The position numbers and the translations under genes are program-made. This document shows positions 1-42,527 of a DNA stretch of 42,527 nt, one piece after another. The DNA lies in the NCBI GenBank assembly GCA_016787295.1, contig JAEUUX010000168.1:1-42527 (forward strand), given 5' to 3'. Source of the stretch: Chitinophagales bacterium (lineage in GTDB: Bacteria; Bacteroidota; Bacteroidia; Chitinophagales; UBA2359). How positions within the stretch are numbered: the first letter of the stretch is position 1; the number at the start of each line of letters is the position of its first letter. The notes under the pieces were generated by a model. That model had not been told where the DNA came from. It saw nothing but the letters and a program-made list of their open reading frames with translations, and made no database searches.

Positions 1-159
1 CAACAACACAAAACAACCCAACAAAACTACACTCGACAACATACTTTTCTGAACAGCAACATTATAACCTTTACGAATTTCGTAAGCGCCATACAAACGA
101 TTTCTATGTTCAAAAACAATGTCTGTTAAATCAGCAGTCAATAATTCTTTGTTTTCCAT
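1..159 (-). CDS. TonB-family energy transducer, N-terminal fragment (cut by window edge)
   Basis: Reading the minus strand from an ATG at 157-159 gives 53 codons that run off the left edge of the window. The peptide starts MENKELLTADLTDIVFEH and continues with an R-N-R-x-Y-G-A-Y-x-I-R-K pattern, followed by the beginning of a hydrophobic segment (SSVVLLGCFVLL). In Bacteroidetes TonB proteins, a short cytoplasmic stretch with a D-I-V-F-E-x-R-N-x-x-Y-G-A-Y-x-L-R motif precedes the single membrane anchor, so this is almost certainly a tonB-like gene. TonB couples the proton motive force at the inner membrane to TonB-dependent outer-membrane receptors. The C-terminal domain that contacts the receptor lies outside the window, so I cannot tell which TonB subtype it is. 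Confidence 0.82.
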   Translation of the reverse strand, partial: MENKELLTADLTDIVFEHRNRLYGAYEIRKGYNVAVQKSMLSSVVLLGCFVLL

Positions 160-886
160 ACTGCAATATTTTAATAGTGTGAAACATAATTAGCGAGCAA
201 GTGCAATGACCATAAGGCAATAAACAATAACAATACAAAATAATAGGACTGTAGTTCTTAGAAAAAAGATACCCAAACAAAAATAGATGTAAAAATTTGA
301 AACTTACGAGTTAAAAGTGTAGTGTTTGAAGTAGAATGTTGTGTTTGCAAAAAGAATAAATTTGTGTTTGAAGCTGCATTGTGCCAAAAAATGTGTCGTG
401 CGAAATAAAGTATAGTCATTTGAAGAAGTGCTGTGTCAACGAAGCAGTATAACCTGTTTGAAAAACGTGTTGTAACGAAACTAAGTATAATAACAGAAAT
501 GGATAGAAGTGTGTTGTTGTGTCAAAGAAGTGATATATTTTGTGTGTTTGAAGTAAGTGTTGAATGAAAAATAATTTGTGGTGCATTGGTTTGATAATGC
601 AAAGGTATTATCAAAAATCACGATTACCAAATAAAAAAAAAGCAGTTTATCGCAAAATATTTGTCTTACAGAAGTGCATAAACCCTTGATAATCAAGCAT
701 TTACGCTAAATAGGCTTGCTTTTTTTGCATTTTATTGCGATATTTTTTTAACTATTTTCACTTTTTTTTGTCTAAATTAGCAGGAGTTTTTATGGTTTGT
801 ATGGTCGCAAGCTGTTATTGTTCTGCCAAATCGTTATAGTCATTCATCATTTCTTATTATTGTTAAATCTCAAAAAAATAAGCATT
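160..886. other. Intergenic region with degenerate GTGT/GAAG repeats
   Basis: This 727-bp gap separates the divergent tonB-like fragment and the lipoprotein gene. From about 320 to 570 the plus strand is poor in C and carries many variants of GTGTTTGAAG (exact at 322-331, 364-373 and 544-553; looser forms near 417, 432, 454, 466 and 518). I see no credible protein in it. A hairpin followed by a T-run at 694-727 looks like an intrinsic terminator for a plus-strand transcript, although no plus-strand gene lies before it. A minus-strand TATTTTTG (278-285) resembles a -7 box for the tonB-like gene, but without a convincing -33 partner. Confidence 0.5.
694..727 (+). terminator. Candidate intrinsic terminator with no gene upstream
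   Basis: CAAGC (694-698) pairs with GCTTG (714-718), and ATTTA pairs with TAAAT inside; the stem is followed by CTTTTTTT. The shape is that of a rho-independent terminator on the plus strand. It may end a noncoding transcript from the repeat region 300-690. Confidence 0.5.
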
Positions 887-1717
887 ATGAACCGAAATCC
901 GTTATTCTCACTATGTTTGTTAGTTATTTTAAGTGCGTTGATTTTTGGCGCTTGCGAAAAAAAACAAACAGACGATACCAACGATGACACCACCGCCGCC
1001 AATTTCGCTACCGCCGACAATTTATATGGCGATGTGTTTAATGTTGCAAAAAAAGCAGCCGCACAAAAAGGTATAGAGTCTGGTAAAACCGAAGCCACCA
1101 ACGACCTCTGCTCCACCCTTAGTCTAAACCCTGCCAACAACAATGTATTTCCCAAAACATTGACCGTAGACTTTGGCAACGGTTGCACATCGGACGACGG
1201 ACGCTTCCGCAAAGGTAAAGTATTCATTACGTTCAGCGACTATTTCATGGCTCCCAACTCAACAATCACCTGTACTTTTGATGAATACTTTGTCGAAGGA
1301 CACAAAGTAGAAGGTACTTATACTATCCTGAACCAAACGGTCAACAATATCCCCAAATTCCAGACCACAGTAACCGAAGGCAAAATTACAGAACCCACAG
1401 GTGGCGTATTTTCGTGGAGCGAAACCCGCACCTATACCATGACCGCTGGCATGGGTGATTTCAATGCGAGCAACGATGAGTATGATATAGAAGGCAACGG
1501 CAGCGGCACGAATGTAGAAGGTGTTAATTTTTCTTTCACCACCTTAGTTGCATTACATGTCAAAGCCAATTGTAGTTGGGTTGTGAGCGGACAATTGCAA
1601 ATCACTTCTGCTAACGTCATTCCTATTTCTATGACTATTGATTATGGCGATGGTACGTGCGATAATCAAGCTATTGCCACCATTGGCAGTTTATCAGGCA
1701 CCATTACACTTCCATAA
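887..1717 (+). CDS. Putative lipoprotein of unknown function
   Basis: A 276-aa protein. I chose the ATG at 887 because it gives a normal signal peptide (MNRNPLFSLCLLVILSALIF) ending in a G-A-C lipobox-like site, whereas the longer frame from 797 adds an unlikely hydrophobic leader. The mature protein begins C-E-K-K-Q-T-D-D followed by more acidic residues, similar to the charged stretch that directs Bacteroidetes lipoproteins to the cell surface. The rest is rich in Thr, Gly, Asn and aromatic residues with alternating polar/hydrophobic strands, and has repeated DFGNGC / DYGDGTC elements near residues 93 and 252, suggesting a secreted beta-sandwich. I do not recognise a named family. It is flanked by a gap on both sides and appears to be transcribed alone, ending at the hairpin at 1734-1775. 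Confidence 0.72.
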   Translation: MNRNPLFSLCLLVILSALIFGACEKKQTDDTNDDTTAANFATADNLYGDVFNVAKKAAAQKGIESGKTEATNDLCSTLSLNPANNNVFPKTLTVDFGNGCTSDDGRFRKGKVFITFSDYFMAPNSTITCTFDEYFVEGHKVEGTYTILNQTVNNIPKFQTTVTEGKITEPTGGVFSWSETRTYTMTAGMGDFNASNDEYDIEGNGSGTNVEGVNFSFTTLVALHVKANCSWVVSGQLQITSANVIPISMTIDYGDGTCDNQAIATIGSLSGTITLP

Positions 1718-1733
1718 TGCGATTATAATCAAC

Positions 1734-1775
1734 AAACGTCCTATATCCGTTGGGTATGGGACGTTTTGGGTTTAT
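1734..1775 (+). terminator. Probable terminator of the lipoprotein gene
   Basis: AAACGTCC (1734-1741) pairs with GGACGTTT (1759-1766) around a 17-base loop. The following sequence is T-rich but interrupted by GGG, so termination may be weak. Confidence 0.45.
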
Positions 1776-1823
1776 TATACAATGCAATAACAGATTGAAC
1801 AAGAAATTCCCAAAAAAACCAAC

Positions 1824-1831
1824 TATCTTTG
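1824..1831 (+). promoter_or_regulatory. -7 box upstream of the symporter gene
   Basis: TATCTTTG matches the Bacteroidetes -7 consensus TAnnTTTG. The nearest TTG upstream (1795-1797) is about 26 bases away, longer than the usual 19-21, so the -33 element is uncertain. It lies about 80 bases before the start codon at 1914. Confidence 0.4.
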
Positions 1832-1913
1832 TCCGCAAAAGTTACTATTTGCCTATCCATAGTATTCAAACTGCTCAACTTTATTTGCTCATTGTTCAAA
1901 AATCTATTGTGTG

Positions 1914-3542
1914 ATGCCAATTTATCGCCAATTGTTGTTGCGCTCTTTTCGCCCTACATTAATACTGCTTGCCTTTTTAGTGGCACTTGGAGTATATCTC
2001 TACCTCACCCATGCACCTGTTTTTTGGGCGGGTTATGTTGCCATTATGTTTTTTTATGCTTTGGTGTTTTATACAGGCTCGGCGGCGGCAGGTTTGCGGC
2101 AGGGCAACACGACCACCGACATGATGTTGGCAGGCAGAAATATCCCCTTGTTCATTGGCATTTTTACGATGAGTGCCACTTGGATAGACGGTGGCTACCT
2201 CAATGGTACTGCCGAATATACCGTTTCTCAAGGTTTGGTGTGGGTGCAAGCGCCTTGGGGCTATGCCATTAGTTTGTTATTAGGCGGTTTGTTTTTTGCG
2301 CGAAAAATGCGCCATTATCGCTTTCGTACCATGCTTGATCCTTTGGAGCAACGCTACGGCAAACGCATGGCAGCATTGTTGTCTTTACCTGCTTTGATGG
2401 GCGAAATATTCTGGACAGCAGCCATTCTCACTGCTTTAGGCACTACTTTTGGCACCATTCTGGGCTTAGATTCCTCAACAGCAATAGTCTTATCTGCCCT
2501 AATTGCTATAACCTACACTTCTTTGGGCGGTTTGTGGGCAGTGGCTTTGACCGATACACTACAACTTTTTTTCCTTTTGGTAGGTTTGTTTGTTGTGTTA
2601 CCTTTTGCTTTGTCACACACAGGCGGTTTGTCAGCAACTATTGATGCCTACAGTCAGCTTAAGGGCAGTGCTGCCAATTTATTGCCTTTTGGCGAAGGTT
2701 TTCAGGAGTGGGGCAACCAGTATTGGAATTGGTGGGATATGGCATTGATGTTGATGCTTGGAGGTATTCCTTGGCAGGTTTATTTTCAGCGTGTATTGGC
2801 AGCCCGCAGCGAAGACGCAGCCGTCAAACTCTCCATTGGTGCTGCTTTTATTTGCCTTATTGCCGCTATACCTGCTGTTTTGGTGGGCATGATAGCCGCT
2901 GTTTTTGATTGGAAAAGCATTGGCATTGACTTTGCGGAGCCACTTTTTGCCATGCCCTATGTTATTCGTTATTTGACTAATCCGATAGTAGCTACTTTGG
3001 GTTTGGGAGCCATTGCAGGAGCTGTCATGTCATCGGTTGATGCGTCCATTTTGTCGGCTTCGTCGGTCATTAGCTGGAATATCTATCGTCCATTGGTGCG
3101 TCCCGAAGCAAACCCCGAACGCCTAATGAAGGTCATTCAACGTTGTGTGTGGATAGTGGGTGTGAGTGCCATGTTACTGGCTTTGCGTGCCAAAAGTATC
3201 TATGCTTTATGGGCTTTATGCAGCGATTTTGTGTATTGTATTTTGTTTCCACAACTCACAACAGCGCTATTTTTCTCCAAAGCCAATCGTTATGGGTCTA
3301 TAGCGGGTTTTGTGGTGTCTTTATTTTTGCGTTTGGGCGGCGGTGATGGCACGTTGGGCATACCCAATTTTTTGCCCTATCCAATGGTCGAAAATGATGT
3401 GGTCTTATTTCCTTTCCGCACCTTAGCCATGGTAGCAGGTTTTGTTACTATCATTATTGTTTCGTTAGCAACACAGAAAAACTGTCCGCCTACAATTTTG
3501 GTTAAAAATGAAGAAAAAACAGATGTGGACTCGCATGAATAA
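1914..3542 (+). CDS. Sodium:solute symporter, high-affinity choline transporter (SLC5A7/CHT1)-like
   Basis: A 542-aa multi-pass inner-membrane protein of the SSS/SLC5 family, which couples sodium entry to solute uptake. The similarity I recall is specifically to animal choline transporter CHT1: ATWIDGGYLNGTAE (residues 88-101), LDPLEQRYGKRM (141-152), an LMGEIFW segment near 161-167, YTSLGGLWAVALTDTLQ (201-217), then LMLGGIPWQVYFQRVL and a V-M-S-S-V-D-A-S-I-L-S-A-S-S segment in the later helices. Choline or a related quaternary amine is therefore the likely substrate, but bacterial members may differ. A GTG at 1911 directly precedes the ATG at 1914; I prefer ATG. The 3' end overlaps the next gene by 8 bp, indicating co-transcription and probable translational coupling. 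Confidence 0.85.
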   Translation: MPIYRQLLLRSFRPTLILLAFLVALGVYLYLTHAPVFWAGYVAIMFFYALVFYTGSAAAGLRQGNTTTDMMLAGRNIPLFIGIFTMSATWIDGGYLNGTAEYTVSQGLVWVQAPWGYAISLLLGGLFFARKMRHYRFRTMLDPLEQRYGKRMAALLSLPALMGEIFWTAAILTALGTTFGTILGLDSSTAIVLSALIAITYTSLGGLWAVALTDTLQLFFLLVGLFVVLPFALSHTGGLSATIDAYSQLKGSAANLLPFGEGFQEWGNQYWNWWDMALMLMLGGIPWQVYFQRVLAARSEDAAVKLSIGAAFICLIAAIPAVLVGMIAAVFDWKSIGIDFAEPLFAMPYVIRYLTNPIVATLGLGAIAGAVMSSVDASILSASSVISWNIYRPLVRPEANPERLMKVIQRCVWIVGVSAMLLALRAKSIYALWALCSDFVYCILFPQLTTALFFSKANRYGSIAGFVVSLFLRLGGGDGTLGIPNFLPYPMVENDVVLFPFRTLAMVAGFVTIIIVSLATQKNCPPTILVKNEEKTDVDSHE

Positions 3543-4977
3543 TCATATTGACAAAAAAAAACAACCTATAGCCATAGGTTGGACGTATGTGGGGATAGCC
3601 TTGTTGTTATTGGTCTTGCTGATTGTTTGGAATCGTGCTTATCTATATTATATAGAACAAAGTCATTGGGAACACGATATTTTTCGTCCTGCTTTGCAAA
3701 ACAAAGGTGGGCGAATCTGCTATGCACCTTTGTATGTGCGATTAGAAAACACTTGGACTTGGTGGGGTGTTGGTGCAACGATAGCAGCTATTATATTGGG
3801 TTTAAGTGTTTTTTGGAGACAAAAAAAATGGGAACATTCGTTATTTTTTCATGCTTTTTTAATCACTATTTGGGCGAGTATCTTAGCCACCACCGAGCAA
3901 CCTATTCGCTGGGCAAGTACTACCTATAACAATTTTGAAGTTTTTTTCAAAGGTTTGATTTATCCCAACATTTCCACTTTATTGCAGCACTATACAAGTG
4001 CCATGCAACACAGTTTGGGTGATGGAAGCGCCCATTATCCTCCCGGAAATTTGGTGTTAGTATACCTTTTGTCGGGCAGCGATATTTTGTTAGGATTAAA
4101 GTTATTGATGGTGCTGTTGTTGGTGCCAATGTTATATTATTGGCAAAAATGCTTACAAATCATGGCTATTTCGCCTGATATTGCACAAAAAGCCTTACTT
4201 TTGCTGCCAACTGCCAGCAGTTTGTTTATTTTCGCAACACTCAATTTTTCCACAATAACAGTTTTATTGGCTATTGTGCAGTATTATTGTTTTTGGAAAG
4301 CCACCCAACAAACGCAACCATGGGCGTGGGCAATAGCCATAGGAGGTATTACGGCGCTATATGCTTTTTTTAGTTTTACGGTAGCAGTCAGCAGTTTACA
4401 ACTTATGATAGGCGCGTTTTTGGGGATTTATTTGGGTTGTTTTTCTTGGCAAAAAATAGTGTATATTGGCTCAATAGCAAGCACTTTTTTTTTATTGATT
4501 TATCTTTCACTTTACCTCATTCTGGGTTTTGATATGTGGTTATGTTTTCGACAAGCTATTCAAAATGCTCACCAACTTATGGGCGTAAACGGAGGATTTG
4601 ATGACATTTGGCGCTATATTTTGCGTTCAAGCGGAAATATTTTGGCTTTCTTTTGGTCTATAGGTTTATTGAGTAGCGCCATGTTTTTGGTAGGCATGTA
4701 TCGCATTATTGTGCAAGAGCGACACATCAGCAAAAATTGGCAACTTATGGCAAGTAGTCTTGGTCTGACTTTGTTGATAAGTGCTTTTGGTGGTTTATTT
4801 TTTGGCGAAACCGAGCGTGTTTGGGTATTTTTTGTGCCGTTTGTGTTGTTGGTAGTTGCGCACGAATGGCAATTGTTCCAGAATCGGTATGGTTTTATTT
4901 CGTCTTTTGTGTTGTATGTTATATTATTGCTCAATGCTTTGTTACAAGAATTGTTGTTTATACATGTTTTGGGGTAA
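3535..4977 (+). CDS. Multi-pass membrane protein, possible GT-C type glycosyltransferase
   Basis: A 480-aa protein with roughly ten hydrophobic segments. The start at 3535 is chosen because its ATG overlaps the stop of the symporter gene by 8 bp; an upstream ATG at 3508 would give a 35-bp overlap and a lysine-rich extension. An H-Y-P-P-G motif (residues 167-171) in a loop after several membrane segments resembles the H-x-P-P-G motif of GT-C glycosyltransferases of the PMT/ArnT type, which use polyprenyl-phosphate sugars. An extracytoplasmic-looking loop after the first helix (E-Q-S-H-W-E-H-D) is acidic like that of GT-C enzymes, but I do not see a clean catalytic Asp pair. The sugar-transfer role is an inference; it could be an uncharacterised membrane protein. 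Confidence 0.55.
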   Translation: MNNHIDKKKQPIAIGWTYVGIALLLLVLLIVWNRAYLYYIEQSHWEHDIFRPALQNKGGRICYAPLYVRLENTWTWWGVGATIAAIILGLSVFWRQKKWEHSLFFHAFLITIWASILATTEQPIRWASTTYNNFEVFFKGLIYPNISTLLQHYTSAMQHSLGDGSAHYPPGNLVLVYLLSGSDILLGLKLLMVLLLVPMLYYWQKCLQIMAISPDIAQKALLLLPTASSLFIFATLNFSTITVLLAIVQYYCFWKATQQTQPWAWAIAIGGITALYAFFSFTVAVSSLQLMIGAFLGIYLGCFSWQKIVYIGSIASTFFLLIYLSLYLILGFDMWLCFRQAIQNAHQLMGVNGGFDDIWRYILRSSGNILAFFWSIGLLSSAMFLVGMYRIIVQERHISKNWQLMASSLGLTLLISAFGGLFFGETERVWVFFVPFVLLVVAHEWQLFQNRYGFISSFVLYVILLLNALLQELLFIHVLG

Positions 4978-5132
4978 ATTATAGGAAAATTATTTGAACA
5001 ATAAATAATGCTTAAAGTTTCGGCTTTTTGCCGTTTTTAGTACAATATACCCATAAATTCTTGCAAAATTTGGGAAAATTGCCGCAAAATGCGTGTTTTT
5101 TTGCGAAATTGCACTAAAAAAAGAACACTATT

Positions 5133-7265
5133 ATGGATAATACAAAATCTGTTCACTTAACCGTCGAGGGAATGACTTGCGCCAACTGTGCTTTGAGCAT
5201 TGCTAAATATCTACAAAAACAGAATTGTACAGATGTAAATGTAGATTTTGCTTCAGGAGCTGTTGTTGCTCAAGTCCCGGATTCTATATCCATAGACAGT
5301 CTTAGCAAGGGTATAAATAGTTTGGGATACAAAGTCGTTGGCGAACAAAACGAATCGACAAAACCTACTTTACTACAACGTTGGTTGTCGTTGGAGGCTT
5401 TGTTTTTTATGTCTGTTGTATTTACTTTACCTCTAATTATTGGCATGTTTTTCCCAAAATCGCCTTTTAATCAACCTATCATACAATTATTATTATGTTT
5501 GCCTGTGTGGTTGGGAGGTTATTTATATTTGGGCAAAAGTGCATGGAGTTCGATGCGAATGGGTGTTCCAAATATGAATGTGTTGGTATTGTTGGGCAGT
5601 AGCGCTGCTTTTTTGTATAGCCTTCTTTTGATGCTACAAGGCGAACACCATCTGTATTTCGAAACAGCGGCAACCATCATTACTTTGGTATTGTTGGGTA
5701 ATTATTTGGAGAAAAAAGCCATTCATCAAACCACTTCTGCTATGAACGATTTGGTGGCTTTACAGCAAATAAGCGCCCGAAAAATTACTATTGTAGCAGG
5801 TAAAGAAACTATCAGTAGCCTTAATGCAAATTTGTTGGGAGTTGGCGACCAAATTTTGGTGAACGTGGGCGACCGAGTGCCTACCGACGGAGTTATCTAT
5901 TGGGGAACTGGAGCGCTTGACGAATCGATGATTTCGGGTGAAAGTTTGCCTGTCAACAAAAAATCGGGTGATTTGTTAATTGCTGGCACGATGGTCACCG
6001 AAGGTAGCTTTAAGTATCGAGCTACGGCTGTTGGTTCACACACTACTTTGGCACAAATTATTGATATGGTGCGCCGCGCCCAAGCCGACCAAGCTCCCAT
6101 ACAACGTCTTGCCGACCGCATTAGCGCCATTTTTGTCCCTATTATTGTAGGTTTAAGTCTATTGACATTCTTGGCGAATTGGTATTGGCAAGGAGAACTA
6201 TCTGTGGCATTGTTGCGAGCTATTGCTGTGGTGGTGGTGGCTTGTCCATGTGCGATGGGTTTGGCTACCCCAACTGCCATGATAGTGAGTATTGGCAGGG
6301 CAGCCCGCAATGGTATTTTGATTAAAGGTGCCAATACCATAGAGATTTTGTCAAAAGTAAAAACTATTTTGTTCGACAAAACAGGTACGCTCACCAATGG
6401 ACAATTTGTTTTGCACCAAACACAACTCCACCATTCGCCCGAAACAAATAGCATAAATGCTACTTTTGTAGATGGAATTTTATTGGGTTTGGAGCAATAC
6501 TCCTCACACCCTATTGCTGTTTCGTTGGTTCGCTATTTCAAGGAACAACAAGTTCAGCCACATTATTTTTCGCACATAGAAGAAAAAAAATCGGTGGGTA
6601 TGGTTGGCAAAGATTTTGAAGGCAACGAATGGGCTTTGTTGTCACACGCCGCCGCCCAAGAACAACTATCATTGCCCGAAAAAGCCGCTAACGATGATTT
6701 ATTTTTGTTGAAAAACCAACAATTGGTAGCTTCTTTTCAGTTGAGCGACTCCATTAAGCCGATGACAAAAGAAACCATTGTTGCTTTGCGACAAGAAGGA
6801 ATTGATAGTGTGATGGTGAGTGGTGACAGAACCTCTAAATGCCACATTGTAGCCCAACAAATTGGGATAGAGCAGGTATATGCCACACAACAACCAGCGC
6901 AAAAACTAGCTTTAGTGGAACAATTTGCACAAAAAAACGTAATAGCTATAGTAGGAGATGGTATCAACGATGCTCCGGCTATGGCAAAGGCTCAAGTCAG
7001 TATGTCGTTTAGCAATGCCACACAGGTAGCCATACAATCAGCAAAAGTAGTGCTATTGCAAGACAAATTGCCTTTGATTAAGGAAGTGATAGCTCTTAGC
7101 GAAAGAACAATGCGAATTATTCGCCAAAACTTATTTTGGGCATTTTTCTACAATATATTAATGCTACCTTTGGCGGCAATAGGTTGGCTCAACCCAATGT
7201 GGGCAGCCGCTGCCATGTCTTTATCAAGCCTTATGGTGGTGTTTAATTCGCTGCGTTTGCGGTGA
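5133..7265 (+). CDS. copA: Copper-translocating P1B-type ATPase
   Basis: A 710-aa P-type ATPase of normal length with one N-terminal heavy-metal-binding domain (GMTCANCA, C16 and C19). Diagnostic motifs in order are SGES in the actuator domain (268-271), CPC in the sixth membrane helix (371-373), the phosphorylation site DKTGT (D415), the HP dipeptide (459-460), GDGINDAP (608-615), then YN in helix 7 (673-674) and MSLSS in helix 8 (695-699). CPC together with YN and MSxSS marks Cu(I) specificity, so the protein should export Cu(I) from the cytoplasm at the expense of ATP. It stands apart from the preceding gene by about 155 bp and is followed by an unrelated gene. I see no copper chaperone or CueR/CsoR-type regulator next to it. 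Confidence 0.95.
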   Translation: MDNTKSVHLTVEGMTCANCALSIAKYLQKQNCTDVNVDFASGAVVAQVPDSISIDSLSKGINSLGYKVVGEQNESTKPTLLQRWLSLEALFFMSVVFTLPLIIGMFFPKSPFNQPIIQLLLCLPVWLGGYLYLGKSAWSSMRMGVPNMNVLVLLGSSAAFLYSLLLMLQGEHHLYFETAATIITLVLLGNYLEKKAIHQTTSAMNDLVALQQISARKITIVAGKETISSLNANLLGVGDQILVNVGDRVPTDGVIYWGTGALDESMISGESLPVNKKSGDLLIAGTMVTEGSFKYRATAVGSHTTLAQIIDMVRRAQADQAPIQRLADRISAIFVPIIVGLSLLTFLANWYWQGELSVALLRAIAVVVVACPCAMGLATPTAMIVSIGRAARNGILIKGANTIEILSKVKTILFDKTGTLTNGQFVLHQTQLHHSPETNSINATFVDGILLGLEQYSSHPIAVSLVRYFKEQQVQPHYFSHIEEKKSVGMVGKDFEGNEWALLSHAAAQEQLSLPEKAANDDLFLLKNQQLVASFQLSDSIKPMTKETIVALRQEGIDSVMVSGDRTSKCHIVAQQIGIEQVYATQQPAQKLALVEQFAQKNVIAIVGDGINDAPAMAKAQVSMSFSNATQVAIQSAKVVLLQDKLPLIKEVIALSERTMRIIRQNLFWAFFYNILMLPLAAIGWLNPMWAAAAMSLSSLMVVFNSLRLR

Positions 7266-7300
7266 AAAAAAGCGATTATTCAGCAAAAAAGCATATATTG

Positions 7301-7329
7301 TTTTTTGTCATAAAAAAATGACAAAAAAA
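7301..7329. repeat. Inverted repeat between copA and the next gene
   Basis: TTTTTTGTCAT (7301-7311) and ATGACAAAAAA (7319-7329) form a perfect 11-base inverted repeat around seven A residues. It could serve as a weak hairpin terminator for copA or as an operator; the lack of a T-run after the second arm argues against a classical terminator. Confidence 0.4.
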
Positions 7330-7383
7330 ATTTGGGTGGTAACTTAAAATGTGCAAACTTTATGCCCTCAAAACTGTAATATT

Positions 7384-7992
7384 ATGAAAAAATTATTCCT
7401 CCTATACTTTTTGTTTTGTTTTAGCTGTTCTATAGCATTAGCTCAGGACAATAATAATTGGTTGGCTTATTCCGAAAGCGAAAGTGTACATAGCTTGCCG
7501 GATAGCCCTATTCGTGTGCAGGTAGCTAATTATGTGTTTAGGAAATTTGACTCCAAACGGCGTATTTTAGCTTTTACACAAGCCGATGCTGATAGATTGC
7601 GCGAGTTCTTTTTAACCAAACAAGGTGTATTGGCGTGCGAAACCCACACTTTAGACAAAAGTATTAAGGTATTGACCAGAGCAGATGGCAATGGTTATTG
7701 GGGTTTAGACCACCAACAACTGATAGATGAGTTGGCAACATTGGGTTATGTGCCTGCCAGCTACAAATCAGGTTTCCAAGAGTTATTCCTTGAAGCACAC
7801 CGCAACCACCAACACAAAAAAGACGATTGTACTGATTGTGCCGATGTAAAGGTGAGCGAAGAGTTGCGCAAAAAATTTGAGGATATGGATTATGGTGACA
7901 AACAAATAGACTTTGGAGGTAGTGGCGAACTAAACGAAGAAGAAATAGACCCCAAATTGGACTCTACCTATAAAAGTAACGACCATAAATAG
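7384..7992 (+). CDS. Secreted CxxC protein of an unrecognised family (paralogue of 37240-37863)
   Basis: A 202-aa exported protein. The ATG at 7384 gives a typical signal peptide with cleavage after A-L-A at residue 20; the longer frame from 7351 would bury it. The mature domain contains a D-A-D-R-L-R-E-F-F-L-T-K helix (68-79), a lone Cys85, D-E-L-A-T-L-G-Y-V (115-123), a C149-x-x-C152 pair, and a conserved tail in which K-V-S-E-E-L (155-160) leads into F-E-D-M-D-Y-G and I-D-F-G (165-178). The last 25 residues are acidic and polar. The same order of elements occurs in the product of 37240-37863, so the two define a family within this genome. The CxxC may bind metal or form a disulfide; I cannot assign a function. 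Confidence 0.75.
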   Translation: MKKLFLLYFLFCFSCSIALAQDNNNWLAYSESESVHSLPDSPIRVQVANYVFRKFDSKRRILAFTQADADRLREFFLTKQGVLACETHTLDKSIKVLTRADGNGYWGLDHQQLIDELATLGYVPASYKSGFQELFLEAHRNHQHKKDDCTDCADVKVSEELRKKFEDMDYGDKQIDFGGSGELNEEEIDPKLDSTYKSNDHK

Positions 7993-8039
7993 GGTTTTTA
8001 AATCGTGTTTTACTCTTTCCAAACATACTTGGCGTGTGT

Positions 8040-8591
8040 ATGCTTATTGTAGAAATGGATTTTGATGAGGCTTTGCAACAAGCCACAGCAAAAGCCAAAC
8101 AAATGGTCGGCAATGGTTTGTATTCGCGCTTCCAATTGTCATATACACAAAGGGTAGACAAAGCTCTTTTGGGGTGTATGGGAGAGTTTGCTTTTGAAAC
8201 ATTGTTGAAACAACACAACATAAACTATGAATTAGACACATCTGATTTTGTTAATACACATTCCGATGAGTTTGATTTCAAAGTAAATACCAAAAAAATA
8301 GACATCAAAGTCGCGCTAAAAAGCACCACAAACCCTCCCAATGACCGTTGGACGTATGGATACCCACAAGAACAGAATCCTCAAAATAAAGATTTTGTTG
8401 TTGTGGGGTGGGTAGATTTTGCCAACAAACAAGTCGGGTTTTATGGCTGGATAACAGGCAAACAAATAGCCCAATATGCAGTCGTTACACAAAACAGCTT
8501 TGCAAAATACCGCTATCTCACCCCTAATTACGAATTTAAATGGGGTGATTTGGATAAAAACATAGCACACATTTGGGCAACCAATGTGTAA
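8040..8591 (+). CDS. Small PD-(D/E)XK-like nuclease domain protein
   Basis: A 183-aa soluble protein without a signal peptide. It starts with a helical region, then GEFAFE (E49 in the first helix), EFDF (D79) and the strand IDIKVA (D88, K90). An acidic residue on the first helix, an acidic residue on the second strand and D-x-K on the third strand are the arrangement of the PD-(D/E)XK nuclease superfamily, shared by restriction enzymes, Holliday-junction resolvases and phage or repair nucleases. No methylase, helicase or toxin partner is adjacent, so its target is unknown. Possible starts are GTG 8034, ATG 8040 and ATG 8055; 8040 is a compromise. It is preceded by only 47 bp and may be co-transcribed with the CxxC gene. 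Confidence 0.6.
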   Translation: MLIVEMDFDEALQQATAKAKQMVGNGLYSRFQLSYTQRVDKALLGCMGEFAFETLLKQHNINYELDTSDFVNTHSDEFDFKVNTKKIDIKVALKSTTNPPNDRWTYGYPQEQNPQNKDFVVVGWVDFANKQVGFYGWITGKQIAQYAVVTQNSFAKYRYLTPNYEFKWGDLDKNIAHIWATNV

Positions 8592-8620
8592 CTATATTAC
8601 CAAACTGTTAGCATGACATA

Positions 8621-8665
8621 AAAAAACCGCTATGCCTTTTGAGACAAAGGCGTAGCGGTTTTTTT
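8621..8665. terminator. Bidirectional intrinsic terminator
   Basis: AAACCGCTATGCCTTT and AAAGGCGTAGCGGTTT form a 16-bp stem with a single G-U pair, flanked by A-run and T-run on the two sides. It sits between convergent genes (nuclease and LRR protein), so it can end both transcripts. Confidence 0.85.
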
Positions 8666-8681
8666 GGCAATTATAAAAACA

Positions 8682-9428
8682 TCATCGTTCAATAGCACAA
8701 TTAGGATTTGCCCAACGAAAATCCTCTAAATCGAGCAAATCAATGGGAGTATCTCTACAATTAAGTAAAGCTAATTGTTTGTGTTTTTGCAACACTTGTA
8801 GCGATGTTACTTGGGTGTTGGCGATCCCCAAGTAGGTGAGTTTGTATGTCTTAGCGAGTGGAGCAATACTAGTGATAGGAGTGTCGTCCAACTGCAAATC
8901 TTCCAACTGTATGCAATTTTGTAGTGGTTCTATATTGTTGATAGGGGTATTGGTTGCTTGAAAAGTTTTGAGGTGTTTTAGATTTGCCAATGCCTGAATT
9001 TGGCTAATATTGGTATGACTAATATTGAGAAAAGCCAACTGCTGCAACGTTCCTATAGGAGCAACATCGCTAACTTTGGTATTGGCAATAGACAGATGCT
9101 GCAAGGCAGACAGCGCGGCAAGCGCGCTAATATCGCTAATAGCTGTGTCGCTGATATAGAGCAATTCAAGATTTTGACATTGTGCCAATTCACTGCATTC
9201 TGTTATTGGGTTTTCGCCACAATCCAAATGCGTAAGTTGTTGCAAGGGAGCCAGCGGCAAATCGGTGATGCCTGCTTGTCGAACTTCCAATTTTTTGAGT
9301 TGCAACAATTGTTCAAACTCATTGGCAGAAGGCATATCTGTCACTTCGCCTTTATGTAAACCATAAAGATTAAACAATTTTTTCCATGTATCAGAAAGCT
9401 GGTTCCACCAATTGGCAATATTGTCCAT
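8682..9428 (-). CDS. Leucine-rich-repeat protein
   Basis: A 248-aa protein. The start is placed at the ATG at 9426-9428; the frame stays open upstream to a TTG at 9494, which would add a hydrophobic leader, so a membrane-anchored form cannot be excluded. After a Trp-rich N-terminal helix (MDNIANWWNQLSDTWKKLF) come about eight to nine tandem leucine-rich repeats of about 22 residues with the pattern L-x-x-L-x-I-x-x-T-x-I-x-D-I-x-x-L, like the internalin/SDS22 type. Such solenoids are protein-binding surfaces. No enzymatic domain or export signal is obvious with the chosen start, suggesting a cytoplasmic interaction protein. The partner is unknown, and the gene stands alone on this strand. Confidence 0.75.
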   Translation of the reverse strand: MDNIANWWNQLSDTWKKLFNLYGLHKGEVTDMPSANEFEQLLQLKKLEVRQAGITDLPLAPLQQLTHLDCGENPITECSELAQCQNLELLYISDTAISDISALAALSALQHLSIANTKVSDVAPIGTLQQLAFLNISHTNISQIQALANLKHLKTFQATNTPINNIEPLQNCIQLEDLQLDDTPITSIAPLAKTYKLTYLGIANTQVTSLQVLQKHKQLALLNCRDTPIDLLDLEDFRWANPNCAIER

Positions 9429-9639
9429 AATTTGTTTGCGAAAAATTTTAAGCCAATAAAAAAATAAAATAGGTATAAATATCCCCAAAAGCAAAACAAG
9501 GACACCGCTCTCGCGATGCCCTTGCCATTTGTTATGCTACTTCAACACTTAACACTATAGTAGACGTAAAAAAACCAAAAAGGTTCACTAAAAAGGCATT
9601 TTTTTTAAAAAAAAATGAAAAAAAGTTTTTTTTGGCTTA

Positions 9640-9662
9640 TTATTTAGATTTTTTCTAAATAA
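9640..9662. promoter_or_regulatory. Palindromic candidate operator upstream of iscS
   Basis: TTATTTAGA (9640-9648) and TCTAAATAA (9654-9662) are perfect inverted arms around five T residues. The site ends about 26 bases before the -7 box at 9689, so a protein bound here would overlap or abut the -33 region. The position before an Fe-S assembly operon suggests an iron- or Fe-S-responsive regulator (Fur, DtxR or Rrf2 type), but this is inference from location and symmetry only. Confidence 0.55.
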
Positions 9663-9688
9663 GATGAACAATTTTGCCCCAAAAACGT

Positions 9689-9696
9689 TACCTTTG
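9689..9696 (+). promoter_or_regulatory. -7 box of the iscS promoter
   Basis: TACCTTTG matches TAnnTTTG and lies 35 bases before the iscS ATG. A TTTTG at 9672-9676 is too close (12 bases) to be a standard -33 element, which fits a promoter that depends on or is controlled by the adjacent palindrome. Confidence 0.55.
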
Positions 9697-9731
9697 CACC
9701 GCCAATCTATCAACTAAAAAAGTTTACTTCA

Positions 9732-10955
9732 ATGGAATTGAAATTACCTGTTTATTTAGATAATAGCGCCACCACACCTGTCGACCCACGCGTGTTGGAA
9801 ACCATGATACCCTATTTTACGGACAACTTTGGCAATGCCGCCAGCCGCAACCACTCCTTTGGTTGGCACGCCGAAGAAGCCGTAGATTATGCACGCGAGC
9901 AAGTGGCAGCGCTGATTAATGCCCAAAGCGCGAAAGAAATCATATTTACATCTGGAGCCACCGAAGCTATCAACTTAGCGATTAAAGGGGTTGCCGATAT
10001 GTATGCCCGAAAAGGCAACCACATCATCACTTGCACCACCGAACACAAAGCCGTTCTTGACACCTGCAAAGCCCTTGAACGCAAAGGCATTGTTGTCACC
10101 TATCTAAAAGTAGACGAAAGCGGCATGATAGACTTAGCCGAGTTGCGCGCTGCCATTTCCGAAAAAACCATCTTGGTCAGCATTATGGCGGTCAACAACG
10201 AAATTGGTGTCATGCAACCCATCGTCGAAATAGCCCAAATTGCCCATCAATATGGCGCGCTATTTATGACCGATGCCACACAAGCCGCAGGCAAAGTACC
10301 CATCGATGTACAAGGCATGGGTATTGACCTATTGACCTGCACAGCCCACAAAATGTATGGTCCCAAAGGCGTAGGAGCTTTGTATGTGCGCCGCAAAAAT
10401 CCACGCGTCAAAGTGACCGCACAAATGGACGGCGGCGGACACGAGCGTGGTATGCGTTCAGGCACACTCAACGTGCCGGGAATTGCTGGCTTTGGGCGTG
10501 CTGCCGAGTTGTGCCGTTTAGATATGGCAAGCGATGCACAGCGTGTAACCGATCTGCGCGATAAGTTGGAAAACGCCCTCATGCAACTGCCCGAAACGTA
10601 TGTCAATGGACACCGTTTGCACCGCACTCCCTACATCTCCAATATCTCCTTCAAATACGTCGAAGGCGAAGGATTGATGATGGGTTTCAACAAAAATATT
10701 GCCGTTTCGTCTGGTTCTGCTTGCACCTCTGCCTCCTTAGAACCTTCCTACGTTCTAAAAGCTCTTGGCTTGGACGACGAATTGGCACATTCCTCCATTC
10801 GTTTCAGCCTCGGACGTTTTACCACCGAAGCCCAAATCGATTTCGCCATTGCCGAAGTCACCAAAGCCGTCAATCGTATGCGTGACCTTTCGCCGCTTTG
10901 GGAGATGCACTTAGACGGCGTAGATTTGAAAACCATCGAATGGGCAGCCCACTAA
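9732..10955 (+). CDS. iscS: Cysteine desulfurase IscS
   Basis: A 407-aa PLP-dependent enzyme that removes sulfur from L-cysteine to give alanine and a protein-bound persulfide for Fe-S cluster and thio-cofactor synthesis. Visible features are the N-terminal [23 protein letters not shown] (73-81), H105 that stacks on PLP, D181 and Q184, the Schiff-base lysine K207 in [11 protein letters not shown], and the mobile-loop active-site cysteine C331 in [15 protein letters not shown]. The C-terminus [13 protein letters not shown] followed by KTIEWAAH is nearly that of E. coli IscS, which identifies the IscS rather than the SufS/NifS class. The gene has its own -7 box and a palindromic upstream element, and leads into iscA after a 216-bp gap filled by a dispersed repeat. 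No iscU, hscA/B or fdx is present here. Confidence 0.95.
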
Positions 10956-10981
10956 GTTATTGATTTTTTTGTTAATATTTA

Positions 10982-11083
10982 TTTGGGCGTTTCCCTGCGG
11001 GTCGGGCTTTTCGAGGCTTCGCTAACGCTACGGTGCAAGCACCAGCCTGCGGCTGCCTCTACAATCCCTAACGCGCTTCGCCA
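10982..11083 (-). repeat. Dispersed GC-rich repeat, copy A
   Basis: About 102 bp between iscS and iscA. On the minus strand it reads TGGCGAAGCGCGTTAGGGAT at one end and CCCGACCCGCAGGG then AAACGCCC at the other, as do copies B and C. The middle closely matches copy C and contains two small hairpins, CAGCC-GCA-GGCTG and GGTGC-TT-GCACC. It is much more GC-rich than the surrounding intergenic DNA and is open in the iscA reading frame, which can mislead start prediction. Confidence 0.9.
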
Positions 11084-11171
11084 TTCGAAACAAATACTCC
11101 CATTATATACTTCCTCCTGCGCTTTTTCTCAAAAATGCGCTTCTTTAAAAAAAAATGATAACCCTCGCAAC

Positions 11172-11498
11172 ATGATATACGTTAGTGATTTAGCTAAACA
11201 AAAAATCAGTGCGTTGCGCCGAGATGCGCAACTCACCGACGACTATTTTTTGCGTGTTGGGGTAGTAGGTGGAGGCTGTTCGGGTCTTTCCTACCAAATG
11301 GATTTTGACAACGAAAGCCAAGCCAACGACCAAATTTTTGAGGACAATGACGTTAAAGTAGTCACCGACCTAAAAAGTTTTCTCTACCTTTTTGGCACAA
11401 CCCTCGATTTTTCGCGCGGTTTGGAGGGTAAAGGATTTTATTTTTCCAATCCCAACGCCACGCGCACATGCGGTTGCGGCGAGAGCTTTTCGGTATAA
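11172..11498 (+). CDS. iscA: Iron-sulfur cluster assembly protein of the IscA/ErpA family
   Basis: A 108-aa protein of standard family length. A-type carriers bind Fe-S clusters or iron and deliver them to apo-proteins. The three invariant cysteines are present: C36 in GGGCSGLSY, and C100 and C102 in the terminal CGCGESF. The start is the ATG at 11172, giving MIYVSDLAKQKI; the same frame stays open upstream to a TTG at 10985 only because repeat copy A happens to lack stops, and that extension has no family counterpart. It follows iscS and directly abuts the next gene (TAA then ATG with no gap), so the three genes probably form one operon. Confidence 0.92.
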   Translation: MIYVSDLAKQKISALRRDAQLTDDYFLRVGVVGGGCSGLSYQMDFDNESQANDQIFEDNDVKVVTDLKSFLYLFGTTLDFSRGLEGKGFYFSNPNATRTCGCGESFSV

Positions 11499-12311
11499 AT
11501 GCCTCCTACTTTCCAATATTGGCTATCTTTCATAGATGCCCGCTACTACCAAATAGCATTTCTTTCTGCTTTTCTGTTATACGGCATTTCGGCATTAGGC
11601 TGGAATGCCGACTATTGGCGCTATGTCGTTTTGTTGTTGAGCTGTTGGACAGTACAACTCATCGGCGCATATTTTACCCACAAACCCTACAACAGTATTT
11701 TGAGCGCCACCATCACAGCTTTGGGCTTGTCTTTGCTCTGCCACACCAACGAACTCTGGGTAGCAGCTTTGGCAGGAACATTAGCCGTTGGTAGCAAATT
11801 TGTGTTTCGGTATCAAAAAAAACATTTTTTCAATCCCGCTAATTTTGGATTGATAGGCACAATTTTGCTCACCCAACAAGCATGGGTATCCCCCGGACAG
11901 TGGGGAAGTGGTGCCATTTTGTTGTTTTTGGTAGGTTCGGTGGGCATGTTTATCATCTTTCGCGTCGGACGATGGGACACTGCCTTAGCATTTATCAGCA
12001 CACTTTTTTTGTTGCAATATAGTCGTACTATTTTGTATTTGGGCTGGGAACACGATTTTTTGTGGCAACAATTTTCCAATGGCAGTTTACTGTTGTTTAC
12101 CTTTTTTATGATAACCGACCCTGTTAGCACCCCCAACCATGTCATAGCCCGAATAGTGTGGGCGGTAATGATAGGTGTTTTTTCGTTTATTTTAACCAAC
12201 TATTATTTTGTCAATGCAAGTCCTGTTTGGGTGCTATTTTTCTTGTCACCCCTAACGCCTTTTTTTGATAAATTGCTACCTTATCATGTTTTTTCTTGGA
12301 AAAAACGATAA
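11499..12311 (+). CDS. RnfD/NqrB-like integral membrane protein
   Basis: A 270-aa protein with many hydrophobic segments. F-N-P-A-N-F-G (111-117) and F-M-I-T-D-P-V-S-T-P (203-212) are signatures of the RnfD/NqrB family, membrane subunits of the Rnf and Na+-NQR electron-transfer complexes. The S-G-A-T motif that carries covalent FMN in those subunits is not visible, and no other rnf or nqr gene is present. The start codon follows the iscA stop without any gap, indicating tight translational coupling. This stand-alone form may have a different role, for example transport of a flavin or supply of electrons for Fe-S maturation; both are speculation from context. Confidence 0.72.
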   Translation: MPPTFQYWLSFIDARYYQIAFLSAFLLYGISALGWNADYWRYVVLLLSCWTVQLIGAYFTHKPYNSILSATITALGLSLLCHTNELWVAALAGTLAVGSKFVFRYQKKHFFNPANFGLIGTILLTQQAWVSPGQWGSGAILLFLVGSVGMFIIFRVGRWDTALAFISTLFLLQYSRTILYLGWEHDFLWQQFSNGSLLLFTFFMITDPVSTPNHVIARIVWAVMIGVFSFILTNYYFVNASPVWVLFFLSPLTPFFDKLLPYHVFSWKKR

Positions 12312-12514
12312 AACTTTTTTTTTGTATGTGTCTACCAAGCAACCATAAACCTAATTTTTTTGCAAAAAAAACAGATCTGTGAAACTGATAGGCAATGGTG
12401 TGGCAGGCAAAAATATTTGATTACCAAGGATTTATGCAACAAAAAAAAAGATATATAAAAACAGGTATCACTATAGTTTTTATTTTAGATTTCTAATAAC
12501 TCTCCTATATTTTG

Positions 12515-12546
12515 TTTGCTAAGGTTTTTTTATCAACCTACCTTTG
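12515..12546 (+). promoter_or_regulatory. Consensus Bacteroidetes promoter with no protein gene downstream
   Basis: TTTG (12515-12518), a 20-base spacer and TACCTTTG (12539-12546) fit TTTG-n19-21-TAnnTTTG exactly. Transcription would start near 12553. Confidence 0.65.
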
Positions 12547-12552
12547 CGATGT

Positions 12553-12767
12553 CTTTAGGAAGCTGCCATGCTAAATAAAGATAAGGGTAAAAAGAGTTAG
12601 TGTTAGTGTATTAAATAGAGAAAACTGATTGTGTATCTAACATATAGTCATTGACAGGAAAATCTTTCATAACTAATAGGGGTATCAGTTTGTCAGATGT
12701 CATTACTTTGTGTTATATGGTACACAGTTCCAAATCCGCAGAAACGTTCTGCGGATTTCTCTTTTTT
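12553..12767 (+). ncRNA. Candidate small RNA of about 215 nt
   Basis: The segment is bounded by the consensus promoter at 12515-12546 and the strong terminator hairpin at 12732-12767. It contains only very short ORFs (for example a 9-codon one from 12549). Internal complementarity includes AAACTGAT (12622-12629) with ATCAGTTT (12684-12691), and TGTTAG (12601-12606) with CTAACA (12637-12642). I could not match it by eye to tmRNA, 6S, SRP RNA or RNase P RNA. The boundaries are inferred from the promoter and terminator only. Confidence 0.45.
12732..12767 (+). terminator. Strong intrinsic terminator
   Basis: AAATCCGCAGAA (12732-12743) and TTCTGCGGATTT (12747-12758) form a perfect 12-bp stem with a three-base loop, followed by CTCTTTTTT. 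It ends either the candidate small RNA or read-through from the iscS-iscA-rnfD-like genes. Confidence 0.85.
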
Positions 12768-12861
12768 GTCGAGTTGCTATTTGGGTATTTATGAACAAAA
12801 GAAGTTGTTTTGTATGTAAGAAAATGTTTTGTTCATTATTGACCTTATCACCGCTCTTTTC

Positions 12862-13599
12862 TTACAAGACTTTAAGTAATACTGTTTTTGCGGTGGTATT
12901 ATTGTAGATATCGCGCAACACAATTCGCAAACTATAGTAACCTTCTTGTTGTGGGATAGCAATAACATGCACCAAATCTGATGTTGTTTGTCCGCTGAAT
13001 GAATAATAACTAATAGGTGTATGGTTGGGATAATTAAATGCTAAGGCAGTGGGTTGCATATACAATTTCATGTCCTGCAAAGCAGCATTGTCGTTTGCAG
13101 TACCAATTAGCAACAATGTACCGCCTGAAAAAACCGTCACTGTTCCGCTTGTCGAAGGTGAACTAATATTGAGAGTAGGTGGTAGCGTATCTGTATGGTT
13201 GCGAAGTTGCAGGTTTATTCGCACCGTATCGGACGAACGGTCTAAACGGTCGATGGCAAAGGTTTCTATTTGATACTGACCATTTGGCACGGCTGTGGGT
13301 GGTTGTAGCTGTAGGTCGATATTTGTTTCTTGTCCTACAATACCGCGCTGAAAGGTAGTATCCCAAGCATTTTGCAAGGTGCTGTCTGTCGAGAAAATAT
13401 GTAGGGTGTAACTAAAAAGTTGGTGGTCGTCGGTAATGGCTAATTGTAGTTGCAAAGGTTCGTTGGTGGTGTAGGTGCTATTGTTGGCAGGAGAAAGCCA
13501 TTCAATTGTTGGCACTTCAGTATCTGCTTTGTCGCAACTGCTTATCAAAAAGATACCCACACTACATAGTAGCGGGAGATAGTAAAAAAAAAGGTTCAT
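12862..13599 (-). CDS. Lipoprotein with two Ig-like domains (DUF4625-like)
   Basis: A 245-aa protein. The signal peptide MNLFFYYLPLLCSVGIFL ends in an I-S-S-C lipobox, followed by D-K-A-D-T-E-V-P-T-I-E. The mature part reads as two beta-sandwich domains: about residues 28-130, starting W-L-S-P-A-N-N-S-T, and about 138-245, starting P-P-T-L-N-I-S-S-P. Both have the L-x-I-x-x-x-D-x-x-x-L pattern of Bacteroidetes DUF4625-type Ig-like lipoproteins, whose function is not known. It is probably anchored in the outer membrane or inner-membrane periplasmic face. It is transcribed divergently from the downstream symporter gene with a 226-bp shared upstream region. Confidence 0.72.
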   Translation of the reverse strand: MNLFFYYLPLLCSVGIFLISSCDKADTEVPTIEWLSPANNSTYTTNEPLQLQLAITDDHQLFSYTLHIFSTDSTLQNAWDTTFQRGIVGQETNIDLQLQPPTAVPNGQYQIETFAIDRLDRSSDTVRINLQLRNHTDTLPPTLNISSPSTSGTVTVFSGGTLLLIGTANDNAALQDMKLYMQPTALAFNYPNHTPISYYSFSGQTTSDLVHVIAIPQQEGYYSLRIVLRDIYNNTTAKTVLLKVL

Positions 13600-13790
13600 T
13601 TTTGGTCTGGTTAGATGATAGAGAAAAATAGCTGTGGGAGGGTAGTGATAGGTGGTTATATGGGAGTAGTAAAGATGTTTTGGGGAGGTTATCTAAATCG
13701 TTTTGAAGATTTTTTAGCACAACATTAAATAAAATACACCAAAAAGTCGAGTATTTTTATTCACAAAAGCATAGAATTAAAATTTGTGCG

Positions 13791-13798
13791 TACCTTTG
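13791..13798 (+). promoter_or_regulatory. -7 box that decides the symporter start
   Basis: TACCTTTG lies 28 bases before the ATG at 13826. Because it is a promoter element, the in-frame GTG at 13784 cannot be the translation start. Confidence 0.6.
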
Positions 13799-13825
13799 GC
13801 AGCAGGAATAAAAAAACATGCTTCT

Positions 13826-15238
13826 ATGATAAAACAAAATAGCTCATTATTGGCACTCGCTCTGGCAGCGGGATTTTTCTTGTTGCTCAATGGTTTGGCG
13901 TTGGGTTTGGGTGTTGCGTTACCAACTGCCCTATTAGACTTTTCGTGGGTAGCTTTGTTGCTCACTTTTGGGTATTATACATGGCAAAAAAAATCACTCA
14001 CGACCACCATTTTATTTGCTATGATAGCGGGTATTGCCATTGGAAAGTATTTTCCTGATTTTGCGGCACAACTCAATATCTTGAGCAAAATTTTCTTGTT
14101 GCTCATCAAAAGTATCATTGCTCCTTTGTTGTTTTCTACCTTGGTGGTGGGCATTGCAGGGCATTCCGACCTGAAACAAGTGGGACGAATGGGCTGGAAA
14201 TCGCTCTTATATTTCGAAGTTGTAACCACCATAGCGCTTGCCATTGGGTTAATAGCTATTAATATCAGTCGAGCAGGTGTTGGTATTGTGTTGCCCGAAC
14301 ACCCCGATACGAGCAGCCTTCCTACTACGAAACAAAGCCTTTCGCAAGTTATTTTGCACATCTTTCCCGAAAATATCGCCAAATCGATTGCCGAAGGACA
14401 AGTGTTGCAAATTGTGGTGTTTAGTATTTTGTTTGGCATTGGTTTGTCGTTGGTAGCGCCCAAACACAAGAAAACAATGCTCGATTTTTGTGAAAGTTTG
14501 TCGGAGGTGATGTTTAAATACACCAAAGTTATTATGTATTTTGCTCCGATTGGGGTGGGTGCGGCAATGGCATACACCGTCGGACATATGGGATTGGGTG
14601 TGTTGAAAAATTTGTTTGCTTTGTTGGGTACGTTATATGTTGCCTTAATAGTTTTTTTGGTCGGCGTATTGTTGCCTGTGGCATTGATTGCTCGCATCAA
14701 TATTCGCGAATTTGTGCGTCGGATTATCGAGCCTGTATCTATTGCTTTTGCCACAACCAGCTCGGAGTCGGCACTGCCCAAAGCGATGCGAGCGATGGAA
14801 AATTTTGGTGTGCCGCGCAAAATTGTGTCTTTTGTTATGCCAATGGGTTATAGTTTTAATCTTGATGGCACTACATTGTATCTTTCGTTGGCGGCGGTTT
14901 TTGTGTCACAAGCCGCAGGTAAGCCACTTTCTGTGGAGCAGCAAATTGTGATGGCACTCACGTTGATGCTCACCAGCAAAGGTGTGGCAGGTGTGCCACG
15001 TGCCTCTTTGGTTATTTTGCTGGGGACGGTGGCGCAGTTTGATTTACCGGTCGAGCCTGTTTTTCTCATTTTAGGGATAGACGAGTTGATGGATATGGCG
15101 CGCACATCGGTTAATGTGGTGGGTAATTGTTTGGCAACGACGGTGGTGGCGCGCTGGGAAGGTGAATTGGGCGAACCGCAACCCATGGAGAATATGGATA
15201 AGGTAGCGCCAGAAGAGGGATATGCCACAGATAAGTAA
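13826..15238 (+). CDS. Dicarboxylate/amino acid:cation symporter (DAACS, GltP/DctA family)
   Basis: A 470-aa inner-membrane carrier that takes up C4-dicarboxylates or glutamate/aspartate with H+ or Na+. Family marks are the serine-rich re-entrant loop (T-T-S-S-E-S-A-L-P-K-A, normally S-S-S-x-x-T-L-P), the N-L-D-G-T motif (usually N-M-D-G-T) in helix 7, G-V-A-G-V-P-R-A-S in the second re-entrant hairpin and R-T-S-V-N-V-V-G-N in helix 8. In the second hairpin P-R-A-S replaces the more common P-G-A-x, and the first hairpin ends S-E-S-A-L-P; both are features of an amino-acid-type branch, so the substrate cannot be fixed. The first 30 residues are an additional hydrophobic segment. It stands alone, close to fumC, whose substrate (a C4 dicarboxylate) it might import. 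Confidence 0.88.
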   Translation: MIKQNSSLLALALAAGFFLLLNGLALGLGVALPTALLDFSWVALLLTFGYYTWQKKSLTTTILFAMIAGIAIGKYFPDFAAQLNILSKIFLLLIKSIIAPLLFSTLVVGIAGHSDLKQVGRMGWKSLLYFEVVTTIALAIGLIAINISRAGVGIVLPEHPDTSSLPTTKQSLSQVILHIFPENIAKSIAEGQVLQIVVFSILFGIGLSLVAPKHKKTMLDFCESLSEVMFKYTKVIMYFAPIGVGAAMAYTVGHMGLGVLKNLFALLGTLYVALIVFLVGVLLPVALIARINIREFVRRIIEPVSIAFATTSSESALPKAMRAMENFGVPRKIVSFVMPMGYSFNLDGTTLYLSLAAVFVSQAAGKPLSVEQQIVMALTLMLTSKGVAGVPRASLVILLGTVAQFDLPVEPVFLILGIDELMDMARTSVNVVGNCLATTVVARWEGELGEPQPMENMDKVAPEEGYATDK

Positions 15239-15278
15239 TTAGCGTTGGTAAGTATGTGTACTTATAGTATAGATAGCA

Positions 15279-15321
15279 AACAACCACTTGCCATTTTTTG
15301 ACAAGTGGTTGTTGGTTGTTT
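15279..15321 (+). terminator. Probable terminator of the symporter gene
   Basis: AACAACCACTTG (15279-15290) pairs perfectly with CAAGTGGTTGTT (15302-15313) around an 11-base T-rich loop. The following tract is GT-rich rather than a clean T-run. Confidence 0.55.
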
Positions 15322-15470
15322 ACCACCTTGTATAATGGAGGTTAGAAGGGTGGTCAAGGGAGTTGTGGTAGGGGTTTAGTATTCTATTTTATCTATTTTG
15401 TCGGAATAAAGTGCTGTTTTTTTGAATTGGGGTTTTTACTATAAAAAAACGATAGTACAGCTTGTTCGAG

Positions 15471-15580
15471 TGGCGAAGCGCGTTAGGGATGCGGAGGGTG
15501 GCGTTAGCCAGTGCGGAGAGCAACGCAGCACCGAGCGTAGCGAAGCCCGTAGCAGCCCGACCCGCAGGGAAACGCCCAAA
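15471..15580 (+). repeat. Dispersed GC-rich repeat, copy B
   Basis: About 110 bp just downstream of fumC. It has the same ends as copies A and C: TGGCGAAGCGCGTTAGGGAT at 15471-15490, then CCCGACCCGCAGGG and AAACGCCC by 15577. The middle is different in sequence: where A and C carry the CAGCC-GCA-GGCTG hairpin, B carries TGGC-GTTA-GCCA. The middle also has repeated GCGTAGCG/GCGAAGCC-like words. Confidence 0.9.
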
Positions 15581-15633
15581 AAAAAATTATGCAACGTTAT
15601 CCGAAGAATATTGGACCCCAATGGAACATTAGC

Positions 15634-17028
15634 TTAGAGACCGACCATTTTTTCGGGAATAACCCAAGCGTCGAATTGTTCGGCTGTTAGCAAACCTAAT
15701 GCTATGGCTGCTTCTTTGAGCGTTGTGCCATCGTTATAGGCTTTTTTGGCAATGTTGGCGGCGTTGTCATAACCAATATGCAGGTTAAGGGCTGTTACCA
15801 ACATCAGGGAGTTGTCCAAATTGCGTTTTAAAGCGGGATAGTTGGGTTCGATTCCTTTGGCGCAGTGTTCGTTGAAGGAATCAGCGGCATCGCCCAAAAG
15901 TCGAGCTGATGTAAGGAAGTTGTAAATCATCATGGGTTTAAAGACATTGAGTTCGAAATGTCCTGTGCAGCCACCGATATTAATGGCTACGTCGTTGCCC
16001 ATGACTTGGGCGCACACCATTGTGAGGGCTTCCGATTGTGTTGGATTGACTTTGCCGGGCATGATAGACGAGCCGGGTTCGTTGGAGGGAATGATGATTT
16101 CGCCAATACCACTTCGTGGTCCTGATGCCAAAAGGCGTATGTCGTTGGCAATTTTCATGAGGCTGACTGCCAAGGTTTTCAATGCTCCGGAGGCAGTTAC
16201 AATGCCATCGTGTGCTGCCAAGGCTTCGAATTTGTTAGGAGCAGTGACAAATGGTAGTCCGGTGTATTCGGCAATTTTTTGTGCAACGGTTTCGGCATAG
16301 CCTTTGGGAACATTGATGCCTGTGCCAACTGCGGAGCCACCAAGTGCCAATTCTGCCAAATGCCACAGGCAGTTTTGAACGGTTTTAATGCCATGGTCTA
16401 ATTGGGAGGCATAGCCCGAAAATTCTTGTCCCAGTGTGAGAGGGGTTGCGTCCATGAGGTGGGTGCGACCGATTTTGACGATTTTGGCAAAGGCATCGGC
16501 TTTTTCTTGCAAGGTGTCGCGCAGGGCGGCTATGCGGGGCAGGGTGTGGTTGACCAAGATTTGGTAGGCTGCGATGTGCATTGCTGTTGGGAAAGAGTCG
16601 TTGGAAGATTGGGATTTATTTACGTCATCGTTGGGGTGCAGTACTTTTTTGGTATCGGTCAAAGTACCACCTGAGAGGACGTGTCCGCGATTGGCAATGA
16701 CCTCGTTGACATTCATGTTGGATTGTGTGCCAGAGCCTGTTTGCCATACCACCAAAGGAAATTGGTCGTCGAGGCTGCCTGCTAAAATTTCGTCGCAGAC
16801 GCGGGCAATTAAATCGGCTTTTTCTTGGGGAAAATTGCCACAAGCTACATTGGCATAAGCTGCGGCTTTTTTGAGTATAGCAAAAGCGCTAATGACTTCG
16901 AGTGGCATTCGTTGCCCGCCAATTTTGAAGTTTTGGACGGAGCGTTGGGTTTGTGCTGCCCAATACTTATCGGCAGGCACGTCGACATAACCTAAGCTGT
17001 CTTTTTCTTTTCGAAATTCCATGTTCAT
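15634..17028 (-). CDS. fumC: Fumarate hydratase, class II
   Basis: A 464-aa enzyme catalysing reversible hydration of fumarate to malate in the TCA cycle, without an Fe-S cluster. The N-terminus [20 protein letters not shown] resembles E. coli FumC (an ATG two codons downstream, at 17022, is an equally good start). Motifs: [14 protein letters not shown] (98-111), [11 protein letters not shown] (141-151), [17 protein letters not shown] with catalytic base-side H190 (187-203), and the family signature [10 protein letters not shown] (319-328) with the catalytic serine loop. Its promoter may be the minus-strand consensus site at 17355-17387, more than 300 bases upstream, which would also transcribe the small ORF at 17253-17339. 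Repeat copies B and C flank the gene in the same orientation. Confidence 0.95.
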
Positions 17029-17252
17029 GTGTATTTTGGGTAGTTATACAGTATTGTCAGAAAGGTAATATATGTACTTACTTCTTGCTAAAAAATATTG
17101 GCAAAAACAAATTGAAATACTTAGTTCAAAGCCTGATTTTATGTTTCAAATATGTGAAAATAATGCGTAGAACGGTAAAATTCTATTATTTTTAACCTGA
17201 TTTTTGTTGTAATAGCGATTCTAAATCGTATGCTAATGAGGTATATTAATTT

Positions 17253-17339
17253 TTAACAAATAAGGAAAGGAGAGTCGAAATCTGCTTTTTCGTCCTCCGT
17301 CCAGTCCAATTGTTTCCTTAGTTTAGGTAGGTAAGACAT
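17253..17339 (-). CDS. Possible 28-aa small protein or leader peptide upstream of fumC
   Basis: An ATG at 17337-17339 opens 28 codons ending in TAA at 17253-17255. The peptide begins MSYLPKLRKQLDWTEDEKAD and ends F-D-S-P-F-L-I-C; it is charged and looks like coding sequence rather than random AT-rich DNA. The ATG is 15 bases past the -7 box of a consensus minus-strand promoter, so the leader would be only about 8 bases. The ORF is followed by 224 bp before fumC, and the same transcript could run into fumC. I do not recognise the peptide; it may be a small protein, a leader peptide or chance. Confidence 0.4.
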   Translation of the reverse strand: MSYLPKLRKQLDWTEDEKADFDSPFLIC

Positions 17340-17354
17340 GATGAAATTTTTCCG

Positions 17355-17387
17355 CAAAAGTACAACTATTTTAGCAAGACAACAAAA
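17355..17387 (-). promoter_or_regulatory. Consensus Bacteroidetes promoter facing fumC
   Basis: On the minus strand: TTTTG (17383-17387), a 20-base spacer, and TACTTTTG (17355-17362). This fits TTTG-n19-21-TAnnTTTG. It drives the 28-codon ORF and possibly fumC. Confidence 0.65.
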
Positions 17388-17455
17388 GATTCTATTTTTT
17401 TTAAAAAATCAGTGATATTATAGCTTTCCTTTTCGACAACCCACTTTTTTTTTAT

Positions 17456-17486
17456 TTTGGAACTGATATTGATGGTTGTATCTTTG
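17456..17486 (+). promoter_or_regulatory. Consensus promoter upstream of repeat copy C
   Basis: TTTG (17456-17459), a 19-base spacer, TATCTTTG (17479-17486). A transcript from here would cross repeat copy C before reaching the PKD-repeat gene about 350 bases downstream. Confidence 0.6.
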
Positions 17487-17549
17487 CATTGAGTTAGTTG
17501 TTTGGGGTTGGGGGTCTAGGTTAATTGGTTGTTGGACTCTATTGGCAAA

Positions 17550-17650
17550 TGGCGAAGCGCGTTAGGGATTGTAAGGGCAGCCGCAGGCTGGTGCTTGCAC
17601 CGAAGCGGAGCGTAGCCCTGTAAAGCCCGACCCGCAGGGAAACGCCCAAA
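17550..17650 (+). repeat. Dispersed GC-rich repeat, copy C
   Basis: About 101 bp, same orientation as copy B and nearly the reverse complement of copy A. It has both internal hairpins, CAGCC-GCA-GGCTG and GGTGC-TT-GCACC, and the common ends. It differs from copy A mainly in the segment between the second hairpin and the CCCGACCCGCAGGG end. Confidence 0.9.
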
Positions 17651-17739
17651 AAATGATTAACGATTGTAGATTTGTGTTGTTTGGGTGTCAAATTTTAGCT
17701 AATTTGGCTATTGTTTTTCGACAATGCTTATTTTTTTTA

Positions 17740-17772
17740 TTTGGATAGGCTTGTTGTTGCACCTTATCTTTG
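17740..17772 (+). promoter_or_regulatory. Promoter of the PKD-repeat T9SS cargo gene
   Basis: TTTG (17740-17743), a 21-base spacer and TATCTTTG (17765-17772), 62 bases before the ATG at 17835. Confidence 0.65.
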
Positions 17773-17834
17773 CGGTATCAATGCTGCGAAATTCTTTTAG
17801 CTTAGTAATTTCTTAATCAAAAAATATATAGTGT

Positions 17835-20800
17835 ATGAAAACTCTATCTCTACCTTATTTTCAGTATTTTCGCTATCTTTTGGCGTTAATATGGTGTTGT
17901 GTTGTGGGTGTGGAAACCTCTGCACAAGTGTTTCAAAATACGCTCACATTGCCAAGTACTGATGAGTATTGTGCAGGTTTGGCGAGTGATGCTACCAGTG
18001 GTTTTTATATTTCGGTGGGTAATACCAATTCGGGTGGAACGAATAGGGTTTTGTTGACTAAATATAATTCGGCTACGGGTAATGTTATGTGGACACGCAC
18101 CGTCAACCAACCGGGTGCTGCCACAACTTGGTATGCCACTGATATTCAGTCTACACATGCAAGTCCTGTGACACAACCTGCGAATGGTGCAACAGCAGTT
18201 ACTTCGCCTGCCAATGCTGCGGTCATTGCTGTTCCTAACAATAACTCTGCTTATTATATTAGTGGTTATACATTTACTACTACTTGTGCGGGTGTTACTG
18301 TTCGTCGTATGGTACTATATAAAGTAGATAATAATGGTAATGTGTTGTGGACTCGTAGCAATTTTGTAGGTGGTTGTACCTACGACGAAATTGGTGTTTC
18401 GGTCGAAACAGCTCCTAATGGCGATGTGTTTATTGTGGGTAATGCTCGCAATGTGAGTAATAATCGCAGCCATGTTTCGGTAGCACGTTTGCGCTCTAAT
18501 GGTAATTTGATTTGGCAAAATCGCTATTTAACTTCCAATACGGCTTCTTTTACGTATGTTCCTCGTCAATCTATTACTACTAACGAGGCGGTTGTGACAA
18601 CAACTGGGGTTAGTGGAGATGCCACAGGTATTGCTGTAACAGGTGAATTTAGAAATACGACTGTTGCTACAAGTGTTTTGCGTGGTTTTGTGATGCGTAT
18701 TGCTTCGAATGGTGCTGAGATGTGGCGTGTGGGTCATTTTTTATCGGGTAGTACTGTGTCATCGGGACAAGATGTTATTATTGACCCTGTTTCTCGCAAT
18801 TTTACAGTTGTTGGTCATGTTGGAACTAGTACTAGTTTTCGTACTTTGTTTTGGCAGGTTACTTCTTTGGGAGGACATGTCTTGAGCCAGATATATAATC
18901 AACCTCAACAAGCAGTTCATTATGCACAAAGTATTGTTCCGTCTCGCACTGTTGGTAATTTTGCAGTAGCAGGTGCGGTTACTATTCCTACTGCATCAGG
19001 TGGTGTTGGCACAGATACTTATTTGACGGAACTTAATGCTACGGGTACGCCTTTGTGGTTCCGCTACTATACTCGTACTACGCCACGTTATGCAGCTACA
19101 GAAAGTGTTGTTGCTTCGCCTACGGGTTATTATATTACTACAAATGCTGCCTCTACTAATACCAATACAGACGGACACGTTATTTCGACCGATGCTTTGG
19201 GTATGTTGCCCGGCGCTACGCCTGATAATTGTGTTGAAAGAACCAATGAATTGGTTAAACAAGTTACGGGTGATACACAAATACAGACCAAAGCACAAAC
19301 CGCTACGACTACTGTTGCCACCATAACTACGGCATCGGCTACTGTCGTTCCTACAGAAGATATTTGCAAACCAAATCCTTGCCCTACCTGCGATAGCTTT
19401 ACAGTGAGTATAGGAGATTGTATCCAAGATCCTACAACGGGTATGTCGGTGCGTCCTGTAAGTTTTGGTCTAAACTGTACTATTCCTACCACAGTAACTA
19501 GCAACATGACATGGGACTTTGGCGATGGCTCAACACCTTATACAGGACCTTTGGCTTCTGTTATCCATAACTATGCTCCCGGTACCTATACCGTTTGTGC
19601 ATACGGAACTTTTACGGTTAATGGCATTATTTGTCCATTCCAAATTTGCCAAACTATTGTCGTGCCACCTTGTCCGTTGCCTTGTCCCGAATGTACATCA
19701 TTTAGTTACACCACAGCTTGTGTTCAAGGACCTGCGGGTAATTTAATTCCGCAAGCTACTTTTACCCTGAACTGCATCCCTGCTGCCAATATTGTGAGTG
19801 GTACTATTTGGTGGGATTTTGGAGATGGAAATACGGGTAATTATCCTTACAATACGGTTACACATAATTATTCGGCACCCGGTACCTATACTGTATGCGC
19901 TCATGCTGTTCAGTTGGTATTAGATAATGGACAAGTGTGTGAATTAGATTATATTATTTGTCAAACAGTGGTTATTCCTCCTTGTCCATCACCTTGCCCT
20001 ACTTGCAACAATTTTACAACTGTAATAGGTGACTGCCAACAAGCTACGCCCGGTACTGCGACAAGTGCATGGTATCGTCAAGTTGGGTTTAGCCTCAATT
20101 GCCCTGTTCCTGCTGGTTCATCAATTGTTATGAATTGGGACTTTGGTGATGGTTCTCCCATAGCTACCTACAACACATGGTTGAGTCCTGTACATAATTA
20201 TGCCCCTGGTACCTATAATGTTTGTGTCTGGGGTGTGATAACCTTAGCCGATGGCACACAATGTCCATTTGACTATTGCCAAACAGTTACCGTTCCGCCA
20301 TGTCAAAATCCTTGTCCCAATTGCAATAGCTTTACTCCGCACATAGGTGACTGCCAACAAACGGCTACGGGTGCATGGTATCGTCAAGTTGGATTTAGTT
20401 TAGATTGCACTGTTCCTGCTGGTTCATCAATTGTTATGAATTGGAACTTTGGTGATGGTTCTCCAACGGTTACGTACAACAGTTGGGTAAGTCCTGTTCA
20501 TAATTATACTACTTTTGGAACATTTAACGTTTGTGTCTGGGGTGTGATAACCTTAGCCGATGGCACACAATGTCCATTTGACTATTGCCAAACAGTTACC
20601 ATTCCACCTTGCCAAAGTCTTTGTCCCACTTGCAACAGTTTTACCGCTTATATGGGTAACTGCCAACAAACGGCTACGGGTGCATGGTATCGTCAAGTTG
20701 GATTTAGTCTTAACTGTCCTATCCCAACAGGTTCTTCCATCAATATGACATGGAACTTTGGCGACGGCTCTCCAACTGTGAATTATACCAATTGGGTAAG

Positions 20801-21848
20801 CCCTGTTCATAACTATGTCCCCGGTACTTATACTGTTTGTGTTTGGGGAGCAATAATTTTAGCCGACGGCACACAATGTCCGTTTGAGTATTGCCAGACC
20901 ATTACTGTTACAGCTTGTCCTGATACCCCTTGTCCTAGTTGTACAAGTTTGAACTATCAAGTTAGTTGTCAACAAGTAGTAGGAGCTACCACATTGGTGC
21001 CAGTAGCCACGTTTGGTCTCAATTGCCAATTCCCAACAGGAACTACCTACCAATCTACTTGGACTTATGGTGATGGCACATCTCAAACCGTTACAACACC
21101 TACTACTACCCATGTATATCCTTCTACTGGCGGTACATATACCGTTTGTGTGAATGGAGCAGCCATCTTACCTAATGGCATTGTTTGTCAGTATTCTATT
21201 TGCGAACATGTTATTGTTCCGGCATGTCTCAATAATCCTTGTCCGACATGTGTGGTCAATACCCAAACATCTTGCTGTTTTAGTTCAACAGGTAGTATTG
21301 TATACTATGGTACTTTCAATTTGACTTGTCCATTTAGTAGTACCGTTTCTGTTGCTTGGTCTGTGAATGGTGTTCCAGCAGGCAATACCCCAGCCAATAC
21401 ATCAGTAAACTACCAATTCCCCGGAACAGGTACTTATCATGTTTGCGCTGTTGTTACTAATCCAACCACAGGTCAAGTATGCGACTATTGTACAACTGTG
21501 GAAGTAACACCAAACTCTTGCCCAAGCCCCGTTCCGCTTTGTGTTAATATCATTTCTACCAATAAATCAGAGCAAGTTGCTGCAAACAACAGCCTCAATG
21601 TATCTCCAAATCCGTTCTATGGTGAAACAACTATAGTATACAACTTGGAAAAAGCAAGCCAAGCAACTATTCAAGTATATAACGTAACGGGTCAAATGGT
21701 AGCAACAGTAGTAGATAACCAACAGCACGATGCGGGTGCTTATATGGTGACATTCGATGGTAGCCGATTACCTTCTGGAACTTATTTCTGCAATATCACT
21801 ACCAGCGATGGCTTCAGTCAAACACAACGAATTGTTATTATGAGATAG
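17835..21848 (+). CDS. Large secreted T9SS cargo with Cys-rich PKD-like tandem repeats
   Basis: A 1337-aa protein. Residues 1-30 form a signal peptide (cleavage after T-S-A). Residues 35-460 have repeated D-x-x-G-N-V-x-W-T-R-like strands typical of a beta-propeller built from short repeats. From about residue 511 there are seven units of roughly 100 residues, each starting C-P-x-C, with a W-D-F-G-D-G-S PKD core in six (the seventh has S-V-N-G instead), H-N-Y-x-P-G-T-Y-x-V-C, and a closing C-P-F-x-x-C-Q-T-x-x-x-P-x-C. Each unit holds many cysteines, implying disulfide-stabilised repeats. Residues about 1258-1337 are a T9SS C-terminal sorting domain (V-S-P-N-P-F ... G-T-Y-F-C-N-I ... Q-R-I-V-I-M-R). 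The protein should be exported through T9SS and displayed or released; an adhesion or matrix role is likely but not proven. Confidence 0.85.
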   Translation: MKTLSLPYFQYFRYLLALIWCCVVGVETSAQVFQNTLTLPSTDEYCAGLASDATSGFYISVGNTNSGGTNRVLLTKYNSATGNVMWTRTVNQPGAATTWYATDIQSTHASPVTQPANGATAVTSPANAAVIAVPNNNSAYYISGYTFTTTCAGVTVRRMVLYKVDNNGNVLWTRSNFVGGCTYDEIGVSVETAPNGDVFIVGNARNVSNNRSHVSVARLRSNGNLIWQNRYLTSNTASFTYVPRQSITTNEAVVTTTGVSGDATGIAVTGEFRNTTVATSVLRGFVMRIASNGAEMWRVGHFLSGSTVSSGQDVIIDPVSRNFTVVGHVGTSTSFRTLFWQVTSLGGHVLSQIYNQPQQAVHYAQSIVPSRTVGNFAVAGAVTIPTASGGVGTDTYLTELNATGTPLWFRYYTRTTPRYAATESVVASPTGYYITTNAASTNTNTDGHVISTDALGMLPGATPDNCVERTNELVKQVTGDTQIQTKAQTATTTVATITTASATVVPTEDICKPNPCPTCDSFTVSIGDCIQDPTTGMSVRPVSFGLNCTIPTTVTSNMTWDFGDGSTPYTGPLASVIHNYAPGTYTVCAYGTFTVNGIICPFQICQTIVVPPCPLPCPECTSFSYTTACVQGPAGNLIPQATFTLNCIPAANIVSGTIWWDFGDGNTGNYPYNTVTHNYSAPGTYTVCAHAVQLVLDNGQVCELDYIICQTVVIPPCPSPCPTCNNFTTVIGDCQQATPGTATSAWYRQVGFSLNCPVPAGSSIVMNWDFGDGSPIATYNTWLSPVHNYAPGTYNVCVWGVITLADGTQCPFDYCQTVTVPPCQNPCPNCNSFTPHIGDCQQTATGAWYRQVGFSLDCTVPAGSSIVMNWNFGDGSPTVTYNSWVSPVHNYTTFGTFNVCVWGVITLADGTQCPFDYCQTVTIPPCQSLCPTCNSFTAYMGNCQQTATGAWYRQVGFSLNCPIPTGSSINMTWNFGDGSPTVNYTNWVSPVHNYVPGTYTVCVWGAIILADGTQCPFEYCQTITVTACPDTPCPSCTSLNYQVSCQQVVGATTLVPVATFGLNCQFPTGTTYQSTWTYGDGTSQTVTTPTTTHVYPSTGGTYTVCVNGAAILPNGIVCQYSICEHVIVPACLNNPCPTCVVNTQTSCCFSSTGSIVYYGTFNLTCPFSSTVSVAWSVNGVPAGNTPANTSVNYQFPGTGTYHVCAVVTNPTTGQVCDYCTTVEVTPNSCPSPVPLCVNIISTNKSEQVAANNSLNVSPNPFYGETTIVYNLEKASQATIQVYNVTGQMVATVVDNQQHDAGAYMVTFDGSRLPSGTYFCNITTSDGFSQTQRIVIMR
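20041..20970 (+). repeat. Nearly identical 309-bp coding tandem repeats (PKD units 3-5)
   Basis: A 72-base stretch is identical at 20220-20291 and 20529-20600, and a 50-base stretch is identical at 20350-20399 and 20659-20708. Both pairs are offset by exactly 309 bp (103 codons), one unit. The neighbouring units 1, 2, 6 and 7 are much more diverged, which indicates recent duplication or gene conversion of the central units. Confidence 0.85.
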
Positions 21849-21904
21849 AGAAAATATAGATAGTTGATGTTTGAAATAGTAAGTATCATTGCTGTACTGC
21901 TAAC

Positions 21905-21935
21905 AAAGGGTATCCCCAAAAAGGATACCCTTTTT
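21905..21935 (+). terminator. Intrinsic terminator of the PKD-repeat gene
   Basis: AAAGGGTATCC (21905-21915) pairs perfectly with GGATACCCTTT (21923-21933) around a 7-base loop, with a T-run. Confidence 0.8.
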
Positions 21936-21998
21936 GTTGGTGTATGCTAAATATTGTTAAAACTTTGGTTATTGAAACATTTATCAAACAAGTTTGTG

Positions 21999-22006
21999 TA
22001 ACTTTG
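21999..22006 (+). promoter_or_regulatory. -7 box of the DUF1573 gene
   Basis: TAACTTTG matches TAnnTTTG, 40 bases before the ATG at 22046. A well-spaced -33 TTTG is not evident. Confidence 0.45.
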
Positions 22007-22045
22007 CGTCCAAAATTAATGTTTATCAAAAAAAACGTTTTTCTT

Positions 22046-22846
22046 ATGAAACAATTTTTTTCCCTATTTTTTCTGTTTTTCTCTGTTGTTGCTATAGCGC
22101 AAGACACTACTTCTTTAGATTTTCCTGAATTGGAATACGATTTTGGAACTATCAAACAAGGTGATGTAGTTAATCATGATTTTAATTTCAAGAATACAGG
22201 TATTCATCAGTTTAAATTTAGTTCTGTAGCGGGTTCTTGTGGCTGTACTGTTCCCAAATATAATACCGATTTTATTCAGGCGGGAGCAAAAGATGTTATT
22301 CATGTGCAATTTAATAGCGCTGGTAAAATGGGCGACCAAGTAAAAACAGTTACCCTCAACGGCAATATGCACAATGGTCCTATCCGCCTGATTTTGAAGG
22401 GTAAAGTAACTCCCAATGATCAACAAGTTGCTGCTCCTGACGGTCATGGTCCTAATGATGGTCACAACCATGGCGCACCGCCACCGCCGCCAGCTCTGAA
22501 AGAAATACCGCGTATTGATGATGCAAGTTTTGCAAAATTAGCTAAAACATCGGCTACTTTGAGCCAAAAAAGCATTGATTTTGGTGTGGTAGAAAAAGGT
22601 AAAGTCTATAATCGTGGCATCAGTATTGTTAACACAGGCAAAACTCCTTTGTACATCAAAGACGTTATTGGCAATACGCCCGAAGTTAATATTATCACAC
22701 CAGCAACAGCTATCGAACCCGGCAAAAGCGAATCTTTATTGGTTAACTGTAATTTGCCCGCCAGCAAAACAGCCACTTTGACTCTGGTAACAAATACCAA
22801 AAAGGCTTTGAAAATTAAAGTAAAAGGCAATGTAAAAGCAAAATAA
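22046..22846 (+). CDS. Secreted protein with two DUF1573 domains
   Basis: A 266-aa exported protein. The ATG at 22046 gives a standard signal peptide (MKQFFSLFFLFFSVVAIAQ); the longer frame from 21944 runs back across the -7 box and is rejected. The first DUF1573 domain (about residues 25-120) has the typical Y-D-F-G-T-I-x-x-G-D-x-V-x-H-x-F-x-F-x-N-T-G opening and a G-S-C-G-C-T turn. A flexible His/Gly/Asp/Pro-rich linker (about 130-150, with H-N-H-G and a run of prolines) leads to a second domain (about 177-265) that opens I-D-F-G-V-V-E-K-G-K and lacks the cysteines. DUF1573 proteins are common in Bacteroidetes, fold like Ig/ASPM-Hydin domains and have no known enzymatic role. The His-rich linker might bind metal, which is speculation. 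Confidence 0.82.
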   Translation: MKQFFSLFFLFFSVVAIAQDTTSLDFPELEYDFGTIKQGDVVNHDFNFKNTGIHQFKFSSVAGSCGCTVPKYNTDFIQAGAKDVIHVQFNSAGKMGDQVKTVTLNGNMHNGPIRLILKGKVTPNDQQVAAPDGHGPNDGHNHGAPPPPPALKEIPRIDDASFAKLAKTSATLSQKSIDFGVVEKGKVYNRGISIVNTGKTPLYIKDVIGNTPEVNIITPATAIEPGKSESLLVNCNLPASKTATLTLVTNTKKALKIKVKGNVKAK

Positions 22847-22871
22847 ATACGACCCACTTTGTTCGGTTATA

Positions 22872-22922
22872 AAAAATCTACCCGCTACACTTCTATGCCG
22901 AAGTAAAGCGGGTAGATTTTTG
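22872..22922. terminator. Bidirectional terminator between the DUF1573 gene and gldN
   Basis: AAAAATCTACCCGCT and AGCGGGTAGATTTTT form a 15-bp stem with a further ACTTC/GAAGT hairpin inside the loop. A-run and T-run flank it, fitting termination of both convergent genes. Confidence 0.85.
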
Positions 22923-22940
22923 TTATCGTGCAACTGCTTC

Positions 22941-23864
22941 CTAACGCTGCCACAAAGATTCGTCTTTTTCGAACAACTCTTGTTTCACACGCTCCGATTC
23001 CAACAAGGCATCACGTCCTGTGGAATAATCCTGAATGCGACGGTCTTGGTTGTTCGATTCTTTGGTGATTCGGCTACTAAAAAATCGCATCTCAAAAATA
23101 TCGTCCCACGACAAACTGTTAGAGTCATTCAAAGGATTAAAAGTATCATACTTAATAAAATACTCTCTGAACTTGGGATAATAGAGCCAGAACAAAGCTG
23201 TTTCGCCTCTATAATTGCCATCACGGTCTTCTATCTGCCGAATAGGAGCAATGCCCAAAATCCTGACCACCATGCGCGACGTATTTTGGTCAAACACCCA
23301 CGTTTCTTTTAGCCTATATTTGGTGATGCTCGTCCAATCAAAGTCGTTAAACACCACTTTCCATTGTCCTTCGCCCGTGTCAGGATCCACCACAAAGGTA
23401 GAGTCCTTGCCCGCTCCCAATCTGCTACTCACTTCGGCGAGAGTAACAGGCGTTTTAAATTCATCATCGGCATAAATAGGCGCATTTGGATGATTTTTTA
23501 GGATATTAAACACCACACCAATAAACGGCAATTTGGCATATACAAAAGGCTGATTCATCTTTTGACGAGTGTCGATTTCGCGCCAAATATATTTCTCCCA
23601 AAATACATCAGCTTCGCGCAAAGGTTGATAAGGCAAAATAGTTTTTTCGGACGAGAGTTTTTTTCCATAAGGCGCATCAGGTGCCAAAGAAGGTTGAAAA
23701 AATTGACTACTAAAATCCCAGTCCGATGAACTATTATCAGATTTAGGTGTTATTGAATTAGGCGTAGTTCGGTAAGATTCCGTAGTATTTGATTGTCCAT
23801 AAGCGCTGCCAACAAATGCACAGCATAACGTAGCGCCACACAGAATTAACTGTACAGTTTTCAT
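22941..23864 (-). CDS. gldN: GldN/PorN, type IX secretion system component
   Basis: A 307-aa periplasmic protein. It has a signal peptide (M-K-T-V-Q-L-I-L-C-G ... S-A-Y-G at 1-23), then a Ser/Asn-rich linker and the GldN core. Recognisable elements are L-R-E-A-D-V-F-W-E-K-Y-I-W-R-E-I-D-T-R-Q-K followed by M-N-Q-P-F (82-107), P-I-Y-A-D-D-E-F, Y-R-L-K-E-T-W-V-F-D, and L-F-W-L-Y-Y-P-K-F-R (about 227-236). GldN/PorN associates with the lipoprotein GldK/PorK in a periplasmic ring of the T9SS, which exports CTD-bearing proteins and in many species powers gliding. In most Bacteroidetes gldN follows gldK, gldL and gldM; here it is alone, between two convergent or divergent neighbours. Two putative T9SS cargoes lie on either side. 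Confidence 0.9.
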   Translation of the reverse strand: MKTVQLILCGATLCCAFVGSAYGQSNTTESYRTTPNSITPKSDNSSSDWDFSSQFFQPSLAPDAPYGKKLSSEKTILPYQPLREADVFWEKYIWREIDTRQKMNQPFVYAKLPFIGVVFNILKNHPNAPIYADDEFKTPVTLAEVSSRLGAGKDSTFVVDPDTGEGQWKVVFNDFDWTSITKYRLKETWVFDQNTSRMVVRILGIAPIRQIEDRDGNYRGETALFWLYYPKFREYFIKYDTFNPLNDSNSLSWDDIFEMRFFSSRITKESNNQDRRIQDYSTGRDALLESERVKQELFEKDESLWQR

Positions 23865-24187
23865 GTTCTATCAATTTTAGGTTATAAAAAATAAAACGTA
23901 GAATTTGTTGCATTTGACATTTTTTGAACTATGTAAGATTAACGCAAAAAGTTTTTTTTTGTTGTATAAACGCTACAAAAAAAGCAGTTTAATTATGTTA
24001 AAAATCCAAAAATTTCCGATAAAATTCAGAACAAATGAAAAGATAATAATAGAATAAAAACAAAAAATATCTACAAAATGCTGAAAATCAGTTATTTATA
24101 AAGATAAAAAAAGGTAATTTGGTTATTTTTTTAATCAAAAAAAACAACTAATAACAGAAAAAGAACCGATAAAAGCATTTTTTTTTA

Positions 24188-24219
24188 TTTGGATACTATT
24201 CAAAGGCTTGCTATCTTTG
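24188..24219 (+). promoter_or_regulatory. Distal promoter of the Asp-box cargo gene
   Basis: TTTG (24188-24191), 20-base spacer, TATCTTTG (24212-24219). The transcript would carry a leader of about 230 nt, or could be a separate short RNA. Confidence 0.65.
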
Positions 24220-24349
24220 CTTGTTAAATCAAAAACAAACTAAAACAAATAACATCACAACCTCAATAGTTGGTTATTGCAGAATATTTTATTTTGCATA
24301 GGTCTTGTTATAGCTGTTGTGGTATTTTAAAGAAAATATGCCAAAATTG

Positions 24350-24381
24350 TTTGTAGAATCGCAATTTTTTATCTACCTTTG
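24350..24381 (+). promoter_or_regulatory. Proximal promoter of the Asp-box cargo gene
   Basis: TTTG (24350-24353), 20-base spacer, TACCTTTG (24374-24381), 72 bases before the ATG at 24454. Confidence 0.65.
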
Positions 24382-24453
24382 TAGTCAAATTTTCCAAACT
24401 CCTCTTGATTATTGTATATAAAAATAAAATTATTTAAACCCAAACAAATTACG

Positions 24454-27400
24454 ATGTTACGAAGTTTACTTGTATGGGCAATCATAATTGCACTTGGAAC
24501 ACAGGTGCAAGCCCAGACTGCGGTGCAAAAACAACCGCTTAATTTGAACAAAAAAGCTGTGAAAGCAGCCGTTGCTCCCAAAGGTAGCACCCACAAAGTG
24601 CGCGCTACTACGGGCAACGAAACAAGTGTTCCCAACACTCACCCGGGTAATCACCAATTGACCACAAACCAGCGCAGTGGCGCAGGCACGGTCATTGGTA
24701 CAACCACCTACGATTTGCAGTCTAACTATGGTAGCTGTCGTCGGGTGTGGAACAACAATGGCACTATCCACGCCACTTGGACAATGAGTAACTCTTTTGA
24801 TGCAGCTTCGGCTGACCGTGGAACAGGTTATAACGTTTCAACAGATGGTGGTAACACTTGGGGAGCCGCTCCAACAGCTCGTATTGAAGGTGCACAACAA
24901 CGTACAGGCTGGCCCAACGTAGGTACAACAGCATCGGGTCGTGTATTTAGCTGTACACACACTCCCGATAAAGGTTTGTTATTTACCTACAGAGATCCAG
25001 GTAGCACTACTTGGACTAAAAAATATGTAGGTGAAGAAAATGGCGACCTTACAGGCGTTTGGCCCCGTATGGGTGTTGATGGTAACAATATTCATGTGGT
25101 TATCTCTCGCCAAGACGAATTTGATGGTATGACAGGTGGTTTGGCATATTTCCGCTCTACCGACGGTGGTAATACTTGGGAAGGTCCTACTGCACTTCCC
25201 AGTATGGCAGAAAATTATGTCGAAATGGGTGCTGACATATATTTTGTAGACGTAAAAGGCAACCATGTAGCTATTGTTATTGGTACTTATGCCCGCCGTG
25301 TTGTGTTGTATGAATCTAATGACAATGGTGTTAATTGGAACTATCGTGTTGTGAAAGACACTTCTTTCCCACTTATTCCAGCAGATCCCGCTTTGCCAAC
25401 TGATGTATTGGATCCAGTAGCGGTTTCGGGTGGTTGCAATGCCATGCTGATTGACGGCGACGATGTAGTGCATATTTGGTATGACCGTGTTTTCAACTAC
25501 CAAGATGACCCAACTGGTGCAAGTGGTGCTGGTCCATTCTATTTGCCCAATAGCGCTTGTATTATGTATTGGAATAGCAATATGGGCGGCGAACCCGTGG
25601 TGCTTGGTCAAACAGTTCGCCAAGACTATAACCAAGACGACACTACCCAAATCAATACTACTGCCTATGAAATCCAAAGCTATGGTGTTTCATTAGTAGG
25701 TCAAGGTTCTGCGGGTATGGATGCTCAAGGCAACCTCTATTTGGCTTATTCTTCTATGGTGGACGGCAACGAACAACCACCTAACGATGCTACTGTTGGC
25801 GGACGTTTGTTCCGTGACATCTATCTTATCAAATCAACAGATGGTGGTCAAACATGGCAAGGTCCTTTGAACATCACAGCCGACAATGGCAATCGTGAGG
25901 CTGTTTTCCCAGCTATCGCAGCGCAAGTTGATGGTTTTGTACATGTTATCTACCAAGAAGATGACCTTACGGGCAATGCTTTGCAAAATACAAACTCACA
26001 AGGACAATCTATCTTTACTGTAAATGACATCGTATACCAAAAAATTGCAGTAGGCGATATTGTTAATCCTTCTCCCGAAGTTAATTCTCCACCTTCTATC
26101 AACTACCTAAATGTTCCGTATGCTATTGAAAATTGCTCAGTAACAGCCGACCGTTTCGATGCACACGCTTTGGACTATCCTGATGGTTTGGTAGACATCG
26201 AAGTAGGCGGAACAGTAAACGTGGACGTACCTAACGAAACAGGCGCAGGTTACTACTGGCTATTGAATGCTACCGACTCTGATAACAACACCTTTACAGA
26301 ACATTTCTTGGATAGCACTACTGGCACAGATGCTGCTATTTTTGTGTATCCTGATGATACTGCACCCGAAATCTTTGGTGAGCCAGTTGAGTTCTTCATC
26401 GACCCTGCTGATGGTTTAGAATACTACAACTCTTTGTTCGATTTCTTTGCAGAAGTTGACGTATTGCAAGGTTCTACCTACGAAGACTTGGGCGCTGTTG
26501 TTCGTGACGATGCCGACACATTCGGTTGTCCTGCAACCTTGACCGTAAACAACCCTGTTAACACAGCCACTATTGGTCAATATACCGTTACCTACAATGC
26601 TATTGATAATGTAGGCAACCAAGCAGAAGCTATTACTCGTACTGTGAACGTTATTGGTGCAGACACCGATGGTCCTGTAATTTATGTTTTCAGTGTAGCA
26701 GATGGTGCAGAAGTAACAGATGGTACTACTATCGACGTAGAAGCTGATCCTTCAAGCACTTTCAATATTGAAGATTATTTTGATGTGATTGGCATTGACA
26801 ATGTTGATGGTGATGTAACTGCCGAAATTACTCAAGGTGGTACTGTTGATTTAGGTACTAATGGTACTTATCCGCTTACCTTTACCGTTACAGACGCAGC
26901 AGGCAATGCTTCTACTTTCTCGGTGACTGTAAATGTACAAGATACTCAAGCACCTGTTATTACTTTGGGCGGTCCTGCTAACTTAGTATTCACCAACTGC
27001 GGCGCAACTTTCGTCGATCCTACTGGCACCACAGCTATTGACAATGTTGATGGCAACTTGACTCCGCAAATTACTGTTTCAGGTTGTATTTATACCGCTT
27101 GTGCAGGTAACTACCAACGCCGTTATACTGTTTGTGATGCAAGTGGCAATTGTACCGAAGTTATCCGTACTGTTATTGTAGCAGCAGCTTGTTCTGCGGG
27201 TTGTCCTGTTCCTGCTGATATAGACCTTAGTAATCCTTCATGTGCTGTTGGCATGGAAACAATTGGTAACTACGAATTTTTAGTAGCTCCAAACCCAACA
27301 ACAGGTATCATCAACATTGCTACACCAAACGTAAACGACCATGTTAGCATCAATATCTATAGTGTTAGTGGTGCATTGGTACAAAACATTGAGCGCGACA

Positions 27401-27516
27401 TTACCCACAACGTAACAATTGCTGCCAACTTGAGCGATGCTCCAAACGGTATGTATTTTGTAAACGTAACTACTTCTAAAGGTTCTTTCACCAGTACTAT
27501 TACTTTGCAAAAATAG
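24454..27516 (+). CDS. Large secreted T9SS cargo with Asp-box repeats and Ig-like/HYR-type domains
   Basis: A 1020-aa protein. The ATG at 24454 gives a clean signal peptide (MLRSLLVWAIIIALGTQVQA). Residues about 75-540 contain at least three S-T-D-G-G-x-T-W Asp boxes (first at 129-136), indicating a sialidase-like beta-propeller; no sialidase catalytic Arg/Tyr set is obvious, so activity is uncertain. Residues about 640-920 comprise Ig-like domains of the DUF5011/HYR kind (D-T-D-G-P-V-I-Y, D-A-A-G-N-A-S-T-F, D-T-Q-A-P-V-I-T-L, D-N-V-D-G-N-L-T). The C-terminal ~75 residues are a T9SS sorting domain (V-A-P-N-P-T-T-G ... G-M-Y-F-V-N-V ... I-T-L-Q-K). Exported by T9SS; probably a surface or released binding protein. 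A tandem promoter pair precedes it and a strong terminator follows. Confidence 0.85.
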   Translation: MLRSLLVWAIIIALGTQVQAQTAVQKQPLNLNKKAVKAAVAPKGSTHKVRATTGNETSVPNTHPGNHQLTTNQRSGAGTVIGTTTYDLQSNYGSCRRVWNNNGTIHATWTMSNSFDAASADRGTGYNVSTDGGNTWGAAPTARIEGAQQRTGWPNVGTTASGRVFSCTHTPDKGLLFTYRDPGSTTWTKKYVGEENGDLTGVWPRMGVDGNNIHVVISRQDEFDGMTGGLAYFRSTDGGNTWEGPTALPSMAENYVEMGADIYFVDVKGNHVAIVIGTYARRVVLYESNDNGVNWNYRVVKDTSFPLIPADPALPTDVLDPVAVSGGCNAMLIDGDDVVHIWYDRVFNYQDDPTGASGAGPFYLPNSACIMYWNSNMGGEPVVLGQTVRQDYNQDDTTQINTTAYEIQSYGVSLVGQGSAGMDAQGNLYLAYSSMVDGNEQPPNDATVGGRLFRDIYLIKSTDGGQTWQGPLNITADNGNREAVFPAIAAQVDGFVHVIYQEDDLTGNALQNTNSQGQSIFTVNDIVYQKIAVGDIVNPSPEVNSPPSINYLNVPYAIENCSVTADRFDAHALDYPDGLVDIEVGGTVNVDVPNETGAGYYWLLNATDSDNNTFTEHFLDSTTGTDAAIFVYPDDTAPEIFGEPVEFFIDPADGLEYYNSLFDFFAEVDVLQGSTYEDLGAVVRDDADTFGCPATLTVNNPVNTATIGQYTVTYNAIDNVGNQAEAITRTVNVIGADTDGPVIYVFSVADGAEVTDGTTIDVEADPSSTFNIEDYFDVIGIDNVDGDVTAEITQGGTVDLGTNGTYPLTFTVTDAAGNASTFSVTVNVQDTQAPVITLGGPANLVFTNCGATFVDPTGTTAIDNVDGNLTPQITVSGCIYTACAGNYQRRYTVCDASGNCTEVIRTVIVAAACSAGCPVPADIDLSNPSCAVGMETIGNYEFLVAPNPTTGIINIATPNVNDHVSINIYSVSGALVQNIERDITHNVTIAANLSDAPNGMYFVNVTTSKGSFTSTITLQK

Positions 27517-27620
27517 TATTGGATAGAAATAACTAGAAAATTAGCTGCCAAATCATGCTTATTATGTGTGTATGATGTTAGCTTGTTTGGATAGTTATTC
27601 TTTAGAATTATTGATAAAAA

Positions 27621-27658
27621 AAACAATAGTCCGACCAAATTTGGTTGGACTATTGTTT
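27621..27658. terminator. Bidirectional intrinsic terminator
   Basis: A 38-base near-perfect palindrome: AAACAATAGTCC pairs with GGACTATTGTTT, and ACCAAA with TTTGGT, with one G-U between. It lies between convergent genes and is preceded by an A-run. Confidence 0.85.
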
Positions 27659-27687
27659 AATCATATTATCCCAATTGTATGCAAGTA

Positions 27688-28926
27688 TTATGCCGCCGTT
27701 TGGGAAGGAGGCTCATTCTGCAACGGACGCAAGTAGACCACAGCAATAATGGCATAAACACCTACTCCCAAACACAACGACAACGAAATAGTGTTTATGT
27801 TATAAAGGTAGATGGCTATCACTACCAATAGCAACAAGCGAACCCACTCGGAGCGAAACGCCCATGTTTTGTTTTCTAACAAACCGCCAACATTGATTAA
27901 TAAATGCAACAACATCAGCGCCACTAAATAGCGCCACATATAGGACAAAAAATCGCCCTTAAACAAGAATAACGTTGTGCCAAACAAAGTTACAATGTGT
28001 TGCACCAAAATATAATAGTTAAGTGAATGGGCAATGTGGGTGTCATATTTATGAAAACTCTTGGCATTAAAACTTTTGGCAGATGCTACTGTTGTTAATT
28101 CGGCAGGTTTCCAGCCCGGTGTATGCCAAAAAATACCCCATTTATCCTTCCAATTGGTAGCTTTTGACATGTCTTTCGCCATATTTATCCAGTATTCCAC
28201 GTTGAGCCACAAAGGATTCCAGCTATTTGGTTGCTGCGTAATGCCATACACCACTTCTTCTTGTTCTTCTTGAAATGTTCCAAATAAACGGTCAAAAACA
28301 ATAAGCGTGCCGCCATGATTGCGGTCTATGTAAATAGGATTTACGCCATGATGAACGCGGTGGTGCGAAGGTGTATTGAAAACATACTCAAACCAAGCAG
28401 GCAGTTTGTGAATGGTTTTGGTGTGTATCCAAAATTGATACAAAGTCTGAAACGAATTGATGGTCACAAATGCCACAGGGTGAAAACCCATAAAAGCTAA
28501 GGGCAAATAGAAACTTGACGAAAAAATGCCCTGTATCCATGCTTGTCGTAAAGCCACCGTCAAGTTATACTCTTCACTTTGATGATGTACTACATGGCTG
28601 CCCCACAACACACTGATTTCGTGTGCCAAACGATGAAACCAATAGTAAAAAAAATCTACCCCCACAAACAGCAGTATCCACGTCCAAACGGTGTCGGGAA
28701 TGGTGGTGAACCGATAATGGTCATAGCAATAGACGTACAACAAAATGGTGGCAGTTTTCAGAAAAACCCCAATAATTTGTTGCCCAATACCACAATTGAG
28801 ATTGGTGATAGCGTCATTAAAACGATACAAATCTAAATGACGAACTTTACTAAACCAATACTCTATACCAATAAAAAGAAAGAAAAAAGGAATAGCCAAA
28901 GCAATGTAGTTAGCTGCATTTTCCAT
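27688..28926 (-). CDS. Sterol desaturase/fatty acid hydroxylase family, alkylglycerol monooxygenase-like
   Basis: A 412-aa integral membrane di-iron enzyme. The eight-histidine pattern is complete: H-R-L-A-H (98-102), H-V-V-H-H (111-115), H-T-K-T-I-H (168-173) and N-T-P-S-H-H-R-V-H-H-G (184-194). The spacing and the sequences Y-Y-W-F-H-R-L-A-H-E, V-H-H-Q-S-E-E-Y-N-L, Y-Q-F-W-I-H-T and F-D-R-L-F-G-T-F are close to what I remember of animal alkylglycerol monooxygenase (AGMO/TMEM195), which cleaves ether lipids using tetrahydrobiopterin. Bacterial homologues are annotated only as sterol desaturase family, so the substrate is inferred; a lipid is likely. An extra hydrophobic C-terminal region of about 120 residues is also an AGMO trait. 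Confidence 0.82.
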   Translation of the reverse strand: MENAANYIALAIPFFFLFIGIEYWFSKVRHLDLYRFNDAITNLNCGIGQQIIGVFLKTATILLYVYCYDHYRFTTIPDTVWTWILLFVGVDFFYYWFHRLAHEISVLWGSHVVHHQSEEYNLTVALRQAWIQGIFSSSFYLPLAFMGFHPVAFVTINSFQTLYQFWIHTKTIHKLPAWFEYVFNTPSHHRVHHGVNPIYIDRNHGGTLIVFDRLFGTFQEEQEEVVYGITQQPNSWNPLWLNVEYWINMAKDMSKATNWKDKWGIFWHTPGWKPAELTTVASAKSFNAKSFHKYDTHIAHSLNYYILVQHIVTLFGTTLFLFKGDFLSYMWRYLVALMLLHLLINVGGLLENKTWAFRSEWVRLLLLVVIAIYLYNINTISLSLCLGVGVYAIIAVVYLRPLQNEPPSQTAA

Positions 28927-29122
28927 AATTCAAAAAAAGTTGACTAATTAACGACAAAAATAAGCCAAAAAAATCTTTTTTGGTGATTCTTAAGGAAATT
29001 TTTCCTTTTTTGTGCCAAAATTAACAACACACCAAAAATAATTCACCAAAAATTAAACGAATCGATGGTTTTTATCATCTAATTAGCGATTTTTGCACCA
29101 AAAATAAAATTTGCGATATACC

Positions 29123-30715
29123 ATGAAAAAATTGCTTTCTGTGTGCATAGCCTTTCTGGCTGCTGCAACACCCATGTTCGGTCAAAACATTGCCGAAATC
29201 AAAGTGTTTCTCGAAAACGAAAACTATTTGGCAGCGCGCAAAATGGCTAACCAACTCATCGCCGCCGATGCCACTAATGCCAGCGCCTATTTTTATATGG
29301 GCGAATCTTACTATGAAGATGAAAAAGCCGATTCGGCAAAAATTTGGTATGAAAAAGGTAGCACTGCTAATCCCAAAAATTTAATCAATCAAATTGGCTT
29401 GGGCAAACTGTTGTTGGACAACAATAAACCCGCCGAAGCCAAAAAGATATTTGACCAAGCCGTTAAAGCTACCAAATCTAAAAACGCCGAAATCTTGTAC
29501 CAAATCGGAGTGTCTTATCTGCGCAGTAGCAACCGCAATGCAGACGAAGCCGTAAAATATCTTACGCTTGCACGTGACCTAAACACCAAAAATCCCGACT
29601 ATTTCTTGACTTTGGGCGATGCCTATCTATACAAAGGTGACGGCGGAAATGCCATGACCAACTTTGAATCTGCCATCGAAAAAGATGCCAAAAATCCGCG
29701 TGGCTATATGCGAAAAGCCAAATTGGCAAAAGGTGCAAAAATCATTGAAGGTGCCGAAGGAGCTATAGCTACTTACGAAAAATGTATTAGCATCGACCCC
29801 AATTATGCTCCTGCCTACAAAGACCTTATTGAGTTGTATTATGCCGAAAAAAAATATAGCAAAGTGACAGAATTGTTGGCAAAATATACCCAATTGGTAG
29901 GTAATGATATCGACGCGCGTATGCGTTATGTCCGTTTCTTGGTGTTCCAAGCCAAAGATTATGAAACCGCCATCACCGAAGCTCAAAAAGTATTGCAAGA
30001 CGACCCCAAACAATATAGTATGTATCGTTGGTTGGCATGGGCGCAGTATGAAAAAGGAGACTATCCTGCTTCTTTGGCTTCTTCTAAAAAATTATTCGAA
30101 AACATAGGCGACAACAAAGTGTATGCTTCAGACTATGAGTATTATGCCAATGCCGCCCTTAAGAACAAAGACATGACAACAGCTATTGCTCAATGGCGCA
30201 ATATCATGAAATTGGATAGCACCAAAACAGACTATTATGACCAAATTGCCAAGTATTATTTTGAAGAAAAAGATTACCCCAATGCTATTAAAAGCTATGA
30301 GGAAAAAATGACCAAAGTAAAACCATCTTCTTCTGACTATTATTACATTGGCAGATCCTATTATAACTTAAAAGATTACAAAAAAGCCGATGATGCCTTT
30401 TTGAAAGTGACCGAACTAAACGCTACTTGGCCTTCGGGTTATGCGTGGCGTGCGCGCAGCAACGACCAATTAGACCCCGATTCTAAATTGGGTTTGGCAT
30501 TGCCGCACTACCAAAAAATGATTAGCATTGCTCAAAGCGACCCTGCCAAGTATTCGCGCGATTTAGTCGAAGCCTATTTGTATATGGGTTATCATTATTA
30601 TCAAAAAAATGACTTATCAGCAGCTAAAGCCAACTATACAGAGGTCATTAAACTTGATCCTTCTAATAAAACTGCCAACGATGCCTTGTCTGCCTTGAAT
30701 GGCTCACAAGAATAG
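29123..30715 (+). CDS. Periplasmic tetratricopeptide-repeat protein
   Basis: A 530-aa exported protein. The ATG at 29123 gives a signal peptide (MKKLLSVCIAFLAAATPMFG); a TTG twelve bases upstream is rejected. Nearly the whole mature chain is TPR repeats, about a dozen of 34 residues, with the usual A-x-x-Y-x-x-G and A-x-x-x-Y-x-x-A patterns and aromatic-rich helices in the second half (Y-Y-D-Q-I-A-K-Y-Y-F-E-E, D-Y-Y-Y-I-G-R-S-Y-Y). TPR solenoids bind proteins or peptides. Similar all-TPR secreted proteins are frequent in Bacteroidetes envelopes, but I cannot name the partner. It is followed by a terminator and then murG in the same direction, so the two are probably separate units. Confidence 0.82.
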   Translation: MKKLLSVCIAFLAAATPMFGQNIAEIKVFLENENYLAARKMANQLIAADATNASAYFYMGESYYEDEKADSAKIWYEKGSTANPKNLINQIGLGKLLLDNNKPAEAKKIFDQAVKATKSKNAEILYQIGVSYLRSSNRNADEAVKYLTLARDLNTKNPDYFLTLGDAYLYKGDGGNAMTNFESAIEKDAKNPRGYMRKAKLAKGAKIIEGAEGAIATYEKCISIDPNYAPAYKDLIELYYAEKKYSKVTELLAKYTQLVGNDIDARMRYVRFLVFQAKDYETAITEAQKVLQDDPKQYSMYRWLAWAQYEKGDYPASLASSKKLFENIGDNKVYASDYEYYANAALKNKDMTTAIAQWRNIMKLDSTKTDYYDQIAKYYFEEKDYPNAIKSYEEKMTKVKPSSSDYYYIGRSYYNLKDYKKADDAFLKVTELNATWPSGYAWRARSNDQLDPDSKLGLALPHYQKMISIAQSDPAKYSRDLVEAYLYMGYHYYQKNDLSAAKANYTEVIKLDPSNKTANDALSALNGSQE

Positions 30716-30738
30716 TTGATTTGCCTTCACCATTTTTT

Positions 30739-30781
30739 AGCAAGTTGGCTCAAATCTCTGGGCTAACTTGCTTTTTTTTTG
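30739..30781 (+). terminator. Intrinsic terminator of the TPR gene
   Basis: AGCAAGTTGGCTC pairs with GGGCTAACTTGCT with two G-U pairs, followed by ten T residues. Confidence 0.8.
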
Positions 30782-30789
30782 TATCTTTG
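30782..30789 (+). promoter_or_regulatory. -7 box of murG, abutting the preceding terminator
   Basis: TATCTTTG begins directly after the T-run of the TPR-gene terminator and 42 bases before the murG ATG. The -33 region would fall within the terminator hairpin, and a standard TTTG is not seen there. Confidence 0.5.
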
Positions 30790-30823
30790 CAGCCGTTTTT
30801 AGCAATATTTCTGAAATTCTACT

Positions 30824-31912
30824 ATGCGAGTAATTATATCAGGTGGAGGAACAGGCGGACATATTTTTCCTGCCATAGCCATTGCCAACGCTTTGCGAAA
30901 AATACAACCAACTTGCGATATTTTGTTTGTGGGAGCAGATGGTCGTATGGAAATGGAAAAAGTGCCACAAGCAGGCTATCCCATCGAAGGTTTGTGGATT
31001 AGTGGTTTGCAACGTCGACTTACTACCCAAAATTTGTTATTTCCTGTCAAAGTGGTGGCTTCTTTGTGGAAATCGTTTCAAATAATTCGTCGCTTTAAAC
31101 CTGATGTGGCTGTGGGTGTTGGTGGTTATGCCAGCGGCCCTTTGTTACAAGCAGCAACATTCATGGGCATTCCAGCTCTGATACAGGAACAGAACTCTCA
31201 TCCTGGCATGACTAACCGTCTTTTGGCAAAACGCGTGCAAAAAATCTGTGTCGTGTTTGACAATTTAGCCAATCATTTTCCACCCGAAAAAATTATTTTG
31301 ACGGGTAATCCTGTGCGCCAAAATATTGTCGACCTACAAGGTACGCGCACCGAAGCCATTACTTACTTTGGTTTAGACCCCAACAAAAAAACGTTATTTG
31401 TGACAGGTGGTAGTTTGGGAGCAAGAGGAATCAATAATGGTATTTTGGCACAGATGGATAAGCTAAAAAACAACAATGTGCAGGTTTTGTGGCAAACGGG
31501 CAAATTATATGAAACTGATATTAGGGCAAAAATAAACGGCTATGAGTCGCATATATTTCCAAGAGCATTTGTCGACCGCATGGATTTGGCATATATTGCT
31601 GCTGATGCCATTGTGTCGCGAGCAGGCGGTACAATTGCCGAATTGTGTTTGGTGGGCAAACCTGCCATCTTGATGCCTTCGCCCAATGTGACTGATGACC
31701 ACCAAACAGCCAATGCAATGAATTTGGTGCAAAAAAATGCGGCTATTATGGTGCGCGACCATGAAGCTGATTCACAACTTTGGACGGCTATCGAGCAGGT
31801 TTTGTTCGATGAACAACAACGCAAAATTTTGTCAGACAATATCAAAAAATTGGCAATTGCTGATGCTGCCGACCGCATTGCACACGAAGTTATTGCTTTG
31901 GTGAAAAAATAA
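30824..31912 (+). CDS. murG: UDP-N-acetylglucosamine--N-acetylmuramyl-(pentapeptide) pyrophosphoryl-undecaprenol GlcNAc transferase
   Basis: A 362-aa peripheral membrane enzyme (GT28, GT-B fold) that adds GlcNAc to lipid I to form lipid II, the peptidoglycan precursor. Motifs: the first Gly-rich loop S-G-G-G-T-G-G-H-I-F-P (6-16), G-V-G-G-Y-A-S-G-P (98-106) with E-Q-N-S-H-P-G-x-x-N-R-x-L after it, G-N-P-V-R, the second Gly-rich loop T-G-G-S-L-G-A-R-G-I-N, and S-R-A-G-G-T-I-A-E-L with the UDP-binding D-D-H-Q-T-x-N-A near the C-terminus. Length is normal. It lies outside the usual mur/fts (dcw) cluster: no mraY, murC or ftsW gene is near. Confidence 0.95.
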   Translation: MRVIISGGGTGGHIFPAIAIANALRKIQPTCDILFVGADGRMEMEKVPQAGYPIEGLWISGLQRRLTTQNLLFPVKVVASLWKSFQIIRRFKPDVAVGVGGYASGPLLQAATFMGIPALIQEQNSHPGMTNRLLAKRVQKICVVFDNLANHFPPEKIILTGNPVRQNIVDLQGTRTEAITYFGLDPNKKTLFVTGGSLGARGINNGILAQMDKLKNNNVQVLWQTGKLYETDIRAKINGYESHIFPRAFVDRMDLAYIAADAIVSRAGGTIAELCLVGKPAILMPSPNVTDDHQTANAMNLVQKNAAIMVRDHEADSQLWTAIEQVLFDEQQRKILSDNIKKLAIADAADRIAHEVIALVKK

Positions 31913-31986
31913 AATACTTTTTTTATAGCAAAAATACACCAAAAATTAACATCGTTCTATCAATCGAAAAAACATCGGTTTGAACG

Positions 31987-32024
31987 AAAGTAGCCTTTTC
32001 AAATGTCTTGAAAAGGCTACTTTT
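31987..32024. terminator. Terminator between murG and trmB
   Basis: AAAGTAGCCTTTTC (31987-32000) pairs perfectly with GAAAAGGCTACTTT (32010-32023) around a 9-base loop, serving the convergent genes. Confidence 0.8.
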
Positions 32025-32033
32025 GCATATAGG

Positions 32034-32717
32034 TTATAGACTAAATTTGATGTATTTGAACGTTGAAGCACCACTAAGGTTGAGGCGTTCATAGCGCGTT
32101 TTGATGTCTAATAGTTCGTTGTCGGCGGCGGTTTGGTATAGGTCATAATGACTTTCTAACAGAGTACAGCCATTTTCGGCAATGGTTTGCAGCGTAAATT
32201 CGTATAAAATATCACTATCTGTTTTGAGATGGATAATACCATTGGGAACAACAAATTGGCGATAAATATCGAGAAAATAAGGCGAAGTGAGGCGGCGATT
32301 GGATTTGCTGTCTCGTCGAAAAGGGTCGGGAAAAGGTATCCAAATTTCGTTGACTTCGGCGGTGTCGAAAAAATGGGGTAGCAATTCAATTGATGACCGC
32401 AAAAAAACGGCATTGCTAATTCGTTGATCTAAAATTTGTTGTGCGCCCGTATAGATTCGGTTGCCTTTGATGTCTATGCCAATAAAATTTTGGTCAGTAC
32501 GCTTTTGTGCCATACCTACCGTATATTCGCCATAGCCGCAAGCCAATTCTAAGACAATTGGATGATTATTGCCAAAGATTTGCTCGTGCCATTGACCTTT
32601 TAGTTGTACTTCGTTGCCCAGATGGTTGATAAGTTGGGGTTCATGCCAACTAAAATTTTGAAACACATTGGACATAGATTTCATAGCCTCAAACTTGGCT
32701 AATTTTCCTTTGCTCAT
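32034..32717 (-). CDS. trmB: tRNA (guanine-N7)-methyltransferase TrmB
   Basis: A 227-aa SAM-dependent methyltransferase that forms m7G46 in the variable loop of many tRNAs. Visible motifs: the SAM-binding loop E-L-A-C-G-Y-G-E-Y-T (about 57-66), F-I-G-I-D-I-K-G-N-R-I, the family P-D-P-F-R-R-D-S-K-S-N-R-R-L-T-S-P-Y-F-L block (about 130-149) with its R-R-L-T, I-H-L-K-T-D-S-D-I-L-Y-E-F, and a closing T-R-Y-E. Length is typical. It begins 48 bp after the stop of the TMTC-like gene and is probably the last gene of that minus-strand run. Confidence 0.92.
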   Translation of the reverse strand: MSKGKLAKFEAMKSMSNVFQNFSWHEPQLINHLGNEVQLKGQWHEQIFGNNHPIVLELACGYGEYTVGMAQKRTDQNFIGIDIKGNRIYTGAQQILDQRISNAVFLRSSIELLPHFFDTAEVNEIWIPFPDPFRRDSKSNRRLTSPYFLDIYRQFVVPNGIIHLKTDSDILYEFTLQTIAENGCTLLESHYDLYQTAADNELLDIKTRYERLNLSGASTFKYIKFSL

Positions 32718-32765
32718 GGTGGAAAAAATGGAGAAAATAAAGAAAGTAAATAGCAGGTGTCGCTG

Positions 32766-34682
32766 TTAGGGGGTTGCGCCCAAAGCGGTTAATTTAGTAA
32801 CTGCGTCGGTGAGTTGTGGGTTTAGTTGTAGGGCTTTTCGGTAGTCGTCGATAGCGCCTTGTTTGTCATTCAAGCCATGTTTGGCAATACCACGCAGATA
32901 GTATGCTTCGGCATTGGGTTGCGGCAAAAGGGCTAAAAGTTCGTCGAGGTCGCGCAGGGCTTCTGTATATTTTTGGGTATTGATATAAGCTCTACCACGA
33001 TTGAACAGCACATCTTGCTTTTTGTGTGGGGCTAATTCCAGTGTTTTTTCAAAATCGGGAAAAGCTTCGGCGGAACGGTTAAGCATTAGATAGGTGATAG
33101 CGCGGTTGTAGTATAAACCCCATTTGGTGGGTTCAAATTCGATGCCTTTATTGAAATAGGACAAAGCTTTGTCGAATTGTTGTTTACTACCATACGCATT
33201 GCCCAAGCCTTCGTACAAATCGCCTCGTTTTGAGCCAAGCTCCACAGCTTTTTCCATGTATTGCAAGGCTTCATCGATGCGTCCTTTTTTGCCAAGGTAG
33301 TTGCCAATAGTAGCATACGGACGGTCTTGGGTGGGATAGATAGAGATGACGCGATTGAACAAAGTTTCGGTATTTTTCCATGTATCCACTTGTTGCATAC
33401 TAAGCCACATGCCAACTACTCCCAGTATACTCATCAATGCCCATATCGGTTTTTGCAGCGCTTTTTGTTGTTTAACTAACTGTTCTATGCCCATAAAAAT
33501 GCCAAAAAACAAGCCAATGTATGGCAGATAACTATAGCGGTCGGCACGAATGACACCACCTACCGAAATAAATTGTAGCACTAAAGCAATGGTGATAGTA
33601 TAGAACAATAGGGCAAAAGTGATATAAGGTGCGCGGCGGTGCGCCCACACGCCTATCAATGCTACGGGTATTAGCAAAAACGGCACTATGTAGTAATCCA
33701 TAGATAGACCGTCGGTAGCGGGATTGAGGGTTGGATAGGGATAGAAGGCGCACAAATTGGTGGGAACAAACAATTTAACAAGGTATATGACCCAATTATA
33801 GGCGGAAAAAATAAGCCTATGTAACAACGAAAATATACCAAAATCTGCTACTGCTTTTTCGTGTTCGCCCGCAGGAGTAAAAATGCCACCAAAACTCGAA
33901 CCGCTTTGTATGCTCATAGCCATTAAACCAAAAAATAGGGCTGCAGCAAAAAAAGGTATTTTTTCGAGCCAAACGCGCGGATTATTTAGGGGGCGTTTTT
34001 GATAATAGTCTATGGCTAATAACACAACAGGCAAAACTACTGCCATAGCTTTGGAGAGGCATGAGAGGACAAACAAACCCCAACACAATGCTAACCAAGC
34101 GATGTTTTTTTGTTGTTGGTAGTGCAAATAAGTGAGCAATGACAGAAGGAAAAAGAAACCATATAGCACATCTTTGCGCTCCGACACCCACACGACCGAC
34201 TCGACGTGCATGGGATGAATGGCAAAAAACAAGGCGGTGAAAAAACCGACTGTCCAGCGGCGGTTGCTCAAAAGAAAGGCAAAAGCAAAGACCAATAAGG
34301 TGTTGAGGACATGAAAAAACACATTGACTTTGATAAAACTATCAGCTTTGTCGGCACCCCACAACATACTATTAATGCCATACGAATACATTGTCAGCGG
34401 ATGATAGTTGAGGAAAAAAGGCTCGCGCCAATATTGGGTTAATCCTTCCCAAGTGGGATTTTGTATGGTATAATTATCTATTATATAGGTATAATCGTCC
34501 CAATCGACAAACTCGTGTTGATAGCCGTTGCTATAAGTCACTATGACCACCAATACCAACACAATGCCCAAAACAAACGGAAGCCATTTGGAAAATGTTT
34601 TGGAAGGCGCGGCATTTGGAGCTGTTGTTGTTTTTTGTGGTGCAACACGAGGCGGTTGCTGGGTTTGTTTTTTTGCAGCCAT
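32766..34682 (-). CDS. GT-C-like membrane protein with C-terminal TPR repeats (TMTC-like)
   Basis: A 638-aa protein. After a Pro/Thr/Gln-rich cytoplasmic N-terminus, residues about 33-410 contain around eleven hydrophobic segments. The first large loop has F-V-D-W-D-D-Y (58-64) and N-Y-H-P-L-T (92-97), followed by F-A-I-H-P-M-H-V-E-S (153-162) and S-E-R-K-D-V (168-173), the pattern of TMTC-type O-mannosyltransferase-like proteins. The D-W-D-D acidic motif is a plausible catalytic site of a GT-C enzyme. Residues about 435-638 are five TPR repeats. TMTC proteins in animals O-mannosylate cadherins; bacterial relatives are uncharacterised, so a glycosyltransferase acting on exported protein is an inference. 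It follows the YCF48-like gene by 41 bp. Confidence 0.78.
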   Translation of the reverse strand: MAAKKQTQQPPRVAPQKTTTAPNAAPSKTFSKWLPFVLGIVLVLVVIVTYSNGYQHEFVDWDDYTYIIDNYTIQNPTWEGLTQYWREPFFLNYHPLTMYSYGINSMLWGADKADSFIKVNVFFHVLNTLLVFAFAFLLSNRRWTVGFFTALFFAIHPMHVESVVWVSERKDVLYGFFFLLSLLTYLHYQQQKNIAWLALCWGLFVLSCLSKAMAVVLPVVLLAIDYYQKRPLNNPRVWLEKIPFFAAALFFGLMAMSIQSGSSFGGIFTPAGEHEKAVADFGIFSLLHRLIFSAYNWVIYLVKLFVPTNLCAFYPYPTLNPATDGLSMDYYIVPFLLIPVALIGVWAHRRAPYITFALLFYTITIALVLQFISVGGVIRADRYSYLPYIGLFFGIFMGIEQLVKQQKALQKPIWALMSILGVVGMWLSMQQVDTWKNTETLFNRVISIYPTQDRPYATIGNYLGKKGRIDEALQYMEKAVELGSKRGDLYEGLGNAYGSKQQFDKALSYFNKGIEFEPTKWGLYYNRAITYLMLNRSAEAFPDFEKTLELAPHKKQDVLFNRGRAYINTQKYTEALRDLDELLALLPQPNAEAYYLRGIAKHGLNDKQGAIDDYRKALQLNPQLTDAVTKLTALGATP

Positions 34683-34723
34683 AAAGATATCACGATTGAA
34701 TTAAATTAGGAATTAAGCAAAAA

Positions 34724-35701
34724 CTACGATACTTCAACTTGGCTAATACAACCTTGTTCGCCCACAATTAGCAATACGGAGTCCGACGAACGGAACCACA
34801 AGCCTCTGTTTGTGTGACACAATAAATCGTATTGTTGCCATGTTTGTCCGCCGTTGGTGGTTTGGAGGAGGCAATTTTCTGCCAAAACGAAACCATTATC
34901 AGCATCTTTGAACCATACATCGGTGAAGTGTAGGCGTTTTTTGAACGGACTGTTGCCATTGCGCAAAGTCTGCCAACTATAACCACTATTGGAGGTTTTG
35001 AGGATAGTACCTTGGTTGCCGACCACATAACCAACTTGCTCGGTGGGAAAATGAACCGCAAAAAAGAAGTCTCCCTTAGCATCGAGAGTTTGCCACGTTT
35101 GCCCGCCATCATTGGTTTTGAGTACCAATCCATAGCCCACTGCATAACCTTCTGTAGCATTAGCAAAATCTATGTCGCGCAGTTCGGAGGGCGAGGTATA
35201 GGTTTGTTGCCATGTTTGTCCGCCGTTGGAGGTCTGAAAGATAATGCCGGTGCTATTGCCTTTGCCGCCCACAATAACTCCCGTGTTGGGCGAGGCAAAA
35301 TCAATGCCATACATGGGCAACCAAGCCAAATTGCCATGCAGTTGCTCGATTATCCATGTTTTGCCTGTATCGGTGGTGTGTAGCACTTTGGCATCATAAC
35401 CTGTTAAAAAACCTTCGGCGGGAGTGGTGAAAATCATGTCGTAGACAATTTTGTCGAAGCCCAAATCCACCAACGACCATGTTTGTCCGCCATTGGAGGT
35501 ATGCAACAAAGTAGATTGGCTGTAGGTGCTACCACCCATAGCAAATCCGATGGAATCGTTAAGAAAATAGGCACCTTGCAATGCTTGTTGGGTGGGTGTG
35601 GACATTATTCGTTGGTCAAAAGGTGTTGTTTCTTTTTGACAAGAAACCCATAAACAACCTATTGTGCCACAAACGATAAACATAAGAAAATATCGGTGCA
35701 T
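34724..35701 (-). CDS. Lipoprotein with YCF48/Asp-box beta-propeller repeats
   Basis: A 325-aa protein. The ATG at 35699-35701 gives a signal peptide ending at a W-V-S-C lipobox, then Q-K-E-T-T; a longer frame to 35800 has no signal and is rejected. Six Asp-box-type motifs (T-S-N-G-G-Q-T-W, T-T-D-T-G-K-T-W, T-N-D-G-G-Q-T-W and similar), spaced about 45 residues, indicate a six- or seven-bladed propeller like YCF48/photosystem II assembly factor HCF136. In heterotrophic Bacteroidetes such proteins are outer-membrane or periplasmic with unknown partners. Its start overlaps the stop of the upstream gene by one base (TAATG), so translation is coupled. Confidence 0.82.
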   Translation of the reverse strand: MHRYFLMFIVCGTIGCLWVSCQKETTPFDQRIMSTPTQQALQGAYFLNDSIGFAMGGSTYSQSTLLHTSNGGQTWSLVDLGFDKIVYDMIFTTPAEGFLTGYDAKVLHTTDTGKTWIIEQLHGNLAWLPMYGIDFASPNTGVIVGGKGNSTGIIFQTSNGGQTWQQTYTSPSELRDIDFANATEGYAVGYGLVLKTNDGGQTWQTLDAKGDFFFAVHFPTEQVGYVVGNQGTILKTSNSGYSWQTLRNGNSPFKKRLHFTDVWFKDADNGFVLAENCLLQTTNGGQTWQQYDLLCHTNRGLWFRSSDSVLLIVGEQGCISQVEVS

Positions 35702-36660
35702 TAATACAATGCTTGGAGGGTTTGGAGGTTGAGGTTGCCGCTGGCTAAACCGTTGCTGCGCTGAAACTGCTCTAAGGCGCGTTTGGTGGCTACTCCCCAA
35801 ATACCATCAATAGTAAGCGGATAGCCTTTATGAGTGAGTTGGGTTTGAATGGTACGGATAAGGGTTTTATTGACCTTGCTGGGGCAAAGCACTTCCACCC
35901 AAACAGGGTCTCCACCTGCTTTGACCAATCGGCGGTCGGTTACTTTTTTGTATTCGTCGGGAACTTCTATGGTTTCGACTTTGGCAGGTGATACCAAAAC
36001 ACTTTTTTTGATAGTTGTATAAACAGGCTCATGATAAACTTCGCGGACAGTAGCTGGTGTTCTTAACACTCGCTTAGAAACAGTTTTATATTGAGCAGTT
36101 TGAGCTGTTTGTAAGGAGTTTTCCATTTGTTTTAAAACTTTTTCCTCAACAACTTCGTATTGGTCAGGGATTTTTTCCCATACCATAATATAACAATCTT
36201 CGGGATTAGGTGCAAAACAAGTGGGATCTTTTTTGCGTTTCCATTCGCCATGTTCGCTACTCGTTTTGACGTTTTGGCGTGAGGTGGTGTAAGTTTCGTT
36301 GATAAGTGGCGATTCTTCTTTCACCAACACTTGTTCTGTTACAATTTCATATACAGGAGGCACTGCAATATACTCTGTATAGCCTTCCTTCACCACCACT
36401 TGTTCCGATATAGTATCATAAACAGCAGGGATATTGATGGTTTTGGTGTGGGCTTTTTTTACCAATACTTCTTTTTCATAGTTTTCATATTGGTCGGGAG
36501 AAAATGCTTTGCCATAACATTTGCCATATTCAGGAATAAGTTCGTTAGGTACATCTGTAGTTTGTGCCAATAGTTGATGACCATATAGGTAAAATGATGT
36601 TGCCAAAAACAAGCGAAATAGAGTAGGAAAATAAGAAACAAGAGCGGAATTTTGCTTCAT
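35701..36660 (-). CDS. Secreted peptidoglycan-binding protein with internal Val/Lys-rich repeats
   Basis: A 319-aa exported protein. An N-terminal signal (about residues 1-32, ending L-L-A-Q) precedes P-G-like G-K-C-Y-G-K-A-F (46-53), a variant of the C-Y-A-K-C motif found in many Bacteroidetes envelope proteins. Residues about 60-250 are a series of imperfect repeats of the form Y-x-x-V-x-E-x-V-L-V-K followed by I-x-V-P-x-x-Y. Residues about 262-319 are a PG_binding_1 domain (I-Q-T-Q-L-T-H-K-G-Y, D-G-I-W-G, T-K-R-A-L-E-Q-F-Q). It probably tethers or senses the cell wall in the periplasm. It is the first gene of a tightly packed minus-strand run with the YCF48-like and TMTC-like genes and trmB. 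Confidence 0.8.
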   Translation of the reverse strand: MKQNSALVSYFPTLFRLFLATSFYLYGHQLLAQTTDVPNELIPEYGKCYGKAFSPDQYENYEKEVLVKKAHTKTINIPAVYDTISEQVVVKEGYTEYIAVPPVYEIVTEQVLVKEESPLINETYTTSRQNVKTSSEHGEWKRKKDPTCFAPNPEDCYIMVWEKIPDQYEVVEEKVLKQMENSLQTAQTAQYKTVSKRVLRTPATVREVYHEPVYTTIKKSVLVSPAKVETIEVPDEYKKVTDRRLVKAGGDPVWVEVLCPSKVNKTLIRTIQTQLTHKGYPLTIDGIWGVATKRALEQFQRSNGLASGNLNLQTLQALY

Positions 36661-37239
36661 ACTTTTGGGTAAATTTTATGGTTAAAATTTTAATATACAG
36701 CATTAATGCTATAGTCAATTGTAGTTACTAAGATGATGAATGTTGGTTTGTAACAAAAAAATATTAAGCTATATTGTATTAGGGATTGTACTTTGGAGGT
36801 TATTGAGTTAAGATATATGGTCTAAAAAATAGTCGATTGATAAGGGCTAATCATTGGTTAATATAGTATGGGGTATAGGCATGTATTGTCACAAAAAATA
36901 CAGATTTTTAGTATTTGGGGTGTTACAAACAAGATAGGCAAGATAAACTGTGGTGTCAAAATAGGTAAAAAGACTGATTATAGGTGGCTTTGAGTAGCTA
37001 AATCGTTGTTTTAGTGGTCATAGCATATACCTAAGCAAATATGAAGCCGAAAAAAAAACACGCCAAACAAGCCGAATTAAGGCTTTATTATTGTAGCAAG
37101 TTATTTAGAAAATTGACGGATTATTATAGTTTTATGGGAGATGCAAATTTAATTTGCACATCTATTTGTGCTTAATTGGTACGGTTTTTGAGAAAAAAAG
37201 GCTACTTTATTTTTGTTAACTAACTTAATAACCTAAAAC
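36661..37239. other. Intergenic region between divergent genes
   Basis: 579 bp with no credible ORF. Features seen are an imperfect palindrome at 37139-37163 (AGATGCAAATT with AATTTGCACATCT, two-base bulge), a lone TTATTTAGA at 37101-37109 identical to one arm of the palindrome before iscS, and TATTTTTG at 37208-37215, a -7-like box for the plus-strand gene with a TTTTG 17 bases upstream (shorter than usual). Otherwise nothing recognisable. Confidence 0.5.
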
Positions 37240-37863
37240 ATGAAGATCAAATACGTTATTTTTTCATTATGCTACCTGCTATCCCTAAATACTTTTGCTG
37301 GTGGCGGCGGACAGAATGGATTAGTGAGTAATTTAAGTACCAACCCATCTTCGACTTCTCCCCAAACAGAAACAACAGAATCTGCTGCATTTAAGCATAA
37401 ACAAGTTGGTTTGGTATTTAATTTTGAAGAGACCATAGGTACACCTACTTTTGACCAACACGACGCGCAACAGCTTCGACATTTTCTAACTCAAAAAATC
37501 AATGAATATAGTTGTGACTCAAAAAATGTCACATTTATTAGTGCCAATTATCAACAAGGTGCTCGTTCCGAAGATAATATGGTAGATGATTTGTTCCAAT
37601 TAGGCTATGTCGTGTTGGATTTGAGTTGCGAAAATACACGCATTGTTTTCAAAATAAGCAAAAGAGATAAGCAATTGGCTTATGCCAAAGCTGTTCAAAC
37701 AAACAAAACTGATGAAGTAATGGGTGATTGTGACAGTTGTGGTAAAGTAAAACTTAGCGAATCGCTTATCAATAAATTTAAGGACGAAGACTATGGTGGA
37801 GCAACTGTTATCGATTTTGGCGATGATAGTGGTAGCGACGAAGAAAATGATGACGAAAAATAA
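37240..37863 (+). CDS. Secreted CxxC protein, paralogue of 7384-7992
   Basis: A 207-aa exported protein with signal peptide (cleavage after T-F-A, residue 20) and a Gly/Ser/Thr-rich spacer (21-55). The domain shares with the product of 7384-7992 the D-A-Q-Q-L-R-H-F-L-T-Q-K helix (75-86), a single Cys (C92), D-D-L-F-Q-L-G-Y-V (116-124), the pair C164-x-x-C167, K-V-K-L-S-E-S-L (169-176), the K-F-K-D-E-D-Y-G stretch (179-186) and I-D-F-G (191-194), then an acidic tail. Extra cysteine C130 is unique to this copy. I do not recognise the family. It is transcribed alone and ends at a strong hairpin. Confidence 0.75.
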   Translation: MKIKYVIFSLCYLLSLNTFAGGGGQNGLVSNLSTNPSSTSPQTETTESAAFKHKQVGLVFNFEETIGTPTFDQHDAQQLRHFLTQKINEYSCDSKNVTFISANYQQGARSEDNMVDDLFQLGYVVLDLSCENTRIVFKISKRDKQLAYAKAVQTNKTDEVMGDCDSCGKVKLSESLINKFKDEDYGGATVIDFGDDSGSDEENDDEK

Positions 37864-37877
37864 CACTTGGCGATTTG

Positions 37878-37912
37878 ATGTGCCTCTTTTCACAAAAGAG
37901 GCACATTTTTTT
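37878..37912 (+). terminator. Intrinsic terminator
   Basis: TGTGCCTCTTTT (37879-37890) pairs perfectly with AAAAGAGGCACA (37894-37905) with a three-base loop and a run of seven T residues. It terminates the CxxC gene. Confidence 0.85.
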
Positions 37913-37933
37913 GTGTCTGGATTATTGCAATTT

Positions 37934-39268
37934 TTATTGTTTTACTACATTAATCACTCCAGCTCCATTGGTATTCCATTGCACACTCACGGCAGGTGTA
38001 CCTTGTCCGCTAAGAATAGTACCTCCTGTGGCTGTCCATGTATAGGTTGCTCCCACAATGGGGTCGGCAACACTATAGTTTTGTGTTTGAGATGAACAAC
38101 CTGTGTTGTTGCCCACAATGACAGGAACCCCACAAACCCCACCTAACAGCCACTGATAAGCAGCAGGAAACTCTTGTGCCCAAAACCACTCGCTGTGTTG
38201 TCCGTTGGCAACAGTGGTTTTGAGCAATTCGCTGGTGGTACTATAGCCATTAGTCACTAATTGATTATACACTGCATTCATGTCGGGTATCATGCTGGAA
38301 CTTTCGGCACCACCACAAACAAAATAAAATTTAATACTTTCTTGTTTGGGGTGATTAGCTAAATAACTCATTAATTGGTTATAGGTAAACCAAAAAGCAG
38401 GCGAAAATATACCGACTTTACCAAAAACAGTAGGATGTTCGATGGCAGCGCAAAGCGAAATTAGTGCGCCCATCGAGCTACCCATAATAGCAGTATAGGG
38501 TTGTTGGGGCAGGGTGCGATAGTTTTGGTCTATGTAAGGTTTTAGGGTTTCGACCAAAAAAGAGATATACTCTTGTCCTTCGCCACCACCATAACTTGGA
38601 TTGACCCAAGGTGAATACTCATCTAAGCGTGTGGCTCCGCCGTTGTCAATTCCAACTACAATTGCACCATAGTCACCATCTAAGTGGAGATTTTCGAGTG
38701 CCTCGTCCACTTCCCATTCGCCCGAAAAACTATAATAAGCATCCATTAGGTTTTGACCATCTTGCATATAGATAACAGGATAGTGTTTGTTGGTAGTGGA
38801 ATAGTCTGGTGGCAAATAGATCCATATACGACGGTTGCGGTTGAGTTGGGGCATATAAAAATTTTCTGCCATTATTGTCACCCAACCTGTGGCAGTATGA
38901 GCAGTTCCTGTGAGGTCTTTCCAGCTCAAGACCTGCAAATTGACCGTGACTGCACCTCCTGTATATGTATAGGTGCGATTGCTTATTTCGCCACCATTGG
39001 CATCACCTTCTACACTTGCCCACGTTCCGCGTGTGAATTTAAACGCTATGGTGCTACCCACTGTTGGATTGACCGTCACTTGGTATGTGCCGTCGGGGTT
39101 GTGGGTGAGGGCGTTGCCATTAGCAGTCCAATTGTTGATATTGGCAGCAAAATAGAGTGTGGCATCACTTGGCGTATTGGCAGGAACTTGCGTAAGCCGA
39201 AAAGTTACTTGTGCTGTTGCTATGGCAGACAATACAAGCAAAAATATGAACAAAAATAAGTTTTTCAT
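37934..39268 (-). CDS. Secreted alpha/beta-hydrolase esterase with N-terminal CBM-like and C-terminal PKD-like domains
   Basis: A 444-aa exported protein (signal peptide 1-20, ending I-A-T-A-Q). Residues 21-115 read as a starch-binding/CBM20-48-type beta domain (A-A-N-I-N-N-W). The core (about 128-375) is a Fes/esterase-D type hydrolase: Y-P-V-I-Y-M-Q-D-G-Q-N-L (163-174), nucleophile Ser265 in G-S-S-M-G, and catalytic His358 in G-Q-H-S-E-W-F-W. Residues about 379-444 are a PKD-like Ig domain (Y-T-W-T-A-T-G-G-T) ending abruptly at V-I-N-V-V-K-Q. Proteins of this kind usually end in a T9SS sorting domain; none follows here. Substrates might be feruloyl or carbohydrate esters or siderophore-type esters. 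It lies 20 bp after metF on the same strand, hence likely co-transcribed. Confidence 0.8.
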   Translation of the reverse strand: MKNLFLFIFLLVLSAIATAQVTFRLTQVPANTPSDATLYFAANINNWTANGNALTHNPDGTYQVTVNPTVGSTIAFKFTRGTWASVEGDANGGEISNRTYTYTGGAVTVNLQVLSWKDLTGTAHTATGWVTIMAENFYMPQLNRNRRIWIYLPPDYSTTNKHYPVIYMQDGQNLMDAYYSFSGEWEVDEALENLHLDGDYGAIVVGIDNGGATRLDEYSPWVNPSYGGGEGQEYISFLVETLKPYIDQNYRTLPQQPYTAIMGSSMGALISLCAAIEHPTVFGKVGIFSPAFWFTYNQLMSYLANHPKQESIKFYFVCGGAESSSMIPDMNAVYNQLVTNGYSTTSELLKTTVANGQHSEWFWAQEFPAAYQWLLGGVCGVPVIVGNNTGCSSQTQNYSVADPIVGATYTWTATGGTILSGQGTPAVSVQWNTNGAGVINVVKQ

Positions 39269-39288
39269 ACCAAACTATTGACTTTGAT

Positions 39289-40245
39289 TTATAGGAGTTT
39301 CATCAGCGCTTTAACATGGTCGGCTTTGCTCATTGTATAGAAATGCAGACAAGGAACACCAAATTGTATCAACTCTTTGCATTGATTTGCCAACCACTCT
39401 ATGCCCGCTTTTTTAATATCTTCTTTATTATTTTTACAAGCCTCAATTTGTTTGCACAATTCATCGGGAATACTAACATGAAAATATCCGGGTAGCGAAT
39501 ACACTTGTTTTAGGGTCGTAATGGGTTTTAATCCCGGAATGATTGGCACATGAATATCGGCTGCTCGACAACGTTGCACAAAGTCGAAGTACTTTTGATT
39601 ATCAAAAAACATTTGGGTCACAATATAGTCAGCACCACTATCCACTTTTTTCTTCAAAAACCGCAAGTCTGCCTCCGAATTGGGCGACTCGTAGTGTTTT
39701 TCGGGATAGCCCGACACACCAATACAAAAGTTGGTTTGGGTACTGTCTTCCAACTCCTCTTCCAAATAAATGCCTTTGTTGAGGTTCACCACTTGTTGTA
39801 TTAGCTCAAGCGAATTATGGTTGCCATCGAGTTCGGGTTGAAAAATTTTCTCGGTTTTGATAGGGTCACCACGCAACAAAAGCACATTGTCGATTCCGAG
39901 GTAGTTGAGGTCGAGCAAAGCATCTTCGGTTTCGTTGCGCGAGAAGCCACCACATACTAAATGCGGCACTGCATCGATGCCATATTTGTATTGTATGGCA
40001 GCACAAATTCCAACGGTTCCGGGGCGTTTGCGAGTATATACTTTTTCGAAAAGCCCATTTTCGCGCAATTTGTATTTATACTCTGTCCGATGATAGGTCA
40101 CATTAATGAATGACGGATTGTATTCTACTAATTCATCGAGTATTTTGGATACCGAATCCATGCTTTTGCCTTTGAGAGGAGGTAAAATCTCAAAAGAAAT
40201 AGGGGTTGTAGTGCCTTGCTTTCTGAGGTGTTCTATAACTTTCAC
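39289..40245 (-). CDS. metF: Methylenetetrahydrofolate reductase
   Basis: A 318-aa FAD enzyme that reduces 5,10-methylene-THF to 5-methyl-THF for methionine synthesis. Motifs: S-F-E-I-L-P-P-L-K-G near the N-terminus with the catalytic Glu, F-I-N-V-T-Y-H-R, P-H-L-V-C-G-G, N-V-L-L-L-R-G-D-P (FAD loop), G-V-S-G-Y-P-E-K-H, and Q-M-F-F-D-N-Q-K-Y with I-I-P-G-L-K-P-I. I start at the GTG at 40243-40245 (V-K-V-I-E-H-L, equivalent to the M-K-V-x-E-H-I of relatives); the longer TTG start at 40296 lies inside the -7 box at 40294-40301. It is followed by the esterase gene with a 20-bp gap. I see no SAM riboswitch in the short leader. Confidence 0.93.
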   Translation of the reverse strand: MKVIEHLRKQGTTTPISFEILPPLKGKSMDSVSKILDELVEYNPSFINVTYHRTEYKYKLRENGLFEKVYTRKRPGTVGICAAIQYKYGIDAVPHLVCGGFSRNETEDALLDLNYLGIDNVLLLRGDPIKTEKIFQPELDGNHNSLELIQQVVNLNKGIYLEEELEDSTQTNFCIGVSGYPEKHYESPNSEADLRFLKKKVDSGADYIVTQMFFDNQKYFDFVQRCRAADIHVPIIPGLKPITTLKQVYSLPGYFHVSIPDELCKQIEACKNNKEDIKKAGIEWLANQCKELIQFGVPCLHFYTMSKADHVKALMKLL

Positions 40246-40293
40246 GTATAAAAAATAAAATAATTTGCCTAAGCAGTAAAGACTATTTTGGCA

Positions 40294-40301
40294 CAAAAGT
40301 A
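40294..40301 (-). promoter_or_regulatory. -7 box of metF
   Basis: TACTTTTG on the minus strand, about 50 bases before the GTG start. A standard -33 TTTG is not clear. The position rules out the upstream TTG start. Confidence 0.55.
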
Positions 40302-40663
40302 CAACAAAGTTTTTAATAAAAAAAACAATAAGTAGACCAACCCCACTTCAAACAAAAAACAAAAGGTGTGTAAGATTGTCAAGTCAATATCAGCATTTTT
40401 TCTCATCTGTTTGTTTGGCATGGTATTTGATAATAACGATTACAGCGGGCGTTAAGCTATGAATTGCCTCGAAAAATATTCAGAATACACAATATTTATT
40501 TATACATGCTGTTTTTAATTACACATCATTCTTTTAATAGTGGCTTAGATGTTTGTTTTTTTGTTTCGTTAGAATAATCGAAAAAAAACAGATAATTAAC
40601 TTTTAAAAAAAAATAAAAATAAGCTATTTTTTTTAGTTTTTTTCTTTTTTTTAGAAAAATTGC

Positions 40664-40671
40664 TAACTTTG
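40664..40671 (+). promoter_or_regulatory. Distal -7 box of the thioredoxin-like gene
   Basis: TAACTTTG fits TAnnTTTG; the -33 position is occupied by T/A tracts without TTTG. Confidence 0.4.
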
Positions 40672-40789
40672 CAGTAAAAATGAGAGTTTTGTTAGTAATA
40701 ATCTTGCACAATGAATTTTTTGTTTCATTAATTGCAAAAAAAATGACAAAATTCTTTTAAAAAGTCATGGAAAAGTCAAAAAATAAGTG

Positions 40790-40797
40790 TACCTTTG
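40790..40797 (+). promoter_or_regulatory. Proximal -7 box of the thioredoxin-like gene
   Basis: TACCTTTG, 116 bases before the ATG at 40914. No clear -33 TTTG. Confidence 0.45.
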
Positions 40798-40913
40798 CAA
40801 ACCATATCGGCAATACTTTTATCAAGTTTTTTGTTTCGAAGTTTTACTTACTTGTTTTGCAACTTCCAAAGAACATACCTTATTTTTTTACTTTTTAAAA
40901 AGCCATTATTCTT

Positions 40914-42185
40914 ATGCAACATACATCTTTTACCCCATGGAGTTGGCTATTAGTAACTGCCATTGCCAGCAATCAAACAGCGGTTCAAGCCGCAATTATA
41001 TCCCCAAACATGTCACAAACCGCACCTAATAATAAATTTTTGTTTAATGGCATAGATTATTACCAAGGTAGCTGGGAAGATACACAGCGCGAAGCAACCA
41101 CAAGACAACAGCTAGTTTTTGTTGAAATTTTTGCCGAAAACTATGCCCCAAGCCGTCTTATTGGAGACCTTTTGTCCATACCTGCTGTGAGTGACTACTA
41201 TAACAATAATTTTATTAACTACAGAGTTAACATCAATTCCTATATTGGAAAGGAATTTATGAAAAACTATCATGTTCAATCAGCAGGTGAGTTATTGTTT
41301 TTTGACCATGAAGGTAAGTTGTTGTTGCGCCAAAACGGTGCCACAGATGCTAATAAATTGTTGAGCATTGCAAAAAGCGTTAACAAACAAAACACACTCG
41401 ATATTCTGACAGAAGAATATAGCAAAGGTACGAGAAAATCCGATTTTCTGTATGAATATGCTTATCAATTGCGCCTCAACAAACAACCACACGACCAAAT
41501 TGTTAATGAATACATCAATAAAGAAAAACTTCAAAAACACAAATGCACCGAAGTTGAAGGCCTCAAATTTGTCTATGACTTTGCCAGCAATTTACGCACC
41601 GAAGCCATAGATGTGTTATTAAAAAACAAAAAAGTTTTTGAAGAACAATTTGGAGCCGATAAGGTAGCCAGCAAAATAGATAAAGCCATTAGTACTGCTG
41701 CTAACTATGCAGTGGAAGCACACGACGAAACGATGCTACAGCGCGCCTGCGAAGTAGCCGAAAAAAATGCTGCTCCCAATAAAATGGACATGATTTTTGA
41801 TATGAAATGGCAATACTACGAATCTATCAAAGACCGCAAAAATCAAGCAAAAATTGCACAAGATTACATGCAGCAATATAAAGCAGAAAATCCTGTTGTT
41901 TTTCACCAAAAAGCCGTGGCTTTGCTTCAGGTGGCAGGAAACGATGCCGAACTCTGGAAAACTGCTCAAAAGTGGTTAGAAAAATCCATTGAACTAATGC
42001 CCAATTATCACAACCAAAAAGACTATGCCCGTTTGTTGATGCACTTGGGTGACTATGCTACCGCTAAAAAAATGGCAGAAAAAGCCATCGCCATCGCCAA
42101 AATTAGCAATATCGATTATTCCGAAGCACAACGCATGATAGAAATCATTACGACCCCTACCATGAAAGGTTCGGTTAGACTATAG
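40914..42185 (+). CDS. Exported thioredoxin-fold protein with TPR-like C-terminus, redox motif missing
   Basis: A 423-aa protein with a signal-like N-terminus (1-27). Residues about 46-155 follow the thioredoxin-like pattern of the thioredoxin_7 type: W-E-D-T-Q-R-E-A (54-61), L-V-F-V-E-I-F-A (67-74), V-S-D-Y-Y-N-N-N-F-I-N-Y-R-V-N-I (92-107), L-L-F-F-D-H-E-G-K (127-135). At the place of W-C-x-x-C the sequence is E-N-Y-A-P-S-R (75-81), with no cysteine, and the cis-proline is replaced by S-A-G-E (123-126). Residues about 170-420 are helical, with a TPR-like end (L-M-H-L-G-D-Y-A-T-A-K-K-M-A-E-K-A). It is therefore unlikely to be a disulfide oxidoreductase and more likely a binding or scaffold protein. 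Confidence 0.72.
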   Translation: MQHTSFTPWSWLLVTAIASNQTAVQAAIISPNMSQTAPNNKFLFNGIDYYQGSWEDTQREATTRQQLVFVEIFAENYAPSRLIGDLLSIPAVSDYYNNNFINYRVNINSYIGKEFMKNYHVQSAGELLFFDHEGKLLLRQNGATDANKLLSIAKSVNKQNTLDILTEEYSKGTRKSDFLYEYAYQLRLNKQPHDQIVNEYINKEKLQKHKCTEVEGLKFVYDFASNLRTEAIDVLLKNKKVFEEQFGADKVASKIDKAISTAANYAVEAHDETMLQRACEVAEKNAAPNKMDMIFDMKWQYYESIKDRKNQAKIAQDYMQQYKAENPVVFHQKAVALLQVAGNDAELWKTAQKWLEKSIELMPNYHNQKDYARLLMHLGDYATAKKMAEKAIAIAKISNIDYSEAQRMIEIITTPTMKGSVRL

Positions 42186-42221
42186 TAATAGATAGTATTA
42201 TGTGTTTGTTGGTATCAATAC

Positions 42222-42269
42222 AATTCGCCACCCATAGCATTTGCGAGCTGTAGGTGGCGATGTTTTTTT
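42222..42269 (+). terminator. Intrinsic terminator of the thioredoxin-like gene
   Basis: TCGCCACC (42225-42232) pairs with GGTGGCGA (42253-42260), extended by imperfect pairing, followed by TGTTTTTTT. Confidence 0.7.
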
Positions 42270-42527
42270 GGTAGTGTATCACAATGACAATGAAATAACG
42301 CAAATTATACTGAATTGAAAATACTTTTCGGATTTGACAATAGACGATGTTACTCACTCTCTCCAAAATGTAACATCAATTAACGACCATTTGCTGTTCC
42401 TCGAAATACTATTATCGTAAGCAACAAAGGGTGATTCATCTTTTTTGCTCACCCAAAAAAGAAGCAAAAAAAGGTGTTCTTTTTCGAGTGGATTCGTCCG
42501 GCGTGCTGTGGTCTTTGCTTAATTTTG
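42270..42527. other. Right-edge noncoding sequence
   Basis: I see no gene up to the window end. From about 42440 the sequence has short A-rich words around GCTCACCC and AAGAAGCAAAAAAAGG, then GGATTCGTCCGGCGTGC, a GC-richer patch that might be the edge of a repeat or of a gene lying outside. Confidence 0.4.

Follow-up and report, generated by a model that had tools for sequence, protein, structure and literature searches.

A Bacteroidota-type promoter far upstream of fumC in a Chitinophagales bacterium may have been displaced in part by a MITE-like repeat

The region upstream of fumC

We analyzed a 42,527-nucleotide stretch of DNA (the window) from a Chitinophagales bacterium. The fumarate hydratase gene fumC and a divergent gene with a PKD domain, which begins at 17835, are separated by an intergenic region of 806 bp (17029-17834). 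The features that concern us are:

15634 to 17028, minus strand: fumC, a class II fumarate hydratase of 464 amino acids (Pfam Lyase_1 and FumaraseC_C; ~70-80% identity to Bacteroidota relatives)
17076 to 17237, minus strand: remnant of a MITE-like repeat of ~265 bp, truncated and degraded; its right half is left, with the inverted end on that side, GCAAGAAGTAAG, decayed (81-89% identical to at least 10 other places in the same genome)
17238 to 17263, minus strand: possible further extension of the repeat over the last codons and stop of the reading frame below (~65% identity to an older copy, C103, within a 77% alignment)
17253 to 17339, minus strand: 28-codon ATG frame, probably incidental, like an upstream ORF within the fumC leader (no homologues; ambiguous coding score)
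17355 to 17387, minus strand: putative Bacteroidota-type (-33/-7) promoter, TTTTG-n20-TACTTTTG (from its sequence, the published consensus, and its being the sole TAHHTTTG on the intergenic minus strand)

The short frame runs from an ATG at 17339-17337 through 28 codons (MSYLPKLRKQLDWTEDEKADFDSPFLIC) to a TAA at 17255-17253, and its stop lies 224 nt from the first ATG of fumC (17028), as the initial annotation had it. The actual start of fumC is likelier to be the ATG at 17022, because most relatives start two codons later.

A promoter of the Bacteroidota type

The two boxes are TTTTG at 17387-17383 and TACTTTTG at 17362-17355, with a spacer of 20 nt. This agrees with the promoter of the Bacteroidota primary (housekeeping) sigma factor, which has TTTG and TAHHTTTG elements ~19-21 nt apart (PMC6847099, PMC9723704): both elements are present, the spacing is ordinary, and the intergenic region has no second TAHHTTTG on the minus strand. 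We counted 10 matches to the strict pattern TTTG-n19-21-TAnnTTTG in the window, as compared to about 2 per dinucleotide shuffle, and 7% of shuffles of the region upstream of fumC contain at least one such pair of boxes. The promoter thus exceeds the chance expectation, and we consider it believable, with the coordinates and geometry that were initially annotated. In published Bacteroidota promoters, the -7 box spans -12 to -5 (PMC9723704; the consensus is also given in PMC6847099), so transcription would start at about 17350, or 11 nt upstream of the ATG of the 28-codon frame. This is close to the earlier estimate of 17348, about 8 nt from the ATG.

We also note that the divergent PKD-domain gene has two plus-strand TATCTTTG boxes upstream of it (17479-17486 and 17765-17772), each with a TTTG element at -33. 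Transcription from the farther of these would cross a dispersed GC-rich repeat (GGGCGTTTCCCTGCGGGTCGGGC...), which lies at 10985-11006 (plus strand), 15556-15577 (minus strand) and 17626-17647 (minus strand) of the window. Its core is present in three exact copies, where none would be expected.

Promoters of fumC in related bacteria

We compared the region to 102 distinct fumC upstream regions from relatives. Among these, 52 of 79 TAnnTTTG boxes are within 49 nt of the fumC ATG, and the median distance from the ATG to the nearest box is 32 nt, versus 326 nt in the window. The published median length of 5' UTRs in Bacteroidota is 24-32 nt (PMC9723704). The promoter in the window is about 10 times farther from fumC than is usual. 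In a few relatives, the nearest box is 100-390 nt from fumC. Given the position of the promoter, the lack of any other box on the strand, and the fumC promoters of relatives, a transcript from this promoter probably continues into fumC, as was originally suggested.

A remnant of a MITE-like repeat

What the initial annotation overlooked is that much of the sequence between the short frame and fumC belongs to a repeat. The source genome contains more than a dozen copies of at least 100 bp, at 72-94% identity. Full copies are ~265 bp, have terminal inverted repeats (CTTACCTTTCGCTAAAAAAT...ATTTTTTAGCGAAAGGTAAG), and sit mostly between ordinary genes. In several copies, we read target duplications of ~6 bp by eye: TTAATT (L154/L010), ATCAAA (L157/L007), TAACAA (L160/L008), and AGGCAA (L162/L013). 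Apart from a 27-bp scrap, the repeat has no copy in 19 genomes from the organism's family. Because of the size of the copies, the inverted ends, the target duplications, the mostly intergenic locations, and the absence from those 19 family members, the repeat has the anatomy of a MITE. In its anatomy it is like the MITEs of Bacteroidota, such as those of Porphyromonas gingivalis (PMC4596501) and Cardinium (PMC9769881): it is short, non-coding and multi-copy, with inverted ends and short target duplications, and is mostly intergenic. The copy in the window differs from these in that it is truncated and its left end is gone.

This copy retains the decayed right inverted end only, and we found neither a left inverted end nor a target duplication for it, so the insertion event is deduced from the rest of the repeat family. 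We considered whether the left half of the stretch at this site could correspond to the left half of the repeat in diverged form, and rejected this, as the alignment was no better than those of shuffled sequences and there is no left inverted end. We took CTTACC at 17335 to be due to chance. The alignment to C103 starts at 17263 (77% identity over 97 bp), so the last codons and the stop of the 28-codon frame would fall inside the repeat; the extension from 17238 to 17263 is not significant by itself.

Elsewhere in the genome, ends of the repeat directly adjoin genes of the PDDEXK_2 type (Rpn-like, "nuclease family transposase") at L163, L172, and L173. For L172 this assignment was confirmed by Pfam, and for the other two it is by resemblance.

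The 28-codon frame and its peptide

The length of the frame is not above chance: 26 of the 173 intergenic ATGs in the window (15%) open frames of at least 28 codons, and so do 15% of first ATGs in a local Markov simulation. Its codon score is -1.6, as compared to -13.9 and -8.1 for the other two frames. Such a score falls at the lower end of what real gene starts reach (5 of 27 are lower), but 24% of chance intergenic ORFs score equally well or better, so the codon evidence is ambiguous.

We found no credible homologue of the peptide in 99 relatives, in 396 genomes from the order, or in 395 genomes from the phylum, none of which are from the same genus. (The order and phylum samples comprise ~790 genomes; the sets overlap somewhat.) Nor was there a match in plasmids or phages, or to any family in Pfam, NCBIfam, or PHROGs. 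Scattered matches had E-values of 0.02-2, which are expected by chance because these E-values are per genome. The best match from the order (L179, E = 9.9e-4) is interrupted by a stop and is not preceded by a promoter box, so we rejected it. Several genomes from one other genus have matches to SYLSTLREKLNWGEDSR, but these are the C terminus of a longer, unrelated frame rather than a family of small ORFs, and we treated short DNA matches of ~22-42 bp in other genomes as noise. The comparison to Bacteroidota genomes that had been proposed for this peptide therefore does not indicate a conserved small protein.

The AUG of the frame follows the predicted transcription start by 11 nt and has an A at -3, so the frame may be translated as an upstream ORF; nothing indicates a regulatory role. 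Most likely the frame is incidental, and the peptide lacks support as a gene product.

A displaced fumC promoter and other explanations

We propose that this is the housekeeping promoter of fumC itself, that the leader was lengthened by the insertion of the MITE-like repeat and perhaps of other sequence, and that the 28-codon frame is incidental. We give this a probability of roughly 0.62. The fumC mRNA would start at about 17350 and would have a leader of about 320 nt that crosses both the frame and the repeat remnant. The repeat, of which 17237-17076 is left, and perhaps other sequence would have come between the promoter and fumC, which would account for the unusual length of the leader: the promoter would have been pushed about 300 bases upstream, in part by the now-degraded repeat. 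The 28-codon frame would then just fill the stretch between the promoter and the remnant, and may end within the remnant. Transcription into fumC, the repeat as the cause of the displacement, and the absence of a peptide function are all things that we infer. The remnant explains about half of the distance (~162-188 of 326 nt), so ~140-165 nt are left over, which is still above the usual distance; another insertion, or a small gene, could lie there. Also, a -33/-7 promoter whose start is 11 nt before an ATG is what one would expect of a real small gene as well. This counts against a displaced promoter, as do the few relatives whose nearest box is far from fumC.

The initial annotation had suggested that the frame might be a small protein gene. 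A lineage-specific gene for a 28-residue protein, with its own promoter and a transcript that either includes fumC or stops short of it, would account for the promoter geometry with its short leader and for the A at -3 (PMC6847099), and its codon score does beat those of the other frames. We nevertheless consider such a gene unlikely, given the lack of relatives in the order, the phylum, plasmids, and phages, the 24% of chance ORFs with scores as good, and last codons that may be derived from the repeat. A narrower form of this idea, in which a genus-restricted protein or a translated upstream ORF arose recently at the edge of the repeat and is co-expressed with fumC or controls it, seems quite improbable. 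It is as unlikely as a small protein gene that the frame is what is left of a longer gene, its 5' part, after the repeat insertion and a later deletion cut it off. The frame does end at or near the boundary of the repeat, and the peptide matches a PD-(D/E)XK-like protein from a member of the organism's family at 70% over 20 residues; the source genome has about 30 or more copies of this protein family. But the E-value of this match is 0.066 per genome, the peptide scores -1.0 bits against a profile built from 31 sequences of that protein family, and the matching block is about 60 residues into the family instead of at the N terminus, where we found no other match. We therefore rejected the frame as a gene stump of these proteins. 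As for the proteins themselves, they are ~210-260 amino acids long, with the motif W-N-E-x-E-L-K-M-x-F (G000, e.g. L186-L215, plus L047 in the family member), and the one member that we scanned did not reach any Pfam or NCBIfam cut-off (the best was PDDEXK_12, with 12.4 bits versus 27).

Control of fumC by a leader peptide or a structured 5' UTR, through attenuation or translational coupling, had also been suggested. As in known upstream ORFs and attenuators, there is a short frame between a promoter and a metabolic gene, on what is likely the same transcript, and leader-peptide attenuation has been reported in this phylum, upstream of amino-acid operons (PMC9723704). Unlike those systems, this frame has no runs of regulatory codons, no alternative terminator and antiterminator hairpins, and no conservation in the relatives that we searched. 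There is no match to an Rfam family in the window and no terminator-like hairpin on the minus strand between the promoter and fumC; the 320-nt leader does not fold unusually as compared to shuffles (z = -0.14); the 224 nt between the stop of the frame and fumC are mostly repeat remnant; and a literature search for fumC leader peptides found none. The promoter and the fumC leader are supported, but we have no evidence of regulation by the leader, and we consider it very unlikely. Least probable of all is that the promoter drives a short non-coding RNA with no relation to fumC, while fumC relies on a weak or non-consensus promoter near its own ATG. That is where relatives usually have their box, and TACCTTTC at 17067 differs by one base from the -7 consensus, but it lacks the G at -5, which hardly varies among mapped promoters (PMC6847099), and a non-coding RNA would also have to end without a terminator-like hairpin on this strand.

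Implications

As the promoter looks like a displaced fumC promoter, the finding is an ordinary one with small consequences. It would be an example of how the lengthening of a gene's leader by a mobile repeat can bring about a short frame adjacent to a good promoter, and it cautions that such frames should not be called genes without comparison to relatives. If the long leader is real, then this is a modest example, from nature, of a repeat that changes the 5' UTR of a gene in central metabolism.
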